A stretch of DNA of 60,812 nt, from contig JAUWYX010000010.1 of the NCBI GenBank assembly GCA_030615625.1, positions 1-60,812 of the forward strand, written 5' to 3'. Both the position numbers and the translations under genes were made by a program. Origin of the DNA: Dehalococcoidia bacterium. Lineage in GTDB: Bacteria; Chloroflexota; Dehalococcoidia; GIF9; AB-539-J10. The notes under the pieces were generated by a model. That model did not search any database. It had not been told where the DNA came from and saw nothing but the letters and a program-made list of their open reading frames with translations. The first letter of the stretch is position 1. Every line of letters begins with the position of its first letter. Positions 1-60,812 of the stretch are shown here, one piece after another.

Positions 1-1
1 A

Positions 2-202
2 AAACGGCTAGTTGCAGACCGTGGTTTTGGGTTCATCAAGACAGAGCGGGAAGAAGAGCTCTTCTTTGGCCGCAACCAGCTTCAAGGGGTGGACTATGGG
101 TCCCTTAGAGAAGGGCAAGAAGTGGAATTTGAGGTTACACGGGACCCCAACGGTCGCCTCCACGCAATCAGGGTGAGGCTTGCTCAGCCTGAAGGCGAAT
201 AG
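2..202 (+). CDS. cold-shock domain protein, 5' truncated
   Basis: The reading frame is open from the window edge to a TAG at 200-202 and gives 66 residues with no start, so the gene begins upstream of the window. The peptide has an RNP1-like GFGFI followed by an RNP2-like LFFGR, then a G-x-x-V-x-F strand, the layout of a cold-shock (OB-fold) domain that binds single-stranded RNA or DNA. The final residues RLAQPEGE form a short tail. It converges on the comEA 3' copy that starts 33 bases downstream. Family assignment is fairly sure; its role as RNA chaperone is inferred from the family. Confidence 0.75.
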   Translation, partial: KRLVADRGFGFIKTEREEELFFGRNQLQGVDYGSLREGQEVEFEVTRDPNGRLHAIRVRLAQPEGE

Positions 203-207
203 CAGCA

Positions 208-230
208 AGCCCAGCCAGCGGATTTGGGGA
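208..230 (+). repeat. 23-bp direct repeat, copy 1 of 2
   Basis: The sequence at 208-230 recurs at 560-582 with a single mismatch. A looser relative is near 2446-2470. One copy lies just outside the comEA 3' copy and the other just inside the accessory block, so the repeat straddles the distal junction of that block. Function unknown. Confidence 0.5.
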
Positions 231-235
231 GCTTC

Positions 236-403
236 CTAATCCGACACGGTTATGAAATCCTTTATCTTCTCAAATGTCCCTTCGCCGATGCCGCTGACCT
301 TAAGCAGGTCCTCGATTCTTTTGAAAGGGCCATTTTCACTGCGGTAATCTACAATTCTTTGAGCTAGTACCTCACCTATCCCGGGCAGGGCTTCGAGAAC
401 CCA
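236..403 (-). pseudogene. comEA 3'-end duplicate
   Basis: On the minus strand this encodes about 55 residues ending in a TAG at 236-238, matching the helix-hairpin-helix C-terminus of the intact comEA at 3809-4315. It shares EALPGIGEVLAQRIVDYRSE and then diverges (KVSGIGEGTFEKIKDFITVSD against QVEGIGPATLEKIKDYITVLD). A 61-bp stretch is identical (339-399 against 3912-3972). An in-frame stop lies just upstream of the homology, so this is not a whole gene. It marks the far edge of the 3.57-kb accessory block downstream of comEA. Confidence 0.85.
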
Positions 404-615
404 GGAATATCCCGGCTACCCAGGCACAGCTAACATAGAGAAGCCACACATTTGCATTATACCAAAGCAACTATAATTAGCTTATCTCTGTGGTAAAATA
501 GAGTTATATCAAAGATTCAGCAAATGGTATAATTATGATGTTTGCTTTTGCTGATGAGTAGCCCAGCCGGCGGATTTGGGGGGATAGACATTGTGAATGT
601 CTAGGAGGTGAAGCT

Positions 616-1893
616 ATGCCATCTTGTCCTATTTGTGGAACTAAAATAAGCGAAGGCACTGGGTTTTGTCCTAAGTGTTTGCGTCGACTGATGACAGGGA
701 AAGCCGTTGAAGGAAAGAGTAAGAAGAAGCTGGTAGGAATCATAGTAGCTTGTGTTATAGCTATCAGTGTGGTGATTGTCATAACTACACACTTACCAAA
801 GGTGCCATCAGGAGGCATAGCGGAGCTTGAGTATGTTGCGGTCTCTGCCTATGATTTTGCTCAAGAATTTTTCGACCCTGAATTGACAAGCTTACAGAGA
901 GAAGACCTCTGGAAAAACTATGAAGGAAAGCAAGCTGAATGGACAAATGAACTTAGACATGTGTCACCAGAAGGAGAAGGGCTAATAGCTTATTTTCTTA
1001 ATCCATTGGACTGGGCCCGAACAGAGATCGTGGCCTTTTTTGACGAAAGTCAGAGGTTGAGCTTACTACAACTTAATGAGGGCGACCTGGTTATGTACAC
1101 TGGTGTCTTAGCTAGCTTTGGAGGAACTGAAATTAGGTTGACAGATTGTACTGTCGTATCCCTGCCTCTTGTACCCTTATGGTGGAATGACGACATTGAT
1201 ACTCACAGCAAACGAATTCTGGTTGGGGATGAAGTGCTCTGTCTTGGTCCAAGTACATATGACGATGCTACTGAATATCTCCCCCGTATCCCCCCCCAAA
1301 TCACAGCTATCAACAGAGAAACGGGGGAGTTACTGTGGGAAGGTGAGAAAACAGAATCCGTCTTGGTGGGAATTGACTCCCACTATGTATACGCTTGGCA
1401 TTTGGCAAAGATTGTTCCGATGCGTGAGCCCGATGACCCCTGGTATTGGTTTGCATCTAATATAACGGCTTTAGACAAAGTATCTGGTCAGATTGGCTGG
1501 AATTCCTTCCTCTCTGAGGGCGTTCGTTGTCTACAGCACTATGACTGCCTCCCCGACGAATGGTCCCAGTCTGATTTTGTGAACTGCTGCATATTGAAAG
1601 GACGTGTGAAGGAAGAGATAACTAACAAGGGTGAGCCCGGTCTGACTTTCCTGATAGATAAACCACCTCTCTCCGAACTAACTTACGAACATCAAGGGGT
1701 CATTTATAAGAGCGCTTGTGCTTTCTATGGGGGCGTAGGAACAGAGTGTGGTGCACTTCAGGCTCGTGACCAGCAAACGGGTGACTTCCTCTGGATGATG
1801 ACTTTTCAACAAACAGGTGTGAACGATTTTTCAATAGTTGATGGAATTCTCTATGTATCAACCGATGAAGGAGTTGGTGCTTTTAAGCTCTAA
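616..1893 (+). CDS. zinc-ribbon membrane protein with PQQ-like C-terminus
   Basis: A 425-residue protein starting at an ATG eight bases after TAGGAGGTG. It opens with a zinc ribbon (CPICG at 4-8 and CPKC at 18-21), followed by a basic linker and one membrane helix at about 37-59. The rest should lie outside the membrane. The C-terminal half carries degenerate PQQ-like propeller strands, for example AINRETGELLWEG, ALDKVSGQIGW and QARDQQTGDFLW. No catalytic motif is visible; a scaffold or sensor role is only a guess. It is the first gene of the block bounded by the comEA 3' duplication. Confidence 0.75.
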   Translation: MPSCPICGTKISEGTGFCPKCLRRLMTGKAVEGKSKKKLVGIIVACVIAISVVIVITTHLPKVPSGGIAELEYVAVSAYDFAQEFFDPELTSLQREDLWKNYEGKQAEWTNELRHVSPEGEGLIAYFLNPLDWARTEIVAFFDESQRLSLLQLNEGDLVMYTGVLASFGGTEIRLTDCTVVSLPLVPLWWNDDIDTHSKRILVGDEVLCLGPSTYDDATEYLPRIPPQITAINRETGELLWEGEKTESVLVGIDSHYVYAWHLAKIVPMREPDDPWYWFASNITALDKVSGQIGWNSFLSEGVRCLQHYDCLPDEWSQSDFVNCCILKGRVKEEITNKGEPGLTFLIDKPPLSELTYEHQGVIYKSACAFYGGVGTECGALQARDQQTGDFLWMMTFQQTGVNDFSIVDGILYVSTDEGVGAFKL

Positions 1894-2216
1894 TTAATTA
1901 GTCTTAGCCCAAAGGCCTTTCGCCTTTGAGGTGCTCACTGGAATTTGGACAGCTTGTCAAAACTGAATCTAACAGACCTCCAAAATCCAAATAGGTCAGA
2001 GGCAGGTATCTGAATATCAAGAAGGGGTATGCCCTTTGGATTGAGCGATGGACTCGCTCTAACCGTTGCTTATGTTACAGTCGAACCTCAAGCTATCCTC
2101 AAACTTTATTAACGCATTAGTTGAGTTTGGTGGATGGTATAATTGTGAGGCACCACGACAGTTGTAAGCTGGTGTGAAAATCTTGTCCCAACGCGACATG
2201 AAAGGAGAACATAGTA
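1894..2216. other. intergenic, no gene seen
   Basis: A hairpin with 7-bp arms CAAAGGC/GCCTTTG at 1910-1928 follows the upstream stop but lacks a T-run. A -10-like TATAAT at 2138-2143 lies about 75 bases before the next gene without a well-spaced -35. No ORF here has a ribosome site or coding character. Confidence 0.4.
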
Positions 2217-2402
2217 ATGAGTGATTGGGGAGTTGGTTATGCAATAGGTATATTCACCGGCCTTGCTATTGGGCTTGTTGTTGGCAGAAGACAAAAACGC
2301 TGGTCTGAACTAACTCAGAAAGAGAAAAGGATTAGAATTGGCTTAATCGCTGCCGGGGTAGTCCTGCTGGCAGCTGGAATAGTTATGCTCTTGATGTGGT
2401 GA
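2217..2402 (+). CDS. small two-helix membrane protein
   Basis: A 61-residue protein with an AAAGGAG site nine bases before the ATG. Two hydrophobic helices (about 5-24 and 42-60) flank a basic, charged loop GRRQKRWSELTQKEKRIR, predicting a hairpin with the loop in the cytoplasm. A glycine-rich first helix ending in VVGRR is common in small membrane proteins of unknown role. Not recognised. It lies between the zinc-ribbon protein and the transglutaminase-like protein in the comEA-linked block. Confidence 0.65.
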   Translation: MSDWGVGYAIGIFTGLAIGLVVGRRQKRWSELTQKEKRIRIGLIAAGVVLLAAGIVMLLMW

Positions 2403-2685
2403 AGTGGTATGGTTGGATTAGGATTTAGTTCTTTGGCTGGCGAGTGGTTCAGCCAGCTGGTTTGGGGAGGGGACGTAAATTACATTGCGTCATACGAAGT
2501 TGGCGGTGGGTTGAAGGTCGATTGTTAAGCCCCGGTAACTTACTGCATGGCAGTAGGGTAGCTCGCATACGTATCGGATAAAGGCAGGCGTAACATAGAC
2601 GTGGCGCTTATATCGCCCCGAAAGTTCATTCTAGTGGTAACCATTGTTTCATCGCTCATATCAACCGGAACAAAGACCTATAGTG

Positions 2686-3711
2686 ATGACTAAACAGAGA
2701 CGGCTATTAGTCTTGCTACTAGGAGCAGTGGCTATAGTAATTGCATACGCTCTTATAGGGCGGATTGTCGGAATAGAACCTTATGAAGTTAGGCTGGCCA
2801 AGCCTTATATAGATAAAATTGTTGTTGATGACGGCGAATTAAGGGAATTAGCAAGCGCTATTGTCGAAGATTATGGTGAAAAAGAAGGTAAAGTAAATGC
2901 CATATACCGCTACATTGTGGAGAACTTTATTTATGTAGCAGATCCTGAGTATACGGAGTTTATCCAGTCACCAGCTGAGACCTTGGACTTTAAGGCTGGC
3001 GACTGCGAAGACCTGGCAATTTTAGCCTGTTCTTTGCTGGAGAATATAGGAATAAAGACATATTTGGTTTTGACAGAAGACCATGCTTACGCGCTGGTGT
3101 CCGGAATTAATTCCGACAACTTATGGAAGTATATTAACAAATCTTTACAAGAACAATTTATTGAAGACCATAACATGGTCTCATCCATAGATGAAACACT
3201 TCAATTAAGGGCGGGATACGTTTATTACTATGGCGGTGATGGTAGAGTTTTTCCCATTGAAGCTGCCACATTCGGTGATTCGGTGGTTAAGATTGAAAAC
3301 TTAGAGATTGATTATTCCGTTTCGTCGTCTGAGCCGGTAAATATCTACATATTAACGTCCAAGGATGAATTCGATAATCTGGTTCAAAGAAAAAGCTTCC
3401 AGCATTATCCAGAATGTGCTGAACAGGGGGTCTATCAAGCCCAAGCAACATGCGAAATCCCTAGATACGGAGGCATAGCGATACAAAATCCGACTTTAAG
3501 AGACGCAACAGTGGATGTAGAAGTCACTTTCAGCTATAAAGTCTATTTCGAAGGGTTGAAGATAACTTCCTATACTCTAAAAGGTGAGCAGGCCATGGTC
3601 TTGGAGCTTACTGCTGGGAAATATGGCTATCCTGGTTACAGCCCCATAGTCGAAGCAGAAAAGAGATTTGCTATTGACCCCATTACCAAAGAGTACTTCT
3701 ACCTCGAGTAA
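2686..3711 (+). CDS. membrane-anchored transglutaminase-like protein
   Basis: A 341-residue protein with an N-terminal membrane anchor (about residues 8-28) and a transglutaminase-like core around 60-150. The core includes SPAETLDFKAGDCEDLAILA with the probable catalytic Cys in GDCED, and a likely catalytic His in EDHAYALVSG. The frame opens at a TTG at 2644, but the ATG at 2686 gives a normal membrane start; neither has a strong ribosome site. The core resembles the protein at 12935-13597, so the window holds two paralogues. The C-terminal 150 residues are beta-rich and not recognised. Such domains act as cysteine proteases or cross-linking enzymes; which applies here is unknown. Confidence 0.75.
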   Translation: MTKQRRLLVLLLGAVAIVIAYALIGRIVGIEPYEVRLAKPYIDKIVVDDGELRELASAIVEDYGEKEGKVNAIYRYIVENFIYVADPEYTEFIQSPAETLDFKAGDCEDLAILACSLLENIGIKTYLVLTEDHAYALVSGINSDNLWKYINKSLQEQFIEDHNMVSSIDETLQLRAGYVYYYGGDGRVFPIEAATFGDSVVKIENLEIDYSVSSSEPVNIYILTSKDEFDNLVQRKSFQHYPECAEQGVYQAQATCEIPRYGGIAIQNPTLRDATVDVEVTFSYKVYFEGLKITSYTLKGEQAMVLELTAGKYGYPGYSPIVEAEKRFAIDPITKEYFYLE

Positions 3712-3808
3712 GACCAAATTTAGTTAACCTTGAGAGCCAGATGCTCCTCAAAAGTTCTTACCTGCTATCCATTCACTTGGGCCATAAATACCTTTGACCA
3801 TAAGCTCT

Positions 3809-4315
3809 TTAGTCTAACACAGTTATGTAATCCTTTATCTTTTCAAGTGTTGCAGGGCCGATGCCTTCGACCTGGAGCAAGTCCTCGATTCTTCTGAAGG
3901 GGCCGTTTTCGCTGCGGTAATCTACAATTCTTTGAGCTAGTACCTCACCTATCCCGGGCAGGGCTTCGAGAAGCCAGGGTTCGGCTCGGTTGATGTCTAT
4001 CTTCTGGGGGAGTTCAGCTTCGCCTTCCCGTGGAATATAGAGCTCGATATGGCTGAGGTCGGCATCGGGTTCAATCCCAGCATCCAGAAGAAGAGCCAGC
4101 ATAGTGTCATCTTCTCTCAGAGAATAGATGCCGGGGTTAGCTACAGCACCGCCGATGTAAAGCTCCCCGCTTTGCTCTGGAGGCTCTGTTTGAGATAGAA
4201 CGATTTCCACAGGCTGGCTTCGGCTGCGCTGCACCGCCAGCATGACGCCGCCAGTTATTGCGGCGATAACCAGAAAAACAGTTATGAATAGGTAAAATCT
4301 ATCGGCACGGCTCAT
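3809..4315 (-). CDS. comEA: ComEA-like DNA-binding competence protein
   Basis: A 168-residue protein with an N-terminal membrane helix (about 8-27), an SLBB-type domain (about 50-100, with GGAVANPGIYSL) and a C-terminal double helix-hairpin-helix domain (about 108-167, with INRAEPWLLEALPGIGEVLA and VEGIGPATLEKI). ComEA binds incoming double-stranded DNA at the outer face of the membrane during natural transformation. No comEC or other competence gene is in the window. The 3' end is duplicated at 236-403, separated by three accessory genes. The start ATG is supported by an AAAGGAGC site upstream. Confidence 0.9.
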   Translation of the reverse strand: MSRADRFYLFITVFLVIAAITGGVMLAVQRSRSQPVEIVLSQTEPPEQSGELYIGGAVANPGIYSLREDDTMLALLLDAGIEPDADLSHIELYIPREGEAELPQKIDINRAEPWLLEALPGIGEVLAQRIVDYRSENGPFRRIEDLLQVEGIGPATLEKIKDYITVLD

Positions 4316-4529
4316 GGCATAGCTCCTTTCTCAATGACTAGCGTTCCACATAATATTCTATAATAAAATCCCCTTCCCTCCACTACATTTTAAAACAGCC
4401 ACTCCTTCTAGTAAATTCGTCTTTTGCGAAATAGGTTTTTGATGGTGCACGGCACACCCTCGTGACTTCACTATAAGCCTGCACATACAATCTGGTAATA
4501 AGGATTAATGTTCAATTAAAGGAGGGCAA

Positions 4530-4673
4530 ATGGATTGGGGCTCACCTTTTGGGATTGGCTTTTTCCTTGTGTGCTTAGGCGGCATGATTTACCTACTCAG
4601 TAAAGCTGATGAGGTAGCTAAGCGCACAAGGGCATTTGCTAAGGAAAAAGGGCTGGAGAAGAAAAAGGAATAA
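4530..4673 (+). CDS. 47-residue single-pass membrane protein
   Basis: The ATG is preceded by AAAGGAGGGCAA, an excellent ribosome site. The 47-residue product starts MDWGSPFGIGFFLVCLGGMI, has one membrane helix at about 7-24, and ends in a highly basic tail EKGLEKKKE. The strong ribosome site and typical membrane-protein composition support a real gene. No family recognised. Confidence 0.6.
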   Translation: MDWGSPFGIGFFLVCLGGMIYLLSKADEVAKRTRAFAKEKGLEKKKE

Positions 4674-4677
4674 CTGC

Positions 4678-4770
4678 GGTCGTTTAGCAACTCGAATCGT
4701 TATTGCTAGCCCTTCGCTTTTTGTCATTCTGAGCCGAAGGCAAAGAACCTCACCTTCGCTCAGGGTAAAC
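4678..4770. repeat. dispersed intergenic repeat remnant
   Basis: It begins with GGTCGTTTAGCAAC, identical to 34903-34916, and continues with TTGTCATTCTGAGCCGAAGG, a degenerate member of the TCATTCTGAG/CTCAGAATGA hairpin family seen intact at 29101-29174. Non-coding. Confidence 0.45.
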
Positions 4771-4824
4771 TCCGCGTGGAAACCTCACGGACAGCACCGG
4801 GTTTATCAGGAACTGTACCATAAA

Positions 4825-4853
4825 TTGCTCGCCCTATGTCCCGGTGCTAAAAT
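4825..4853 (+). promoter_or_regulatory. candidate promoter for a leaderless smpB transcript
   Basis: TTGCTC (4825-4830) and TAAAAT (4848-4853) are separated by 17 bases. The smpB ATG at 4860 starts seven bases after the -10, where transcription would begin, and no Shine-Dalgarno sequence is present. This suggests a leaderless message. Confidence 0.4.
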
Positions 4854-4859
4854 TGCCAT

Positions 4860-5321
4860 ATGGCGAAAGGTTCCGGCGTAATAACCGTTAATCGCAAAGC
4901 TTACCACGACTATCATATCCAGGAAAGCTTTGAGGCAGGAATTGTTCTCAAGGGTTCCGAGATTAAATCCATCAGGGCAGGCAAGGTAAATCTGAGTGAC
5001 GCCTATGCCAGGCCAGAAAATGGTGAGCTGTGGCTCTACAATAGCCACATTGCCTCCTACGATGCTGCCAGCTATAACACTCATGAGCCAATCAGGCCTC
5101 GGAAGCTTCTTCTTCATAGAAAAGAGATTGATATCCTTGCCAGCAAGGTAGTGCAGAAGGGTTTGACTTTAGTGCCACTTAAGCTGTATATTAAACATGG
5201 GGTGGCTAAGGTAGAGCTGGGGGTGGCCAAAGGGAAGAAAGTTTACGATAAAAGGGAGGCTATCGCCCGTCGGGACGTGGAAAGGGAGATGGACCGGGCG
5301 ATGAAGCTAAGAAGGAGGTGA
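4860..5321 (+). CDS. smpB: SsrA-binding protein SmpB
   Basis: A 153-residue protein of normal family length. Family motifs are visible in order: YHIQESFEAGIVLKGSEIKS near the N-terminus, VNLSDAYARPENGELWL, RPRKLLLHRKEI, GLTLVPLKLYIK and a basic C-terminal tail ending in MKLRRR, which enters the ribosomal mRNA path. SmpB binds tmRNA and delivers it to stalled ribosomes for trans-translation. The tmRNA gene starts 21 bases downstream on the same strand, so the two partners are probably co-transcribed. The start is decided by the N-terminal MAKGSG; no ribosome site precedes it. Confidence 0.95.
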   Translation: MAKGSGVITVNRKAYHDYHIQESFEAGIVLKGSEIKSIRAGKVNLSDAYARPENGELWLYNSHIASYDAASYNTHEPIRPRKLLLHRKEIDILASKVVQKGLTLVPLKLYIKHGVAKVELGVAKGKKVYDKREAIARRDVEREMDRAMKLRRR

Positions 5322-5342
5322 TGGGAAAGCAGGCTGGAATAT

Positions 5343-5681
5343 GGGGGCGCGTGGGTTCGACAGGGGAGGGCCTACAGAATTGCAGGCTGAGGTGCCACTA
5401 ACCTCATAAAACAAGTGGCAAAAAATAACTGGCGAACCTGTTTACGCTTAATGGTTCACATCTAACCTGAACTCTCCTCGAAGTTTGGGATTAGGTGTCA
5501 GAAAAAATCGAGGCGCTCCAATCCTGATGCCGATAGGGGTTGGCTAAGAGGTATTGGCTGGTCTAGCTGGATTCGGTCAGCAGATGAAAGCTAGATGAGA
5601 TAAAAGGAGCTGACTAAGCTTGTAGGATATTCTGGCAACCTTCTTTTGGACGGGGAGTTCAACCCTCCCCCGCCTCCACCA
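5343..5681 (+). ncRNA. ssrA: transfer-messenger RNA
   Basis: The 5' end GGGGGCGCGTGGGTTCGACAG and the 3' end GAGTTCAACCCTCCCCCGCC followed by TCCACCA form the tRNA-like domain: acceptor arms pair, the TTCAA T-loop is present and CCA is encoded. Length is 339 bases. The tag frame is not certain. One frame ends ITGEPVYA-stop (TAA at 5449-5451), and a second gives a longer peptide ending LRLMVHI; neither ends in the usual ALAA. It follows smpB directly and is followed by a strong terminator. Its 3' end is duplicated 601 bases downstream. Confidence 0.93.
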
Positions 5682-5694
5682 AGAAATTTAGAAG

Positions 5695-5723
5695 CGCTAG
5701 CGTTTTACCGCTAGCGTTTTTTT
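5695..5723 (+). terminator. terminator of smpB-ssrA
   Basis: CGCTAGCG arms at 5695-5702 and 5709-5716 with a six-base loop, followed by seven T. A degenerate copy follows the duplicated ssrA end at 6295-6323. Confidence 0.85.
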
Positions 5724-5799
5724 ATTTAGAGATTAGGCAAATTGGACGAACCCTCGATCTCCCCGTCCATTTGGGTAAACCTCCTTTGTTCCCTAGGTA

Positions 5800-5828
5800 T
5801 TGACATCTACATGTATTAAGACTAAATT
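5800..5828 (+). promoter_or_regulatory. possible promoter of the ssrA-insert gene
   Basis: TTGACA at 5800-5805 and TAAATT at 5823-5828 are 17 bases apart, about 65 bases before the gene at 5895. The -35 is consensus and the -10 matches four of six positions. Confidence 0.4.
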
Positions 5829-5894
5829 TAGGTCCAACATGGGAAACAAAAGATACATTATATGTTTAACGCGGAAGGAAAGGAGTCAATAAAG

Positions 5895-6143
5895 ATGGCA
5901 GAAATTCCGAAGGACCTGAAGCGACATCTATTCGAGAGAAACCCAATGTTATGTTTGTGGATGAACGGCATCTTAACCTACTTGGGTTTTGCGTTTATGG
6001 TGATTGGCATTGTTAGCGATGCAATGAATAAGGTGCTAGGTTTGGAGCCCACTAATTGGTTCATCATGGCGGTCGGATTTTGGATGCTAGGTATCTTTGC
6101 ATGGTTCAGGGGATATTACTCGGCAAAGGAAGGGGTAGATTAA
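5895..6143 (+). CDS. small membrane protein within ssrA insert
   Basis: An 82-residue protein. The frame is open from 5862, but AAGGAG lies ten bases before the ATG at 5895, so this start is preferred. It has an amphipathic charged N-terminus (PKDLKRHLFERN) and two membrane helices (about 25-43 and 56-72) with GFWMLGIFAWFRGYY in the second. No family recognised. It is the only gene between the true ssrA 3' end and its duplicate. Confidence 0.65.
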   Translation: MAEIPKDLKRHLFERNPMLCLWMNGILTYLGFAFMVIGIVSDAMNKVLGLEPTNWFIMAVGFWMLGIFAWFRGYYSAKEGVD

Positions 6144-6253
6144 CAAGCCACTGGAGACAGCGGAATAAAATATTAGCTTTTCAAAAGATCATGTAAGGTT
6201 CTACTGCCCTACTGAAAAGCACACTATATCAATTTTAGATTTTTGTTCTTAAT

Positions 6254-6325
6254 TGGAGTCCGACCCTCCCCCGCCTCCACCAGGAAATTTAGAAGTGCTA
6301 GCTTTTCACTGCTGGCGCTTTTTAT
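6254..6325 (+). repeat. duplicated ssrA 3' end and terminator
   Basis: This matches 5653-5723. The 20 bases ending in CCACCA are identical (6263-6282 against 5662-5681), followed by a conserved GAAATTTAGAAG and a mutated version of the terminator hairpin (GTGCTAGC/GCTGGCGC, T5). It looks like the attR-type half-site left by integration into ssrA. Confidence 0.85.
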
Positions 6326-6359
6326 ATCTGTTCCCTCCAACTCCTTTGCTCTAAAACTT

Positions 6360-7379
6360 TTACCGATGCGAAGAGCAGGTTAGCGGGCTAAATAAGTTAG
6401 CCGGCACAATCTTCGGCACTATCACCTTCAGCGATGAGGGCACGGTATGGATGGCGACCGGGGTCCTGGTAAAAGGCTCACCGTCTACATGAACTGGCAA
6501 TGAGCGCGCTGACTCGACAACTATTTCACGACATTGGTAGTACTCTACCTTCGGGTCCTGGAGATGTCTATGCGAGAGCACCTTCATGGCTTGCTGCACA
6601 AAGGTAAGGAAACCTCCTCCCTTGAAAATGCACACATCCAACCTGGCGTCGTTCACGCAGGCCTTAGCCCCAATCGCTAGCATGCCCCCGTAGAGTTGAA
6701 TATTGCTGACGACAATTAGCGGCGTGCTTACATTTATGACCTTTCCGTCCAGATTCAGACAAACATCAGTGCCGGAGTATCGATAAGCTGACTCAATTGT
6801 CGGGAGCACGTACGCCCAGGAACCTAATGCCCTTTTTTCTTTCAGCGGTATGCTTTGGGCGATAGCGGCATCAAATCCGATACCTGCCCACATTAAGAAG
6901 TGGCGACCGGAGAGCTCGCCCATATCGACGGCAACGGTGCGTCCCTCTACGAGCACTCGAGCAGCGTCCAACAGCACCTTTCGATAGTAGTTGGCAGGTA
7001 ATGGACGTGCAATTCTTTCCTCCAGAGCAGCAATCAGCTTGACCGCTTGTGTGCCTGGAAGCATAGGGTTTAGGGCCGGGATGCCCATCTGCAATGCCCA
7101 CGAGTTGGTTGTTCCCACAGGAAGGACCCCCAGCGCCGCATCAGTGTTCACCAGTCCATTTGCTACCTCGTTGACAGTGCCATCGCCACCGGCGGCAATG
7201 ACTACCTTGGCACCTCTATTGACAGCATGGCGGGCTAGTTCGGTCGCTTCCAATGGCTTGCTGGTCTCTCGTAAGGTGACAGACCACCCGCAGCTCTTTA
7301 AAAAAGCAGCCACATTGTCAAGTTCGTGCCTGATGACCACCTGCCCACCATAAGGATTGTATATCAACTCAGCCTGCAT
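6360..7379 (-). CDS. diacylglycerol/sphingosine kinase-family lipid kinase
   Basis: A 339-residue protein of the DAGK catalytic family. It opens with ELIYNPYGG, then carries the nucleotide-binding signature AAGGDGTVNEVANGL (about 63-77) and GVLPVGTTN, followed by the C-terminal beta-sandwich with HVDGEPF. Members phosphorylate diacylglycerol or other lipids with ATP at the membrane. The exact substrate cannot be read from sequence; recycling of diacylglycerol to phosphatidic acid is the usual guess. Length is typical. Confidence 0.85.
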   Translation of the reverse strand: MQAELIYNPYGGQVVIRHELDNVAAFLKSCGWSVTLRETSKPLEATELARHAVNRGAKVVIAAGGDGTVNEVANGLVNTDAALGVLPVGTTNSWALQMGIPALNPMLPGTQAVKLIAALEERIARPLPANYYRKVLLDAARVLVEGRTVAVDMGELSGRHFLMWAGIGFDAAIAQSIPLKEKRALGSWAYVLPTIESAYRYSGTDVCLNLDGKVINVSTPLIVVSNIQLYGGMLAIGAKACVNDARLDVCIFKGGGFLTFVQQAMKVLSHRHLQDPKVEYYQCREIVVESARSLPVHVDGEPFTRTPVAIHTVPSSLKVIVPKIVPANLFSPLTCSSHR

Positions 7380-7524
7380 TGGATTCCCACTTCTGTCTTG
7401 ATTTTCTCTGTCTATTGAATCCTATCCCTCGAACCATGACCTGTCAATTTCGAAATGAGCAACTCCCCCCACTTTTCAGGATGTTCTCCATGGAGTATAA
7501 TATCAGAAGGGCAAGGAGGGAGCG

Positions 7525-7755
7525 ATGATACTAAAGAAGTTTTTAACACGAAAAGGATGGCGTGTACTGGCACACTCTATGCTAGCAGCGGCTGGGATTG
7601 GTCTTCTTTATTTATTATCCAAAATGGTCATAGGGGATATCCAGCAGGAGAATACGTTAAGCTGGTGGATTTTAGGCCTGGCGATTACCTCGTCACTATG
7701 GCTAGTCGCACTTGGAAGTATGCTGGCAAAGGCCGAATTAACTGACTGGAGATAA
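7525..7755 (+). CDS. small two-helix membrane protein
   Basis: A 76-residue protein with GGAGGGAG just before the ATG. A basic N-terminus (KKFLTRKGWR) is followed by helices at about 14-33 and 45-66. An overlapping longer frame (7455-7745) lacks a ribosome site and coding character. No family recognised. Confidence 0.65.
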   Translation: MILKKFLTRKGWRVLAHSMLAAAGIGLLYLLSKMVIGDIQQENTLSWWILGLAITSSLWLVALGSMLAKAELTDWR

Positions 7756-7934
7756 TATCGTAGCCGGACTAATGGCTCCTTTCGCCCTGGTAGCCCGCCC
7801 CGGTTTGGTGTCGGTTCCTAGCGTAGTTTATGAGTAAGCAGTATCACATCTACAGACGGCCCGAACTATTCCAGTCCCGTGCGGCCGCAGCATGATATTA
7901 TCGGGGTTGTTTGGTGGAGGAGAGGATAATATCC

Positions 7935-8788
7935 ATGCCTAATGTAGCTATTGTGACTGATAGTGTTGCTGACCTGCCCCCTCAAGTAGCTGAGGAGTTC
8001 GAGATTACAGTGGTTCCTCTTGTTGTCCGCTTTGGCACTGACCTCTACCGCGATAGTCTCGACCTGAGTCCTGACCAGTTCTATGAAAAGCTAAAGACCA
8101 GCAAGGTTTTGCCTGCGACATCTGTGCCGCCACCAGCGGCTTTTGCCGATGCATACGATAAGCTTGCCGAAAAAACAAACGAGATCGTGGTTATCAGTTT
8201 AACTTCCAAGCTCAGTGCCACCTATCAGGTGGCGTTACAAGCCGTAGGGTTGATGAAGAAGAAATGTCGTGTAGAGGTCCTGGACACGCAGTGGGCGGTT
8301 ATGGCACAGGGTTTCATAGCGATTGCTGCTGCCAAAGCAGCTCAGGGTGGGCTAGTCTTGATGAGGTGCTGGGTGTGGCCCGGCACACCATCCACCGGGT
8401 AGTTTTCCATGCTGCCTTTGATACCCTTGAATACCTGGAACGAGGCGGGCGCATCGGTAAAGCGCAAGCCTTTCTTGGTTCATTACTCAAGGTAAACCCG
8501 ATCATCGGCATTAAGGATGGTGAGGTGTATCCCTGTGCTCGGGAACGCTCCCGGGCTAAGGCGATAGACTACCTATACAACTTTGCCGCAAGCTTTGGCA
8601 ACGTTGAAGGATTAGCTGTGGAGTACGCCACTGACTTAGATGAGGCCAACAGGTTGGTCCGGAGGCTTCATTCAAAGTATCCTCAAGTGCCTATTTACCT
8701 TTCGCGTGCAAGCCCTGTTATCGGCACGCACGCAGGGCCTGGTCTCATTATTGTTAGCGTGCTTGGAGACAGGCAATCTGCCACCTAG
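7935..8788 (+). pseudogene. DegV family protein, frameshifted
   Basis: Two overlapping frames together make one DegV-like fatty-acid-binding protein. The first (ATG at 7935 after GGAGGAGAGGAT) has VAIVTDSVADLPP, PLVVRFG and the ATSVPPPAAF loop, up to about residue 140. It then runs out of homology and stops at 8402. The second frame resumes with SLDEVLGVARHT and continues through LEYLERGGRIGKAQAFLGSL, KPIIGI-like NPIIGIKDGEV and a C-terminal GTHAGPGLIIVSV. The switch lies near 8345-8355, in GGTGGGCTAGTC. It may be a true disruption or an assembly/read error. DegV proteins present fatty acids for phospholipid synthesis, which fits plsY next door. Confidence 0.8.
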
Positions 8789-8841
8789 CAGCGATAGAAG
8801 ATGGGGGAGAATATAGCGGATTCTCAGCGTAAGATGAGGAG

Positions 8842-9456
8842 ATGCTACTAGGTATTCTAAGCATAATCATCGGGTATCTTTTAGGCTCCATTCCTACAGC
8901 CTACATCGTGTCTCGCATGCGTAAAGGCATAGATATTCGGAACGTCGGTTCAGGTAACATGGGTGCCGCTAATGTTATCCGCCAAATCGGTGCTCATGAA
9001 GGCGTTTTTGTCGGTCTCATTGATATCGCGAAGGGGGCGGTTGCTATACTCATTGCACAGACTCTAAACATTTCGGAACTCTGGGTCTTTGGGACTGGTT
9101 TTGGTGTTCTGGTGGGGCATAATTTCCCTGTGTTCGCAGGTTTCAGGGGTGGCAGAGGTTCAGCCACCATTATAGGTATCTTTCTCGTGCTAGCCCCCGA
9201 GGCAATACTTGTTACGCTGGTAGTAGTAGCTATTCCGTTCTTTACTACCCGTAAATTTATGTCAGCCATACTCATTGGATTTGCCCTGTTGCCTCTGTTT
9301 GCCTGGTTGTTTGAAGGCTCGCTGGAGCTAGTACGTTATGTATTAGCTATCGACCTTTTCATGCTGGTTCGCAATCTGTCCGGTATTAAACAAGTCCTGA
9401 CTAAAGGCATAATAAAAGACATAATATACGACAGGCATCAGAAGAGGGTAAAATGA
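8842..9456 (+). CDS. plsY: glycerol-3-phosphate acyltransferase PlsY
   Basis: A 204-residue integral membrane protein. The three PlsY motifs are present: GSIPTAYIVSR with basic residues after it (about 15-27), GSGNMGAANVIR (about 36-47) and GHNFPVFAGFRGGRGSAT (about 92-109). PlsY transfers acyl groups from acyl-phosphate to glycerol-3-phosphate, the first step of phospholipid synthesis. GAGGAG lies directly upstream of the ATG. It follows the degV-like gene by 53 bases on the same strand, consistent with a lipid-synthesis operon. plsX is not in the window. Confidence 0.93.
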   Translation: MLLGILSIIIGYLLGSIPTAYIVSRMRKGIDIRNVGSGNMGAANVIRQIGAHEGVFVGLIDIAKGAVAILIAQTLNISELWVFGTGFGVLVGHNFPVFAGFRGGRGSATIIGIFLVLAPEAILVTLVVVAIPFFTTRKFMSAILIGFALLPLFAWLFEGSLELVRYVLAIDLFMLVRNLSGIKQVLTKGIIKDIIYDRHQKRVK

Positions 9457-9654
9457 TGTCATCAGTCGTGGGTTATCCGAGCTTTCATAGGTAGTCCCGA
9501 CTGAACAATCGTCCATAGTATGTATTCGACAATTTCAGACTTGATTGTGCTCTCTCTGGCATAGTACAGTTATCTACAGACTCTGATAAACAGTTCTCGA
9601 ATAACGAGCTTTCTGTAACATTTCAGGGGCTTGTTCGTTAAAAGAGGTATAGGA

Positions 9655-10227
9655 GTGAACCAGAACCATTCTGAAGGACAAACATCAGATGAGGCTATGT
9701 TGGTTGAGAGAGCTATTGGTTATGATGCCGAGGCTTTCGGGAGGCTGTATGACATGCATGTCGACAGAGTATATAGGCATATCTATTACCGGGTAAGTAA
9801 TGAAGCGGACGCCGAGGACATAACCCAGCAGGTCTTCCTCAAGGCCTGGCAGGCAATTGACAGATATAAAAAAATGGCGAGTCCATTTGTTGCCTGGCTG
9901 ATGACCATCAGCCACAATCTGGTGGTAGATTTTTACCGGACTAGAAAAGACAAGGCATATCTCGAAGCCGAAGTTCTGGCTGACGATTCAACACCGAGCC
10001 CTGAGCGGGCAGCCGAAGCCAGTTTCGAGCAGCAGCGTTTGCGGAGGGCGATTTTGCAGCTGGGCGGCGATGAGCAGCAGGTGGTCATACTGCGTTTTAT
10101 AGAGGGTTTTGAGTTCGCTGAAATCGCCTCTCTCTTGAAGAAAAAAGAAGGAAATATCAGGGTCATCCTGCACCGGGCACTGGTCAAACTCCGTAATATC
10201 CTGGAAAAGGAAGGGGGACAGAGTTGA
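9655..10227 (+). CDS. ECF-type RNA polymerase sigma factor
   Basis: The GTG at 9655 (AGAGG eight bases upstream) is preferred over a TTG at 9631 and gives 190 residues. Region 2 contains FGRLYDMHVDRVYRHIYYRV and DAEDITQQVFLKAWQAI; region 4 contains EQQVVILRFIEGFEFAEIAS and a helix-turn-helix ending LHRALVKLRNIL. This is a two-domain extracytoplasmic-function sigma factor. Its TGA overlaps the TTG start of the next gene (TTGA), implying translational coupling with the anti-sigma-like proteins downstream. Confidence 0.9.
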   Translation: MNQNHSEGQTSDEAMLVERAIGYDAEAFGRLYDMHVDRVYRHIYYRVSNEADAEDITQQVFLKAWQAIDRYKKMASPFVAWLMTISHNLVVDFYRTRKDKAYLEAEVLADDSTPSPERAAEASFEQQRLRRAILQLGGDEQQVVILRFIEGFEFAEIASLLKKKEGNIRVILHRALVKLRNILEKEGGQS

Positions 10228-10397
10228 AAAAGTCTAAAGATATATTCGTCAAGCATGTCAAGGACATCGAGAGAGGCAAGTCTAGCGTCGATGATTGCCT
10301 GGATAAGTATCCGTCTGTACGTGAGCAACTAGAACCGCTACTGAGGACTGCTCTTGAAATTCGAAAAAGGAGAGGAAACGGATTTGAAAAAGTTTGA
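10224..10397 (+). CDS. short anti-sigma-like domain, tandem duplicate
   Basis: A 57-residue peptide starting at TTG that overlaps the sigma-factor stop. It holds the helical motif IERGKSSVDDCLDKYP and REQLEPLLRTALEIR, repeated almost exactly at the start of the next gene (IEDCLDRYP, REQLEPLLRIALEI). The two copies arose from a roughly 160-bp tandem duplication. This helical N-terminal domain commonly follows ECF sigma factors in Chloroflexota-like genomes and probably contacts sigma (inference). Here it is cut short by a stop after RKRRGNGFEKV, so it may be a free-standing domain or simply the stub of a duplicated gene. Confidence 0.55.
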   Translation: MKKSKDIFVKHVKDIERGKSSVDDCLDKYPSVREQLEPLLRTALEIRKRRGNGFEKV

Positions 10398-11802
10398 GGA
10401 CATTCTCGTCCAGTGTATTGAGGACATCAAAGCGGGCAGGTCTAGCATCGAGGATTGCCTGGACAGGTATCCGTCTATGCGTGAGCAACTGGAGCCACTA
10501 CTGAGGATTGCTCTTGAAATTCGAGAGCCACCGGATGTCAAGCCCTCCCCCTCCTTCAAGGTAAAGGCCCGGGTCTGGCTTATGGACCAGATTCATGGTA
10601 GGCAGGCTGTAACAAAATGGCCGTGGTCTCGTTATGATAGTCAAGTAAAGTCTATACCGTACATAAGGAGGTTAAGCATGGCAAGGGTTATTGTAGCAAC
10701 AGTGGCGATTAGTCTGGCGGTGCTTGCTGCACTAGGAATAATTTACGGGATTCCAACGGAACAGCCACCAGGAACAGGAACCTTAAAGCTGTATCTTTGT
10801 GATGCACCGCTGAACGCTGAAAATGTTACCGGTGTTTATATCACTATTAATGAAATTCAATATCATCGAGATGGCCAATGGATAACGTGTGAGGAGTTTG
10901 CAGGCAATCAAACATATAACTTATTGGAGTTAACCGGGGGAAATTCAGCTTTGTTAGGTGAGTTGACATTACCTGCCGGGAATTACACTCAAATTCGCTT
11001 TATGCTGGATATTCCGGAAAAGGGTCCACAACCGGTCAATCCGGGTTGCTATATCAAATTTGCCGATAACTCCACCGAGCCCCTTTTCGTCCCTAGCGGT
11101 GGACAGTCAGGTTATAAGGCGACAGGTCGATTCGAAGTGACTGCTAATGAGACTATAGAAGTTACCGCGGACTTTGATGTTCGTAAACCTGGAGCTGTAC
11201 ATCTGGCTGGTTCTCGTTATATCTTAAACCCAACAATCAAGCTGATTGTCAACGACCAGTCTGACGTAACAGACGTAACAACTGAAAACTCTAATAAATC
11301 GGAACAGGCACCGAGAAAAGGAACCTTAGCACTCTATCTTACCGACGCGCCGCTGGACGCCAAAAATGTTACCGGTGTCTACATCACTATTGATGAAATC
11401 CAATATCATCTGGGGAATCAGTGGGTAACGTGTGAAGAATTTAAAGGCCCTCAAATATATGACTTATTGGAATTGACCGGGGGGAATTCCACTTTATTAG
11501 GTGAGTTTACATTACCTGTCGGGAATTACACTCAAATTCGCTTCATGCTGGATATTCCGGAAATAGGTTCACCCCCGGCCAGTCCGGACTGCTATATTAA
11601 ATTTGCTGATAACTCCACCGAACCTCTCTTCGTCCCAAGCGGTAATACGACAGGTTATAAAGCGATAGGCCGATTCGAAGTGACTGCTAACGAGACTGTG
11701 ATGGTTACCGCAGACTTTGACGTTAGTGAACCTGGAGCCATACATGTGGCTGGTTCTCGCTACATCCTAAAGCCGACCATCAAGCTGATAGTCAACAATT
11801 AA
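10384..11802 (+). CDS. anti-sigma-like membrane protein with two DUF4382 domains
   Basis: Starting at TTG 10384 (AAAGGAGAGG upstream; the ATG at 10354 lies inside the duplicated region) this gives 472 residues. The N-terminal 45 residues are the anti-sigma-like helical domain, followed by a linker and one membrane helix (about 99-123). Two tandem DUF4382 domains then occupy about 133-285 and 315-470, each with LYL-x-DAPL-A-NVTGVYITI, TYNLLELTGGN and YIKFADNSTEPLFVPSG. The layout places the sigma-binding domain inside and the DUF4382 domains outside, a plausible transmembrane sensor. Ligand unknown. Confidence 0.8.
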   Translation: MKKFEDILVQCIEDIKAGRSSIEDCLDRYPSMREQLEPLLRIALEIREPPDVKPSPSFKVKARVWLMDQIHGRQAVTKWPWSRYDSQVKSIPYIRRLSMARVIVATVAISLAVLAALGIIYGIPTEQPPGTGTLKLYLCDAPLNAENVTGVYITINEIQYHRDGQWITCEEFAGNQTYNLLELTGGNSALLGELTLPAGNYTQIRFMLDIPEKGPQPVNPGCYIKFADNSTEPLFVPSGGQSGYKATGRFEVTANETIEVTADFDVRKPGAVHLAGSRYILNPTIKLIVNDQSDVTDVTTENSNKSEQAPRKGTLALYLTDAPLDAKNVTGVYITIDEIQYHLGNQWVTCEEFKGPQIYDLLELTGGNSTLLGEFTLPVGNYTQIRFMLDIPEIGSPPASPDCYIKFADNSTEPLFVPSGNTTGYKAIGRFEVTANETVMVTADFDVSEPGAIHVAGSRYILKPTIKLIVNN

Positions 11803-11849
11803 AGGGAGATGATATAATATAAACTGAGATGTTACGAAGGAGGTCAAGA

Positions 11850-12749
11850 ATGAGGAATTTTTTATTAGCACTGGTGATTATTCTGGGTACAGTGGCGGCA
11901 TCGGGACTGAGTTGTGGAGAAGCACCAGGAACAGGGACAGGGACCTTGGCCCTCTATCTTTCCGATGCACCGATAGACGCTGAAAACGTTACAGGTGTTT
12001 ATATCACTATTAATGAAATCCAATATCATGTGGACGACCAATGGATAACGTGCGAAGAATTTCAAGGCCCCAAAAAATATAACTTATTGGAGTTAACCAA
12101 CGGAAATTCCACTTTGTTAGGCGATTTGACATTACCGGGTGGCCATTACAATCAAATCCGCTTTATGCTGGATATCCCAGAGATGGGTCAAAACCCGGCC
12201 AGTCCGGACTGCTATATTAAATTTGCTGATAACTCCACCGAACCTCTCTTCGTCCCAAGCGGTAATACAACGGGTTATAAAGCAGTAGGGCAATTCACAG
12301 TACCCAACAATGGGACTGTGGAGGTCACTGCCGACTTTGATGTTCGTAAAGCTGTCCATCTGGCAAGTTCTCACTACATCTTACACCCCACAATCAGGTT
12401 GGTACTCAATAATGAAGCTGGGCGCATCTCTGGTTCAATTGCAAATAATTCTACCTACACGGACATAATTGTCTTTGCCTACGCAGATGGCACTTGGGCT
12501 AACACAGAAGACGATGAGCCGGTGTATCCGGCATCTAGATTTCCCAATGCAGTCAACAGCGGGAAGATGTGTGACGACGGCCACTATACAATACCCTTAC
12601 TTGCTGCTGGAACTTATGATCTAGTTGTCGCTGGATATAACGGTGCGGACTTTGAGGAAGTACTCGGTTTCATATCCGACGTAGTAGTTGAAAGCAACAA
12701 AACGACAAAACAGAATATAGACACTGATGCTTTGGAGGCTAGCCTTTAA
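11850..12749 (+). CDS. exported DUF4382 protein
   Basis: AAGGAGG precedes the ATG at 11850 by six bases, so this start is chosen over 11829. The 299-residue product has a signal sequence (MRNFLLALVIILG) ending SGLSC, a possible but imperfect lipobox. One DUF4382 domain (about 28-180) is nearly identical to those of the previous gene. A C-terminal beta-sandwich follows (about 190-295: SGSIANNSTYTDIIVFAYAD, AAGTYDLVVAGYNG), resembling a carboxypeptidase-regulatory-like fold. It lies 47 bases after the membrane sensor-like gene and probably shares its operon. Confidence 0.8.
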   Translation: MRNFLLALVIILGTVAASGLSCGEAPGTGTGTLALYLSDAPIDAENVTGVYITINEIQYHVDDQWITCEEFQGPKKYNLLELTNGNSTLLGDLTLPGGHYNQIRFMLDIPEMGQNPASPDCYIKFADNSTEPLFVPSGNTTGYKAVGQFTVPNNGTVEVTADFDVRKAVHLASSHYILHPTIRLVLNNEAGRISGSIANNSTYTDIIVFAYADGTWANTEDDEPVYPASRFPNAVNSGKMCDDGHYTIPLLAAGTYDLVVAGYNGADFEEVLGFISDVVVESNKTTKQNIDTDALEASL

Positions 12750-12781
12750 ACCATGTAACTAGTAGTTGATTATTGCTGAAT

Positions 12782-12836
12782 TTACCCGTTGCGGATACAG
12801 GAACCAAAGTTAAATATCTGCAACGGGTAATTTTTT
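12782..12836 (+). terminator. terminator of the sigma/DUF4382 operon
   Basis: Perfect 11-bp arms TTACCCGTTGC (12782-12792) and GCAACGGGTAA (12820-12830), a 27-base loop, then six T. It starts 33 bases after the DUF4382 stop. Confidence 0.7.
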
Positions 12837-12934
12837 CTAGAACCTGTACCTGCCGGACTGATAATATGTATGGCAAATTATATTTGGATTTTGAAAAGAG
12901 TCAAAATACTACTCGAAATGAACGGGGCTTGTGT

Positions 12935-13597
12935 ATGAAAAAGCGCTTTCTTATGCTCTTTATCTTTGAAATTGCCCTTGTCGCGCTCATCGTGTCCGGC
13001 TTGAGCTGCGTCGGTTACGACCAAGGCACGACTGGCGATGATTGGTCTTTGTGGAATGCGGACAAATTCAAGGATTTTATCACGCTTGATTCTTCATCCA
13101 TTGTCGAATGTTTACAGGACATCGACCCTCCTTACGAAGGTGACCCCGCCGACCAACCCACCCAGGACGGCTTTGATGCCATCCGAGACTGGGTTGCTGC
13201 TAATATAGAGTATAAAACTGATGAAGAGCAGTGGGGTGTTGACGAGTATTGGCAAACCCCAGAGGAAACACTGTCCCTGCGCACCGGGGACTGCGAAGAC
13301 TTTGCCATTCTACTGTGCACCCTCCTCAGAGCCTATGGCATTGGCGAGGAGCAGATATATGTCGCCGTTGGTGTTGATGATGAGGGGTACGGCCACGCCT
13401 TCCTGATAGAGAATTGGTATCTCGACGGAGAATGGCGGGCGATAGAACCCCAGGCTGGTGCTCAGACTTTTCCTCACGGACGTCGCTTCAAGGACTACAG
13501 CCTAGCCGATTTCAAACTGCTCCGTGATTATGAAATTATCTTGGGCTTTAATGACTCCTATTACTACGATGACTCGTTTCCGTGGGATGAAAATTAA
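12935..13597 (+). CDS. exported transglutaminase-like protein
   Basis: The ATG at 12935 begins MKKRFLMLFIFEIALVALIV, a signal sequence ending SGLSC like that of the DUF4382 protein; the upstream extension of the frame runs through the terminator and is not credible. The mature 190 residues contain TPEETLSLRTGDCEDFAILL with the likely catalytic Cys, and YGHAFLIENWYLDGEWRAIE giving the His and an acidic partner. The same family as the protein at 2686-3711. The acidic, tyrosine-rich C-terminus (SYYYDDSFPWDEN) is unusual. Substrate unknown. Confidence 0.75.
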   Translation: MKKRFLMLFIFEIALVALIVSGLSCVGYDQGTTGDDWSLWNADKFKDFITLDSSSIVECLQDIDPPYEGDPADQPTQDGFDAIRDWVAANIEYKTDEEQWGVDEYWQTPEETLSLRTGDCEDFAILLCTLLRAYGIGEEQIYVAVGVDDEGYGHAFLIENWYLDGEWRAIEPQAGAQTFPHGRRFKDYSLADFKLLRDYEIILGFNDSYYYDDSFPWDEN

Positions 13598-13704
13598 ATA
13601 TTAAGGGGACACCTTACCAAATGATTACTTTTCGCGCGATGCTTATGCTATGAGATGGAGAACCCGAACTTATCTCCAACTTATTATGTACCAATCGTGG
13701 TCCT

Positions 13705-13911
13705 GTGCCTGAGCCTTTAGACCTTGAAGAGCTCAATCCCCGGCTAACTGAATGGCTTATAGAATATAACTTCAACCGCCCGCACCAATCTCTTGCCTAT
13801 CACGCTCCTGTAGAGTATATTGAACAAGAATTTGCTAAAATCCGTAGTCCAGTGTTACCTATATGGTCAGCCAGCACAATATTTTGCTCCGCCTTTCTAT
13901 GTGCTATATAA
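13705..13911 (+). pseudogene. IS transposase C-terminal remnant
   Basis: Residues EELNPRLTEWLIEYNFNRPH followed by QSLAYHAPVEYIEQEF match the C-terminal end of DDE integrase-core transposases (IS3/IS481 type), where the Asn-x-x-Arg-Pro-His motif ends the core. Upstream the frame has no catalytic Asp residues and no start, and downstream it runs into unrelated sequence. It is the only transposase trace in the window. Confidence 0.7.
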
Positions 13912-13973
13912 TTACACAGGTAACATTGAGCTCAATTTGTACGAGCACCAAATATTAAATGGAGGATAGAACA

Positions 13974-15023
13974 ATGACACGAGAAGTCTACAACAAACTG
14001 GCTGAGGCGCTTAATACCCGCAGTTCGACATATCCCTCGGTACCCTGCGATGAGTTCTATGTTCTGGCTGAAGAGATTTTTACCCCAGAGCAAGCAGAGA
14101 TTGCCTCGAACATGCCCGTTGATCCCGTATCTGCCGAGGAACTCGCCGCCGAAATGAAAGCATCTGATGTTGCCGGATTAAGTAAGCAACTCGATGAAAT
14201 GGCAGACCGAGGCCTGGTGAGGGTCAAAGAAAAAGCTGGTAACCGATTGTATGAGCTCATGCCGCTGGTCCCGGGCATCATCGAATTACAGTTTATGCAC
14301 GGCCGTACGGACGAACGTACCAAGCGTCTGGCACAGCTTTTCAAAAGTTATGGCAAGGCAGTGAAAAACATGCCGCCTCCTTCTCCGACACCTGCCGCCA
14401 TTGAAAAGCCCAAAGCTAGAACAATTGTTATAAAGCAGGAAATCCACGGTAGGTCTACTGTCTTGCCTTATGACGAAGTGATGAAACTTATTGACAAAAC
14501 TGAGTATATCGCTACTGGAACCTGCGTCTGCCGTCACCAGGGTGACCTGCTTGATAGACCTTGTGATAAACCGAAAGACAACCTTTGTATGATTTTCGGT
14601 CCATCGGCACAATTTGCTCAGAGTTATGGCTTTGTTAACCTCGTTTCCAAAGAGGAAGCTCGCCAGAGAATTGACGAGGCAGAGAAAGCCGGACTGGTAC
14701 ATAACTATGCCAACAGCCAGGACAGATACATCGATCTACTGTGCAACTGCTGCGGCTGTCACTGCTTCTTACTTAGAGCAGCTAAACGTTCTCCGCTACC
14801 CAGCCAGTTCGTTATCGCCAACTGGATCATGGATATAGACGACGATGCCTGCATTGGCTGCGGCGCCTGCATTGACCGCTGCTGGATGGAAGCCTTGAAG
14901 ATGGATGGCGATTTGGTGGTGCGCAATTTCAATCGATGCATCGGTTGCGGTATCTGCCGTTATGTCTGCCCATCGGACGCCATGAAACTGGTCCGCCGAG
15001 AAACCGCCTCCGTTAAAAGCTGA
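13974..15023 (+). CDS. 4Fe-4S ferredoxin with N-terminal winged-helix region
   Basis: The ATG at 13974 follows GGAGG by nine bases. The 349-residue protein has an N-terminal helical/winged-helix-like part (about 1-120, with AGLSKQLDEMADRGLVRVKE). A cysteine-rich middle follows (TGTCVCRHQGDLL, RPCD, NLCM, LLCNCCGCHC). The C-terminal part holds two ferredoxin clusters, CIGCGACIDRCW and CIGCGICRYVCP. The first cluster motif ends CW rather than CP but keeps four Cys. A role in electron transfer is likely; the partner is unknown. Imperfect direct repeats at 13679-13727 and 15112-15160 flank the gene. Confidence 0.8.
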   Translation: MTREVYNKLAEALNTRSSTYPSVPCDEFYVLAEEIFTPEQAEIASNMPVDPVSAEELAAEMKASDVAGLSKQLDEMADRGLVRVKEKAGNRLYELMPLVPGIIELQFMHGRTDERTKRLAQLFKSYGKAVKNMPPPSPTPAAIEKPKARTIVIKQEIHGRSTVLPYDEVMKLIDKTEYIATGTCVCRHQGDLLDRPCDKPKDNLCMIFGPSAQFAQSYGFVNLVSKEEARQRIDEAEKAGLVHNYANSQDRYIDLLCNCCGCHCFLLRAAKRSPLPSQFVIANWIMDIDDDACIGCGACIDRCWMEALKMDGDLVVRNFNRCIGCGICRYVCPSDAMKLVRRETASVKS

Positions 15024-15111
15024 TGTAGCTCGACCCCCAGATAGTAAGAGTTTTGACCTTAGAAGCCGTCGTCTGGAATCGGGGAAATCGGCTATGGTTG
15101 TTGGAGGAATA

Positions 15112-15180
15112 CTTGATTATATGCCAATCGTGGTCTTGCGCCTAAGCCTTTGGAGAAGCTGATAGAGGCTAGACAACGCA
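15112..15180 (+). repeat. direct repeat of the transposase-remnant edge
   Basis: About 36 of 45 bases match 13679-13727 around CCAATCGTGGTC and GCCT-AGCCTTT. In one frame both encode NRG-x-x-P-x-PL. The two copies flank the ferredoxin gene. This one runs to a stop after EARQRKR. Probably a second fragment of the same element. Confidence 0.45.
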
Positions 15181-15226
15181 AGCGATAGATGCTACTCTGT
15201 TATAGTCTAGAATAGGAGGTGGGAAA

Positions 15227-15553
15227 ATGACTTATAAAAGGTACGATATCCTGACGGTGCTGGTGTGGGTGGTCCTGGGTGCTGCGCTGATAGTCCTCGG
15301 CGTTTTTCTGAGGAGGCCTGACTTCGGGGAAGCAGTCTGGTGGGTGGTAATGGGCGTAGGAATAGCGCTGGCGGTCGTAGGAATTGTCAGCATCATCTTT
15401 ACTGCGAGACAAACTGTTGGGATGCTTTGTCCTCATTGTGGTGGGAAAATAGTGCCACGGGTGAAATCAAGCACAAGCCAGCTGTATCTTTCAAAAGGAA
15501 AAGAGATAGTGGCGGGTTCCGCCGAGGAAGAAGAAAAAAGTCCAGAGGATTGA
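15227..15553 (+). CDS. small membrane protein with zinc-ribbon half
   Basis: A 108-residue protein with TAGGAGGTGGGAAA before the ATG. Two membrane helices (about 9-27 and 39-60) are followed by a single CPHCGGK knuckle and a Ser/Glu-rich tail. The one CxxC pair suggests half a zinc site, complete only as a dimer or if metal-free. No family recognised. Confidence 0.65.
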   Translation: MTYKRYDILTVLVWVVLGAALIVLGVFLRRPDFGEAVWWVVMGVGIALAVVGIVSIIFTARQTVGMLCPHCGGKIVPRVKSSTSQLYLSKGKEIVAGSAEEEEKSPED

Positions 15554-15663
15554 GGGGCACGGAAGGCGAAGACCTGATAATGTCATCAGGGTGAACAGTT
15601 ACTTTTCAGTTGGAATTAGAAAAAGATGTTAGAAACGGCTGGGAAGTAATTTGTGCGGGCAAG

Positions 15664-16587
15664 TCAATAGGCGGAGATAGGTTGTTTGTCGGTGATGATT
15701 CCTTTGCTTGCAGCTAACTGTTGGCGAATGTGTTTGGGGATGGTAAACATAGCTTGGTGGGTGAGGCCATCGTAGGATTTTAGCTCCTTTGATATTCTTG
15801 CTGAGATTCTGGTGTCAATTTCCTCGGGAGTCAATTCAGAGGGGTCAAGGCTTTGAGAAGCCGCGACAAAGCCCCATAAGCCCAGAAAGGAAGGTACATG
15901 GACCTGGTAGGGGCGGGCTATCGGGAAGGCGTTTCTTAAAGTATTGGCAATGGCGGTGAAATTATCCAGGTTCCTCCATTCAGCAGGTTCAGCCTGCACT
16001 GACATAATGCCATCAGGCCCCAGTTTTTGTTTGACTATTTGGTAGAATTCCTGGGTGTATAGCAAGCGTGCCGGCCCTTGCTCTAAAGGGTCAGCCAGGT
16101 CAATAATGATGACATCGAATTTGTCGCTACTTTCAGCCAGGTATTTTCTGGCGTCGACGAAATGAAGCTCTGCCCTGGGGTCATCGAAGGCATTCTGGTG
16201 CCAGGAGGGCAAGAAGCGGCGACAAAGGCTTACAACGTCTTCATCAATATCCACCATGACAGCCCTTTTTACCGTCTTATGCGCCAGGACTTCTCTTAAG
16301 GTGGCACCCTCACCTCCCCCAGCAATGAATACCCTTTCTGGCTGGGGATGGGTAAGCATAGCTGGATGTACCAGAGCTTCATGGTAAATAAACTCGTCTG
16401 CCTCGCTGGATTGAATCTTGCCATCGAGTACGAGACAGATACCGAAACTGCCCGTGTTGATAATATCGATGGATTGAAACTTACTTCGCCCTGAATATAT
16501 CCTCTCCTTAATGCTATGCAGCATAGTAAGGTCAGGACTTATATAGTCAGAGAACCATCTATGTTTATCTGGGTCGCTATCTTTCAT
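15664..16587 (-). CDS. speE: polyamine aminopropyltransferase (spermidine synthase)
   Basis: The ATG at 16587 overlaps the speD stop in an ATGA junction, giving 307 residues. Family motifs are FIAGGGEGATLREVL (decarboxy-AdoMet binding), MVDIDEDVV, HFVDARKYL and IIIDLADPLEQGPA with the catalytic Asp region. It transfers an aminopropyl group from decarboxylated AdoMet to putrescine. A thermospermine-type product is also possible, since the sequence alone does not decide this. Pairing with speD supports a complete polyamine step. Cytoplasmic. Confidence 0.9.
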   Translation of the reverse strand: MKDSDPDKHRWFSDYISPDLTMLHSIKERIYSGRSKFQSIDIINTGSFGICLVLDGKIQSSEADEFIYHEALVHPAMLTHPQPERVFIAGGGEGATLREVLAHKTVKRAVMVDIDEDVVSLCRRFLPSWHQNAFDDPRAELHFVDARKYLAESSDKFDVIIIDLADPLEQGPARLLYTQEFYQIVKQKLGPDGIMSVQAEPAEWRNLDNFTAIANTLRNAFPIARPYQVHVPSFLGLWGFVAASQSLDPSELTPEEIDTRISARISKELKSYDGLTHQAMFTIPKHIRQQLAASKGIITDKQPISAY

Positions 16588-16958
16588 TTTGCACACCCGA
16601 CCTGGCTATCCTCCACAATCCCCCTGCGAAGCTCGATTAAGGAGTGGCTTTTGGCCCCCAGCCTCTCTGTTATCAATCTGGCAGCCTTTTCCGGGTCTAC
16701 ATCGTTCCCACAGGTGAAAACGTCTAGGGCAGCGTACCTGTATTCCGGCCAGGTATGAATGGCAATATGTGACTCAGCGATATTGACCACTCCGCTCACT
16801 CCACAAGGGGAGAAATGATAAAAGGACTCGCCCACTACGGTAGCGCCACTTTGAATGGCAGCTTCGTTAAGACAATCTTTGAGAAAATTTAAGTCATCTA
16901 GCACCTCCGCATTGCATATTTTTAGTTCTAGTAGCAGATGTCTTCCAAGCGCATGCAA
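16584..16958 (-). CDS. speD: S-adenosylmethionine decarboxylase proenzyme
   Basis: A 124-residue prokaryotic AdoMet decarboxylase of normal length. The self-cleavage site is in IAESHIAIHTWPEYRYAALD, where the Ser becomes the pyruvoyl group, and the FTCGN motif contains the catalytic Cys. The start is TTG, preceded by GGAGGGAAGGTGATT. It supplies decarboxylated AdoMet to SpeE, encoded immediately downstream with a four-base overlap. Confidence 0.93.
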   Translation of the reverse strand: MHALGRHLLLELKICNAEVLDDLNFLKDCLNEAAIQSGATVVGESFYHFSPCGVSGVVNIAESHIAIHTWPEYRYAALDVFTCGNDVDPEKAARLITERLGAKSHSLIELRRGIVEDSQVGCAK

Positions 16959-17088
16959 ATCACCTTCCCTCCTTTAGAATTTTAGATTTGTGATGGAGCC
17001 TTTTGGGCAACAGGGCAAATTTTATACGATGTCAACCCTTTTAGCAATACTCCAGGAGTTTCTGCTAAAATAAACGAAGGCAAGAACT

Positions 17089-17340
17089 ATGTCGGAAAGG
17101 GAACAATTGGCTACTGTGTACACTGCCAGATACATGGAGGCGCAAATAATCAAGGGACGGCTGGAGAGCGAAGGTATACCAGTTCTCCTAAGCTACGAGA
17201 GTGCTGGTCTGGTTTACGGGATTACAATTGATGGGTTAGGTGAGGTGAAAGTAATGGTGCCCAAGCGTCTGGCAGAGGAAGCCAAGGAGATTCTGGGAGT
17301 AGGTGAATTTGCCGAAGGTGGAGAGGGAGGGAGTAATTAA
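17089..17340 (+). CDS. DUF2007-type small protein
   Basis: An 83-residue protein with LATVYTARYMEAQIIKGRLE and EGIPVLLSYE followed by VKVMVPKRLAEEAKEILG, the pattern of the DUF2007 (putative signal-transducing, ferredoxin-like fold) family. A GAAGG site precedes the ATG. It ends in a glycine/glutamate-rich tail. Function unknown. A short hairpin TGCCCGAAGGGCA (17358-17370) followed by GTTTT lies after the stop. Confidence 0.7.
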   Translation: MSEREQLATVYTARYMEAQIIKGRLESEGIPVLLSYESAGLVYGITIDGLGEVKVMVPKRLAEEAKEILGVGEFAEGGEGGSN

Positions 17341-17438
17341 ATAGGTTTCATCGATTTTGCCCGAAGGGCAGTTTTGGTACTTAAATTTGGAATTTTGGAT
17401 TTGCAGCGTAGAGTTGTATTTTCGGTTTTTGATTTCTG

Positions 17439-18905
17439 ATGGCCTCAAGATTAGAACGCATAACTGAACAGCGGCTGGATAGCCTGAGCAAAATTCGGGC
17501 TCGCGGCATAGACCCTTATCCCCATTCCTATCATCCCAGCCACACTGTTCGAGAGGCGATAACTCTTTTTGAGCAGCAAGGGGATAGCTCTCAGGACATA
17601 TCACTGGCTGGCCGCATTATGTCCAAGCGTTCTATGGGTAAAATGTCCTTTCTTGATATTCGCGATAGCTCGGGGAAGATACAGCTTTCTTTGCGCTACG
17701 ACCTTCTGGGACGGGAGAGGTACGAATTTCTTCAGGATATTGATATTGGTGACATTATCGGGGCAAGGGGGAAGCTCTTCCGGACAAAAGCCGGAGAGCT
17801 CACTCTAGAGGTATCCGATCTCGCCATGCTCTGTAAATCCCTTCGCCCGCTGCCAGAGAAATGGCATGGGCTAGCTGACGTAGAAAAACGCTATCGGCAG
17901 AGATATCTCGACCTCATTTCCAACGAAGAGAGTAAAAGCATTTTTACTTTGCGCAGCAAGATTATCACTGCCATAAGAAGTTTTCTCGATGAGCAGGGGT
18001 TTATGGAGGTAGAAACTCCTGTGCTTCAGCCCCATGCTGGCGGAGCACTAGCACGCCCCTTTGTCACCCATCATCATGCCCTTGATGAAGACCTCTATCT
18101 GCGAATTGCCCTGGAGCTCCATCTCAAGAGACTGGTGGTAGGCGGCTTTGACAAAGTTTATGAGATGGGGCGTGCCTTTCGCAATGAAGGCATTTCTGTT
18201 AGACATAACCCGGAATTCACCTTGCTTGAGTGCTATCAAGCTTATAACGATTACAATGACATGATGAGATTGGTTGAGGAAATGCTCGTTCATATAGCTC
18301 AGGAGGCTCTGGGCAATACCAATCTTGCTTGCAACGGCAAAACCATTGACCTTGGTCTCCCCTGGCAAAGGCTTTACCTTCGTGAGGCAATAAAAGAATA
18401 CTGTGGCATTGATTTTGAAGATTATCCTGATGCTGCTTCACTGAGGACACGGATGGCAGAGATGGGAATGGAAGTCGAACCAAGCAAAGGGAGGGGCAGG
18501 CTGATAGACGAATTGATTTCCACTTTCGTTGAGCCAAACCTTATCCAGCCAACTTTCCTTCTGGATTACCCTGTAGAAATGTCACCTCTGGCCAAGAAGA
18601 AGCGGGGTGATGACCGGTTGGTAGAGAGATTTGAGGGCTTTGTGGCTGGCATGGAGATTGCTAATGCCTTCACCGAGCTTAATGACCCCCTAGAGCAAAG
18701 AGAGAGGTTTCGCCAGCAGCTAAAAGAACGGGTTGCCGATGAGGAAGTGGAAATCGCCGATGAAGATTTTCTTCAGGCTCTGGAGTATGGGATGCCACCC
18801 ACTGGTGGTCTGGGGATGGGCATTGACCGCCTGGTGATGCTGTTTGCAAATCAGCAATCTGTTCGAGAGGTGATACTTTTCCCCCAACTGAAGACAAAAG
18901 AGTAA
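17439..18905 (+). CDS. lysS: lysyl-tRNA synthetase, class II
   Basis: A 488-residue enzyme of standard length. The N-terminal OB-fold anticodon-binding domain (about 55-150) includes AGRIMSKRSMGKMSFLDIRD. The class II catalytic core follows, with FRNEGISVRHNPEFTLLE (motif 2) and GLGMGIDRLVMLFA (motif 3). It charges tRNA-Lys in the cytoplasm. No Shine-Dalgarno site is seen before the ATG; the upstream 100 bases are AT-rich repeat-like sequence. serS follows after a 219-base AT-rich spacer. Confidence 0.96.
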   Translation: MASRLERITEQRLDSLSKIRARGIDPYPHSYHPSHTVREAITLFEQQGDSSQDISLAGRIMSKRSMGKMSFLDIRDSSGKIQLSLRYDLLGRERYEFLQDIDIGDIIGARGKLFRTKAGELTLEVSDLAMLCKSLRPLPEKWHGLADVEKRYRQRYLDLISNEESKSIFTLRSKIITAIRSFLDEQGFMEVETPVLQPHAGGALARPFVTHHHALDEDLYLRIALELHLKRLVVGGFDKVYEMGRAFRNEGISVRHNPEFTLLECYQAYNDYNDMMRLVEEMLVHIAQEALGNTNLACNGKTIDLGLPWQRLYLREAIKEYCGIDFEDYPDAASLRTRMAEMGMEVEPSKGRGRLIDELISTFVEPNLIQPTFLLDYPVEMSPLAKKKRGDDRLVERFEGFVAGMEIANAFTELNDPLEQRERFRQQLKERVADEEVEIADEDFLQALEYGMPPTGGLGMGIDRLVMLFANQQSVREVILFPQLKTKE

Positions 18906-18959
18906 AAATACAAAATGGCAAGGCAAAGTATGACAAATCCTAAGCACAAAATTCGAAAT

Positions 18960-19083
18960 CCTAAACAATACAGAAATTTAAAAATCAAAGGTCAAAAATC
19001 AAAATGACAACTCAAAACGCAAAACTTTTTAACTTTTGCTCTGTCATTTTGCACTTTTATTTTTGCATTTTGCATTTGGAAAG
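18960..19083. repeat. AT-rich inverted-repeat element A
   Basis: The left half is built from TCAAA-type units and the right half from TTTTGC-type units, making an imperfect palindrome. CAAAATGACA on the left pairs with TGTCATTTTG on the right. Close relatives lie at 24530-24632 and 59307-59457, always between genes and always A-rich left, T-rich right. Confidence 0.7.
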
Positions 19084-19124
19084 GATTTGTTTAGAGTTTA
19101 GAAATTAGGATTTAGAGCTTACAT

Positions 19125-20375
19125 ATGCTTGATATTAAACTTATTCGTGAAAACCCTGAACTTGTTCGCCAGGCTCTGGAGAAAAGAGGCGATAGCTTTG
19201 CACTCGATAGCATCCTTGAGATTGATGGGCGTTATCGCAGCTTGCTTCGTCAGACCGAGGAACTCCGTGCCAAACATAACGAGGCAAGCAAACAACTGAG
19301 CAAAAGCAAGGAAAAACCACCTCAGCTCATCGTCCAGATGCGTCAATTGGGAGAGCAAGTATCTTCCTTGCAGCAGCAGACCAAAGAAGCTAAGGCTAAC
19401 CTTGATTCCTTGCTACTGGAGTTACCCAACATCCCCCACCCCAGCGTGCCCTTAGGGAGAGGCGAGGGTGATAATGTGGTAGTGCGGACCTGGGGCAAGC
19501 CAAGGGAATTACCCTTCAAGCCCTTGCCTCACTGGGAGTTGGGAGAAAGATTGGGCATAATAGATTTCCATCAGGGAGTGAAGCTCTCAGGGACCAGGTT
19601 TTATGTTCTCAAAGGGCTGGGGGCACGCCTCCAACGAGCGCTTATCTCATTTATGCTCGATGTCCATGTAAACGAGCATAGCTATAAAGAAATCTATCCT
19701 CCTTTTATGGTAAAGCGAGAGTGTATGGTCGGCTCAGGAAATTTACCCAAATTCGGCGATAATTTATATCACGACGAAGAAGATGACTTCTGGTTTATAC
19801 CCACGGCGGAGGTACCGTTAACTAACCTTCACCGTGATGAAATATTAAGTGCCGATAGCTTGCCCCTTCATTATGTTGCCTATACCCCTTGCTTCCGTCG
19901 AGAGAAGATGGCTGCTGGCACAGATACCAGGGGCATTAAGCGGGGGCACCAATTTGATAAAGTGGAGCTCTACAAGGTTACCGACCCTGAGAGTTCTGAC
20001 GAAGCACTGGAGAAATTGGTAGCTGATGCTGAGGACATATGTCAGAAACTGGCCATACCTCACCGCGTGGTGCAGTTATGTACTGGTGACCTCGGCTTTG
20101 CCGCCTGCAAAACATATGATATTGAAATGTGGGCTTCAGGCTGTGCTGAATGGCTCGAGGTCAGTTCTTGCAGCAATTGCGGTGACTTTCAGGCGAGGCG
20201 AGCCAATATCCGCTATCGCCCTGAGCCTGGCGCCAAATCAGAGTTTGTTCACACGCTCAATGGCTCAGGACTGGCTCTACCACGGGTCCTTATCGCTGTG
20301 CTGGAAAACTATCAGCAAGCTGACGGCACGGTATTAATCCCTGAAGTATTAGAGCCTTACTTGAAAGTAACATAA
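19125..20375 (+). CDS. serS: seryl-tRNA synthetase
   Basis: A 416-residue enzyme of normal length. It has an N-terminal coiled-coil arm (about 30-100) that grips the tRNA-Ser variable arm, and a class II core with FRREKMAAGTDTRG (motif 2) and LNGSGLALPRVLIAVLENYQ (motif 3). The product charges serine onto tRNA-Ser. The 3' end, encoding IPEVLEPYLKVT, is duplicated at 21343-21393 beyond the DUF169 gene. Confidence 0.96.
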   Translation: MLDIKLIRENPELVRQALEKRGDSFALDSILEIDGRYRSLLRQTEELRAKHNEASKQLSKSKEKPPQLIVQMRQLGEQVSSLQQQTKEAKANLDSLLLELPNIPHPSVPLGRGEGDNVVVRTWGKPRELPFKPLPHWELGERLGIIDFHQGVKLSGTRFYVLKGLGARLQRALISFMLDVHVNEHSYKEIYPPFMVKRECMVGSGNLPKFGDNLYHDEEDDFWFIPTAEVPLTNLHRDEILSADSLPLHYVAYTPCFRREKMAAGTDTRGIKRGHQFDKVELYKVTDPESSDEALEKLVADAEDICQKLAIPHRVVQLCTGDLGFAACKTYDIEMWASGCAEWLEVSSCSNCGDFQARRANIRYRPEPGAKSEFVHTLNGSGLALPRVLIAVLENYQQADGTVLIPEVLEPYLKVT

Positions 20376-20464
20376 GCGCCGCTCTATGGAATGCGGCAAA
20401 TTATATGTGGGTTTTAGGAAAACTAAAACTGTTACTCTCAGTAAACCAGAGGGTGTTTATGAAT

Positions 20465-20515
20465 GTAGTGCGAGGCTTTAGCCTCGTGCTGCACGACCCT
20501 GAAGGGTCGCACTAC
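20465..20515. repeat. three-way-junction hairpin repeat
   Basis: The outer arms GTAGTGCGA (20465-20473) and TCGCACTAC (20507-20515) pair. Between them lie two self-complementary hairpins, CGAGGCTTTAGCCTCG (20471-20486) and GACCCTGAAGGGTC (20495-20508), so the strand can fold as a cruciform-like junction. It is located between serS and the DUF169 gene and resembles dispersed intergenic repeats of environmental bacteria. Non-coding. Confidence 0.65.
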
Positions 20516-20535
20516 AAAAATTTGGAGGTGACACT

Positions 20536-21327
20536 GTGACAGACTGGACCAAAAAAGCGGAAGCGCTGAACAGACTCATAAGACCCCTGACCTTCCCTAT
20601 CGCTGTTAAGCTGGTTAAAAGCGTTGACGAATTCCCGGAAAAGACCCGCCGTCCTTCCACGGACATGGGATTCAAGACAAATGTCTGCGTCGGTATGACG
20701 ATGGCCCGCAAATACGGCTGGACAGTGGGAATGACGGCTGATGATAATGCCTGTCTGATTGCAGCCTATACCTTTGGATGGAGCGAGCCTGAATCTGAGA
20801 CCAGGAAAGCCTTGGCCGATTTCATGATAGTAATGAAATACTCAGCTAACGAGAATGCAGCAAAGACCACGATGGAGGCTGTAGATCAAGTTAAGCTAAG
20901 CAAGGGCAAGTATGCCGGCGTGGTTTTCTCTCCTCTAGAGAGAACAAGAATCGACCCGGATTTAGTCATGATATTCTGCAATCCCGCTCAGTTGATGCGG
21001 CTGGTGCACGGAGCCACCCAGGAAACAGGTGTGATCGTGCAGTCTGTGTTCAGCGGCCGGGGTGGGACCTGCACTGAAGGAGTCCTGCAAACATTCAAGA
21101 CCAGGGAGCCGAAGGTAGTGCTCCCGGGGAATGGCGATAGGGTCTGGGCGATGGTGCAAGATGAGGAGATGGCCTTCACTATACCGGCAAACTGGCTTGA
21201 CCCGGTTATAAGAGGGCTTGAAGCCACCCACCAGACCGGCATTCGATACCCCATACCGGTAGACGTAAGACACGAACCGACGTTCCCGGGACAGCTTAAA
21301 GACGCCGCATCCAGGGCAGCTACATAG
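20536..21327 (+). CDS. DUF169 family protein
   Basis: A 263-residue protein starting at GTG with GGAGGTG ten bases upstream. It has the DUF169 pattern: a PIAVKLVKS strand, a Cys-containing CVGMTMARKYGWTVGMTADD segment, GKYAGVVFSPLERTRIDPDL and CNPAQLMRLVHG. Members are found in anaerobes and archaea, with unproven function. It is the sole gene between serS and the duplicated serS 3' end, so it appears to be cargo of that insertion. Confidence 0.8.
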   Translation: MTDWTKKAEALNRLIRPLTFPIAVKLVKSVDEFPEKTRRPSTDMGFKTNVCVGMTMARKYGWTVGMTADDNACLIAAYTFGWSEPESETRKALADFMIVMKYSANENAAKTTMEAVDQVKLSKGKYAGVVFSPLERTRIDPDLVMIFCNPAQLMRLVHGATQETGVIVQSVFSGRGGTCTEGVLQTFKTREPKVVLPGNGDRVWAMVQDEEMAFTIPANWLDPVIRGLEATHQTGIRYPIPVDVRHEPTFPGQLKDAASRAAT

Positions 21328-21342
21328 AAGCTAATTCGACCG

Positions 21343-21393
21343 AATTAATTCCTGAAGTATTAGAGCCCTACTTGAGAGCAACATAAGCGCCGC
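21343..21393 (+). repeat. duplicated serS 3' end
   Basis: About 50 bases match 20333-20382 with four transitions in the aligned core. The copy still encodes IPEVLEPYL, then RAT-stop instead of KVT-stop, and the identity extends seven bases past the stop. Two of the four changes are synonymous, suggesting that the copy derives from another strain's serS carried in by an element. The remaining sequence to 21589 holds no supported gene. Confidence 0.85.
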
Positions 21394-21589
21394 AAACTAT
21401 ATGTCCTAAGTGCAGAAGGTGAAGCTATCCTTCGCGCCTTAACTGGTGTAGGGCTCAATAAAGACCCGTCGGCTCAGGGGCTGTTAAGGAGCTAACGCCG
21501 CTATCTTGCTACAATGGCTGTCAAAGTCGTTTGTCCCACTTGAGGGCGTGGTATAATTTATAAAGACATTAAGGCATAAGGAGGTAGTC

Positions 21590-22402
21590 ATGGCTAAGCA
21601 GAAGTTGGATAAAGAGACTCGGAGAGCTATATCAGAGGCCCGAAGTATGATAGAAGCGATTGCTAAAGCAGATATGAATGAGGCCGAAACACGTAAACGT
21701 ATAGATCATCTCTTTGAAACACTTATGGGATATGACACTTTCAAGCATATTACACAAGAGTACGCAGTTCATGGTGCCGGGGATACGGTGTATTGTGATT
21801 TTGCCGTTCAAATCGATCACAAAGAGTCATCAAAACCTGACTTTCTAGTTGAAATAAAAAGGGTAAACATTGACCTTGCGCCAAAGCATCTCAGGCAAGC
21901 TGCGTCCTATGCCATTGATATTGGGTGTGAATGGGTGTTGCTAACCAACAGCAAGGAGTGGAAGCTCTACCACATCTCTTTTGGTAAACCTCCCCAGACA
22001 AAACTCATAGATTCTTGGAACCTTATGACTGATGCTCCTGCAATATTAGCTGAGAAATTCAATCTAATCAGCTATAAAAACATTAAAAGGGGTAGGTTGG
22101 CACAGCTGTGGGAAAAGGCTAACGTCTTGAGCGCACAGAACATTCTTAAGGTTATCCTATCAGAAAAGTCGCTAATATTGATACGGCATGGGCTAAAGCA
22201 ATTAACAGATGTTGCAGTTTCTCCAGAAGAGATTGTTGGAGCTATCCGTCACCTGTTAAATGAAGCGGCGCTTGCTGAAATGGAGAAGGTTAAAATATCT
22301 CTACCCAAGAAAAAGCAGCGGAAGAGAAAAAGTATTTCAAAGAGCAGTAAAGAGCAAGAAGAGCCAACAGCATGGCCAATGGAGAAGGAAGACATCTCAT
22401 GA
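21590..22402 (+). CDS. HsdR N-terminal-like nuclease-domain protein
   Basis: A 270-residue protein with AAGGAGG before the ATG. Residues 20-150 resemble the N-terminal nuclease domain of type I restriction subunits: YCDFAVQI, then KPDFLVEIKRVNI (a D...E-x-K active-site pattern) and LRQAASYAIDIGCEWVLLTN. There is no helicase domain and no hsdM or hsdS nearby, so it is a stand-alone protein. The C-terminus is Lys/Arg-rich (KKKQRKRKS). Nuclease activity is an inference. Confidence 0.65.
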   Translation: MAKQKLDKETRRAISEARSMIEAIAKADMNEAETRKRIDHLFETLMGYDTFKHITQEYAVHGAGDTVYCDFAVQIDHKESSKPDFLVEIKRVNIDLAPKHLRQAASYAIDIGCEWVLLTNSKEWKLYHISFGKPPQTKLIDSWNLMTDAPAILAEKFNLISYKNIKRGRLAQLWEKANVLSAQNILKVILSEKSLILIRHGLKQLTDVAVSPEEIVGAIRHLLNEAALAEMEKVKISLPKKKQRKRKSISKSSKEQEEPTAWPMEKEDIS

Positions 22403-22613
22403 AATCGACTTCGTTTATTCTCTCAGAAGCAAGTCAGGAGGTGAGTCTTCGAGGTTCAAAATAAAGCCTCGCATCATCCTGGAAACCTGATTATGCTTTT
22501 GGGTTTGGATAATGGGATTAAACCAATATTGCCTCAAAATAGCTATTCCACTATATTATTTTTCATTCATGGGATGATCAAAGGCATAAATGGGCCTGAT
22601 TATTATAGAGTAG

Positions 22614-22994
22614 CTAGCAATTAAATGGGGAGTCCTGCTCGACGGCGCTTTCGATGAGTTCGATGCGCTTGGGCTTGCCTTTGTCATCGAGTTCTATGGC
22701 TACGACATCTATGCGCCATAGAGGGGGGAGGTTCTGGTGAGTATTGGTATAGGTAAGGGCTAAGGCGACGAGTTTTTTCTTTTTGGCCTGTGTTATCGAT
22801 TCCTCAGGAGTGCCGAAGTCCAAACTGCTTTTGGTACGGACCTCGACAAAGACAAGATAGTCCTTCTGCTGAGCAATGATATCAATCTCCCCACGAGGGC
22901 AACGAAAACCCACCTCGCGAATGCGGTAGCCCCGCTTTTTGAGGAATTTCCGGGCTGCCTTCTCCCCCAGCTTACCAACTTCTTGACGGTTCAT
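22614..22994 (-). CDS. YraN/UPF0102 family putative endonuclease
   Basis: From the ATG at 22994 this gives 126 residues beginning MNRQEVGKLGEKAARKFLKK, the usual YraN N-terminus; a TTG at 23012 is the alternative. The nuclease-like core contains RCPRGEIDIIA, FVEVRTKSS and WRIDVVAIE, with the conserved E...D...E-x-K order of the RecB-like fold. Function in the cell is not established; the gene is usually near rnhB, as here. Confidence 0.85.
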   Translation of the reverse strand: MNRQEVGKLGEKAARKFLKKRGYRIREVGFRCPRGEIDIIAQQKDYLVFVEVRTKSSLDFGTPEESITQAKKKKLVALALTYTNTHQNLPPLWRIDVVAIELDDKGKPKRIELIESAVEQDSPFNC

Positions 22995-23034
22995 CACCTG
23001 TTTCTTCAACAAATGTCAGCCCTTCTAAATTCGC

Positions 23035-23190
23035 TTAGCTCAACTTCTCGGCGGCCACAGCATACATCGTAATCGTTATCGTAGCACTTGCCGAAGAATT
23101 GCTTGCCTTGCTTACATTACTAGCTATCTGGTTATTGGGACTACCCGTATCCTTGTCAGAAGTGACAGTATGACCTAGTCCTGACAATTC
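23035..23190 (-). pseudogene. unassigned coding fragment
   Basis: A minus-strand frame without a good start ends in TAA at 23035-23037. It has a Ser/Asn/Thr-rich peptide including TVTSDKDTGSPNNQIASN and ASATITITMYAVAAEKLS. It begins where the next upstream gene ends. It may be the tail of a broken gene, but no family is recognised. Confidence 0.25.
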
Positions 23191-23197
23191 TGCCGCA

Positions 23198-23629
23198 CTA
23201 TTGAGACGATTGTCTGTGGCTCAGCATCATTTTCAGCCTATCTTGCTTCTTTTTCTGTCGGTCTCGGAAAAAACTCAACGCAATCCAAATATACAGAAAA
23301 ACCAAACCTATATATAGCATAAAGCGCATAAAGTCCCATGTCGCTGGGATAACCTCAAATGCGGCAAACGTATAAACCAGAATGCAGACAGCCGAAAGTG
23401 TCAGGAATGGAACCATCACAACATGCCAGTGCATATATCTAAACCTAGCATCTACAATCTCCTCTTGAATTCTTGCAATTTGGGGTGCAGTTAGTTCGTG
23501 ATCAGTTAAATCCCACCCGCACTGCGGACAAAACTTAGCATCCTCTGGAATTTTCTTATCACACAACGGGCACTTTTGCATATTGAGGCCTAGTTTTTGA
23601 CGCTGTTCGTTTCCCTTTTCGTCTGCCAT
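23198..23629 (-). CDS. zinc-ribbon protein with two membrane helices
   Basis: A 143-residue protein with a zinc ribbon at about 20-38 (CPLCDKKIPEDAKFCPQCG), an amphipathic segment, then two membrane helices (about 70-90 and 100-120) and a basic tail FFRDRQKKKQDRLK. Upstream on the coding strand are GAGG and AAGTACATG. It belongs to the loose group of small zinc-ribbon membrane proteins seen repeatedly in this window. Confidence 0.7.
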   Translation of the reverse strand: MADEKGNEQRQKLGLNMQKCPLCDKKIPEDAKFCPQCGWDLTDHELTAPQIARIQEEIVDARFRYMHWHVVMVPFLTLSAVCILVYTFAAFEVIPATWDFMRFMLYIGLVFLYIWIALSFFRDRQKKKQDRLKMMLSHRQSSQ

Positions 23630-23805
23630 GTACTTGTCCTCTTGTGTCTGACCCCTCTTGGTTCAATTATACCCTTGGCCAACCGCTAATGGAAGACATG
23701 TGCGAGTGGAGGATTTTCCTACAAGATATTGTTGCCAGTGGCAGACTTTATTTTTGACCTTGCTGAGTGGTCAGACCAAGCCACCGATTATTAACCAAGT
23801 TTTAT

Positions 23806-24522
23806 TTAGTGTGTCGACTCATCTGTATTCCCACGGGTCAAATTGAATAGGCTAGTGGTCGGGACTGGCTGCCCCGAAGGTAAATGGCCAGAGCTTTGGC
23901 TTGCGATTATATTCCTGACAGGGGCAAAGTATAGACGGTGAATCGGCGAAGGTCCGAGCTTTCGCAGACAGGATATGTGTCTTCCTGTTCCATAGCCTTT
24001 ATGCTGAGCAAATCCATAGCCAGGATAAGTTTGGTCAAATTCCTCCATCATACGGTCTCTGGTGACCTTGGCTATGATAGAAGCACAGGCAATGGAGAGA
24101 CACGATGCGTCACCTCTGGTTATCCCCCTTTGAGGGATGGGACATTGAGACAAGGTTATTCTATCGATAAGGAGGAAATTCGGTTGTTTGGGCAGTTTTT
24201 CCACCGCTTGCATCATAGCCAGTTTGGTTGCCTTGAGGATATTAATGGAGTCAATCACTTGAGGAAGAACGATGCCGATGCCCACAGCTATGGCCTCTTT
24301 GTTAATCAGGTCAAAGAGGGATTCACGTTTTCTGGAGTTTAATTTCTTGCTATCCCGAACTAGCCCAAACCAGGGCAGATTGGCTGGATGGGGCAGGATA
24401 ACGGCGCTGGCGACTACCGGGCCGGCGAGAGCTCCCCGCCCGACTTCATCGATGCCAGCGATAAGCTCATAGCCCTGTGATTTAAGCTTATCTTCCTCAT
24501 CAAGGTTTGGAAACTGAGACAT
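23806..24522 (-). CDS. rnhB: ribonuclease HII
   Basis: CGGAGGAAT lies directly before the ATG at 24522, which is preferred over 24546. The 238-residue enzyme has the catalytic GIDEVGRGALAGPVV (Asp, Glu), RDSKKLNSRKRESLF, and ASIIAKVTRDRMM with the third acidic site in the LLIDRI strand. It cleaves RNA in RNA-DNA hybrids and single ribonucleotides. The C-terminal 35 residues (SSGHLPSGQPVPTTS onward) extend past the usual end and are probably non-conserved. It precedes mnmA's 3' end on the same strand, with an AT-rich repeat between. Confidence 0.93.
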   Translation of the reverse strand: MSQFPNLDEEDKLKSQGYELIAGIDEVGRGALAGPVVASAVILPHPANLPWFGLVRDSKKLNSRKRESLFDLINKEAIAVGIGIVLPQVIDSINILKATKLAMMQAVEKLPKQPNFLLIDRITLSQCPIPQRGITRGDASCLSIACASIIAKVTRDRMMEEFDQTYPGYGFAQHKGYGTGRHISCLRKLGPSPIHRLYFAPVRNIIASQSSGHLPSGQPVPTTSLFNLTRGNTDESTH

Positions 24523-24529
24523 ATTCCTC

Positions 24530-24632
24530 CGAAAGTTAAAAGTCAAAGATCAAACTGACAACTCAAAAGGCAAAATTTTTTCATTTTTGCTCTGTATTTT
24601 TACGTTTTGCATTTTGATTTTTGCATTTGATA
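24530..24632. repeat. AT-rich inverted-repeat element B
   Basis: Same family as 18960-19083. It covers the end of mnmA and the region before rnhB. The mnmA frame reads through the repeat for about 25 residues and takes its stop codon from it. Confidence 0.7.
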
Positions 24633-25653
24633 TGGTGCCGCCGCCCAACAGCTCGCCATCCTTGTAGAACACGATGGCCTGCCCCGGGGTTACCGCCTTT
24701 TGTGGCTGGGTAAAATGAACATCCACGGAGTCATTCCTGAAAGAGAGGACAGTTTCTGCCTCTTTTGACTTATAGCGTATTTTGGCCTTGGCTGTAATGG
24801 GCTCCCGCGGTGCCTTGCCTGATATCCAGTTCAGCTTTTGGGCGGTAAGCTTCTGGCTGTAGAGCTCCTTCTCGTGACCAAGCACAATTCTATTGCGTTC
24901 AGGCTCTATCCTTATGATGTAGAGTGGCTTGCCAGAGGCTAATCCCAGGCCATGTCTCTGCCCGATGGTATAAAAAGCTATTCCCCGATGCTGACCTAAT
25001 TTCCTTCCCTGGGTATCTACAATATCGCCAGGCAGAGTGGAAAATCTCTGGCTGAGAAAAGCGCCATAGTTCCTCTGAGAAATGAAGCAAATATCCTGGC
25101 TGGACCTGGCTGCTGTGGGCAATCTCGCCTGCTTTGCCATCTGTTTAACCTCGTCTCTGCTATGCTCGGCTAAAGGAAACAGGACATGCCCGAGCTTTTC
25201 CTGGGTTAGAGTGTAAAGAAAATAAGATTGGTCTTTTCTGGCATCTGCCGCCTTAAGCAAGCGATGGCCATCTCTGGAATGCTCTACCTTGGCATAATGG
25301 CCTGTAGCCAGATAGTCGGCGCCCAGGGAGAGTGCTTTATCGAGGAGGAGGCCAAACTTTATGTGCTGGTTGCAGGCAACGCAGGGATTGGGAGTCCGCC
25401 CTTGTTGGTATTCCTGGCAGAAATAGTCCACTACACAGAACTCAAATTCCTTTTGCAGGTCAACCTGATGGTAGGGAATGTCTAAAATGCGGCAGATATT
25501 CTCCGCCCGATGTGCCTGGTAGTCGAAGCGGGGAGAATTCCAGAGACGCATATGTATGCCCATCACTTCATAGGCGGCTTCTTTGAGCAACAAAGCAGCT
25601 GCGGAAGAATCCACCCCTCCGCTCAATGCCACAGCGACCTTACCTTTAGTCAT
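24550..25653 (-). CDS. mnmA: tRNA-uridine 2-sulfurtransferase MnmA
   Basis: A 367-residue enzyme. It has a PP-loop AVALSGGVDSSAAALL, the catalytic Cys in NPCVACNQHIKFG, and the second active Cys in SQDICFISQ. The C-terminal beta-barrel includes YTIGQRHGLGLA and PGQAIVFYKDGELLGGGTI. It thiolates U34 of tRNA-Lys, -Glu and -Gln. After the normal end (GGGTIS) come about 25 residues (NAKIKMQNVKIQSKNEKILP and on) encoded by an AT-rich repeat, an unusual tail. Confidence 0.93.
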   Translation of the reverse strand: MTKGKVAVALSGGVDSSAAALLLKEAAYEVMGIHMRLWNSPRFDYQAHRAENICRILDIPYHQVDLQKEFEFCVVDYFCQEYQQGRTPNPCVACNQHIKFGLLLDKALSLGADYLATGHYAKVEHSRDGHRLLKAADARKDQSYFLYTLTQEKLGHVLFPLAEHSRDEVKQMAKQARLPTAARSSQDICFISQRNYGAFLSQRFSTLPGDIVDTQGRKLGQHRGIAFYTIGQRHGLGLASGKPLYIIRIEPERNRIVLGHEKELYSQKLTAQKLNWISGKAPREPITAKAKIRYKSKEAETVLSFRNDSVDVHFTQPQKAVTPGQAIVFYKDGELLGGGTISNAKIKMQNVKIQSKNEKILPFELSV

Positions 25654-25737
25654 GCCTTTAGATTCTTCCCTCCGCGGTTCTGTTCCATTATGGTTGAAAG
25701 GAAATTGAAGCTATTTTTATGTTTCTTGTATCAAAGT

Positions 25738-25995
25738 TTAAGATAGGTGTGCCGCTAATCCGATGCCAAGAAAAACTAAAGCAACTCCAATGAAACCAAA
25801 ACTCAGACGGCGTGTGATTTTTTGACCTATGCCACCGAGAATAAAGCTTATGCCAAGTAGAGTACAGTATATGCCAAGTAGAATCAAATATATATACATA
25901 GCCCAATTTCCCGAATCTAACCCTAGAAATACAGCACCAACTAAGATAGAGATAACACCTGCTACAATACTAACCTTGCTAAAAATATTAGTCAT
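25738..25995 (-). CDS. small three-helix membrane protein
   Basis: An 85-residue protein, almost wholly hydrophobic, with helices at about 8-26, 33-55 and 66-84 and a basic loop QKITRR between the second and third. No clear ribosome site. Not recognised. Confidence 0.5.
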   Translation of the reverse strand: MTNIFSKVSIVAGVISILVGAVFLGLDSGNWAMYIYLILLGIYCTLLGISFILGGIGQKITRRLSFGFIGVALVFLGIGLAAHLS

Positions 25996-26102
25996 AGAAG
26001 GGAATTTAACACTCCGAAAACCCTATGTCAATCGAAAAAGAACGGAATCGGGCATACACCAAAATCGAACAGAACTCCCTCCGCTCAGAATGGTAAAAAT
26101 GG

Positions 26103-26726
26103 TCAGGCTGATAAATCGGGCAATAACCGGCTCACCCTGTCCCAGATAATCTCAGCAATTTTCTCTTTAGGTAGAGAGGCGTCTATCGCCAGCCAGCGGT
26201 CGGGCTCGGCCGCCGCCATCTTGAGGTAACCCTCCCTCACCCGCCGGTGGAACGATAAATCCTCCAGCTCAAAGCGGTCTTTTAAACTTCGCTTTCGTGC
26301 TAATCCCTGCTCAGGTGAAATATCCAAGAGGATTATGAGGTCCGGATTGAGATTCCCCGTTGCCATATTATTGACCATCTTTATGGCAGTAAAATCAAGT
26401 CCCCGCCCATAGCCTTGATAGACCAGGGTGGAGTAAGTGAAGCGGTCGCAGATGACTACTTTACCTTCTTCTAAAGCAGGACGAATTAGCTCAGCTACCA
26501 ATTGGACACGGGAAGCAGCAAAGAGAAACAGCTCAGCCTGGGGCGAAATAAAGGAGTCCCTTCTCCTCTTAAGCGCTCTTCTTAACTCGTTACCCAGAGC
26601 CGTGTCTCCAGGCTCGTGGGTTAATACCACGGGGATGTTTTGCTGCTCAAGCTGCTTCAGCAAGAGCCTGGATTGGGTGCTTTTGCCGCAGCCTTCGCCA
26701 CCCTCAAAGGTGATGAATAGTCCCAA
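26103..26726 (-). CDS. tmk: thymidylate kinase
   Basis: A 207-residue enzyme with a P-loop FEGGEGCGKSTQ, the DR-type motif CDRFTYSTLVYQGYGRG, and a lid region ARKRSLKDRFE. It phosphorylates dTMP to dTDP. It lies three bases after the SpoIIIAA/Ycf45-like gene and is probably co-transcribed with it. Length normal. Confidence 0.95.
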   Translation of the reverse strand: MGLFITFEGGEGCGKSTQSRLLLKQLEQQNIPVVLTHEPGDTALGNELRRALKRRRDSFISPQAELFLFAASRVQLVAELIRPALEEGKVVICDRFTYSTLVYQGYGRGLDFTAIKMVNNMATGNLNPDLIILLDISPEQGLARKRSLKDRFELEDLSFHRRVREGYLKMAAAEPDRWLAIDASLPKEKIAEIIWDRVSRLLPDLSA

Positions 26727-26729
26727 GGA

Positions 26730-28133
26730 TTACCTCGACTTCCTTTTGCCGCCAGGTTCCACGCTCCGGTTACCGGAGTTGAAACCGCGGCGTTCGGCTA
26801 AGAGACGCTGTAGATGATGGACATAGGTATATTGAGTGTCACGGGGATAGAGGGCGTCCAGGCATTGCTTCATTTGAGCGGCATTATTGCTTTTAAGGAC
26901 ATAAATTGGTATACCCAGTGCTTCGGCATCCCGTATCTTCTGTGGCTTGCGGCGGTAATAACTTCGTGTAGTGAGGAAAATGTCAGCTTGCTTAAGGTCA
27001 GCGGCGATTTTCAGCTCCTTTCGCCCTTCCCTGGCAATTTGCTCCAATCGAGACCGGTTAGCGCCGAAGAGGTAGAATCGCAGAGGTTTTTCCGGCTGCT
27101 TCTCTTCCTTGCTTTCCCATATAAGAGGGGAGGTTATCGCCTCCCTCTTTACCTCACCATCTTCATCCATCCAGCGCACTTCGGCCTTTGGGGGTCGCCC
27201 ATGCAAGAGAGCATCAACAGCCTCGGTCACGTCAGGATGTACGGTTACCTTGTAATAATCTACAATTTCCACCACTGTATCAAAGGTGGGCGGAGCCTTG
27301 CGCTCCAGGATAGATTTTTGCGTGTGCCGTCGCCTGGCCTCTTCATCTCCCAGGGTAACCGTCTGGATACCTCCGATAAGGTCAGACAAGGTAGGATTCA
27401 TTATCAAGTTTTCCAGAGTGTTTCCATGTGCCGTGCCTACCAGCTGCACTCCCCGTTCAGCGATGGTACGAGCCGCCTGGGCTTCGAGTTCAGTGCCTAT
27501 TTCGTCGATAATGATGACCTCAGGCATGTGATTTTCCACTGCTTCAATCATTACCGCATGTTGTTCAGCGGGAGCAGCTACTTGCATTCGCCGGGCATGC
27601 CCGATAGCGGGATGAGGAATGTCGCCATCCCCGGCAATTTCATTTGAGGTGTCGATTACGATAACGCGTTTTTTGAAGTCATCAGACAGCACTCGAGCCA
27701 CTTCCCGCAACATAGTGGTTTTGCCTATACCGGGCCGTCCTAGAAGCAGAACGTTTTTGCCTGATTCGATAAGGTCTTGAATCATCTTTACGGTGCCGAA
27801 CACGGCTCTGCCCACACGGCAGGTCAAGCCGATTATCTCCCCGTGTCTATTGCGTATGGCTGAGATGCGGTGCAGGGTGTGGTTGATCCCGGCGCGGTTA
27901 TCTCCGGTGAACTCGCCAATGCGTGATACTACATAGTCAATATCAGACTGGTTTACTTCTTTAGAATTGAGGACTAATTCTCTGTGGGGAAAGCGAGCTT
28001 CGGGGAGACGCCCTAAATCTAAGATTACCTCCAGCAGTTCGCTATGGTCGGGTTGCTGGTAGAGCGGCTCACGGATATAGAGTGGCAAGATATCAAGTAG
28101 CGCATCTAAATCGTCAGTAACTACCCTTCGCAT
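26730..28133 (-). CDS. SpoIIIAA/Ycf45-like AAA ATPase
   Basis: A 467-residue protein. The N-terminal region (about 1-110) has [20 protein letters not shown] and [19 protein letters not shown]. The ATPase core has Walker [10 protein letters not shown] and Walker [12 protein letters not shown] with [14 protein letters not shown]-terminal part (from about 340: [16 protein letters not shown]) resembles the nucleic-acid-binding end of Ycf45-type proteins. Related to the sporulation protein SpoIIIAA, but such genes occur in non-sporulating Chloroflexota and cyanobacteria. Biological role unknown. Confidence 0.8.
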
Positions 28134-28157
28134 CCTGTGACAATACCTTTTTTCACC

Positions 28158-29042
28158 TTACCAACCCCTGGGGGCCAACAATTCTTGTTGGGGTATAGCT
28201 TTTATGTCCAGACCGGGCATAGCGGTACCCAAACCTTTGGACACCTCAGCGACGATAGCCGGGTCCTGGTAGTGGGTAGTAGCTTTAACGATAGCTTGCG
28301 CTCTGGTTGAAGGGTCGCTGGACTTAAAAATCCCCGAGCCCACAAACACTCCCTCGGCCCCCAGTTGCATCATCAAAGCAGCATCGGCGGGTGTAGCTAT
28401 ACCACCGGCGGCAAAGTTCACAACAGGTAACTTCCCTGTTTTATGCACCTCCATTACTAACTCCAGAGGAGCACCAAGGGCTTTCGCCTCAGCTACTAAT
28501 TCCTCCTCAGGTAAAGCCTGAACTCTGCGAATCCCATCCTGGACTGCCCGCATGTGCCTGACGGCTTCGACGATGTTGCCTGTTCCAGCCTCGCCCTTGG
28601 TGCGAATCATCGCTGCCCCTTCGGCAATACGACGTAATGCTTCGCCTAAGTCACGGCAGCCACAGACAAAAGGAACCTTAAAATCATGTTTCCAAACATG
28701 ATGGCTTTCATCGGCGGGGGTGAGCACTTCGGACTCATCGATAAAATCAACGCCCAATGCTTCCAGCACCTGGGCCTCAACAAAATGACCGATGCGGCAT
28801 TTGGCCATTACGGGGATGCTCACCGTTCCCTTTATGGCTGTAATTATGGTGGGGTCGGCCATGCGAGCCACTCCGCCGTCGGCACGAATATCTGCCGGCA
28901 CCCGTTCCAGTGCCATAACAGCGCAGGCACCGGCTTCCTCGGCAATTTTAGCCTGCTCCGAGGTGACCACATCCATAATCACCCCGCCCTTCAGCGTCTG
29001 GGCCAGTCCTGTCTTAGCTTTCCAGGTACCCTTTTCCATCAA
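28158..29042 (-). CDS. pdxS: pyridoxal 5'-phosphate synthase subunit PdxS
   Basis: A 294-residue (beta/alpha)8-barrel lyase. Conserved blocks are [49 protein letters not shown] and [20 protein letters not shown], and [10 protein letters not shown] near the end. It builds PLP from ribose-5-phosphate, glyceraldehyde-3-phosphate and ammonia. The glutaminase partner pdxT is not adjacent. Confidence 0.95.
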
Positions 29043-29100
29043 ATTCCATTATAACGCCATGCCAGTCAAATCACAAATGTCAAATGAGAGCGTCCGGTAA

Positions 29101-29174
29101 TGTCATTCTGAGGAGGCCAAATGAATTTGGACGGCGAAGAATCTCCGACATTCTTCGCTTCGCTCAGAATGACA
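29101..29174. repeat. nested hairpin intergenic repeat
   Basis: TGTCATTCTGAG (29101-29112) pairs perfectly with CTCAGAATGACA (29163-29174). Inside, GCGAAGAAT (29134-29142) pairs with ATTCTTCGC (29150-29158). Degenerate relatives lie near 4725. No gene lies in 29043-29292. Confidence 0.7.
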
Positions 29175-29292
29175 GGGAGCGGGTGCCCGCTCTCATACCA
29201 AGCCATGATAGCAGCCTGATAGGCTAGAAACCACTTGAGGCGGTTTTTAGACAAACTTATCCGTTACCCAAAGCGAGTGGGCAATTTCACCC

Positions 29293-32040
29293 TCAGGTAT
29301 ACTCAGGACCTCTGCCTCGCCGCCTCGTCGCCCAGACAGCCAGTGCCACAGAAACCAGCACCACCAACCCTATTATGACCGCCTTCTCGGCCGGACTAGT
29401 GTTGACGGCTACAATGCTCATGGCCAAAGCGGGCACCAGCCCAGCCCTTACTACTGGCCTCAGGCTGGGATGCTCAGTTATGAACTCGGCCATCGGTGGG
29501 CTGACCCTGTAGTAAAAGTCCACCAAACCCTTTCCCACCGGGTTGGTGAGCAGGTATTCATCTCTGAACTCACGGAGAATTTGTATTTCCTCGGCCATTG
29601 GCGTGCCGTAGGCTGCGGTGGCGATGAAGCACCCGCCGGGCCCGGGGGGCCCGGGGGATGGTGCAAAGTTGGCGGTGATGGAATAGTCGCCGCTCATGGT
29701 GATGGTGGTGGTGGCAGCATTAACATCGCCAATGGTGCTGACATCGCCAGTCCAGATGGCAAAGTCGTAGTCAGCACCTGGGGTCGCCACCAGGTCGACC
29801 ACCGTTCCCTTTTCATAGGTAAAAGTGCCCTCACCGGGGTCGGTTACCGAACCTCCAGCGGTGCTGGTGGTGGTGAGGTCGCAGGGTGCTACTATTTTGA
29901 CGGCAAAGGCATCCCACACAGAAGGGTACGAAACACCGCCTGGGGAGGTCATGAAGGCGTCGTCAGTGACGGGGAAGTCGCCGGACTGCGTCCATCCCGA
30001 GACGTAAGCGTGGTCATCGGGGTCCAGGGCTATGCCAGTTCCAATATCCCAGCCTGCGCCGCCGAGGTAGCTGGAGTACACCAGGGCATCTCCAGCCGGT
30101 GACAGCTTGGTGGCAAAGGCATCAGCTACCCCCCCAGCATAGACCGGCTGGAAGGCGTCGGGAGTGACGGGAAAGTCGGTGTTGGACCGCGTCTCTCCGG
30201 CGACGTAAGCGTGATTGTCTGGATCCACGACTATGCCTTCGGCAAGGTCAAAGAATTCGCCGCCGAGGTAGGTGGAGTACTCCAGGTAATCTCCAGCCAG
30301 TGACAGCTTGGTGACAAAGACATCATAATCCCCGACACGGACCACCTGGTAGGCGCCGGCAGTGATGGGGAAGTCGTCGGACTCCGTCTTTCCGGTGACG
30401 TAAGGGTGTTCTTCTGGGCCCAGGGCTATGTCATATGAATAATCTTCAAATTTGCCGCCGAGGTAGGTGGAGTACACCAGGCTAGCTCCATCCTGTGACA
30501 GCTTGGTGACAAAGGCATCAACCTCCCCAGCCAAGGCCCCCTGGTAGGGGTTCTGAGTGGGGAAGTCGCCGGAGTCCGTATATCCGTCGACGTAAGCGTA
30601 GTTGTTTGAGTCCACGGCTATGCCTTCTCCAAGGTCATCGTCTGTGCCGCCGAGGTAGGTGGAATACACCAGGGCACTTCCGTTCTGTGACAGCTTGGTG
30701 ACAAAGGCATCATTAAGCCCACCGGCCATGGCCGGCTGGTAGGGGTTCTGAGTGGGGAAGCCGACGGGGGAGCGCGTCTCTCCGGTGACGTAAGCGTACT
30801 TGCCTGTGTCCAGGGCTATGGCATATCCCTTCTCAAGGTCTTCGCCGCCGAGGTAGGTGGAGTACACCAAAGCATTTCCAGCCGGTGTCAGCTTGGTGAC
30901 AAAGGCATCAGCCGCCCCGTTCAAGGCCGGCTGGAAGGGATTCTGAGTAGGGAAGTCGCCGGACCTCGTCACTCCGGTGACGTAAGCGTACTTGTCTGAG
31001 TCCACGGCTATGCCATATCCCCCATCATCATCCTCAACGCCGCCGAGGAAGGTGGAGTACACCGTGGCATTTCCAGTCGGTGTCAGCTTGGTGACAAAGG
31101 CATCATAGTGCCCTTGCAAGACCATCTGGAAGGCGCCGACAGTGGTGGGGAAGTCGATGGACTCCGTATGTCCGGTGACGTAAGCGTACTTGTCTGAGTC
31201 CACGGCTATGCCATTTCCCCCATCATCATCTTTGCCGCCGATGTAGGTGGCGTAGTCAAGCAACACGGGGTCTATGATGAGGGGATAGTGGTTATTGTAG
31301 GCTGCCACGTGGAAGCCGTAGGTATTATCGCTGCCCAGCCTGAAGCCACCTTCAACCTCCACCACTTCATCTCCTATCTGCTGGTATATATATGGCTGGC
31401 TCTGCACCATATCGCCGAAGGCGGTGCCGATGATAAGCTCGCCATCTATAATTGTCAGGCTGTCTATACCATTGTAAGCCAGTGCTATGGCCTCCGGTGT
31501 TGCTCCGGGATTGACGACGAAGTCATAGCGCAGCATCCCACCATTGCCATAGAGCCGGAGGTCTATATTGGGGTAAATATCCCTGTAAACCAGCTCTCTG
31601 TAGGTCGGGACATTGGCGTACCAGTTCTCAGGGTCATTGCCGACAAAGTAGTTGACCACGGCGTCGTCTTTGCCGCTGCCCTCTATGGCGAGCTGGCTGT
31701 TAGCTCCCAGAAAATCGAGGCTGAATACCAGCCTGTCGGCTGTGTCATCTGCCTCCGCCCCGTCAGAGCGGATAAGGTCGAAGACGATGTTTTCTTCAGT
31801 AAAATAGACCGTCTGTCCTGACGCCGTGACGTAGTACCTGACCGCTTCGTCCACCTGACCTTGGTTCTCGATGAACAGGAGAGGCAGTTTGCCATAAGCC
31901 TCCAGTGCACTGCTCTCCGTTGTCGATAAATCCACGGTGTCTGTGCTGCTTTCCCCGGCTAGCAGACCAGCCGGTGGGAAAGCCACCATCAATGCTAGTA
32001 CCAGAATTGCTGCCGATGCGAAGATTCTCTTTTGCCACAT
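29293..32040 (-). CDS. SBBP-repeat surface protein with CFI-box C-terminus
   Basis: A 915-residue exported protein with a signal sequence (about 7-28). An N-terminal domain (about 45-265: PLLFIENQGQVDEAVRYYVT) is followed by about seven SBBP beta-propeller repeats (265-650), each with YSTYLGG, GIAVDS-YAYVTG-T and DAFVTKL. Next is an InlB-like beta-repeat (TAGGSVTDPGEGTFTYEKGT). The C-terminus has CFIATAAYGTPMAEEIQILR, then a membrane helix and a basic end RRRGRG, the CFI-box arrangement thought to direct processing or anchoring. The repeats are very alike at DNA level. Role unknown; adhesion or scaffold is plausible. Confidence 0.85.
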   Translation of the reverse strand: MWQKRIFASAAILVLALMVAFPPAGLLAGESSTDTVDLSTTESSALEAYGKLPLLFIENQGQVDEAVRYYVTASGQTVYFTEENIVFDLIRSDGAEADDTADRLVFSLDFLGANSQLAIEGSGKDDAVVNYFVGNDPENWYANVPTYRELVYRDIYPNIDLRLYGNGGMLRYDFVVNPGATPEAIALAYNGIDSLTIIDGELIIGTAFGDMVQSQPYIYQQIGDEVVEVEGGFRLGSDNTYGFHVAAYNNHYPLIIDPVLLDYATYIGGKDDDGGNGIAVDSDKYAYVTGHTESIDFPTTVGAFQMVLQGHYDAFVTKLTPTGNATVYSTFLGGVEDDDGGYGIAVDSDKYAYVTGVTRSGDFPTQNPFQPALNGAADAFVTKLTPAGNALVYSTYLGGEDLEKGYAIALDTGKYAYVTGETRSPVGFPTQNPYQPAMAGGLNDAFVTKLSQNGSALVYSTYLGGTDDDLGEGIAVDSNNYAYVDGYTDSGDFPTQNPYQGALAGEVDAFVTKLSQDGASLVYSTYLGGKFEDYSYDIALGPEEHPYVTGKTESDDFPITAGAYQVVRVGDYDVFVTKLSLAGDYLEYSTYLGGEFFDLAEGIVVDPDNHAYVAGETRSNTDFPVTPDAFQPVYAGGVADAFATKLSPAGDALVYSSYLGGAGWDIGTGIALDPDDHAYVSGWTQSGDFPVTDDAFMTSPGGVSYPSVWDAFAVKIVAPCDLTTTSTAGGSVTDPGEGTFTYEKGTVVDLVATPGADYDFAIWTGDVSTIGDVNAATTTITMSGDYSITANFAPSPGPPGPGGCFIATAAYGTPMAEEIQILREFRDEYLLTNPVGKGLVDFYYRVSPPMAEFITEHPSLRPVVRAGLVPALAMSIVAVNTSPAEKAVIIGLVVLVSVALAVWATRRRGRGPEYT

Positions 32041-32087
32041 AGTTCCCCCCTTATCTAATAGTTTAGTTTCCTCAGGATGTTATTACA

Positions 32088-32118
32088 ATTATATCAGTCC
32101 CCCCACGTGCACTGTCAA
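32088..32118 (-). promoter_or_regulatory. candidate promoter of the SBBP gene
   Basis: On the minus strand TTGACA (32113-32118) and TATAAT (32088-32093) are 19 bases apart, slightly longer than ideal, about 50 bases before the start codon. Confidence 0.45.
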
Positions 32119-32248
32119 CCCTTTTTGAGATTTTTGAAAAATTTCGGCGGATTGGCAGAAGTCACTAAATCAGGTCAATGTCAGGGCATTGCTGCCCTGC
32201 TTTCAATTCAGTCAGAGATATCCAGCCTTAGAGGGCTGGAGACGAATT

Positions 32249-32911
32249 CTATTTCTTGACCAGCAAGAGAGACAGGATATTATACTTCCCTTCTATCTCA
32301 TATGCTTCGCTTATCTCCCTTTTGTGGGCATGTATTAGCTTATCGGCAGCTTTAGTGACTTCGGGCCAATCATCAAATTTATAATCGTGGAAACCAAGAG
32401 CACCTCCGGAGACAAGATGGGGCCAAATGACATGGAAATCATTTTCTACATATGCTTGCTGGTGACAGCCATCAATAAATCCAAAGATGAACCTTTGTTC
32501 TTTGGGGAAGCTAATTTTTTTAGAGTCTTCCCTAATAGTTAGGATGTTATCAAAACCTTGAGTTGACTCCTGGTAAGCTTCTAGCATTGAGCGGCCCTGA
32601 AGAAATGCTTCATAAACGTCACCCGCCTTGATTCCACTCTTGCTCATAGTTTTGTCCAGACCGGGATCGAAAACATCGATGGCGTATACCCTCTTACCAT
32701 ATCTTTGGGCAAAATTTGCCAGTTTGGCAGTACCTCTGCCCATGTAAGCACCAATTTCGATGATATCACCTTCCAGCTCATACAATGCCCGTTGCTTTAT
32801 AAAGTCTATGAGGACTTCGTAACCCACGAAATCATCCGGGTCGTCTTCCAATAATGGAATCTTCCGGGAAACTCTTTTAATACCAGGCTCTAAACTCATC
32901 TTACAAGCCAA
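32249..32911 (-). CDS. class I SAM-dependent methyltransferase
   Basis: A 220-residue protein with a SAM-binding GDIIEIGAYMGRGTAKLA and a following acidic strand RVYAIDVFDPG, then FGFIDGCHQQAYVENDF and GGALGFHDYKFDDWP. This resembles the TylF/Methyltransf_24-type O-methyltransferases. Start is TTG at 32911 or ATG at 32899; neither has a clear ribosome site. It follows the helical-barrel gene by eight bases, likely an operon. Substrate unknown, perhaps a sugar or lipid. Confidence 0.75.
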   Translation of the reverse strand: MACKMSLEPGIKRVSRKIPLLEDDPDDFVGYEVLIDFIKQRALYELEGDIIEIGAYMGRGTAKLANFAQRYGKRVYAIDVFDPGLDKTMSKSGIKAGDVYEAFLQGRSMLEAYQESTQGFDNILTIREDSKKISFPKEQRFIFGFIDGCHQQAYVENDFHVIWPHLVSGGALGFHDYKFDDWPEVTKAADKLIHAHKREISEAYEIEGKYNILSLLLVKK

Positions 32912-32919
32912 TGTTTGGG

Positions 32920-33921
32920 CTACGGTATTTTAGTCCCACCTAAAGCCACCATAGCCAGTATCGCTGCTGCCGATGTCCAGGTATTCTTTTCGTGGGCCTG
33001 TGGTTCCAGCTCTGACCGTCTTATCTCCCTTTGCGGCCAATATACCTCCCGATAAAACACGCCGTCGCTATCCCGAAATTGCAATACCCAGTCCAGCACC
33101 ATCTTTGCCTTATCTCTGGCGCCCATCCTTACTAAGGACAGAACCAATTCAAAGGTCTCAGCTACGCATACTGACTGTCTGTCGGCAAAGCATTTACACC
33201 CCCAACCATCTATGGTGAAATCCTGCCATCCTTCCAGGATATGCTTTTCTGCTTGCTTCCCCTTTATCAGTCCCACAAGGATGGGGTAATACCAGGTCAT
33301 GGCGTGCCCGCTCTTATCCTCGCCTAGCCTGTCGAAGCATTCGGGATGCTCCTTGATTGCCTTAGCCAGCCTCTGGCATGCCTTATTCCAGTCAGGCTTA
33401 TCTACCCCCAAGTTTTTAGCAATCCTTATGCCGCATTTAATACTGAGCCAGGTGCTGCTTGAGGCAGTTAAAATTGCTCCTGGCCAGACTTCATTATTCT
33501 CGCTTAGTCCCCAATAAATCTCGCCGTCTGGCTGTTGTAAACTTAAGGCGAAGTCTATGCCCTTCTCCACAGTAGGCCACATGTAGCGGAGAAAGTCCAG
33601 GTCCCGGGTGGTGAGGTAGTGAAACCACATCCCTGTTGCTATGTAGGTAGTGAAATTTGTATCTTTGGTTAGGTCTCGAGCTTTATCATTGAGATAACTG
33701 GAATACCAGCTTCCGTCAGGATTCTGGGTATCACGCATCCACTTATAAGCTAAGCCAGCCTCACTGAACCGGCCGCTAAAATCTAAGGCCATGGCGCATT
33801 CCACGTGATCCCAGGGGTCTGTGATACCGCCTTGGTACCAGGGGATAGCCCCAGAAGGAAGCTGTTGACTGATGATAAAGTCTGCCTGGCTTTGAATCAG
33901 CCTCTGAATATCTTTCAGCAT
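32920..33921 (-). CDS. alpha/alpha-barrel (six-hairpin or prenyltransferase-like) protein
   Basis: A 333-residue protein with repeated QxPxGxxxW-like helical hairpins: ISQQLPSGAIPWYQGGITDP, TQNPDGSWYSSYLND and SLQQPDGEIYWGLSENNEVW. These suit an (alpha/alpha)6 toroid, as in prenyltransferase/squalene-cyclase-like or six-hairpin glycosidase proteins. No signal peptide. The active residues are not identifiable, so an enzyme class is not assigned. Coupled to the methyltransferase downstream. Confidence 0.6.
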   Translation of the reverse strand: MLKDIQRLIQSQADFIISQQLPSGAIPWYQGGITDPWDHVECAMALDFSGRFSEAGLAYKWMRDTQNPDGSWYSSYLNDKARDLTKDTNFTTYIATGMWFHYLTTRDLDFLRYMWPTVEKGIDFALSLQQPDGEIYWGLSENNEVWPGAILTASSSTWLSIKCGIRIAKNLGVDKPDWNKACQRLAKAIKEHPECFDRLGEDKSGHAMTWYYPILVGLIKGKQAEKHILEGWQDFTIDGWGCKCFADRQSVCVAETFELVLSLVRMGARDKAKMVLDWVLQFRDSDGVFYREVYWPQREIRRSELEPQAHEKNTWTSAAAILAMVALGGTKIP

Positions 33922-33959
33922 TCCTTCAAATTAATCTTTACCTGGCTTGCACTTCTTTG

Positions 33960-34145
33960 CTAGAGGCTCTTTTTTGTTTCCTCGATCTCCCTTTCTAGCT
34001 CCTTGAGTTCCTCTTCCAGGTCTTTCTTATACTCCTCGAGCATGTCCAGATACTCCTTTTTGTCGGGAAAGGGCTTGAATCCCTGGAAGTAGAAACCGAA
34101 GGGAGGAAAACCAAAGTAGAACCTCCGGGATCTCCTACTCCACAT
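33960..34145 (-). CDS. small coiled-coil protein
   Basis: A 61-residue protein overlapping the rsmG 3' end by 11 bases. AGGAGGTGAATAGAG inside the rsmG end gives an ideal ribosome site. The N-terminus is Arg/Phe-rich (RRSRRFYFGFPPFGFYFQGF) and the C-terminal half is a charged coiled coil (EEYKKDLEEELKELEREIEE). Similar small proteins are known as DUF5320-like. Function unknown. Confidence 0.7.
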   Translation of the reverse strand: MWSRRSRRFYFGFPPFGFYFQGFKPFPDKKEYLDMLEEYKKDLEEELKELEREIEETKKSL

Positions 34146-34878
34146 CTCTATTCACCTCCTGAATTGGCCGTCTCCTTGGCAGTCCAGGACGACGGGGATA
34201 TTTATTCGGTGTCGGGTATATTTTATCAATAATTACCAAATAACGCTCATCATTAAATTCACGCAGTTCTATTTTCTTTATGTGGTCTAATTTGCCTCCC
34301 AGGGTAGCAATGGCTTTTTTCGCCCTGTTTATCTCCTGGTCGCTCTCCCCTTTCTTTTGAGCGATAAATCTTCCCCCGATCTGGCAAAAAGGCAGAGTTA
34401 GTTCCACCAGGGTCGGCAGCAAGGCTACAGCACGGGAGAGAACCAGGGCAAATTGCTCACGATAGAGTGGTAAGTGAGCTGCTTCCTCAGCTCTACTATT
34501 CAGGACTTCTACATTTTCCAGCTCCAGTTTATGGATAATGTGGTGGAGGAAAGCTGTCTTTTTTGTTGTGGGTTCAATGAGTACCAGCCTGGGCTGAGGG
34601 AAAAGAATTTTGAGCGGCACTCCGGGGAAGCCGGCACCTGTGCCTATGTCCATAATATTGAAATCCGGTCTTTCCACCTCTTCCTCAGGCAAAGCCAGGG
34701 TGATGGTCAGGGAATCAAGGAAATGCTTTACCTGTACCGAGGAGTAATCTGTTATGGCCGTGAGGTTAATTTTTTTATTCCATTCAATTAGCTCCTGGTA
34801 GTAAAGCTCAAATTGCTTTACCTGTCTAGCACTGAACTCTATCCCCAGCTTGCCTGCCCCTTCAATAAGTTTTTTCAT
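34135..34878 (-). CDS. rsmG: 16S rRNA (guanine-527-N7)-methyltransferase RsmG
   Basis: A 247-residue enzyme with the family N-terminus YYQELIEWNKKINLTAI, a SAM-binding DIGTGAGFPGVPLKILFP, and SRAVALLPTLVELTLPF. It methylates G527 of 16S rRNA. The C-terminal tail is basic (NKYPRRPGLPRRRP). Normal length. Ends by overlapping the small coiled-coil gene. Confidence 0.94.
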   Translation of the reverse strand: MKKLIEGAGKLGIEFSARQVKQFELYYQELIEWNKKINLTAITDYSSVQVKHFLDSLTITLALPEEEVERPDFNIMDIGTGAGFPGVPLKILFPQPRLVLIEPTTKKTAFLHHIIHKLELENVEVLNSRAEEAAHLPLYREQFALVLSRAVALLPTLVELTLPFCQIGGRFIAQKKGESDQEINRAKKAIATLGGKLDHIKKIELREFNDERYLVIIDKIYPTPNKYPRRPGLPRRRPIQEVNRDVE

Positions 34879-34902
34879 AGCGAGCCACGCTTAAAATTCG
34901 GA

Positions 34903-34945
34903 GGTCGTTTAGCAACCCGTTCGCCCTGAGCCTGTCGAAGGGCAA
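34903..34945. repeat. dispersed GTTCGCCCTGAGCC-type repeat
   Basis: GGTCGTTTAGCAAC (shared with 4678-4691) is followed by TTCGCCCTGAGCCTGTCGAA and GGGC, which fold on each other through GCCCT/AGGGC. It is a common intergenic repeat type of environmental bacteria. Non-coding. Confidence 0.5.
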
Positions 34946-35019
34946 CCTAATTTTATCATGACTGCCGCTCATGGTTCCGCTCACCACGAGCGGTTAATAA
35001 ACAATCTCCAACATACTGT

Positions 35020-35049
35020 TTGACACAATAATAAGGAAAATCATATAAT
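35020..35049 (+). promoter_or_regulatory. consensus promoter of the AbrB/exporter operon
   Basis: TTGACA (35020-35025) and TATAAT (35044-35049) match consensus fully, with an 18-base spacer. Transcription would start near 35056, inside the palindrome that follows. Confidence 0.75.
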
Positions 35050-35054
35050 TTCGA

Positions 35055-35076
35055 ATAGTATGATATATCATACTAT
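35055..35076. promoter_or_regulatory. 22-bp palindromic operator
   Basis: ATAGTATGATA followed by its exact reverse complement forms a perfect 22-bp palindrome immediately after the -10 box and 37 bases before the AbrB-type gene. Its position suggests autoregulation by that protein. Confidence 0.65.
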
Positions 35077-35112
35077 ACTAAATTGGGCGCCAAGTTTATT
35101 CTAGGAGGGAAA

Positions 35113-35397
35113 ATGGAAGACGAGAGCATGCAGGTAGTCGGTAAGTGTTTTGGCTCAACGGTTGTTGGCCCACGAGGGCAGATAGTTATACCCGTGGAAG
35201 CCAGAAAGGAATTGGGTATGGATGTTGGTACCAGGCTGCTAACCTTTAAGCTATTTGAGGGAAGGGGTCTGGTCTTTGTTAAAGTGGAGGCAGTTGAGGA
35301 GTTAGTCAATATTATGACTCAACATGTGAATGAGTTTACTAAGTTAGTAAGGGAAATTAGAACTGAAAATTTAGAAAATGAGGCCAATCGAGATTAA
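35113..35397 (+). CDS. SpoVT-AbrB domain transcription regulator
   Basis: AGGAGG lies seven bases before the ATG at 35113, preferred over an ATG-less upstream extension; product 94 residues. The swapped-hairpin DNA-binding domain is at about 12-55: STVVGPRGQIVIPVEARKEL, then GTRLLTFKL. The C-terminal helix (EELVNIMTQHVNEFTKLVRE) may oligomerise. It heads a probable operon with the adaptor, ATPase and permease of a MacAB-like exporter, and probably binds the palindrome in its own promoter. Confidence 0.85.
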   Translation: MEDESMQVVGKCFGSTVVGPRGQIVIPVEARKELGMDVGTRLLTFKLFEGRGLVFVKVEAVEELVNIMTQHVNEFTKLVREIRTENLENEANRD

Positions 35398-35500
35398 CAA
35401 TCCTGCTGCTAAACTTTTAGGCATCTTGGCTCTGCGTTGAAGCAAATTTTGCTGTGTTACACCAAGCAAATTTTTGAAAAATGAAAAGAGGCTAAGGAAA

Positions 35501-36706
35501 ATGAAAAAAAGGCGAAAAATAATAATAACAATAATCTGCGTGGTTGTTATTGGTATAGTGCTCGGTGTCGTACTTACTAGAGGCACCAGCCCCGAATCTG
35601 CGCTGACGACTGTTAACGTTACCCGGGGCGATATAGTGAAAACCGTTTTGGCGGATGGCAGTTTAGAAATGCCTAATAAAGCATATTTATCATTTGGTGC
35701 CACGGGTACAGTGGAAGAGGTGCTGGTTGACGAAGGGAATAACGTGACAGAAGGTCAGGTATTAGCCAGGCTTGATGCGCCGTCTTTGGAATCAAGTGTA
35801 GAGATGGCGCAGGCACAATACGAAACCGCTCAGATCAATTTGATGAAAACAATCTATCCTCACTATACCACAGAGGAGGGCACTGATATGCCTGGAGTAT
35901 GGTTAGCTCTGGAGGAAGCCCAGGATAATTTAGAACAGGCTCAGGAGCTTCTGGATGAGGGGAGGATCGAGGAGGCACAAGTCTTGCTGGACTTAATCGA
36001 GGGAAATCTAAGCAAGGCTGAAGAAAAATCTATAGCTAGAACGTTTCAGTTGCCCTGGTCGGTCAAGCTACTCGAGCTGCAATTGGACATAGCCAGAGCG
36101 AATTTGGATGCGGCGGAGCTTAACCTGGAAAAGGCGGTAATAGTGGCTCCCTTTGATGGCGTGGTAGCTGACATCACCATAACTGAAGGAAAAGAAATCT
36201 CGACAGCGACATTAGCCACTCCGGCAATATCCCTGGTTGACACCAGTGAGATAGAGATGCGCGGCTTCATTGATGAAATAGATATCGCCATGGTGCAGCT
36301 AGGCCAGGAAGCGAATATCCTGTTAGATGCCTTGCCTGACGAGGAAATAGAGGGCAGAGTGGCCTTTATCTCCCCGATAGGCACAACTCTAATCGGGGTG
36401 GTATCTTACGACACCATCATAACTTTGGAAAATCCCGTTGCAGAGCTCAGAGACAGCATGAGTGCCACTGCTGAAATTATTATCGAGCGCCGTGATGATG
36501 TATTGTCGATACCGAACAGAGCTATCCGAGGGACCTTGGAAAACCCAATGGTTGTAGTGCTCGTAGACGGGCAGCAGGAAGAGAGAGAAATTACCTTGGG
36601 GCTAACCGACGGGATAAACACTGAAGTTTTGTCGGGATTGCAGGAGGGAGAAAAGGTGATATTACCCACTTCTGAGGAGCGACCAGACGGCTTCTTCATG
36701 ATGTAG
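35501..36706 (+). CDS. MacA/HlyD-type membrane fusion protein
   Basis: The ATG at 35501 follows AAGGAAA; 401 residues. An N-terminal anchor (about 6-25) is followed by a lipoyl-like half (TVEEVLVDEGNNVTEGQVLA), a helical hairpin (about 85-190) with Glu/Gln-rich coiled coil, the second lipoyl half (VIVAPFDGVVADITITEGKE) and beta-barrel domains (VLSIPNRAI). It is the periplasmic-adaptor partner of the ABC transporter encoded three bases downstream. In a single-membrane cell it would act as an extracytoplasmic accessory. Confidence 0.88.
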   Translation: MKKRRKIIITIICVVVIGIVLGVVLTRGTSPESALTTVNVTRGDIVKTVLADGSLEMPNKAYLSFGATGTVEEVLVDEGNNVTEGQVLARLDAPSLESSVEMAQAQYETAQINLMKTIYPHYTTEEGTDMPGVWLALEEAQDNLEQAQELLDEGRIEEAQVLLDLIEGNLSKAEEKSIARTFQLPWSVKLLELQLDIARANLDAAELNLEKAVIVAPFDGVVADITITEGKEISTATLATPAISLVDTSEIEMRGFIDEIDIAMVQLGQEANILLDALPDEEIEGRVAFISPIGTTLIGVVSYDTIITLENPVAELRDSMSATAEIIIERRDDVLSIPNRAIRGTLENPMVVVLVDGQQEEREITLGLTDGINTEVLSGLQEGEKVILPTSEERPDGFFMM

Positions 36707-36709
36707 CCA

Positions 36710-37375
36710 ATGCTTGAACTTGAAAACATAACCAAAGTGTATAAAGCGGGACAAACCGAAGTTCCTGCTCTGCGGGGGATTAGCTGCCGCATTGAGTCAG
36801 GGGAAATGGTATCTATCATAGGGCCTTCAGGCTCGGGGAAGTCCACCCTGCTGAATATCATCGGCTGCCTTGACAAGCCGACCTCAGGACAATACCGCCT
36901 GGATGGGACCGAGGTAAGTGAGCTTAACGATAATCAATTGGCCGAGATAAGGAATAAAAAGATAGGCTTTGTCTTCCAAAGCTTCAACTTGCTGTCCAGG
37001 ACCACGGCTTTAGCCAATGTGGAACTGCCACTTATTTACAGTGGCGCCAGCAACCGACGGCAAAGAGCGTTACAGGTCCTGGAGTCAGTGGGACTAGCTC
37101 ATCGAGTCACTCACAGGCCAAGCGAGCTAGCTGGAGGGGAGCAACAAAGGGTGGCTATCGCTCGAGCCCTAGTAAATAATCCCTCTCTTATTTTAGCTGA
37201 CGAACCCACAGGCAACCTCGACACCCAGACTAGCCAGGAAATCATGCTAATTTTTAAGCAATTGAATGAGCAGGGAATGACCATCGTCTTGGTTACTCAT
37301 GAACCAGATATTGCCGCTTATACCCAGCGCACCATTAAAATTCGCGATGGCCAGATTGAAGGAAGTGTCCGTTGA
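36710..37375 (+). CDS. MacB/LolD-type ABC transporter ATPase
   Basis: A 221-residue ATPase with Walker [21 protein letters not shown], the Q-loop FVFQSFNLL, an ABC signature [17 protein letters not shown] (LAGGE in place of LSGGQ), Walker [13 protein letters not shown] and the switch His in VLVTHEP. It belongs to the MacB/FtsE/LolD subfamily and drives the permease encoded next. Confidence 0.93.
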
Positions 37376-37415
37376 GGGGCAGAGTGACACTTGAATTTCA
37401 AATAGAGGCATCGGA

Positions 37416-38651
37416 ATGAAACTCTTGGATTGTTTCTCTACTGCGCTACGGGCTTTGCTTGGTAACAAGCTAAGGTCAGCTTTAACCATGCTGGGTATCA
37501 TGATTGGCGTGGCTGCCGTCATTGCTGTGCTATCTCTGGGAAGGGTACAGGCAACTCTAGTAGAGGAGGCTTTTGCCACCTTGGGGTCTAACCTGATATA
37601 CGTTATACCTAGAGAGGCAGGCGTAATGGGTGCGGGGGTGGGTGAGGCAACGCTGACTTTGGAAGACGCCGAGGCGATTGCCCGTCACGCCCCTTCTGTA
37701 GCGGGGGTGGCGCCAACGGCACAAACTTACGCCCAGGTTATAGCCGGAAGAGAGAGGCTTAACAGTTTAATTGCTGGGGTGACCCACGAAGCCGAATGGG
37801 TGGACAACTATGCCGTGGCACAGGGCAGCTTCATAACCAAATTCGATTATGGAGCGAGGTCAAGGGTAGCCGTCCTGGGAAGCGAAGTAGCCAAGACCCT
37901 TTTTGGCGAGATGGACCCTACCGGCCAGAGCATAAGGATTGGTGGGCGTCAATTCCAGGTCAGCGGCGTATTGGAAAGCCGGGGAACTGGATTCGGAGTT
38001 GAAGACCTCAGGGTCTATATTCCTTTATCTACCTTCTATACCACTTTGGCAGCCTCACAGACGGGCAGCCGCGGAAACAACGTTGACATGATCAGCGTCC
38101 AGGCAGTGAGCAGCGACGAGCTGGAGTCTGCCGAGCAGGAGATCACCGCTATCTTGCGGGACCTCCACAGAATCAGTGAGGGAGAAGAGGATGACTTCAG
38201 AGTTCTCAACATGGAGTCTGTAGCAGGCCAACTCACCCAGGTGATGGGAATACTCCAGCTCGTCCTTGCTGGCATAGCTGGTATATCCTTGCTTGTTGGC
38301 GGCATCGGGATTATGAATATCATGCTGGTTTCGGTGACCGAGCGTATCAGGGAAATCGGTCTGCGCAAGGCGGTAGGAGCCAAGCGTCGAGATATTCTGA
38401 TTCAATTCCTCGTTGAAGCCGCCACATTGGGTCTCTGTGGCGGTGCTCTGGGGATAGGCCTGGGGTGGATTATAGTTATAATCATGTCTGTCGTAGCGAC
38501 AAATCTTGGTTTCCCCTTTTCTGCTATGCTTTCCGGCGATGCTATTGCCCTGGCGGTAAGTGTAGCAATTTGTATCGGACTTATTACTGGATTGTACCCG
38601 GCCATCAGGGCGGCACGACTCGACCCCATCGAGTCCTTGCGTCACGAATAA
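37416..38651 (+). CDS. MacB-like FtsX-family ABC permease
   Basis: A 411-residue permease. An N-terminal helix (about 20-42: KLRSALTMLGIMIGVAAVIA) is followed by a large MacB-type extracytoplasmic domain and three C-terminal helices with GGIGIMNIMLVSVTERIREI and LRKAVGAKRRDILIQF, the FtsX-domain signature. Such exporters move peptides, macrolides or lipoproteins. Substrate here is unknown. It converges on folE. Confidence 0.92.
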   Translation: MKLLDCFSTALRALLGNKLRSALTMLGIMIGVAAVIAVLSLGRVQATLVEEAFATLGSNLIYVIPREAGVMGAGVGEATLTLEDAEAIARHAPSVAGVAPTAQTYAQVIAGRERLNSLIAGVTHEAEWVDNYAVAQGSFITKFDYGARSRVAVLGSEVAKTLFGEMDPTGQSIRIGGRQFQVSGVLESRGTGFGVEDLRVYIPLSTFYTTLAASQTGSRGNNVDMISVQAVSSDELESAEQEITAILRDLHRISEGEEDDFRVLNMESVAGQLTQVMGILQLVLAGIAGISLLVGGIGIMNIMLVSVTERIREIGLRKAVGAKRRDILIQFLVEAATLGLCGGALGIGLGWIIVIIMSVVATNLGFPFSAMLSGDAIALAVSVAICIGLITGLYPAIRAARLDPIESLRHE

Positions 38652-38652
38652 A

Positions 38653-39219
38653 CTACCTCCCTTGAATTAAGGACAAAAATTCGCTGCGAGTTGCTACCTT
38701 GCTTCGGAAATTCCCCCGCACCGACGAGGTTATCACAGTCGTTCCGGGCTTTTTTATCCCGCGCATAACCATGCATAAATGCTCGGCCTGGATAACCACG
38801 GCCACTCCATCGGGTTGAAGTGCTTCAAAGATGGCGTCAGCAATTTGCTGGGTCATCCTTTCCTGAAGCTGAGGGCGCCTGGCGCAGATTTCTACCACCC
38901 TGGCCAGCTTGCTTACCCCTACCACTCTACCACCAGGGCTAGGGATATAACCGACATGAGCTACGCCATAGAAGGGCAGGAGATGGTGTTCACACATGGA
39001 ATAGAAGGGAATGTCTTTTAGAATCACCATCTCTTCATATCCTTCCTCAAAGTCCACCGCTAGTTCAATTTTAGGGTCGACATCCAAACCGGAAAAAAGC
39101 TCGGCATACATTTCAGCCACCCTCTGTGGCGTGTCCTTTATGCTCTCTCTGAGGGGATTCTCACCAATAGCTTCGATTATGGAGGCCATTGCCAGTTTGA
39201 TTCTATCCTGATTAACCAT
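38653..39219 (-). CDS. folE: GTP cyclohydrolase I
   Basis: A 188-residue enzyme. Zinc and active-site motifs are [18 protein letters not shown] (Cys, His), [20 protein letters not shown], and [15 protein letters not shown] (second Cys). It makes dihydroneopterin triphosphate from GTP, the first step to folate, which fits a folate-using C1 metabolism. It ends beside the exporter permease on the opposite strand and is immediately preceded by the flavin reductase-like gene. Confidence 0.95.
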
Positions 39220-39786
39220 CTAGATCCCCCTCTTTACAAAGCTTACGCTGTTTTTATCCGTGCTAGCATAGAAATCCGAACCGAGGTAAAGGAGCGGCTT
39301 TATCTTATTCAGGTCGAGAACCTCCGCCGGGGTAAATGCTTCCTCGAGGAAGTGCACAGCTACAATCTCACCGACTATCCAGATGTGGTCACCATAGGGC
39401 TTACTGTCCACCAGCTTGCATTCATAGGCAGCGTAAGCATCTTTTAAGACAGGTACCGTGGTCTTCAAAGGCTTCTCTTTCCTGATATTAAATCTCTCAA
39501 ATTTGTCCATCTGCTGTCCGGAAGTGCCGCCGATGGCAGCGGCGAGGAAGGCTTTTTCTGAGGGAATGAAATTAATGCCAAACTCCAGGCTTTCCGTGAT
39601 AAGCTGGTAAGTAAATCTCTTAGGTGCGATGGCGACGCCATAGAGGGGTGGTCTAAGAGAGATTGAGCTATGCCAGGCGGCGGTCATGGCGTCGTCCCTG
39701 CCCCGGGCGCTAGCGGTAACTATAACTGCTACCTTGGGATAGTGCTGGCTGAATTTCCCTATAGCTTCGGTAACAATTTTTGGCAT
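39220..39786 (-). CDS. flavin reductase-like FMN-binding protein
   Basis: AGAGGTG lies seven bases before the ATG at 39786; 188 residues. The flavin reductase-like split barrel is seen in ASARGRDDAMTAAWHSSISL, PPLYGVAIAPKRFTYQLI, EFGINFIPSEK and the Gly/Ser-rich IGGTSGQQMDKF. Binds FMN or an iron-containing redox cofactor; the reaction is unknown. It abuts folE. Confidence 0.85.
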   Translation of the reverse strand: MPKIVTEAIGKFSQHYPKVAVIVTASARGRDDAMTAAWHSSISLRPPLYGVAIAPKRFTYQLITESLEFGINFIPSEKAFLAAAIGGTSGQQMDKFERFNIRKEKPLKTTVPVLKDAYAAYECKLVDSKPYGDHIWIVGEIVAVHFLEEAFTPAEVLDLNKIKPLLYLGSDFYASTDKNSVSFVKRGI

Positions 39787-39842
39787 AATTTTCACCTCTT
39801 TAATCCGGCGTTATTTTCCCTACAATACCGCTTTGCCTCTTG

Positions 39843-40922
39843 TCATCTCCGGGCATGGTGAAGAATCGCTGAGGTCGGGAATTTCAAAACTTCCTCAACG
39901 GCCGCCAGCTCGGCAGGAAGCTCTATCGGTGCCCGGGCATATTTTGCTGGCACACCGGGGTCCTTTAGGCCGGTGCCGGTGACGATGCAAACTACACGTT
40001 TGCCCGAGAAGTCTTTCTTTCTGGCCAGCTTAATAAGCCCGGCTAGGGAAGCTGCTGAAGCTGGCTCGCCGAAGATACCTTCTTTGATTGCCATCAATCT
40101 ATAAGCATTTATGATGTCGTCATCAGTAACACAGTCAATGATGCCTCCCGACTCATCCCGGGCAGCAACCGCCTTCTGCCAGCTAGCAGGGTTGCCAATA
40201 CGAATAGCTGTGGCAATGGTCTTGGGTTGTTTGACAACCTTGTTTAGCACTATGGGGGCAGCGCCTGCTGCCTGAAAGCCCATCATCTTGGGGGTATGGC
40301 TGGCCTTGCCTGCGCCGTGGTATTCCACAAGCCCCTTCCAGTAAGCGGTGATATTGCCAGCATTGCCCACAGGGATGAAGAGATAATCGGGAGCATCCCC
40401 AAGGTCGTCTATAATCTCAAAAGCTGCCGTTTTCTGACCTTCGATGCGATTAGGATTTAGTGAGTTTACCAGGGTAACGTGGTATTTTTGGGTCAAGGCA
40501 CGTACTATGTGAAGCGCTTGGTCGAAATTACCTTTTATGCCTATAATCTGGGCATCGTAAACAAGGGCCTGGGCCAGCTTTCCCGTGGCTATCTTACCTT
40601 TGGGAATAATGACAATAGTTTTGAGTCCGAATCTAGCGCCATAAGCGGATGCCGAAGCGCTGGTGTTGCCTGTGGAGGCGCAAATGATGCTCTGGCTGCC
40701 GCTTTCCACCGCCTTAGCCACCGCCACCACCATGCCCCGGTCTTTGAAAGAGCCGGTGGGGTTACAGCCTTCGAGCTTAAAATAAAGTTCACCACAGCCA
40801 AGCTCTTTCTCTAGAATTCGTGACCTCACTAAAGGTGTATCTCCTTCCCCCAGCGTAATCAAAGGTGTAGCCGGGGTAACTGGCAAGAAATCACGATATC
40901 TATTTAAGACGCCTTGCTTCAT
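39843..40922 (-). CDS. thrC: threonine synthase
   Basis: A 359-residue PLP enzyme with the cofactor lysine in EGCNPTGSFKDRGMVVAVAK, the phosphate-binding ASTGNTSASASAYGA, IPVGNAGNITAYWKG and CIVTGTGLKDP. It converts O-phosphohomoserine to threonine. Its start overlaps the hom stop by four bases, so the pair is translationally coupled. A homoserine kinase gene is not seen here. Confidence 0.95.
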   Translation of the reverse strand: MKQGVLNRYRDFLPVTPATPLITLGEGDTPLVRSRILEKELGCGELYFKLEGCNPTGSFKDRGMVVAVAKAVESGSQSIICASTGNTSASASAYGARFGLKTIVIIPKGKIATGKLAQALVYDAQIIGIKGNFDQALHIVRALTQKYHVTLVNSLNPNRIEGQKTAAFEIIDDLGDAPDYLFIPVGNAGNITAYWKGLVEYHGAGKASHTPKMMGFQAAGAAPIVLNKVVKQPKTIATAIRIGNPASWQKAVAARDESGGIIDCVTDDDIINAYRLMAIKEGIFGEPASAASLAGLIKLARKKDFSGKRVVCIVTGTGLKDPGVPAKYARAPIELPAELAAVEEVLKFPTSAILHHARR

Positions 40923-42211
40923 ACCTCAACTCTGATAAAGTTGCTAACCTCATTAACTACCGGTAGCTGCCTTAATTGCTTAAGGGCCTTTTGTATCCCT
41001 TTTTCCTCTGCCGGGTAGGTCATAATGACGATTATGGCGGTTTGTGCTGCCAGGTCGCTTTCTTTCTGGATTACGGACGAAATGCTTATGGAATTGTCGC
41101 CCAGAACTTGCGAGATTTGAGCTAAGACACAGGGGCGGTCAGGCGCATTCAGCCTGAGATAATACCGTGTCGTTACCTCGGACATGGGCTTAACAGTTAC
41201 TCGCTGGTTTAATCTTAGTTCAGGAACATTATTTACGCCGCGATAGATATTTCTGGCTATCGCCAACACATCAGCCATAACAGCACTGGAAGCTCTGAGA
41301 GCTCCAGCCCCTTCCCCGTAAAAGACTAGTTTGCCAGCTAAGTCAGTTTCCACCTCGACGGCATTATAAACACCATCTACTTTAGCTAACTGGGAATCCT
41401 GGGGAATAAAAACAGGATGAACTCTCATCTCCACTTTGTCATCAGCTCTCTTGGCAATGGCTAGAAGTTTTATAGCATAGCCAAATTCTTTGGCATACAG
41501 AAAATCTCGAGCGGCAATATTTGATATTCCTTCGCGGTATACATCTTGAGGGACAAATTTAGACCGAAAGGCCAGGTTGGATAAGATGACCAGTTTATAA
41601 GCAGCATCTATCCCCTCTATATCATTAGCTGGATCGGTTTCGACATAACCTAATTCTTGGGCTTGTTTTAAGGTCGAAGCAAAATCCAGTCCCTCTTGTG
41701 CCATTCGGGTCAGAATATAATTAGTAGTGCCGTTAAGGATGGCATGGATGGCCGAGATTTTATTGGCTGCCAGGTCTTGTTGGAAAGAGGAGATGAGTGG
41801 TATGCCGCTACCCACGCTTGCCTCATAGCGGAGGTCAGCATTGTGTTTCCCGGCCAGAGACAATAGCTCGTATCCATGTTTAGCCATTACCTCCTTGTTG
41901 GCCGTAACTACGTACCTTCCGTTAGTAATAGCTTGTTCTATGTACTCTTTAGCAGGATGTTCGCCTCCAATGAGTTCGATTACTATATCTACCTCAGGAT
42001 GAGAGAGGACTTCTTCAGGGTGGCTGGTTAACAGGTTGGTACTAACTTTTACCGAGCGTCGTTTATTCACATCGCGCACCAGCACCTTTTTCAAAATTAA
42101 GGAAAGTCCTGCTTGCTCAGCCAGGCTGTCTGCCCTGGTGACGAGAACTTCAGCTACACCGCTGCCTACAGTTCCCAGGCCCAGTAAGCCGATGCCAATA
42201 TCCTTCTTCAT
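40919..42211 (-). CDS. hom: homoserine dehydrogenase
   Basis: A 430-residue enzyme with an NAD(P)-binding GLLGLGTVGSGVAEVL, the catalytic core (ANKEVMAKHG, ILNGTTNYILTRM, ETDPANDIEGIDAAYKL) and a C-terminal ACT domain (RLNAPDRPCVLAQISQVLGD). It reduces aspartate semialdehyde to homoserine; the ACT domain suggests feedback control by threonine. Operon with thrC. Confidence 0.95.
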   Translation of the reverse strand: MKKDIGIGLLGLGTVGSGVAEVLVTRADSLAEQAGLSLILKKVLVRDVNKRRSVKVSTNLLTSHPEEVLSHPEVDIVIELIGGEHPAKEYIEQAITNGRYVVTANKEVMAKHGYELLSLAGKHNADLRYEASVGSGIPLISSFQQDLAANKISAIHAILNGTTNYILTRMAQEGLDFASTLKQAQELGYVETDPANDIEGIDAAYKLVILSNLAFRSKFVPQDVYREGISNIAARDFLYAKEFGYAIKLLAIAKRADDKVEMRVHPVFIPQDSQLAKVDGVYNAVEVETDLAGKLVFYGEGAGALRASSAVMADVLAIARNIYRGVNNVPELRLNQRVTVKPMSEVTTRYYLRLNAPDRPCVLAQISQVLGDNSISISSVIQKESDLAAQTAIIVIMTYPAEEKGIQKALKQLRQLPVVNEVSNFIRVEV

Positions 42212-42218
42212 TGTGGTG

Positions 42219-43559
42219 TTACCTTCCTTCCAAAACCTTGTTTACAGCCCACATTTTCTTTTCTGCATCCAGGTGAGTTTCAATTGTGCTTTCCTCTGAC
42301 CACTCTTCAAGCCAGTCGTTAAAGTGCTTGTCTATCAGCCTTTCCCTGACTTTCTCTTCAAGCTCATGGTCACCACTATCTACAACCTTTACGAGCCAAT
42401 AGCCACCGGTGGTTTGGACCGATTCATCTTTAACTGGCTCGCTTACCTCATTGGCAGTAATGTTGAAGGCAACTTCGTCGAAAGCCTCGCTGCCCATATC
42501 CCCTTCTTTCAGCCAACCAAGCTCACCACCTTCATCGTTGCTTTCATGCTGGGAATATTCCTTAGCTAGAGAGCTGAAGTTTCCGCTAACCAATTCGGCT
42601 TTAACTTGCTCTGCCTCCGCCTCGCTGCCCAGCAGCATAGCTCTGGCTTTTATCTCGTCATCTTGCTTATCAGTAACCTCTATAAGCCAGTAGCCGACCT
42701 CTTTGGTCGCTGTTGCATTATAAATAGGCTGGCTTATCTCGCCGGGGGTAAGGTTAAAAGAGGCATCGACAATCAAGGTATTCGGCATTAGCTCCTCGGG
42801 CAGCCAACCCAAATCGCCTTCAATCGAGGAGTTACAGGAAAACTCCTCAGCTAAAGCGGTGAAGTTGCCACCGGCCTCGATTTCGGCTATTAGCTCAGTA
42901 GCTACCTCTTGGCTCTCTACAAGCATTACTTGCACATGAGCTTGCTCCATTGTGTCAGGCAGCTGGGAACCAAAGTATTCCCCAAGCTTTTCCTGCAATA
43001 AGGTAGACCTAATTATATCTTGATATACCCTATCATTGGGCCACTCATATTCTGTTAGCCCCGTGTCTATCTCCTCAGAAGTAACTTCAATGCCCAGATT
43101 TTTAGCTCCTTGTCTCAGTAATTCAGTATTGACAGTATAATCGGCGACCTGACCAGTAATCATATCAGCAATATTATCGGTATTTTCAGACAAATCGGAG
43201 ATGGCATTGGAGGTCAGCAACTGTATGGTTTCTTCACGGGTAGCATTGTAAGCCTGCATATAGAAATCGAGGTAAGTATTAACGGTAAAATTAATGTAAT
43301 TGTCAACGTAAATATCAAGCATCTTTACGTAGTATTCCATAGTAAAGGGGACGCCGTTTACCTCAATCACAACCTCACGCATGGGATCGCTCTTATAGTC
43401 CTCATAGTACTCATAACCCACCCAGCCCAAAATGCCAGCCAGGAAAACGACGGCAGCGATTATCACAATTCGGCGTATTTTCATCTGGCGCTGCCATTTG
43501 GAAAGTTGGTGCTTAGTAGGGGCTCGCTGAGGTGTAGTTTTTTTCTGTTTCTTAGCCAA
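42219..43559 (-). CDS. membrane-anchored parvulin-type peptidyl-prolyl isomerase
   Basis: A 446-residue protein. A basic N-terminus and a membrane helix (about 30-48) are followed by a SurA-like helical domain with GVPFTMEYYVKMLDIYVD. Two parvulin-like domains (about 205-305 and 308-405) each have a GDLGW or GELGW-L-E core and a YWL-V strand. The C-terminus (DKHFNDWLEEWSEESTIETH) completes the SurA-type fold. It probably helps exported proteins fold. It lies eight bases upstream of hom. Confidence 0.85.
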   Translation of the reverse strand: MAKKQKKTTPQRAPTKHQLSKWQRQMKIRRIVIIAAVVFLAGILGWVGYEYYEDYKSDPMREVVIEVNGVPFTMEYYVKMLDIYVDNYINFTVNTYLDFYMQAYNATREETIQLLTSNAISDLSENTDNIADMITGQVADYTVNTELLRQGAKNLGIEVTSEEIDTGLTEYEWPNDRVYQDIIRSTLLQEKLGEYFGSQLPDTMEQAHVQVMLVESQEVATELIAEIEAGGNFTALAEEFSCNSSIEGDLGWLPEELMPNTLIVDASFNLTPGEISQPIYNATATKEVGYWLIEVTDKQDDEIKARAMLLGSEAEAEQVKAELVSGNFSSLAKEYSQHESNDEGGELGWLKEGDMGSEAFDEVAFNITANEVSEPVKDESVQTTGGYWLVKVVDSGDHELEEKVRERLIDKHFNDWLEEWSEESTIETHLDAEKKMWAVNKVLEGR

Positions 43560-43633
43560 TAATCACAACCTGCCAATCTATATTTTTCTTTGTTTCGGCG
43601 ACTATGATAACATATTAATGGAAGTCATGGCGA

Positions 43634-43707
43634 CGGGGTGTAGCGCAGCCTGGTAGCGCACCTGAATGGGGTTCAGGTGGTCGGAGGTTCAAATCCTCTC
43701 ACCCCGA
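43634..43707 (+). tRNA. tRNA-Pro (GGG anticodon)
   Basis: Acceptor arms CGGGGTG/CACCCCG, a D-arm with GCGC/GCGC, anticodon stem CCTGA/TCAGG around the loop ATGGGGT (anticodon GGG), and a T-arm GGAGG-TTCAAAT-CCTCT. The CCA end is not encoded. Its 3' half is repeated exactly 2,374 bases downstream. Confidence 0.95.
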
Positions 43708-43935
43708 CTCTAAATTTCAAGATTTTGCTAACGGATTGCTAACGGGATTGTGGGGACGCAATGACATAGAACTTTTGCCGTTCAGGGTGCGTGTCTAATG
43801 TGGCATGGTCACAATACAACATTCCCAAATTGTTTCGGATACAACCTTAGACCATGTGTTTTATCTCAAAAGACAGCGCTGGCACCGAAAATACCCTTTT
43901 GCAGGATAAATTACAGTACCAGCGCCGGCGATATA

Positions 43936-45630
43936 TTAGTCTTTTGGAATGACTGGTAAGAGCAAGTGGGAGGGGTATTTACCATCGCGGTAGATTTTAT
44001 GAAGTGTTGGTTTGCTGCTGCAGACGTGCCACATTACATCATATGTTTCGGGGTCGGTAGGAATATCGATGCTTGATATCTCCAGCTTGATGCGATGGCC
44101 TGCCTTAAACGTATAAGAAATCGGGCGTAGCTGAGCGACGTATTCGTTGATCTCCCCCGGTTCTACGGGAATTGATTTTGTGAAGTCGTGTCCGATTTCC
44201 CAGGGCGTTGTCTTATTCTTATCGAGGGCCCTGAAAGAGGCTTTGAGCCAGCCCGAAGCCAACGGTAGTATGCCGCTGTTATCCGAAGGTTCGTCTCTTA
44301 CGTCTATTCTGAAGTTTGTATCGTCTGCATCTATGGCAGCGTAAAAGATTATCCTCGGGGGGCCGGTTACCTGCAGGTCTTCGGCTAGGGGCGGAGTCAG
44401 ATACTGAACACGGGCTCTTTTTTCCGATACATAAAGGGGCTGCTGGACAAAACAATCCGGAACATCGTTGTAATTGTCCGGTTCCGGCGACAAACTCTCC
44501 AGGCTGTTAAGATAGAATTTCGTCCAGGCAGTACTTTCAATCGGCCACTCATTCGCCTTGGACCATTTGTTGTCCACCGCAGTATAGTATCTTATCGGTG
44601 GCTCATCCATAATACCCGTATCAATACCCTTAAGCCAGTAATCATACCATCTCAAGACCTCTTCCTGTTGTGTCTTCCACGGGCGGGCCCCCATATTAGA
44701 ATACAGTAAGAATTTCTTGGGGACTTTCAGCGTGTTATAGATATTAATCTGCGGTTGGGAGAAGAAGCTGAATAGAGGCCCTCCCACATAAGTGGGGACT
44801 TTTATCTTGTTAACCCTGTTGCAAACTGACCTCTCCCAATAATATGGCCCATCATTGGGATTCAGCATGAAGTCGAAGAGGACAGGATTTTTCTCCGGAT
44901 ACTTGAGCAAATGGTAGAGGTAAGGGTATTGTCTTAAATCCGGATTACTCAGGGCTTTCTCTACAAGCTGTTCCAGCTTTTTTGGAGGTGTGTTCTTTAT
45001 CATAGCTGATATAACATTCTTGGGGGCATAACCACACCGTGCGGGATACGTGCCGGTGTACAGACCGTAGAGAAATATATTCAGAACTCCGCCTTCATAC
45101 AAACCGTGGTTATATAAGTCGTCGGCGAATATCTCCCAGGGACAGATTGCTTTCAGATGTGGCGGCTGTTCCGCGGCTACAAAAAGCTGGATTGTGGCAA
45201 AATAGCAGATACCCGCCATCCCGATTTTGCCATTGCACCAGGACTGCTGCGCCAACCACTCTACAATATCGGCGCCATCCTCTCCTTCCTTTTTAGAAAA
45301 GAGGCCTTCATATTCACCCTCCGAGTAGCCTGTGCCTCTCAAGTCTCCTATCACGTAAACGTAACCCCGGGGCACGAAAAAGTCGGGGTTGCCAGCTTCT
45401 ATTGATGCTTCAAAAACCGATTTTCCGAACGGTTGCGGAGGTGTGTCAAATGTTTGTACCTCCTTGCCGTAAGGAGATAAAGCAAGCAAGGCCGGGAACT
45501 TGCCAGGTGCGTCCGGACGGTAAATATCAACCGCCAGCCGCACTCCATCACGAGCTGGAACATAGACATTATTTTCGACCTTTATGCCGTACATTGACTT
45601 AAACCCAACCTCTTTCTTACCGCGTGCCAT
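43936..45630 (-). CDS. CocE/NonD-family hydrolase homologue, catalytic residues altered
   Basis: A 564-residue protein with AGGAGG before the ATG. Family signs are the N-terminal VYVPARDGVRLAVDIYRP, DLRGTGYSEGEYEG and IVEWLAQQSWCNGKIGMAGI, and the C-terminal jelly-roll domain (PGEINEYVAQLRPISYTFKA, GHRIKLEISS). The nucleophile position GxSYxG reads GICYFA (Cys142), the expected GWYD acid site reads GGPLFS, and the usual GPWGH is replaced by YSNMGARPW. It may therefore not be a serine hydrolase. It is the only gene in the interval bounded by the tRNA-Pro duplication. Confidence 0.8.
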   Translation of the reverse strand: MARGKKEVGFKSMYGIKVENNVYVPARDGVRLAVDIYRPDAPGKFPALLALSPYGKEVQTFDTPPQPFGKSVFEASIEAGNPDFFVPRGYVYVIGDLRGTGYSEGEYEGLFSKKEGEDGADIVEWLAQQSWCNGKIGMAGICYFATIQLFVAAEQPPHLKAICPWEIFADDLYNHGLYEGGVLNIFLYGLYTGTYPARCGYAPKNVISAMIKNTPPKKLEQLVEKALSNPDLRQYPYLYHLLKYPEKNPVLFDFMLNPNDGPYYWERSVCNRVNKIKVPTYVGGPLFSFFSQPQINIYNTLKVPKKFLLYSNMGARPWKTQQEEVLRWYDYWLKGIDTGIMDEPPIRYYTAVDNKWSKANEWPIESTAWTKFYLNSLESLSPEPDNYNDVPDCFVQQPLYVSEKRARVQYLTPPLAEDLQVTGPPRIIFYAAIDADDTNFRIDVRDEPSDNSGILPLASGWLKASFRALDKNKTTPWEIGHDFTKSIPVEPGEINEYVAQLRPISYTFKAGHRIKLEISSIDIPTDPETYDVMWHVCSSKPTLHKIYRDGKYPSHLLLPVIPKD

Positions 45631-46000
45631 TGTTCCTCCTTTTGGGCTTTCTTCGCCTCGCCTTTTACAAATCTACTTCAAGCTGGCGTACATATACCGC
45701 CATCGGCCATCAGCGGCATAGGTAAAATTCTATTGATGTACTAATGATCCCTTTCATGAAGCATTTTCCAAGTTTCCCTCATACGCCTTATCTTTTATAG
45801 AATAATAACTCATTTTTTTAGAAGTTTAAAGCAATAATAACAGATTTTATGAATATTTTCATCGACGACATCCGCCTCCATTATAATGTAGAATGCCAGA
45901 AGTAACTTTTCAGTCATGTGACTATTCAAGTATTGTCACGTCTCTCTTGTTCAGTCTTCAACTATTGATTCATGGATTAGATAATCCTATAATACTACAA
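45631..46000. other. intergenic, no gene seen
   Basis: AT-rich spacer upstream of the CocE-like gene and up to the 46-bp repeat. A frame (45893-46255) crosses it but runs through the repeat and the tRNA fragment and has no ribosome site. I see no other feature. Confidence 0.5.
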
Positions 46001-46047
46001 GAAAGGAGGCAAGCGGTCTCTGCCTTTTCTACTAGCTACATAGGGTT
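46001..46047 (+). repeat. 46-bp dispersed repeat, copy 1
   Basis: It contains GGAGGCAAGCGGTCTCTGCC (46005-46024) and ends AGCTACATAGGGT, running straight into the duplicated tRNA-Pro 3' half. A relative lies at 57693-57740 beside the metF 3' end. Confidence 0.75.
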
Positions 46048-46083
46048 CAGGTGGTCGGAGGTTCAAATCCTCTCACCCCGACT
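46043..46083 (+). repeat. duplicated tRNA-Pro 3' half (attR-like)
   Basis: The 41 bases are identical to 43669-43709, from the anticodon loop to two bases past the tRNA 3' end. The 5' half of a tRNA is absent. The base before the match differs, and identity stops abruptly on both sides. This is the standard footprint of integration into a tRNA gene. Confidence 0.92.
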
Positions 46084-46099
46084 TTGTATTGAAAACAAA

Positions 46100-46255
46100 G
46101 TGGTCAGGCCACCTGAGTGGCCTAAAAAGCAAAAGGTGGCTAAATTTGATCCAGACCACTCAGAAAATTATGTCACTGCGCCTGAGAGTACTTTAGTCTA
46201 CATGACTACGCCAGAAGGAAGAAGTGAATTAGCCGGATTTCTTAAAGACCAATAA
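46100..46255 (+). CDS. short hypothetical frame after tRNA fragment
   Basis: From a GTG at 46100 the frame gives 51 residues, including RPPEWPKKQKVAKFDPDHSE and YMTTPEGRSELAGFLKDQ, with coding-like composition but no ribosome site. It may be the remaining end of a gene cut by the insertion, or a small gene ahead of the next one. Confidence 0.3.
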   Translation: MVRPPEWPKKQKVAKFDPDHSENYVTAPESTLVYMTTPEGRSELAGFLKDQ

Positions 46256-46280
46256 ATGATATGGCAACGAGGTGATTTCA

Positions 46281-47051
46281 ATGATAATAAGATTCCTGGG
46301 GACACATAATGCGGAGTCCAAAGACACGAGGCTCGTGTCCTTCCTAATTAATGATGTCCTCGCTGTAGATGCCGGGAGCCTGGCTTCAGAACTGACCTTC
46401 ACCGAGCAGAGAAAGATACAGGCGATATTGCTTTCTCACGGTCATTACGACCATATCAGGGCGGTCCCCGCTTTTGCCTTTAACAATTCTGACCGCACTA
46501 CCAAAGTCATCGCCACTCCGAAGACCCTTGAAATTCTCTCGTCTCACCTCATTGACGGCGTCGTCTACCCCAAATTCACCAGCGATGCCTCATTCCTGCA
46601 AAAGGCAACTATTAAACTAGTCCCGCTGGAACCTTTCAAACCGCAGAATATAGAAGGCTATGAAGTCATGGCAGTGCCTGTGCGACACAATCTTGACGGC
46701 GTGGGCTTTGAAATAACTTCTGGAGATAGAAAAACCTTATTCTATACGGGCGATACCGGTCCCGGGCTTTCCTCTATATGGGGCAACATATCTCCGCAAT
46801 TGATAATAGCTGATGTAACTTGGCCAAATAGTCTCGCCAATGCAGCTAAGGATGCAGGTCACCTTTGTCCGGAGATGCTCAAGGAGGAGTTGATTGAGCT
46901 CCGTCGAGTAAATGGTTATCTGCCAAGGGTGGCTGTAATTCACGTGAGTCCACAACATGAGCCTGAGATAGAACGAGAAGTTAGAGAAGTAGCTAAATTA
47001 CTGGGGACATCAATTGATATTGCTCACGAGGGTGAAGAGCTTATCCTGTAG
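46281..47051 (+). CDS. metallo-beta-lactamase-fold hydrolase
   Basis: The ATG at 46281 with GAGG eight bases upstream gives 256 residues. The metal motif SHGHYDHIRAVPAF (H-x-H-x-D-H) is followed by VRHNLDGVGFEI, YTGDTGPG and a late AVIHVSPQHEPE. The layout resembles class II cAMP phosphodiesterase or RNase Z-like enzymes. A cyclic-nucleotide phosphodiesterase role is attractive given the cNMP-binding protein and adenylate cyclase nearby, but this is inference. Confidence 0.75.
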   Translation: MIIRFLGTHNAESKDTRLVSFLINDVLAVDAGSLASELTFTEQRKIQAILLSHGHYDHIRAVPAFAFNNSDRTTKVIATPKTLEILSSHLIDGVVYPKFTSDASFLQKATIKLVPLEPFKPQNIEGYEVMAVPVRHNLDGVGFEITSGDRKTLFYTGDTGPGLSSIWGNISPQLIIADVTWPNSLANAAKDAGHLCPEMLKEELIELRRVNGYLPRVAVIHVSPQHEPEIEREVREVAKLLGTSIDIAHEGEELIL

Positions 47052-47120
47052 TAGAAATGTACAGCTATCCATAGGCCATAGGCTGTTTGGAGGATAAAAA
47101 GGGACGCTTTAGTCAAGCGG

Positions 47121-47951
47121 TTATTTCTTGTAATCCTGGGATTCTGTCCAGTAACCGAAGGCCGATCCAAGCTTGTCCTGCAATTTTCTGGTCTTGATGA
47201 AAGCTTCAAAAAAGGTCTTGCAGTCATCAAGCATTGTCTGGGCATACACTATGGCTTTGGGCAAGTCCTCATCGGGTGTACTGGATACTCTACCATGACC
47301 GGGGTAAAGCTGCTTAATCTTCAGATTACTCAAACGCCGAACTGAATTCACATAGTCGCTGACGTTACCGCCCACAGCTATCTCGGACAGAGTGCCTCCA
47401 GCAAACACTGTATCGCCGGTGAAGAGCAATCCCGCTCTTGGCTCATATAGGCAGATGCAACCCGAGGTGTGCCCCGGTGTATGTATTACCTGAAGTTCAT
47501 AATTTCCAAGGTCAATTATAGAACCGTCCTCCAGCCAGACATCTACCCAAAAGGGTTTACTAGATTGGTCACGGTATCTTCTGAAGGTGACAAATTCATC
47601 CTGTAACTCCAGCTTGTTGGCCGCTAAACGGTGTGCTGCTACTACAGCAGTCCGGTGGAAGAAGGCGGTAGCACCAATATGGTCGTAGTGTTCATGTGTT
47701 AGTATAATCAGATTTATGTCCCTTACACGCATACTTAATTCGGTAAGCCGACGTTTCAAAACGGTGAACTTGGCGGCAACCCCGGTATCAATAAGAACAT
47801 TCTTGGTATCGCCCTTGATAAGATAGATATGACTTCCGGGCTTTTCGCTACGAAGCTGGTAGATTCCCGGCTCCAGTTCAATTGCTTCGGATGGCTCTGG
47901 CTGCACTTCAGCCTTAGTCTCCATCCGAGGACCAGGTGGCTTCTCTTTCAC
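47121..47951 (-). CDS. metallo-beta-lactamase-fold hydrolase (glyoxalase II-like)
   Basis: A 276-residue protein with ILTHEHYDHIGATAFFH, QVIHTPGHTSGCICLYEPRA, LFTGDTVFAGG and LYPGHGRVSSTPDED, the four metal-binding segments of the glyoxalase II-like branch. A Pro/Glu-rich N-terminus precedes the fold. The GTG start overlaps the stop of the cNMP-binding gene by four bases (GTGA). Substrate unknown. Confidence 0.85.
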   Translation of the reverse strand: MKEKPPGPRMETKAEVQPEPSEAIELEPGIYQLRSEKPGSHIYLIKGDTKNVLIDTGVAAKFTVLKRRLTELSMRVRDINLIILTHEHYDHIGATAFFHRTAVVAAHRLAANKLELQDEFVTFRRYRDQSSKPFWVDVWLEDGSIIDLGNYELQVIHTPGHTSGCICLYEPRAGLLFTGDTVFAGGTLSEIAVGGNVSDYVNSVRRLSNLKIKQLYPGHGRVSSTPDEDLPKAIVYAQTMLDDCKTFFEAFIKTRKLQDKLGSAFGYWTESQDYKK

Positions 47952-48418
47952 GGTGAGGCTTCTTCAGGGGATAATCGTTTATCCATTTCTCGCAGTCTCT
48001 GACACAGAGTGTGCATGAGACTGAGGGCGAATTCTGGCTGTTGTCGCACCATAAACATGAATCTAGCTCTATCCATAACAATTAACTCGGTGTCGTCCTC
48101 AACAGCGGAGGCAGTAGCTGACTGCGGGGAGTCATCCACCAGAGCCATCTCACCGAAAAAATCACCGGGATTCAGGACAATCAGCGGGATCTTTTGAGTT
48201 TCGTTCTGCCGAACCGAGAGCATTACCCTCCCTCTATGAATGAGATACATCTCACTGCCGGTGCTTCCTTCTTTAAATATGACCTCGGATTTCCGGTACC
48301 TTTGCCGGAATTTGGATAAGCCTGCAGTCTCGTCTACTCTGTCCTCTGCCATAGTCATATCTTGTTTAACACTATGAGAAAGGTTACTTCTGCTGCGCTG
48401 GACCCCTTCCGCTCCCAA
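47948..48418 (-). CDS. cyclic-nucleotide-binding domain protein
   Basis: A 156-residue protein from TTG 48418; an ATG at 48358 is the alternative. The cNMP-binding fold includes SEVIFKEGSTGSEMYLIHRG, VLNPGDFFGEMALVDDSPQS and RSATA-like QSATASAVEDDTELIVMDRA. The phosphate-binding loop has Ser-Ala rather than Arg-Ser. No helix-turn-helix follows, so it is not a CRP-type regulator; it may control its coupled hydrolase. The adenylate cyclase lies 2.4 kb away. Confidence 0.8.
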   Translation of the reverse strand: MGAEGVQRSRSNLSHSVKQDMTMAEDRVDETAGLSKFRQRYRKSEVIFKEGSTGSEMYLIHRGRVMLSVRQNETQKIPLIVLNPGDFFGEMALVDDSPQSATASAVEDDTELIVMDRARFMFMVRQQPEFALSLMHTLCQRLREMDKRLSPEEASP

Positions 48419-48430
48419 AGTAAAACCCTA

Positions 48431-48490
48431 TTGACATATCGCTTGTACCATAATATAATATAGTACTTTAGTACATTGTAATAATGTACT
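48431..48490 (+). promoter_or_regulatory. consensus promoter with downstream operator-like repeat
   Basis: TTGACA (48431-48436) and TATAAT (48454-48459) are 17 bases apart. Just after the expected start point, AGTACATT (48470-48477) and AATGTACT (48483-48490) form an inverted repeat with a five-base centre, preceded by a related AGTAC. It would drive the FecR gene with a leader of about 100 bases. Confidence 0.65.
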
Positions 48491-48568
48491 ATCCAATGCT
48501 ATTCGGATTATCACATTAGCAGCTAAAAAAGTCAAAATCAGTTGAGAGAAATTATAAGGAGCCCTACG

Positions 48569-50086
48569 ATGCGTAAAAAACTGCTGGCAATGCTTGTTCT
48601 ATCTATTCTGGTGGCCTCAACTTTAATCGGCTGTGACGGCGGTGGGGGTTCACCATGTCCTTCGACACTTACTATACTTTCCATAACCGAGGGTGATGTG
48701 TCCGTAATGAAGGAAGGTACGGACGATTGGGTAGAGGCGGAGATCGAGATGGAGCTAGAAGTCGGAGATACCATAAAGACCGGCAATAATTCTGGCGCCG
48801 ACATTACTTTTTTTGACGGCAGCACTATGGAAATGGAGGCGGGTACCGAGATCGAAATTCTCTCACTCGATCTTGCCTGTGACACTGGCGTCACGACCAT
48901 TACTCTTGAGCAGACAATAGGGACCACGATAAGCCGCGTGACGAAGCTTCTCGACCCAGGATCTAGCTACGAAATCGAAACATCAACTGGTGTGGCGGGG
49001 GTGAGGGGTAGTATCCTGATAGTTACCGTTGGCGGAGATGGCACAACTTTGATAACTAATGAGGAAGGGAATATATATGCCATTGGGCAGGGAGTGGAAC
49101 TGCAGATACCCGAGGGGCGAACAGGTATTATTGTATCCGGTCAGCAGCCGGAGCTCATGAATGATCCCCCGGTGGCAGAGGACGATGCCGCCACTACCGA
49201 TGAGGACAATCCGGTAACTGTTGCCGCTCCAGGAGTCCTGAGCAATGATTCCGACCCCGATGTTGGTGATACCCTAACTGTAACTGCACTGGATACGAGC
49301 GGGACTGTAGGTGCAATCAATGCCTGGGATGCAGATGGCTCCTTCACCTATAACCCTGATGAACAATTCGAGTATCTACAGGCTGGCAACTCAACCACGG
49401 ATAGCTTCACTTACACGGTATCCGATAGCAATGGCGGCACCGATACTGCTATTGTGACCATTACCATTAATGGTGTCAACGACGCGCCGGTAGCAGTAAA
49501 CGATAGTGCCATTACCGATGAGGATACCCCCGTTATCATCGATGTCCTGAATAACGACTCCGATAATGACGGTGATACACTGACTGTGGACTCAGTAACT
49601 CAAGGGACTAATGGTTCAGTCGCCAATAACGGGAGCCATGTCACCTACACCCCAGCCATTGGCTTCAATGGTACCGACAGCTTTAACTATACCGTAAGCG
49701 ATGGTAACGGCGGTACCGATACGGCTACCGTCACCGTCAACGTTACTGTCACTGAAACGCCTGCCACTATCAATGTTCAAATAGATACGGGGGCGATGGC
49801 TTCAATATTTATTTGGGACGATACCACTGATGGGTGGGCTATAGACGAGGATACTGGAGATCCAGTAAATGGGGAGCATCACGAAACATCTTACACCATT
49901 ACTGTTGCTGGAGGACACTATTATTATGTCTGGGTAGAGGCGACAGGCGAAATATACCATGTGAAGGGCTGGCCTAAGGCTAAGGATTGGATTATCACAT
50001 CTGCTCCTGTAGGTGATGCTGAGGCTGCCTGGGGATATGCGGACGCAGGCTCTAACTACCCAGTTCATTTTAGTGAAATTACTTAA
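48569..50086 (+). CDS. FecR-domain lipoprotein with cadherin-like repeats
   Basis: AAGGAG lies seven bases before the ATG at 48569; 505 residues. The signal peptide ends in a good lipobox (LIGC). A FecR domain follows (about 32-150: ITEGDVSVMKEGTDDW, TFFDGSTMEMEAGTEIEIL). Two cadherin/VCBS-like modules come next (about 200-400), with NDSDPDVGDTLTVTALD and TDSFTYTVSDSNGGTDTA. A C-terminal beta domain of unknown type follows (FIWDDTTDGWAIDED). It is exported and probably binds a partner at the cell surface. FecR proteins often accompany CHASE2 cyclases, as here. Confidence 0.88.
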   Translation: MRKKLLAMLVLSILVASTLIGCDGGGGSPCPSTLTILSITEGDVSVMKEGTDDWVEAEIEMELEVGDTIKTGNNSGADITFFDGSTMEMEAGTEIEILSLDLACDTGVTTITLEQTIGTTISRVTKLLDPGSSYEIETSTGVAGVRGSILIVTVGGDGTTLITNEEGNIYAIGQGVELQIPEGRTGIIVSGQQPELMNDPPVAEDDAATTDEDNPVTVAAPGVLSNDSDPDVGDTLTVTALDTSGTVGAINAWDADGSFTYNPDEQFEYLQAGNSTTDSFTYTVSDSNGGTDTAIVTITINGVNDAPVAVNDSAITDEDTPVIIDVLNNDSDNDGDTLTVDSVTQGTNGSVANNGSHVTYTPAIGFNGTDSFNYTVSDGNGGTDTATVTVNVTVTETPATINVQIDTGAMASIFIWDDTTDGWAIDEDTGDPVNGEHHETSYTITVAGGHYYYVWVEATGEIYHVKGWPKAKDWIITSAPVGDAEAAWGYADAGSNYPVHFSEIT

Positions 50087-50269
50087 GACTAGAAGGGGTT
50101 AGCTGAGTTGCTGGACTATTGTTAATACCTCGCAGTAGCTAAAAAATTTAAAAATTAGCTCAGAGAAATTACAAGTTGCGTGCCAGTAAAGCATTGCAGA
50201 TAAACAATATATATCCTCAGAAGCCTATGCTGCTAGTAAAACCTCCGCAGCACTTATAGAAAGCCTACC

Positions 50270-50638
50270 ATGCGTAATAAATTGCTGTTAATGCTTGCTC
50301 TGACAATTCTAGTGGCCTCAACTGCGGCTGGCTGTGGCGGGGGTTCGCCATGTCCTTCGACGCTTACTATACTTTCCATAACCGAGGGTGATGTATCCGT
50401 AATGAAGGCAGGTACGGATGATTGGACAGAAGCGGAGGTCGAAATGGAATTAGAAGTCGGAGATACCATAAAGACCGGCGGTAATTCCAGTGCCGAAATT
50501 ACTTTCTTTGACGGCAGCACTATGGAGCTGGAGGCTGGCACCGAGATCGAAATTCTCTCACTCGATCTTGCCTGCGACACTGGCGTCACAACCATCACTC
50601 TTGAGCAGATGATAGGGGATACCATTAGAAGGGGTTAG
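50270..50638 (+). pseudogene. truncated FecR-domain duplicate
   Basis: The 122-residue frame copies the signal peptide and FecR domain of the upstream gene (about 90% in protein) and stops after ITLEQMIGDTIRRG, where the parent continues. The sequence after its stop (AGAAGGGGTTAGCTG) matches the sequence after the parent's own stop at 50089, so the copy is a whole-gene duplicate with an internal deletion. A further FecR-like remnant, YYDGEVVLEAGDEK-stop-IPRGE, lies at 50701-50760. It still has a signal peptide and could make a short lipoprotein. Confidence 0.7.
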
Positions 50639-50846
50639 CTGGATTGCCAGGCTATTATCAATACGTTTTCTAGCTTGGTTGCACCAAGATAAGAGCAGTA
50701 TATTATGATGGCGAGGTCGTCTTAGAAGCCGGCGATGAAAAATAGATACCTAGAGGCGAATCAAGATTACAGTTAATCCGTTACCCAAGCGTAGAATAAC
50801 TAGGCGCCAACGTAAGCGCCTTTATCATACTTTAGTAATCATAGGG

Positions 50847-52652
50847 GTGGGCTGCCTATTTATCCTTGTGGCTCTTCTGGTTCAACCGTTCTATAGCATC
50901 AATCTGTGGCTGTCAGACCAGCTTTTCACGTCTCAACCTCCTTCTGCTGTTATTGTTATCGCTGGTATTGATGACAATACCCTTGACACTTATGGACGGT
51001 GGGCAGAGTGGCCACGCAGTCTCCATGCCCAGGCCATCGATAACTTAAACCAAGCTGGAGCCCAGGTAATCGGTTTTGATGTCATCTTCGTTGATAGTTC
51101 CTCCGATGATGAATTGCTGGCGACGGCAATGGCCGAAGCGGACAATGTTGTCCTGGCCGCTGTTGGCACCCAACTTGTCACCCGGGCTAGAGCTGAGATT
51201 ACCTATGATAATTTCCTGCTGCCGATAGCTTCTCTAGAACAGGCTGCCAGTAATATTGGTCACGCTAATGTGATTCCCGATGGCGATGGCACAGTAAGGC
51301 GACTACCGTTGATTGTTAAGTCAAGCTCAGGACAGGTCTATCCCTCATTGACCCTGGCTGTACTTCATAGCCTATTCTCCATGACTTTACCGCAGGAATA
51401 TCTGCTAGAAAATGGCACGGTTAACTTGTTGGCTCGTGATATTCCAGTTGATGCTTCGTACTGTATACGCATCAACTTTTCCGCCGACTTTAGACAACGA
51501 CCCTATGTCCCCTATGGCGATATTATCAGTGGCGACTTTGACCCGTCGCTAGTCAACAACAAGATAGTATTGATCGGGATGACCGCTACCGGTGAACCCG
51601 ACACCTGGGCAATCCCCACTGCAGTCAGCAATGTTCCCGGAGTTTTTATACACGCTGGTGCCATGGATACCGTCCTCACAGAGCGCTTCTTAACAGAGCC
51701 TGGCCCCATCGTCACATTAATGATTATGCTGCTGCTAATTGGCATCACTGCCTTTACCTTGCCCCGTTGTGGGACCTGGTACTGGACCGATATAGTTAAA
51801 GGAGCGGGAATAACGGTAGGCCTATTTGTTGCTTACCTGATAGTCGGCTTCTTTGCTTTCGACGGAGGATATATCCTCTGTCTATTTTATCCCCTGTTGC
51901 TACTTCCAGTACTCTATGTCAGTAATGTTATTTATATGGTTGTTAGTGAGCAGTCGGATAAACGGTTTGTCAAGGATCTTTTTGGTCGATATATTTCGCC
52001 CCAAATAGCCAGGGAGATAGTTAGCCGAGCTGATACTGGGGAACTTCACCTCGGGGGCGAGCAAAGGGAGGTAAGTGTTCTCTTTGCTGATATCCGTAAC
52101 TTCACTCAGATAAGTGAGCAGTTGCCCCCTGAAGCTGTAGTGGAAATGCTCAATACTTACTTATCAGCTGTAACCGATGCAGTAGTACAGCACGATGGTA
52201 TAGTTAACAAGTTTGGCGGTGATAACATCATGGCAGTATGGAACGCGCCGCAATCTCAACCAGAGCACGCATTGTCGGCAGTACAGGCAGCGTGGGAAGC
52301 ACACCAAAAAATTGCTGAATTGCAGCAAAGCGATAGCCGGCTGCTCCCGGTGCAATTTGGCATTGGCATTAACACTGGTATAGCCTTAGCCGGCAATATA
52401 GGCTCGGTTGGGCGCACCGAATATACCGTCATCGGAGATTCCATTAACATTGCTTCACGCATTTGTAGCAGCACCCCAGGCGGTGAAGTCTGGATCGGTG
52501 CTGAGACGTACAATCAAACAAAAGATTATATAGAGGCCGAGGAACTCGAGGCAAAGAGGCTTAAGGGGAAGTCAGCACCCATTGAGTTATATCGAGTAAC
52601 TGGGTTGCGCTCTACGACCCCTCAGAACAAAAGTAGGCCCTCGCCCTCCTGA
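50847..52652 (+). CDS. CHASE2-domain class III adenylate/guanylate cyclase
   Basis: A 601-residue membrane protein. The N-terminal helix is followed by an extracytoplasmic CHASE2 sensor (about 30-280: VIAGIDDNTLDTYGRWAEWP, GFDVIFVD), three membrane helices (about 290-372) and a cyclase domain (about 400-575). The cyclase domain has VSVLFADIRNFTQISEQLPP, NKFGGDNIMAVWNAP and NTGIALAGNIGS. Metal-binding Asp residues are present. The only usual start, GTG 50847, falls inside the hydrophobic segment. The frame stays open 31 codons upstream, encoding a basic stretch (PKRRITRRQRKR), with no ATG, GTG or TTG there. Confidence 0.88.
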   Translation: MGCLFILVALLVQPFYSINLWLSDQLFTSQPPSAVIVIAGIDDNTLDTYGRWAEWPRSLHAQAIDNLNQAGAQVIGFDVIFVDSSSDDELLATAMAEADNVVLAAVGTQLVTRARAEITYDNFLLPIASLEQAASNIGHANVIPDGDGTVRRLPLIVKSSSGQVYPSLTLAVLHSLFSMTLPQEYLLENGTVNLLARDIPVDASYCIRINFSADFRQRPYVPYGDIISGDFDPSLVNNKIVLIGMTATGEPDTWAIPTAVSNVPGVFIHAGAMDTVLTERFLTEPGPIVTLMIMLLLIGITAFTLPRCGTWYWTDIVKGAGITVGLFVAYLIVGFFAFDGGYILCLFYPLLLLPVLYVSNVIYMVVSEQSDKRFVKDLFGRYISPQIAREIVSRADTGELHLGGEQREVSVLFADIRNFTQISEQLPPEAVVEMLNTYLSAVTDAVVQHDGIVNKFGGDNIMAVWNAPQSQPEHALSAVQAAWEAHQKIAELQQSDSRLLPVQFGIGINTGIALAGNIGSVGRTEYTVIGDSINIASRICSSTPGGEVWIGAETYNQTKDYIEAEELEAKRLKGKSAPIELYRVTGLRSTTPQNKSRPSPS

Positions 52653-52750
52653 TGTCCACCCGTGCCTTTAAGGAAAGTCTCCCGGATTAGTCTCGCTAGA
52701 TTATCAGGCGCAACAGGCTTGATTAGATAATCAAAAGTTGTGAAATAGCA
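52622..52750 (-). pseudogene. response-regulator receiver fragment
   Basis: On the minus strand the peptide TTFDYLIKPVAPDNLARLIR followed by ETFLKG matches the last beta-strand and helix of a receiver domain (the conserved K-P of D-Y-L-x-K-P). The first four-fifths of the domain are missing. It lies between the cyclase 3' end and the methyltransferase stop, in a different frame from the latter. Confidence 0.65.
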
Positions 52751-52757
52751 AACGTGC

Positions 52758-53441
52758 TCACTCGCGTTTCTTAAGCGTAATCTTCATCCAAATATCTGTC
52801 AGCGCCATCTGGTAGTTGCCTTTGAATGCCGTTTGCTCTAGCATGCCCTTAATTACGGTCTGGTATTCTTCCCCGGTGAAACCATGTATTTCAGAGACTT
52901 TAGGTCCAAGTCGGCCAACCAAGAACCCATATTCCTCGTTCACCTTTCTTCTATCAGCCTGGTTGTTGAAAACCTCAGGACACCCATCGTATATCCAGGC
53001 TTCCTTGCCGGCTTTTAGAACACGATAGCACTCATCAAACACCATGCGTGGTGTCTTCCAATGGTGCGAAGCGCCCGTACTAATCACAAGGTCTATTGAA
53101 CTATCCTTGAAAGGGAGTTTGGCCGCATTGCCAAACACAAATCGAGCATTATCAACGCCTTTTGCATGGTGTCTTGCAATCTTGACCATTTGCCTACTGA
53201 GATCGATGCCATAGACCTGTAGGCCGGGTGACCTCTTTGCAATCTCTATTGACAAATAGCCTGTTCCCGAACCTAAATCAAGAATAGTCCCGTTTCCCAT
53301 CTTTTCCACTATGTCATTAGCTATCTTTGTTTCAGGCTTTCGAAGAACTTTTGCCACTGTCGCATTGTAGAATATGGCACCAGGGGTTGGGATTGCCTCA
53401 GGCTTCCTCAGTACATCCTTGATGAATCTTGTTAGAGACAT
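52758..53441 (-). CDS. class I SAM-dependent methyltransferase
   Basis: The ATG at 53441, six bases after GAGGA, is preferred over 53447; 227 residues. SAM-binding motifs are TILDLGSGTGYLSIEIAKRS, VYGIDLSRQMVKIAR, ARFVFGNAAKLPFKDSSIDL and the TGASHHWKTP segment. It is a UbiE-like methyltransferase with unknown substrate. Confidence 0.85.
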   Translation of the reverse strand: MSLTRFIKDVLRKPEAIPTPGAIFYNATVAKVLRKPETKIANDIVEKMGNGTILDLGSGTGYLSIEIAKRSPGLQVYGIDLSRQMVKIARHHAKGVDNARFVFGNAAKLPFKDSSIDLVISTGASHHWKTPRMVFDECYRVLKAGKEAWIYDGCPEVFNNQADRRKVNEEYGFLVGRLGPKVSEIHGFTGEEYQTVIKGMLEQTAFKGNYQMALTDIWMKITLKKRE

Positions 53442-53630
53442 GATCATTCCTCACGCTGGATTTACTTGTACCTATTATACAACTTATACAACGTTTGGAT
53501 TCATCGCTGCGTCGTCCAACCAGGGTACAGTCTGGGAACCTTGCTCTCGATTCTTACAGAGGGGCTATCTACTCGGATGAACACAACATTGCACATCCCG
53601 TCATTTTGTTTAGCGAGGGCATCAAAAGAT

Positions 53631-53668
53631 AAGGGGAGAGGCTCGTTAATTTGGCTCTCCCCTTTTTC
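53631..53668 (+). terminator. orphan terminator hairpin
   Basis: AAGGGGAGAG (53631-53640) pairs with CTCTCCCCTT (53655-53664), 14-base loop, T-run to 53667. The T-run fits the plus strand, where no gene is seen within 900 bases upstream. The rest of 53442-53795 holds nothing else I can support. Confidence 0.65.
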
Positions 53669-53795
53669 CTGAAATGCGCTTTCTAGCCCTGAAGTACTGA
53701 TACTGCTAGCTCAACTTGCACATAAAGCCAAGTGTCACGGAACTAGGTCGATTCGCTAGATTGTTTGTCTTCCCACGAAGTGTAAATTTGACAAT

Positions 53796-55679
53796 TTAGG
53801 GGATTGTAAGGACATAACCTGCGATCCCCTCATACTGATACCCGCTTTGGGGAGCTACTTCACCATTCGGATCTGTTGTATAGAAATGGTCCCCAATTGA
53901 ACTCTTCCACCATCTAAATATAGTGCCACCCGTCAATAGTGCAAGGGCTCTCTCACAGTTTATTCTCCCATATCCAAAATCATTATCTTTGCCCGCGGGT
54001 CCGAGATTATCTGCCGTGGTTTCGATAATCTCTCTCACTCTCCTGGGTGTAAGAGTTTGATTGATTGAGAGTATAAGTGCGGCTAAACCTGATACGTGGG
54101 GAGCAGCCATAGATGTTCCGTCCCAATTAGCAAGGGTTGCTGCTGCTTGGTTTTGGCCGGTCCAATAATTCGGCACAGTTGATCGAACGTTAACTCCAGG
54201 TGCTACCACATTCACCTCCGACCCAACATTAGAAAAATTGGCGAGGTTATTTCCATTATCAATTGCTCCGACAGCAATTACATTATCATAGTCCTTTGAA
54301 TATGCAGCAGGCCAACCAACACGATGTCTAAGACCTGTAAGATGATCACTATCGTTGCCAGTAGCGGCTACTAAAAGACATCCATTGGTGCGTGCCAATT
54401 TTACGGCAATCTCAACAGCAGCCGAAGGTGACCCGGCTGTCCCGCTATAGTTGATTACGACCCTGTAACCCCTCGCCAGCCCGAAAGCAACAGCCTCAAT
54501 TATAGCAGCAGCGAGGTCTGAACTTGTTCCCTGCCCAATCCATGTTCCATTTGGCAGTAATACCGGTTCGAATATTTTGATTACAAACACAGAAGAATTC
54601 CAACAAAGGCCAGCGATATCGGTGTTATTGTTGGTGTCTGCTGATGCGATTCCAGTGACATGTGTCCCATGTCCTAAATCATCCATGGGAAAGTTGTCGT
54701 CATGAACATAATCATTACCTAAAACGAATCTATTTTCGTCGGCAATGTCAGGGTGGGACAAACTACTTAAGCGAGTTTCCACAACATAACCTGCGATCCC
54801 CTCATACTGATACCCGCTTTGAGGGGCTAGTTCACCATTTGGATCTGTTGTGTAGAAATGGTCCCCAATTGAACTCTTCCACCATCTGTGCAATGCAACG
54901 GTACCAGGAAGTTGCACCGTAGCGATGTTTCCAATGTTGCCTTCGGGTTGATACCCGCTTTGGGGAGCTAGTTCGCCATTTGGATCTGTTGTGTAGAAAT
55001 GGTCCCCAATTGAACTCTTCCACCATCTGAAGAATGGAGTGGTACTAGCTTCATTCGCCAGAAACAACCTAAAACGCGCTCCCTCATATCTATATCCTCC
55101 ACCATGTGCCAATTCTCCTAAAGGATCCGAGCAAAAAAAGTGGTCACCAATGGATGGATTCCACCAACGATAAATTGCCCCCTGGGCTCTCTCCGGACCA
55201 GCGATACCTGAATCAATAACAGCAATCAGCACATTAAGCCTTCCAATAGAGTTATTCCAGGCCCAAGGCGCTCTCACTCTTTCAAGTCCCCATTGGTTAG
55301 CCCTGAGGGCGGCAAGGTTGGCGTATTCGTCTGGAATGACTTGACAAGTTTCCTGGATAATATTTGGTTCCGCGTACTCTACCAAGGGATGTTTAGCAAG
55401 ACGTTGTATGATTCTAAATAGGTCCTCGGCCTCCGGCACCTCAATTCGTATCATTCCCTGTGTGCTGAAATCGCGAATAATCTTTGAACCCTTGGGCAAT
55501 TGTTTAAATAGGTTACGCTTAATGTCTTCTTTCTGCTCTGCCACCTGAATTCGTTTTAGTTGTTCTTCTCTGATACCGACAACGATTTCCCCCGAAACGT
55601 AGTCGACTCTTCTTCTCTTCCAAGTCCCTCTAACGATCTTCTTTCCCCTAATCTCTCGGATTGGCTCCTTTTTTTTCAT
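53796..55679 (-). CDS. subtilisin-family protease with internal DUF5648 repeats
   Basis: AGGAGG precedes both a GTG (55685) and this ATG. The protein has 627 residues (numbering from the GTG). No signal peptide. An inhibitor-like propeptide region is at about 30-110. Asp158 lies in LIAVIDSGIAG, His342 in DLGHGTHVTG, Asn444 in ATGND and Ser525 in GTSMAAPHVSG. Between Asp and His sit three DUF5648-type repeats (about 172-205, 219-250, 266-301: RWWKSSIGDHFYTTDPNGEL). A fourth ends the protein. The repeats are almost identical in DNA. Confidence 0.88.
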   Translation of the reverse strand: MKKKEPIREIRGKKIVRGTWKRRRVDYVSGEIVVGIREEQLKRIQVAEQKEDIKRNLFKQLPKGSKIIRDFSTQGMIRIEVPEAEDLFRIIQRLAKHPLVEYAEPNIIQETCQVIPDEYANLAALRANQWGLERVRAPWAWNNSIGRLNVLIAVIDSGIAGPERAQGAIYRWWNPSIGDHFFCSDPLGELAHGGGYRYEGARFRLFLANEASTTPFFRWWKSSIGDHFYTTDPNGELAPQSGYQPEGNIGNIATVQLPGTVALHRWWKSSIGDHFYTTDPNGELAPQSGYQYEGIAGYVVETRLSSLSHPDIADENRFVLGNDYVHDDNFPMDDLGHGTHVTGIASADTNNNTDIAGLCWNSSVFVIKIFEPVLLPNGTWIGQGTSSDLAAAIIEAVAFGLARGYRVVINYSGTAGSPSAAVEIAVKLARTNGCLLVAATGNDSDHLTGLRHRVGWPAAYSKDYDNVIAVGAIDNGNNLANFSNVGSEVNVVAPGVNVRSTVPNYWTGQNQAAATLANWDGTSMAAPHVSGLAALILSINQTLTPRRVREIIETTADNLGPAGKDNDFGYGRINCERALALLTGGTIFRWWKSSIGDHFYTTDPNGEVAPQSGYQYEGIAGYVLTIP

Positions 55680-55895
55680 AATCACACGTCCTCCTGTATT
55701 CTAAGTTAACCAATTTAATTGTAGCTCTTATTACTAAATTGTCAATATCTTAATATACCTAAATGACAAAATTACTATAGAATATCTAATATGCTCACAG
55801 TTCAAGAGAGCGAGATAGTGTCGGGAAAAAGTTAGGATAACAAAACGCCAGAAAGTATAATCCCAAATGACCGACTTATTCTGTGCTTGAACTGC

Positions 55896-57017
55896 TCAGA
55901 ACCCAACGGGTTTCAAATTTGAAATAGGCCAATTGTCGAACCTAAAACCATCTTCAGCGATACAACCTGGGTTTCTGGCTAATATAGGATCCGCTGAAGA
56001 AGCCAGCCTATCAATAAGAGTGTTTTTCTTATCGTCTGCGAGGCTTTCCCACCACCTAGGACAGATATGAAGATTCTCAGAGAACTCAAAAAAGAATCTT
56101 ATCAAAGCATCTGTCATTCTGTCAGATGATAATGCTCTTAGACTGTCGATGAATGGCCGACACGTGGGATCACTCTCCGGTAGCCATGTAAAGACGACCA
56201 GACCATGATCTCCACTGTAGAAAGAGGCGAAATTAAGTAAGTGTGGAGTCATATTAAGATCAACTATATTTTGCAGTTGATTGCCGGCAAAATCCTGTTC
56301 AGGAAATATACCTGCACTACACATTACTGGCGGTGCAGAGTCTAATTCGATGATGAATGCTCGGACATTGTTGAAATCTTCACTAAGCAAGACATTGTCA
56401 TATATCTTTTTGTAAAACTCATTGTCGCGTAGGCCTGCGGATGCGCCCGTATCAATAAGTGCGTTCATATATTGGATAGCGAGCTGTCTTTCCAATGGTT
56501 TACCTCGATCGGCTTGGCGACGTATGTCTGATGAAGAAAATAGTGCTTTCTTGGTATAAATTTCTCTTGCCAAGGCGCGATAAGCAAGCAAAAAACACTG
56601 CTCTTGAGAACCTTGAAAAGGCTGATTCTCTATCTTGGAGAAGATCTTGCTATCGTGTACCGAACAAAAGCCGTTGAAGGTGGAAGCCCTACTTATACCT
56701 ATCAATTCGGGCTGCAGTCTACCCTTATACTTAATGATGTTTTCCAAGCTCGGGATAAAGCTATACACGTGCCCATTACAAGCAATATGCTGTAGGCTAC
56801 TTCTAGGGACTGTATGGGCTTTTACAAAGATTTTTGAACAATCGATTTTCATAGACGCAGGTGCTAAGCAGTCCTTGGTGCTGAAGGCCTTTTTGTGTTC
56901 TTTAGTTGCCTGCCAGATACTAACCGGCTCTTGCGTTTCTCTGTGCATATGGCACCTCTTATATTTCAGGCCAGAGCCACACCAACACCGGTCGTTTCTA
57001 CCTAGTTTCCTCCTCAT
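55896..57017 (-). CDS. SEC-C motif protein with HTVPRS/FCSVHD core
   Basis: GGAG lies nine bases before the ATG at 57017; 373 residues. The N-terminus is a zinc-binding SEC-C motif (GRNDRCWCGSGLKYKRCH). A conserved-looking core follows with KIFVKAHTVPRSSLQHIA and GFCSVHDSKIFSKIE, which could form a second metal site. The C-terminal two-thirds are unassigned. Proteins of this shape are often found in accessory regions, sometimes near defence genes, but no defence partner is visible here. Confidence 0.65.
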   Translation of the reverse strand: MRRKLGRNDRCWCGSGLKYKRCHMHRETQEPVSIWQATKEHKKAFSTKDCLAPASMKIDCSKIFVKAHTVPRSSLQHIACNGHVYSFIPSLENIIKYKGRLQPELIGISRASTFNGFCSVHDSKIFSKIENQPFQGSQEQCFLLAYRALAREIYTKKALFSSSDIRRQADRGKPLERQLAIQYMNALIDTGASAGLRDNEFYKKIYDNVLLSEDFNNVRAFIIELDSAPPVMCSAGIFPEQDFAGNQLQNIVDLNMTPHLLNFASFYSGDHGLVVFTWLPESDPTCRPFIDSLRALSSDRMTDALIRFFFEFSENLHICPRWWESLADDKKNTLIDRLASSADPILARNPGCIAEDGFRFDNWPISNLKPVGF

Positions 57018-57235
57018 GGCTAGATGCTCCGAACTTCTATTAACTCTAATTACGCTACACCTTGTTGTCAAGACAATAATTAATCCACTTGTCGCGAGCT
57101 AGCAATTATACGTCATAAAATAAGAGTTAGGAGCTAGAGTGACACAAAAAGCCAGATTGTGTCTTCAGGATCTGCTTCTTGGTTTCCGCTTCAATTTCCA
57201 GTTTTTTTCGCCTTAGTTTCCACTTGTCTCCATTA

Positions 57236-57286
57236 TTGACAAGGTATTGACAGGGTATTGACATTATAACATATATGTTATATAAT
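57236..57286 (+). promoter_or_regulatory. promoter/operator of the HigA-like regulator
   Basis: TTGACA (57258-57263) and TATAAT (57281-57286) are both consensus with a 17-base spacer. The spacer and -10 contain a perfect 18-bp palindrome, TATAACATATATGTTATA (57265-57282). TATTGACA occurs three times at an exact 11-base period (TTGACA at 57236, 57247, 57258). Confidence 0.75.
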
Positions 57287-57318
57287 ATATTGTAATAAGT
57301 ATTTTAGGTGGGTAAAGA

Positions 57319-57615
57319 ATGGTAAACAAAAAAGCTACGAACTATGACGAATTTGAGGCAAAGCTTCTCGAAAAGCCTGAAATCCGAAAGGAATATGAGG
57401 CTTTGAAGCCCAAATACGATATGGTAAGAGTCCTGATAAAGCGCAGGAGCAAACTGGGATTGAGCCAGACGGAGCTTGCCAGGATTATCGGGACAAGACA
57501 GCCTGCCATATCCAGACTGGAAAAAGGCGACTATAATACCACACTCAGCACTCTTTTTAGGGTAACGGAGGCGCTGGGTTTGGATATTTCTCTGAAAGCT
57601 AGGAGAGCAACCTAG
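57319..57615 (+). CDS. HigA/XRE-type helix-turn-helix regulator
   Basis: A 98-residue protein with AGGTGGG six bases before the ATG. The N-terminus (FEAKLLEKPEIRKEYEAL) is typical of HigA-like antitoxins. The helix-turn-helix is at about 41-80: KLGLSQTELARIIGTRQPAI and SRLEKGDYNTTLSTL. No RelE/HigB-type toxin frame lies on either side, so it looks like an orphan antitoxin or stand-alone repressor, probably bound to the palindrome in its promoter. Confidence 0.85.
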   Translation: MVNKKATNYDEFEAKLLEKPEIRKEYEALKPKYDMVRVLIKRRSKLGLSQTELARIIGTRQPAISRLEKGDYNTTLSTLFRVTEALGLDISLKARRAT

Positions 57616-57692
57616 CTCAACAACGATAAAGTCCGTATTTAGAGAGACCAAATCCCCCCTTAATACGAGGGTGGGAAACGCTATTAGGATCT

Positions 57693-57740
57693 GAAAAGGA
57701 GGCAAGCGGTCTCTGCCCCTTTCACAAGCTACATGGGGTA
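57693..57740 (+). repeat. 46-bp dispersed repeat, copy 2
   Basis: GAAAAGGAGGCAAGCGGTCT and on to AGCTACATGGGGT, about 85% identical to 46001-46047. It ends exactly at the metF stop codon (57741). GCTAC and GTAGC flank its ATGGGGT end. Confidence 0.75.
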
Positions 57741-58631
57741 CTAAGTAGCGAGTCCCGCCGCTTTCAGGATATCTGGAACCACCTCTTCCCGACCTATGGC
57801 CATGACATGGACTCCGTCGCACATAGATTCCTCTTTTATAGTGGCAATCATCCGACCCGCGATTTCTATACCTTTATTGATTGCTTCACCTTTGGGAGCA
57901 GCCGCTAATTCATCAATCAAGTTTTGGGGCACAAAGACGCCCGGGACATTTTCAGTCATATACTTTGCCATCCTGGCTGACACAAGCAAAATGATGCCAG
58001 CTAATATCTTGACCGGGAATTGGCGGGCATATTCCATAAACTTAGCAAATTTTTCCAGGTCATAGATGGCTTGAGTCTGAAAAAATTCGGCACCGGCTTC
58101 AATCTTCTTTTCAAACTTGATTAACTGAGGCTCAATTGGGTTCGCTTCAGGTGTGACTATGGCTCCGGCACAGAACTCCACAGCCCCGTCAAGCTCATTC
58201 TCCCCAAGGTCTTTGCCCGCTTCCATCTGCCGAATTGTCTTCAGCAACTGTGCTGAATCCAGGTCGAAAACGCCCTTGGCCGCCTTGTGGTCGCCAACTA
58301 CAACAGCATCTCCAGTTAGGCAGAGGACATTTCTTATGCCCCTGGTATACGCAAAGAGAAGTTCAGCTTGAAGGGCAAGCCGATTACGGTCGCGGCAAGT
58401 CATCTGTAATATGGGCTCGCCTCCTTGTTCCTTGATGGCCAGACAGCCACCAATGGAGGGAAAGCGCATTACGGAACTCTGGTGGTCAGTAACATTCAGC
58501 GCGTCTACTTTATCCTTGAGAAGGTCAATATGGTGGAGCATCTTCTCAATGTTTGTCCCCTTTGGTGGACCGATTTCGCTGGTTATCACAAATTTATCAG
58601 ATTTGAGAACTTCCCTGAAACTTTGCGCCAT
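57741..58631 (-). CDS. metF: methylenetetrahydrofolate reductase
   Basis: A 296-residue TIM-barrel flavoprotein. It has VITSEIGPPKGTNIEKMLHH, ALNVTDHQSSVMRFPSIG, a folate/FAD region LCLTGDAVVVGDH, and GAEFFQTQAIYDLEKFAKFM. It interconverts methylene- and methyl-tetrahydrofolate. The metV-like partner lies ten bases upstream, as in acetogenic bacteria where MetVF works in the Wood-Ljungdahl methyl branch; methionine synthesis is the alternative role. Confidence 0.93.
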   Translation of the reverse strand: MAQSFREVLKSDKFVITSEIGPPKGTNIEKMLHHIDLLKDKVDALNVTDHQSSVMRFPSIGGCLAIKEQGGEPILQMTCRDRNRLALQAELLFAYTRGIRNVLCLTGDAVVVGDHKAAKGVFDLDSAQLLKTIRQMEAGKDLGENELDGAVEFCAGAIVTPEANPIEPQLIKFEKKIEAGAEFFQTQAIYDLEKFAKFMEYARQFPVKILAGIILLVSARMAKYMTENVPGVFVPQNLIDELAAAPKGEAINKGIEIAGRMIATIKEESMCDGVHVMAIGREEVVPDILKAAGLAT

Positions 58632-58641
58632 AGCTCCTCCT

Positions 58642-59286
58642 TCATGTAATCATGGTCGTTCGCGGCCTGGGTGCCACGTTGTAATCTCTGGGGGAATGAT
58701 GCTTACGCATCAAATCAAGCCGGCCCTGTTCTTGTAGTCGCTGATATATGAGAGTCCAGCCACAATCCTTTTCCTTATCCACCTCGCACTTACCATTGTC
58801 GGTGCCACCACATGGGCCGTTCAGCAAACCTTTGTGACATGCCGTCAAGGGACAGATGCCAGCAGTCTCTCCCAGGACGCACTGACCACATTGAGCACAA
58901 ACCTCTTGAAAACAGCCCGGACCATCCTCGACGCCTATGAAAAGAGTATCCAGGGCTGGAATGACTGGCTTGTCAATATAGGTACTCAGCTTATGCACCC
59001 CTAAAGCACAGGACATGACCAAAATACATTTGGCATTCTGAATGGCTCCATTATTTTCTTTAACAGCTACTTCGGTCATCTCATCACAGGCGGTAGGAAT
59101 AACTGTCCAGCCAGTCACTAGCTTGCCCAGTTCTTGCAGACGCTCCCTCATTTCCAAGACCTCTTCCCTCCCACCAGTTTTAGTCATCGTGGTGCATGTG
59201 CCACAACCAGCAATATACACCCGGTCAAACCCGTCTAACTGTTGCTCGATTTCCTCAAAAGTCTTTTGCTTAGTAATAGATTTCAT
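58642..59286 (-). CDS. metV: MetV-like MTHFR C-terminal iron-sulfur/zinc protein
   Basis: GGGAGG six bases before the ATG at 59286 sets the start; 214 residues. The flavodoxin-like part has VYIAGCGTCTTMTKTGGREE and ILVMSCALGVHKLS. The Cys-rich C-terminal part (CFQEVCAQCGQCVLGETAGICPLTAC broken into CAQCGQC, GICPLTAC and GPCGG-DNGKCEV) can hold an iron-sulfur cluster and zinc. MetV is the partner subunit of MetF in acetogens. Confidence 0.9.
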   Translation of the reverse strand: MKSITKQKTFEEIEQQLDGFDRVYIAGCGTCTTMTKTGGREEVLEMRERLQELGKLVTGWTVIPTACDEMTEVAVKENNGAIQNAKCILVMSCALGVHKLSTYIDKPVIPALDTLFIGVEDGPGCFQEVCAQCGQCVLGETAGICPLTACHKGLLNGPCGGTDNGKCEVDKEKDCGWTLIYQRLQEQGRLDLMRKHHSPRDYNVAPRPRTTMIT

Positions 59287-59306
59287 GCCTAACCTCCCAC
59301 AAATTA

Positions 59307-59457
59307 AAAAAGTCAAAAGTCAAAGGTTAAAAATCAAAATTACAAATCAAAAATAAAACTTTTAAATACCTTTCTTTGCATATTTGCTTTTCGCATTTTA
59401 CTTTTTTATTTGCTGTTGCTCTGTCATTTTGCACTTTTATTTTTGCCTTTTTCATTA
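59307..59457. repeat. AT-rich inverted-repeat element C
   Basis: Same family as 18960-19083, sharing TGCTCTGTCATTTTGCACTT and TTATTTTTGC with it. It fills the whole spacer between the GltD-like gene and metV. Confidence 0.7.
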
Positions 59458-60812
59458 CTTTTCTAAGTCGCATCTTAAGCAACGCTTAGCCTCCTGTCTC
59501 GACTTATCCTCAGAAAAGCTCAGCTCTATCTCTTTAAAGCTACCTTTCCTCTCCTGGAGAGGGAGATGAGGTGTTTCTGGCCTGAATTGTGGTTCCCAGC
59601 TTTCTTCTTCCTCTCCACTTATTTCTTCCTCAATAACGCTGGGCTTGAGGTCATACATCTCGACCCGTGAGGTATCGCCCCGGAGATATTTGTCTATGGC
59701 GATGGCCCCTCTCCGGCCAGCCGCAATAGCTTCTATAACCATGCCCGGCCCGGAGACAAAATCCCCCCCGGCAAAGACCTCGGGAATATTGGTGACCAAT
59801 CTGTTTTCATCGACCGCCAGCCTCTCCCACCGAGTACGCTCAAGAGCACTATCCGGGGGTAAAAACGACAGGTCTGGAGCCTGCCCCACAGCAGCAATGA
59901 CGGTATCCGCCGGAGCGAAAAACTCTGAGCCAGGAATGGGAATTGGGCGACGGCGTCCACCGGCATCAGGATCACCCAGCTTCATCTGGACACACTGTAA
60001 ACCGGCTATCTTCCAATCATCGCTTACTATGCGGGTGGGGCTGACGAGAAAATTAACCTGGACGCCTTCAGCCAGAGTCTCATCATACTCCACCTCAGTT
60101 ACTGGCATCTCTTCCCGCGACCGACGGTAAAAGATGCTCACTTCATCGGCACCAAGGCGAAGAGCTGTGCGAGAAGAGTCCAAGGCCACATTGCCACCGC
60201 CGATAACAGCTACCCTGTGTCCAATTTTGATAGGCTTGCCAACCTTCACATCTCTGAGAAATCTCAAACCATAGTAGAAGCCTTCAATATCCTCCAATTC
60301 TCCGGGTATGCCAATGTTCTGGCTCCTTTGCGCCCCAGCAGCGATGAAAACGGCTTCAAAGCCACTGTTTCTGATATTCTCTATGGTGAAATTTACGTTT
60401 ACTGGTGTATTGTATTTTATCTCCACTCCCCGTTTGGCGATATAATTTATCTCCTTTTCAATAACCTCCCGCGGCAAGCGAAAGTCGGGTATAGCTACCG
60501 AGAGCATGCCCCCACCTATGGGGAAGGCTTCAAAGACCGTGACAGGATAGCCCATTTGAGCCAGGAAATAGGCGCAGGACAACCCTGTAGGTCCCGCTCC
60601 TACTACAGCTACTTTTTGGCTGTGAGTCTGGGGGAAGGGTTCTGGTTCAGGTAATTCATTAACATGGTCAAAATACCAGTCGGCGGCAAAGCGCTTAAGC
60701 GCTCTGATTGCTACGGGCTCATCGAGTTCCCCCCGGCGGCATCTTCCCTCGCAGGGGTGATGACAGATGCGGCCGCAAATAGCAGGGAAGGGATTACGCT
60801 CCCTGATGGTGT
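59455..60812 (-). CDS. GltD-like NAD(P)-dependent flavoprotein, 5' truncated
   Basis: The frame is open to the window edge, giving about 452 residues without a start. The N-terminal part has the iron-sulfur ligands NPFPAICGRICHHPCEGRCR. The FAD-binding VAVVGAGPTGLSCAYFLAQM, the second dinucleotide fold HRVAVIGGGNVALDSSRTAL and the FAGGDFVSGPGMVIEAIAAG motif follow. The tail ends KRCLRCDLEK, an additional CxxC. It belongs to the glutamate synthase beta-subunit/NADPH oxidoreductase family. Its place upstream of metVF suggests that it passes electrons to MetVF rather than making glutamate (inference). Confidence 0.88.
   Translation of the reverse strand, partial: TIRERNPFPAICGRICHHPCEGRCRRGELDEPVAIRALKRFAADWYFDHVNELPEPEPFPQTHSQKVAVVGAGPTGLSCAYFLAQMGYPVTVFEAFPIGGGMLSVAIPDFRLPREVIEKEINYIAKRGVEIKYNTPVNVNFTIENIRNSGFEAVFIAAGAQRSQNIGIPGELEDIEGFYYGLRFLRDVKVGKPIKIGHRVAVIGGGNVALDSSRTALRLGADEVSIFYRRSREEMPVTEVEYDETLAEGVQVNFLVSPTRIVSDDWKIAGLQCVQMKLGDPDAGGRRRPIPIPGSEFFAPADTVIAAVGQAPDLSFLPPDSALERTRWERLAVDENRLVTNIPEVFAGGDFVSGPGMVIEAIAAGRRGAIAIDKYLRGDTSRVEMYDLKPSVIEEEISGEEEESWEPQFRPETPHLPLQERKGSFKEIELSFSEDKSRQEAKRCLRCDLEK

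Follow-up and report, generated by a model that had tools for sequence, protein, structure and literature searches.

A tandem array at tRNA-Pro in a Dehalococcoidia bacterium whose tRNA-proximal unit is a putative CIME-like element carrying a CocE/NonD hydrolase gene

In Dehalococcoides, tandem islands at the ssrA gene carry variable cargo between repeats of this RNA gene's 3′ end, and each repeat is immediately preceded by a conserved motif (McMurdie et al., 2011, PMC3146451). No integration module is present in 15 of these islands, which were proposed to be cis-mobilizable (PMC3146451). Cis-mobilizable elements (CIMEs) that are made by accretion have been described as decayed ICEs or IMEs that are moved together with an adjacent element (PMC5704250). 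ICEclc is integrated in a tRNA gene and has at one of its ends the outward promoter Pcirc, listed as that of the integrase gene intB13 (PMC9286271, PMC2892462). In Prochlorococcus, tycheposons serve as tRNA-anchored, tyrosine-recombinase-linked carriers of variable metabolic cargo (PMC10872708).

The window analyzed here is a stretch of 60,812 nucleotides from a Dehalococcoidia bacterium (assembly GCA_030615625.1, contig JAUWYX010000010.1). ARAGORN found one tRNA gene in it, an intact tRNA-Pro with the anticodon GGG at gene position 35 (43634..43708, plus strand), which the repeat identifies as the integration target. The att copy at the 3′ part of this gene (43669-43709, plus strand) is identical to 46043-46083 over 41/41 bp, as stated in the original prediction; the extended alignment covers 51 bp at 92% with a spacing of 2374. 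Searching the 1.62-Mb genome with a 40-nt pattern (≤3 mismatches) revealed exactly two copies of this tRNA-Pro tail, and the reversed pattern used as control gave 0 matches. Leftward, the first mismatch between the copies is G43668 versus A46042. Since G43668 is the first anticodon base, the identical stretch begins within this loop of the tRNA, the anticodon loop, as predicted; its other end lies one base past the ARAGORN tRNA end instead of the two bases given originally. The 3′ end of the target is directly repeated at the far boundary and the target is restored, which is the layout of a site-specific tRNA island. The copy at 46043-46083 is also a partial tRNA, on the same strand and downstream of the intact tRNA-Pro, as would be left by decay of a tandem tRNA-Pro gene. 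However, its 5′ flank is unlike a tRNA 5′ half (local score 4, reached by 1000/1000 shuffles), and in place of this half stands a motif, END, that is common to other genomes. Decay of a tandem tRNA is thereby refuted. The repeat is a site-specific integration scar, and the original interpretation was supported as to a site-specific insertion that targets the tRNA and has its junction in the anticodon loop.

The conserved right end of the units at this site consists of a sigma-70-like promoter followed by AAAGGAGGCAAGCGG..GCCTTTTCTACTAGCTA, joined to the core CATGGGGT, after which a tRNA-Pro 3′ fragment usually follows. The END motif itself, AAAGGAGGCAAGCGGTCTCTGCCTTTTCTACTAGCTACAT, is located at 46002-46042 in the unit next to the tRNA (43710-46042, 2333 bp; hereafter unit A). 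END adjoins tRNA-Pro 3′ fragments in further species of this genus and also in a single genome from a different genus within the family. When 52 family genomes were searched with a 45-nt END pattern, 7 had a match and the reversed control gave none; looser matching yielded 21 END junctions in 10 genomes. Alignment of 18 junctions revealed a strongly conserved END block, the DNA upstream of it being not conserved except for a promoter-like hexamer pair. Over all 21 junctions the mean best sigma-70 score in the 50 nt before END was 9.05 of 12, as compared with a mean of 7.10 and a maximum of 7.52 in 300 shuffles. In unit A, the promoter-like TTGATT-N17-TATAAT at 45965-45993 faces outward across the att site and, in the integrated array, towards the first gene of the adjoining region B (46272, plus strand). 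The AAAGGAGG within END is unlikely to be a Shine-Dalgarno sequence for ATG GGG TTC, the two being ~30 nt apart. Viral contigs gave no match to an exact 27-nt END pattern, and no phage link was found. The END junctions of many genomes start at the same few anticodon-loop bases with the same motif, and integrases adjoin the same tRNA (see below); both observations argue against homologous or illegitimate recombination that, with no integrase involved, would have placed a partial tRNA copy beside the CocE gene. Stacked repeats can rearrange homologously, and this could help to swap cargo between shared ends, but as an explanation of the repeat such recombination is disfavoured and very improbable.

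Both ends of unit A resemble those of another unit. Its left end (43710..43815, plus strand) was recognized by alignment to a unit of the congener G007, its right end (45942..46042, plus strand), with the outward promoter-like pair and then END, by the same alignment and the promoter score. Positions 1-106 of unit A match the left end of the first G007 unit at 80%, and positions 2233-2332, the last 100 bp, match its right end at 82%; the two units align at these ends only and their cargo is unrelated. The left end is clearly common to only one or two other units. It contains GCTAACGGATTGCTAACGG direct repeats, possible candidates for integrase arm sites, and the ends of unit A probably are integrase-binding sites.

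Between the tRNA-Pro repeats there is one substantial ORF (45630-43936, minus strand), in agreement with the single large gene claimed for the 2.37-kb interval. The claimed absence of an integrase was likewise confirmed: PF00589 had no match anywhere on the contig of unit A, so that the own integrase of a site-specific tRNA island is missing. Keeping attL and attR around a single cargo ORF, with integration and transfer genes absent, unit A has the composition of a CIME. The ORF (43936..45630, minus strand) encodes a CocE/NonD hydrolase of 564 aa with Peptidase_S15 and PepX_C domains (Pfam, NCBIfam); it scored 289 bits against TIGR00976 (cut-off 66) and had no PHROG match. Residue 142 is a Cys, in the motif GICYF, in place of the usual nucleophilic Ser. 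Among 79 relatives this position is Cys in 20 and Ser in 59, with Cys in all covered relatives of at least ~49% identity and Ser in more distant ones. The Cys-bearing relatives come from this phylum as well as others, and H535 shows almost no variation among the relatives. The proteins with Cys at this position are possibly a Cys-nucleophile clade. The CocE gene with short flanks recurs at 97-98% identity in two other MAGs, in both near sequence resembling the 3′ half of tRNA-Arg(TCT), most clearly in L004, and may have travelled on elements with another tRNA target.

Unit A is not the lone 2.37-kb insertion that was originally described but the tRNA-proximal unit of a tandem array of ~14 kb between tRNA-Pro(GGG) and metF. 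A lone insertion is ruled out by a second END at 57695 and by an IntA-type arm to the right of the fragment. Because this second END sits directly before metF, the array was delimited as 43710-57740. It is flanked by two conserved chromosomal genes, a ppiC-like peptidylprolyl isomerase gene on the tRNA side (42219..43559, minus strand; ORF and congeners) and a metF-like gene on the far side (57741..58631, minus strand; congener orthologs). The displaced tRNA-Pro 3′ fragment (46043..46083, plus strand), the exact copy of 43669-43709, forms the junction between unit A and the older region B. The left arm of region B (46084..46159, plus strand) is of the type that separates tRNA-Pro from the integrase IntA in congeners (alignment to L106, L110, L117 and L108): 46040-46159 matches these arms at 84-88% over ~120 bp, tRNA part included. 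The left end of region B is therefore IntA-type, and no integrase follows it. The DNA to the right of the fragment was also considered as the flank of an empty site, which was dropped, since congeners carry integrases behind that flank.

The cargo of region B (46160..57694; ORFs, Pfam and collinearity with G010) comprises two metallo-beta-lactamase-fold proteins, a cNMP-binding protein, FecR-like repeats, an adenylate cyclase, a methyltransferase, a subtilase, a SEC-C protein and an XRE regulator. An anti-phage role of the SEC-C and HTH proteins was rejected, as the PADLOC matches span only small generic motifs. The FecR-like ORFs are duplicated at 48542-50638 of the window, with a 514-aa protein and, behind it, a shorter copy that matches it at 83% over 132 aa; G010 carries further copies. 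Region B (46000-53452) is collinear with G010 at 89-94% and may comprise more than one old unit; unit A is the newest of at least two stacked insertions at the site.

At the far end of the array, the second END (57695..57740, plus strand) is joined to CATGGGGTAC beside metF and has no tRNA fragment. END abuts exactly the CATGGGGTAC of the metF flank in the window and in G010; where no END lies directly before it, the 3′ flank of metF reads CATGGGGTAC in G017 and CATGGGATAC in G015. This junction can be read in two ways, either as a secondary attachment site with the core ATGGGGT or as an ordinary right end minus its tRNA fragment. In two genomes of other genera (L145, L146), tRNA-like 3′ ends were seen within ~200 bp of the metF 3′ end, hinting that this neighbourhood is used more widely.

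The locus was compared among draft genomes of the same genus and family, which are incomplete assemblies. Its chromosomal frame is ppiC - tRNA-Pro - metF, and ppiC lies beside tRNA-Pro in most congeners whose contig reaches that far. In G013 the distance from tRNA-Pro to metF is ~130 bp and the interval is empty; it measures ~5.0 kb in G015, 7.3 kb in G009, 14.0 kb in the window and 24.5 kb in G007. The gene content differs among the filled congener loci (5-25 kb), so that the site is empty in G013 and differently filled in G015, G009, G007 and G010. The original prediction had proposed aligning the tRNA-Pro locus in relatives as a check, and the arrangement was indeed not shared. Neither an excised circle of unit A nor a locus precisely lacking unit A alone was seen in the assemblies. 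G010 has END and, at the place where the window has CocE, an RCC1-repeat cargo in front of the same fragment; the two genomes thus have the older region in common but not the tRNA-proximal unit, a pattern to be expected from the entry of new units at the tRNA. G009 and G018 each have two contigs whose 5′ flanks are identical and whose sequences part within the tRNA 3′ half or immediately behind it; this is suggestive, though no proof, of insertion polymorphism in the sampled populations.

As a separate observation, RCC1-repeat proteins recur near these tRNA-linked elements in several genomes (L173 4431-6647 on G000:C3, L118 4483-5658, L104 at the contig end, L004 3-290). A small MerR-like helix-turn-helix protein, by eye excisionase-like, adjoins a tRNA-Arg-like fragment in L003 (1387-1749, minus strand) and L173 (2684-3031, minus strand).

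Complete identity of the repeats had been taken to imply a recent insertion or strong constraint. Identity alone gives no date, as incoming units would bring the tRNA 3′ half with them. Within the genus, most tRNA-Pro fragments agree with the consensus in this core anyway, and the perfect identity of the two window copies is therefore a weak clock. T-stem variants (e.g., GGTGG/CCACT, GCCGG/CCGGC) were found in resident tRNAs or fragments with both stem strands changed in match, which fits incoming elements that bring a working tRNA 3′ half.

Tyrosine integrases are present at the same tRNA in congeners. IntA starts ~100-150 bp 3′ of tRNA-Pro(GGG) in G006, G018, G009 and G017, with only an N-terminal remnant retained in G009. 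At tRNA genes, IntA (~331 aa) occurs in a trio together with a ~259-aa protein, for which no Pfam, NCBIfam or PHROG match was found, and a second recombinase of ~229 aa that contains a zinc-ribbon-like insert; this trio is located at tRNA-Pro(GGG) in G006 and at tRNA-Val in G002 and G012 (L106 2424-5299; also L157 and L158). A partial IntA lies 3′ of tRNA-Pro(TGG) in G010, and more distant relatives lie near tRNA-Lys or tRNA-Gly in G016 and G019. A different integrase, IntC, sits right after the fragment in a G012 unit that is closed by END and a fragment. The associated recombinases are PF00589 tyrosine recombinases. Altogether, 11 closed units were delimited (window A and B, one in G012, two in G010, one in G015, two in G007 and three in G001), 10 of them without integrase, that of G012 being the sole exception; these counts are approximate because some G001 and G007 boundaries are degenerate and region B may be several units. 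The statement that no integrase is present is true of unit A and describes the usual state of such units, whereas integrases do adjoin the same tRNA in congeners. The genome of unit A has no close homolog of IntA or IntC, its IntA homologs being ~24-36% identical, so nothing in it is known to move unit A. The best IntA homolog (C3:16334, ~34-36%) was rejected as the cognate integrase for its low identity and because it adjoins a tRNA-Arg-like 3′ sequence.

Taken together, these observations are best explained, at a probability of roughly 0.6, by unit A being a non-autonomous, CIME-like element whose insertion was catalyzed in cis or in trans by a tyrosine integrase. An integrase encoded elsewhere would have recombined circular unit A with tRNA-Pro(GGG), the crossover taking place at the core ATGGGGT in the anticodon loop. 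The tRNA 3′ half of the circle would have replaced the resident half, keeping the tRNA functional, and the displaced half would now lie at 46043-46083. Older units would already have been stacked between tRNA-Pro and metF when unit A was inserted ahead of them. IntA- or IntC-type integrases presumably act on it in cis or in trans. In the circle, the outward right-end promoter would read across attP and, in autonomous relatives, drive the integrase at the left end. Unit A may still be able to move.

Unit A could instead be a fixed relic, i.e., an autonomous tRNA-Pro island that lost its integrase and most of its genes and is now immobile, the repeats being mere scars. The contig without an integrase and the genome without a close IntA or IntC are consistent with this, and integrase loss does occur here, as seen from the IntA-type arm without IntA in region B and the IntA remnant in G009. 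On the other hand, both ends of unit A and its perfect att copies are retained, independent deletions would not readily yield the G007 unit, in which the same ends enclose unrelated cargo, and 10 of the 11 closed units are without integrase. A fixed relic is therefore possible but rather doubtful. A reading that goes further than a CIME-like element is a cassette-like, non-integron system, in which two ~100-bp ends enclose one or a few genes, the right end bears its own outward promoter that activates the next unit, loading is repeated at one tRNA gene, tyrosine integrases are shared and the metF side offers a second site with the same core; this we regard as unlikely.

The tRNA-Pro array is real and well explained in outline, and the mobility of unit A is putative. 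Related bacteria collect different cargo genes at this site, usually without the inserting enzyme. The locus provides a compact case of a streamlined Dehalococcoidia lineage acquiring single genes at one tRNA, by means of units that have no integrase, exchange their cargo and keep conserved ends with a predicted promoter, and the unit ends predict sequences that an integrase must recognize.

Among the known systems, the tandem ssrA islands of Dehalococcoides are the nearest precedent. They belong to the same bacterial class and share 3′-end repeats, a motif by the repeat and integrase-less units. However, they use the T-loop of the tmRNA (ssrA) and CcrB-like serine recombinases, whereas the present array has smaller units, the anticodon loop of tRNA-Pro as target and PF00589 recombinases, and so is not of the Dehalococcoides ssrA type. 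The ssrA-island principle is thereby extended to tRNA-Pro and tyrosine integrases. Unit A resembles a CIME in having flanking att sites, no integration or transfer genes and a stacked position at a shared target; it differs in that no functional adjacent element is visible and that two units share ends around unrelated cargo. With ICEclc it shares integration at a tRNA and an outward-facing promoter at one end, which by analogy may fit a Pcirc-like design; ICEclc, in contrast, is large and conjugative and has its own integrase, whereas the promoter of unit A is predicted only and has no integrase to drive. Tycheposons are 4-200 kbp in size and carry a recombinase, whereas the tRNA-Pro units are mostly ~1-12 kb and nearly all without one. 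Finally, the array resembles integron cassette arrays in its small units, each with one or a few genes, which vary between strains and probably enter at one fixed end. However, it is anchored at a tRNA gene, its units bear tRNA 3′ fragments, and IntA (66.6 bits) and IntC (39.2 bits) score far below the integron-integrase cut-off (integrase_gron, 265 bits). Judged by this IntI score, the tRNA-Pro array is not an integron, and its closest counterparts are the ssrA islands.
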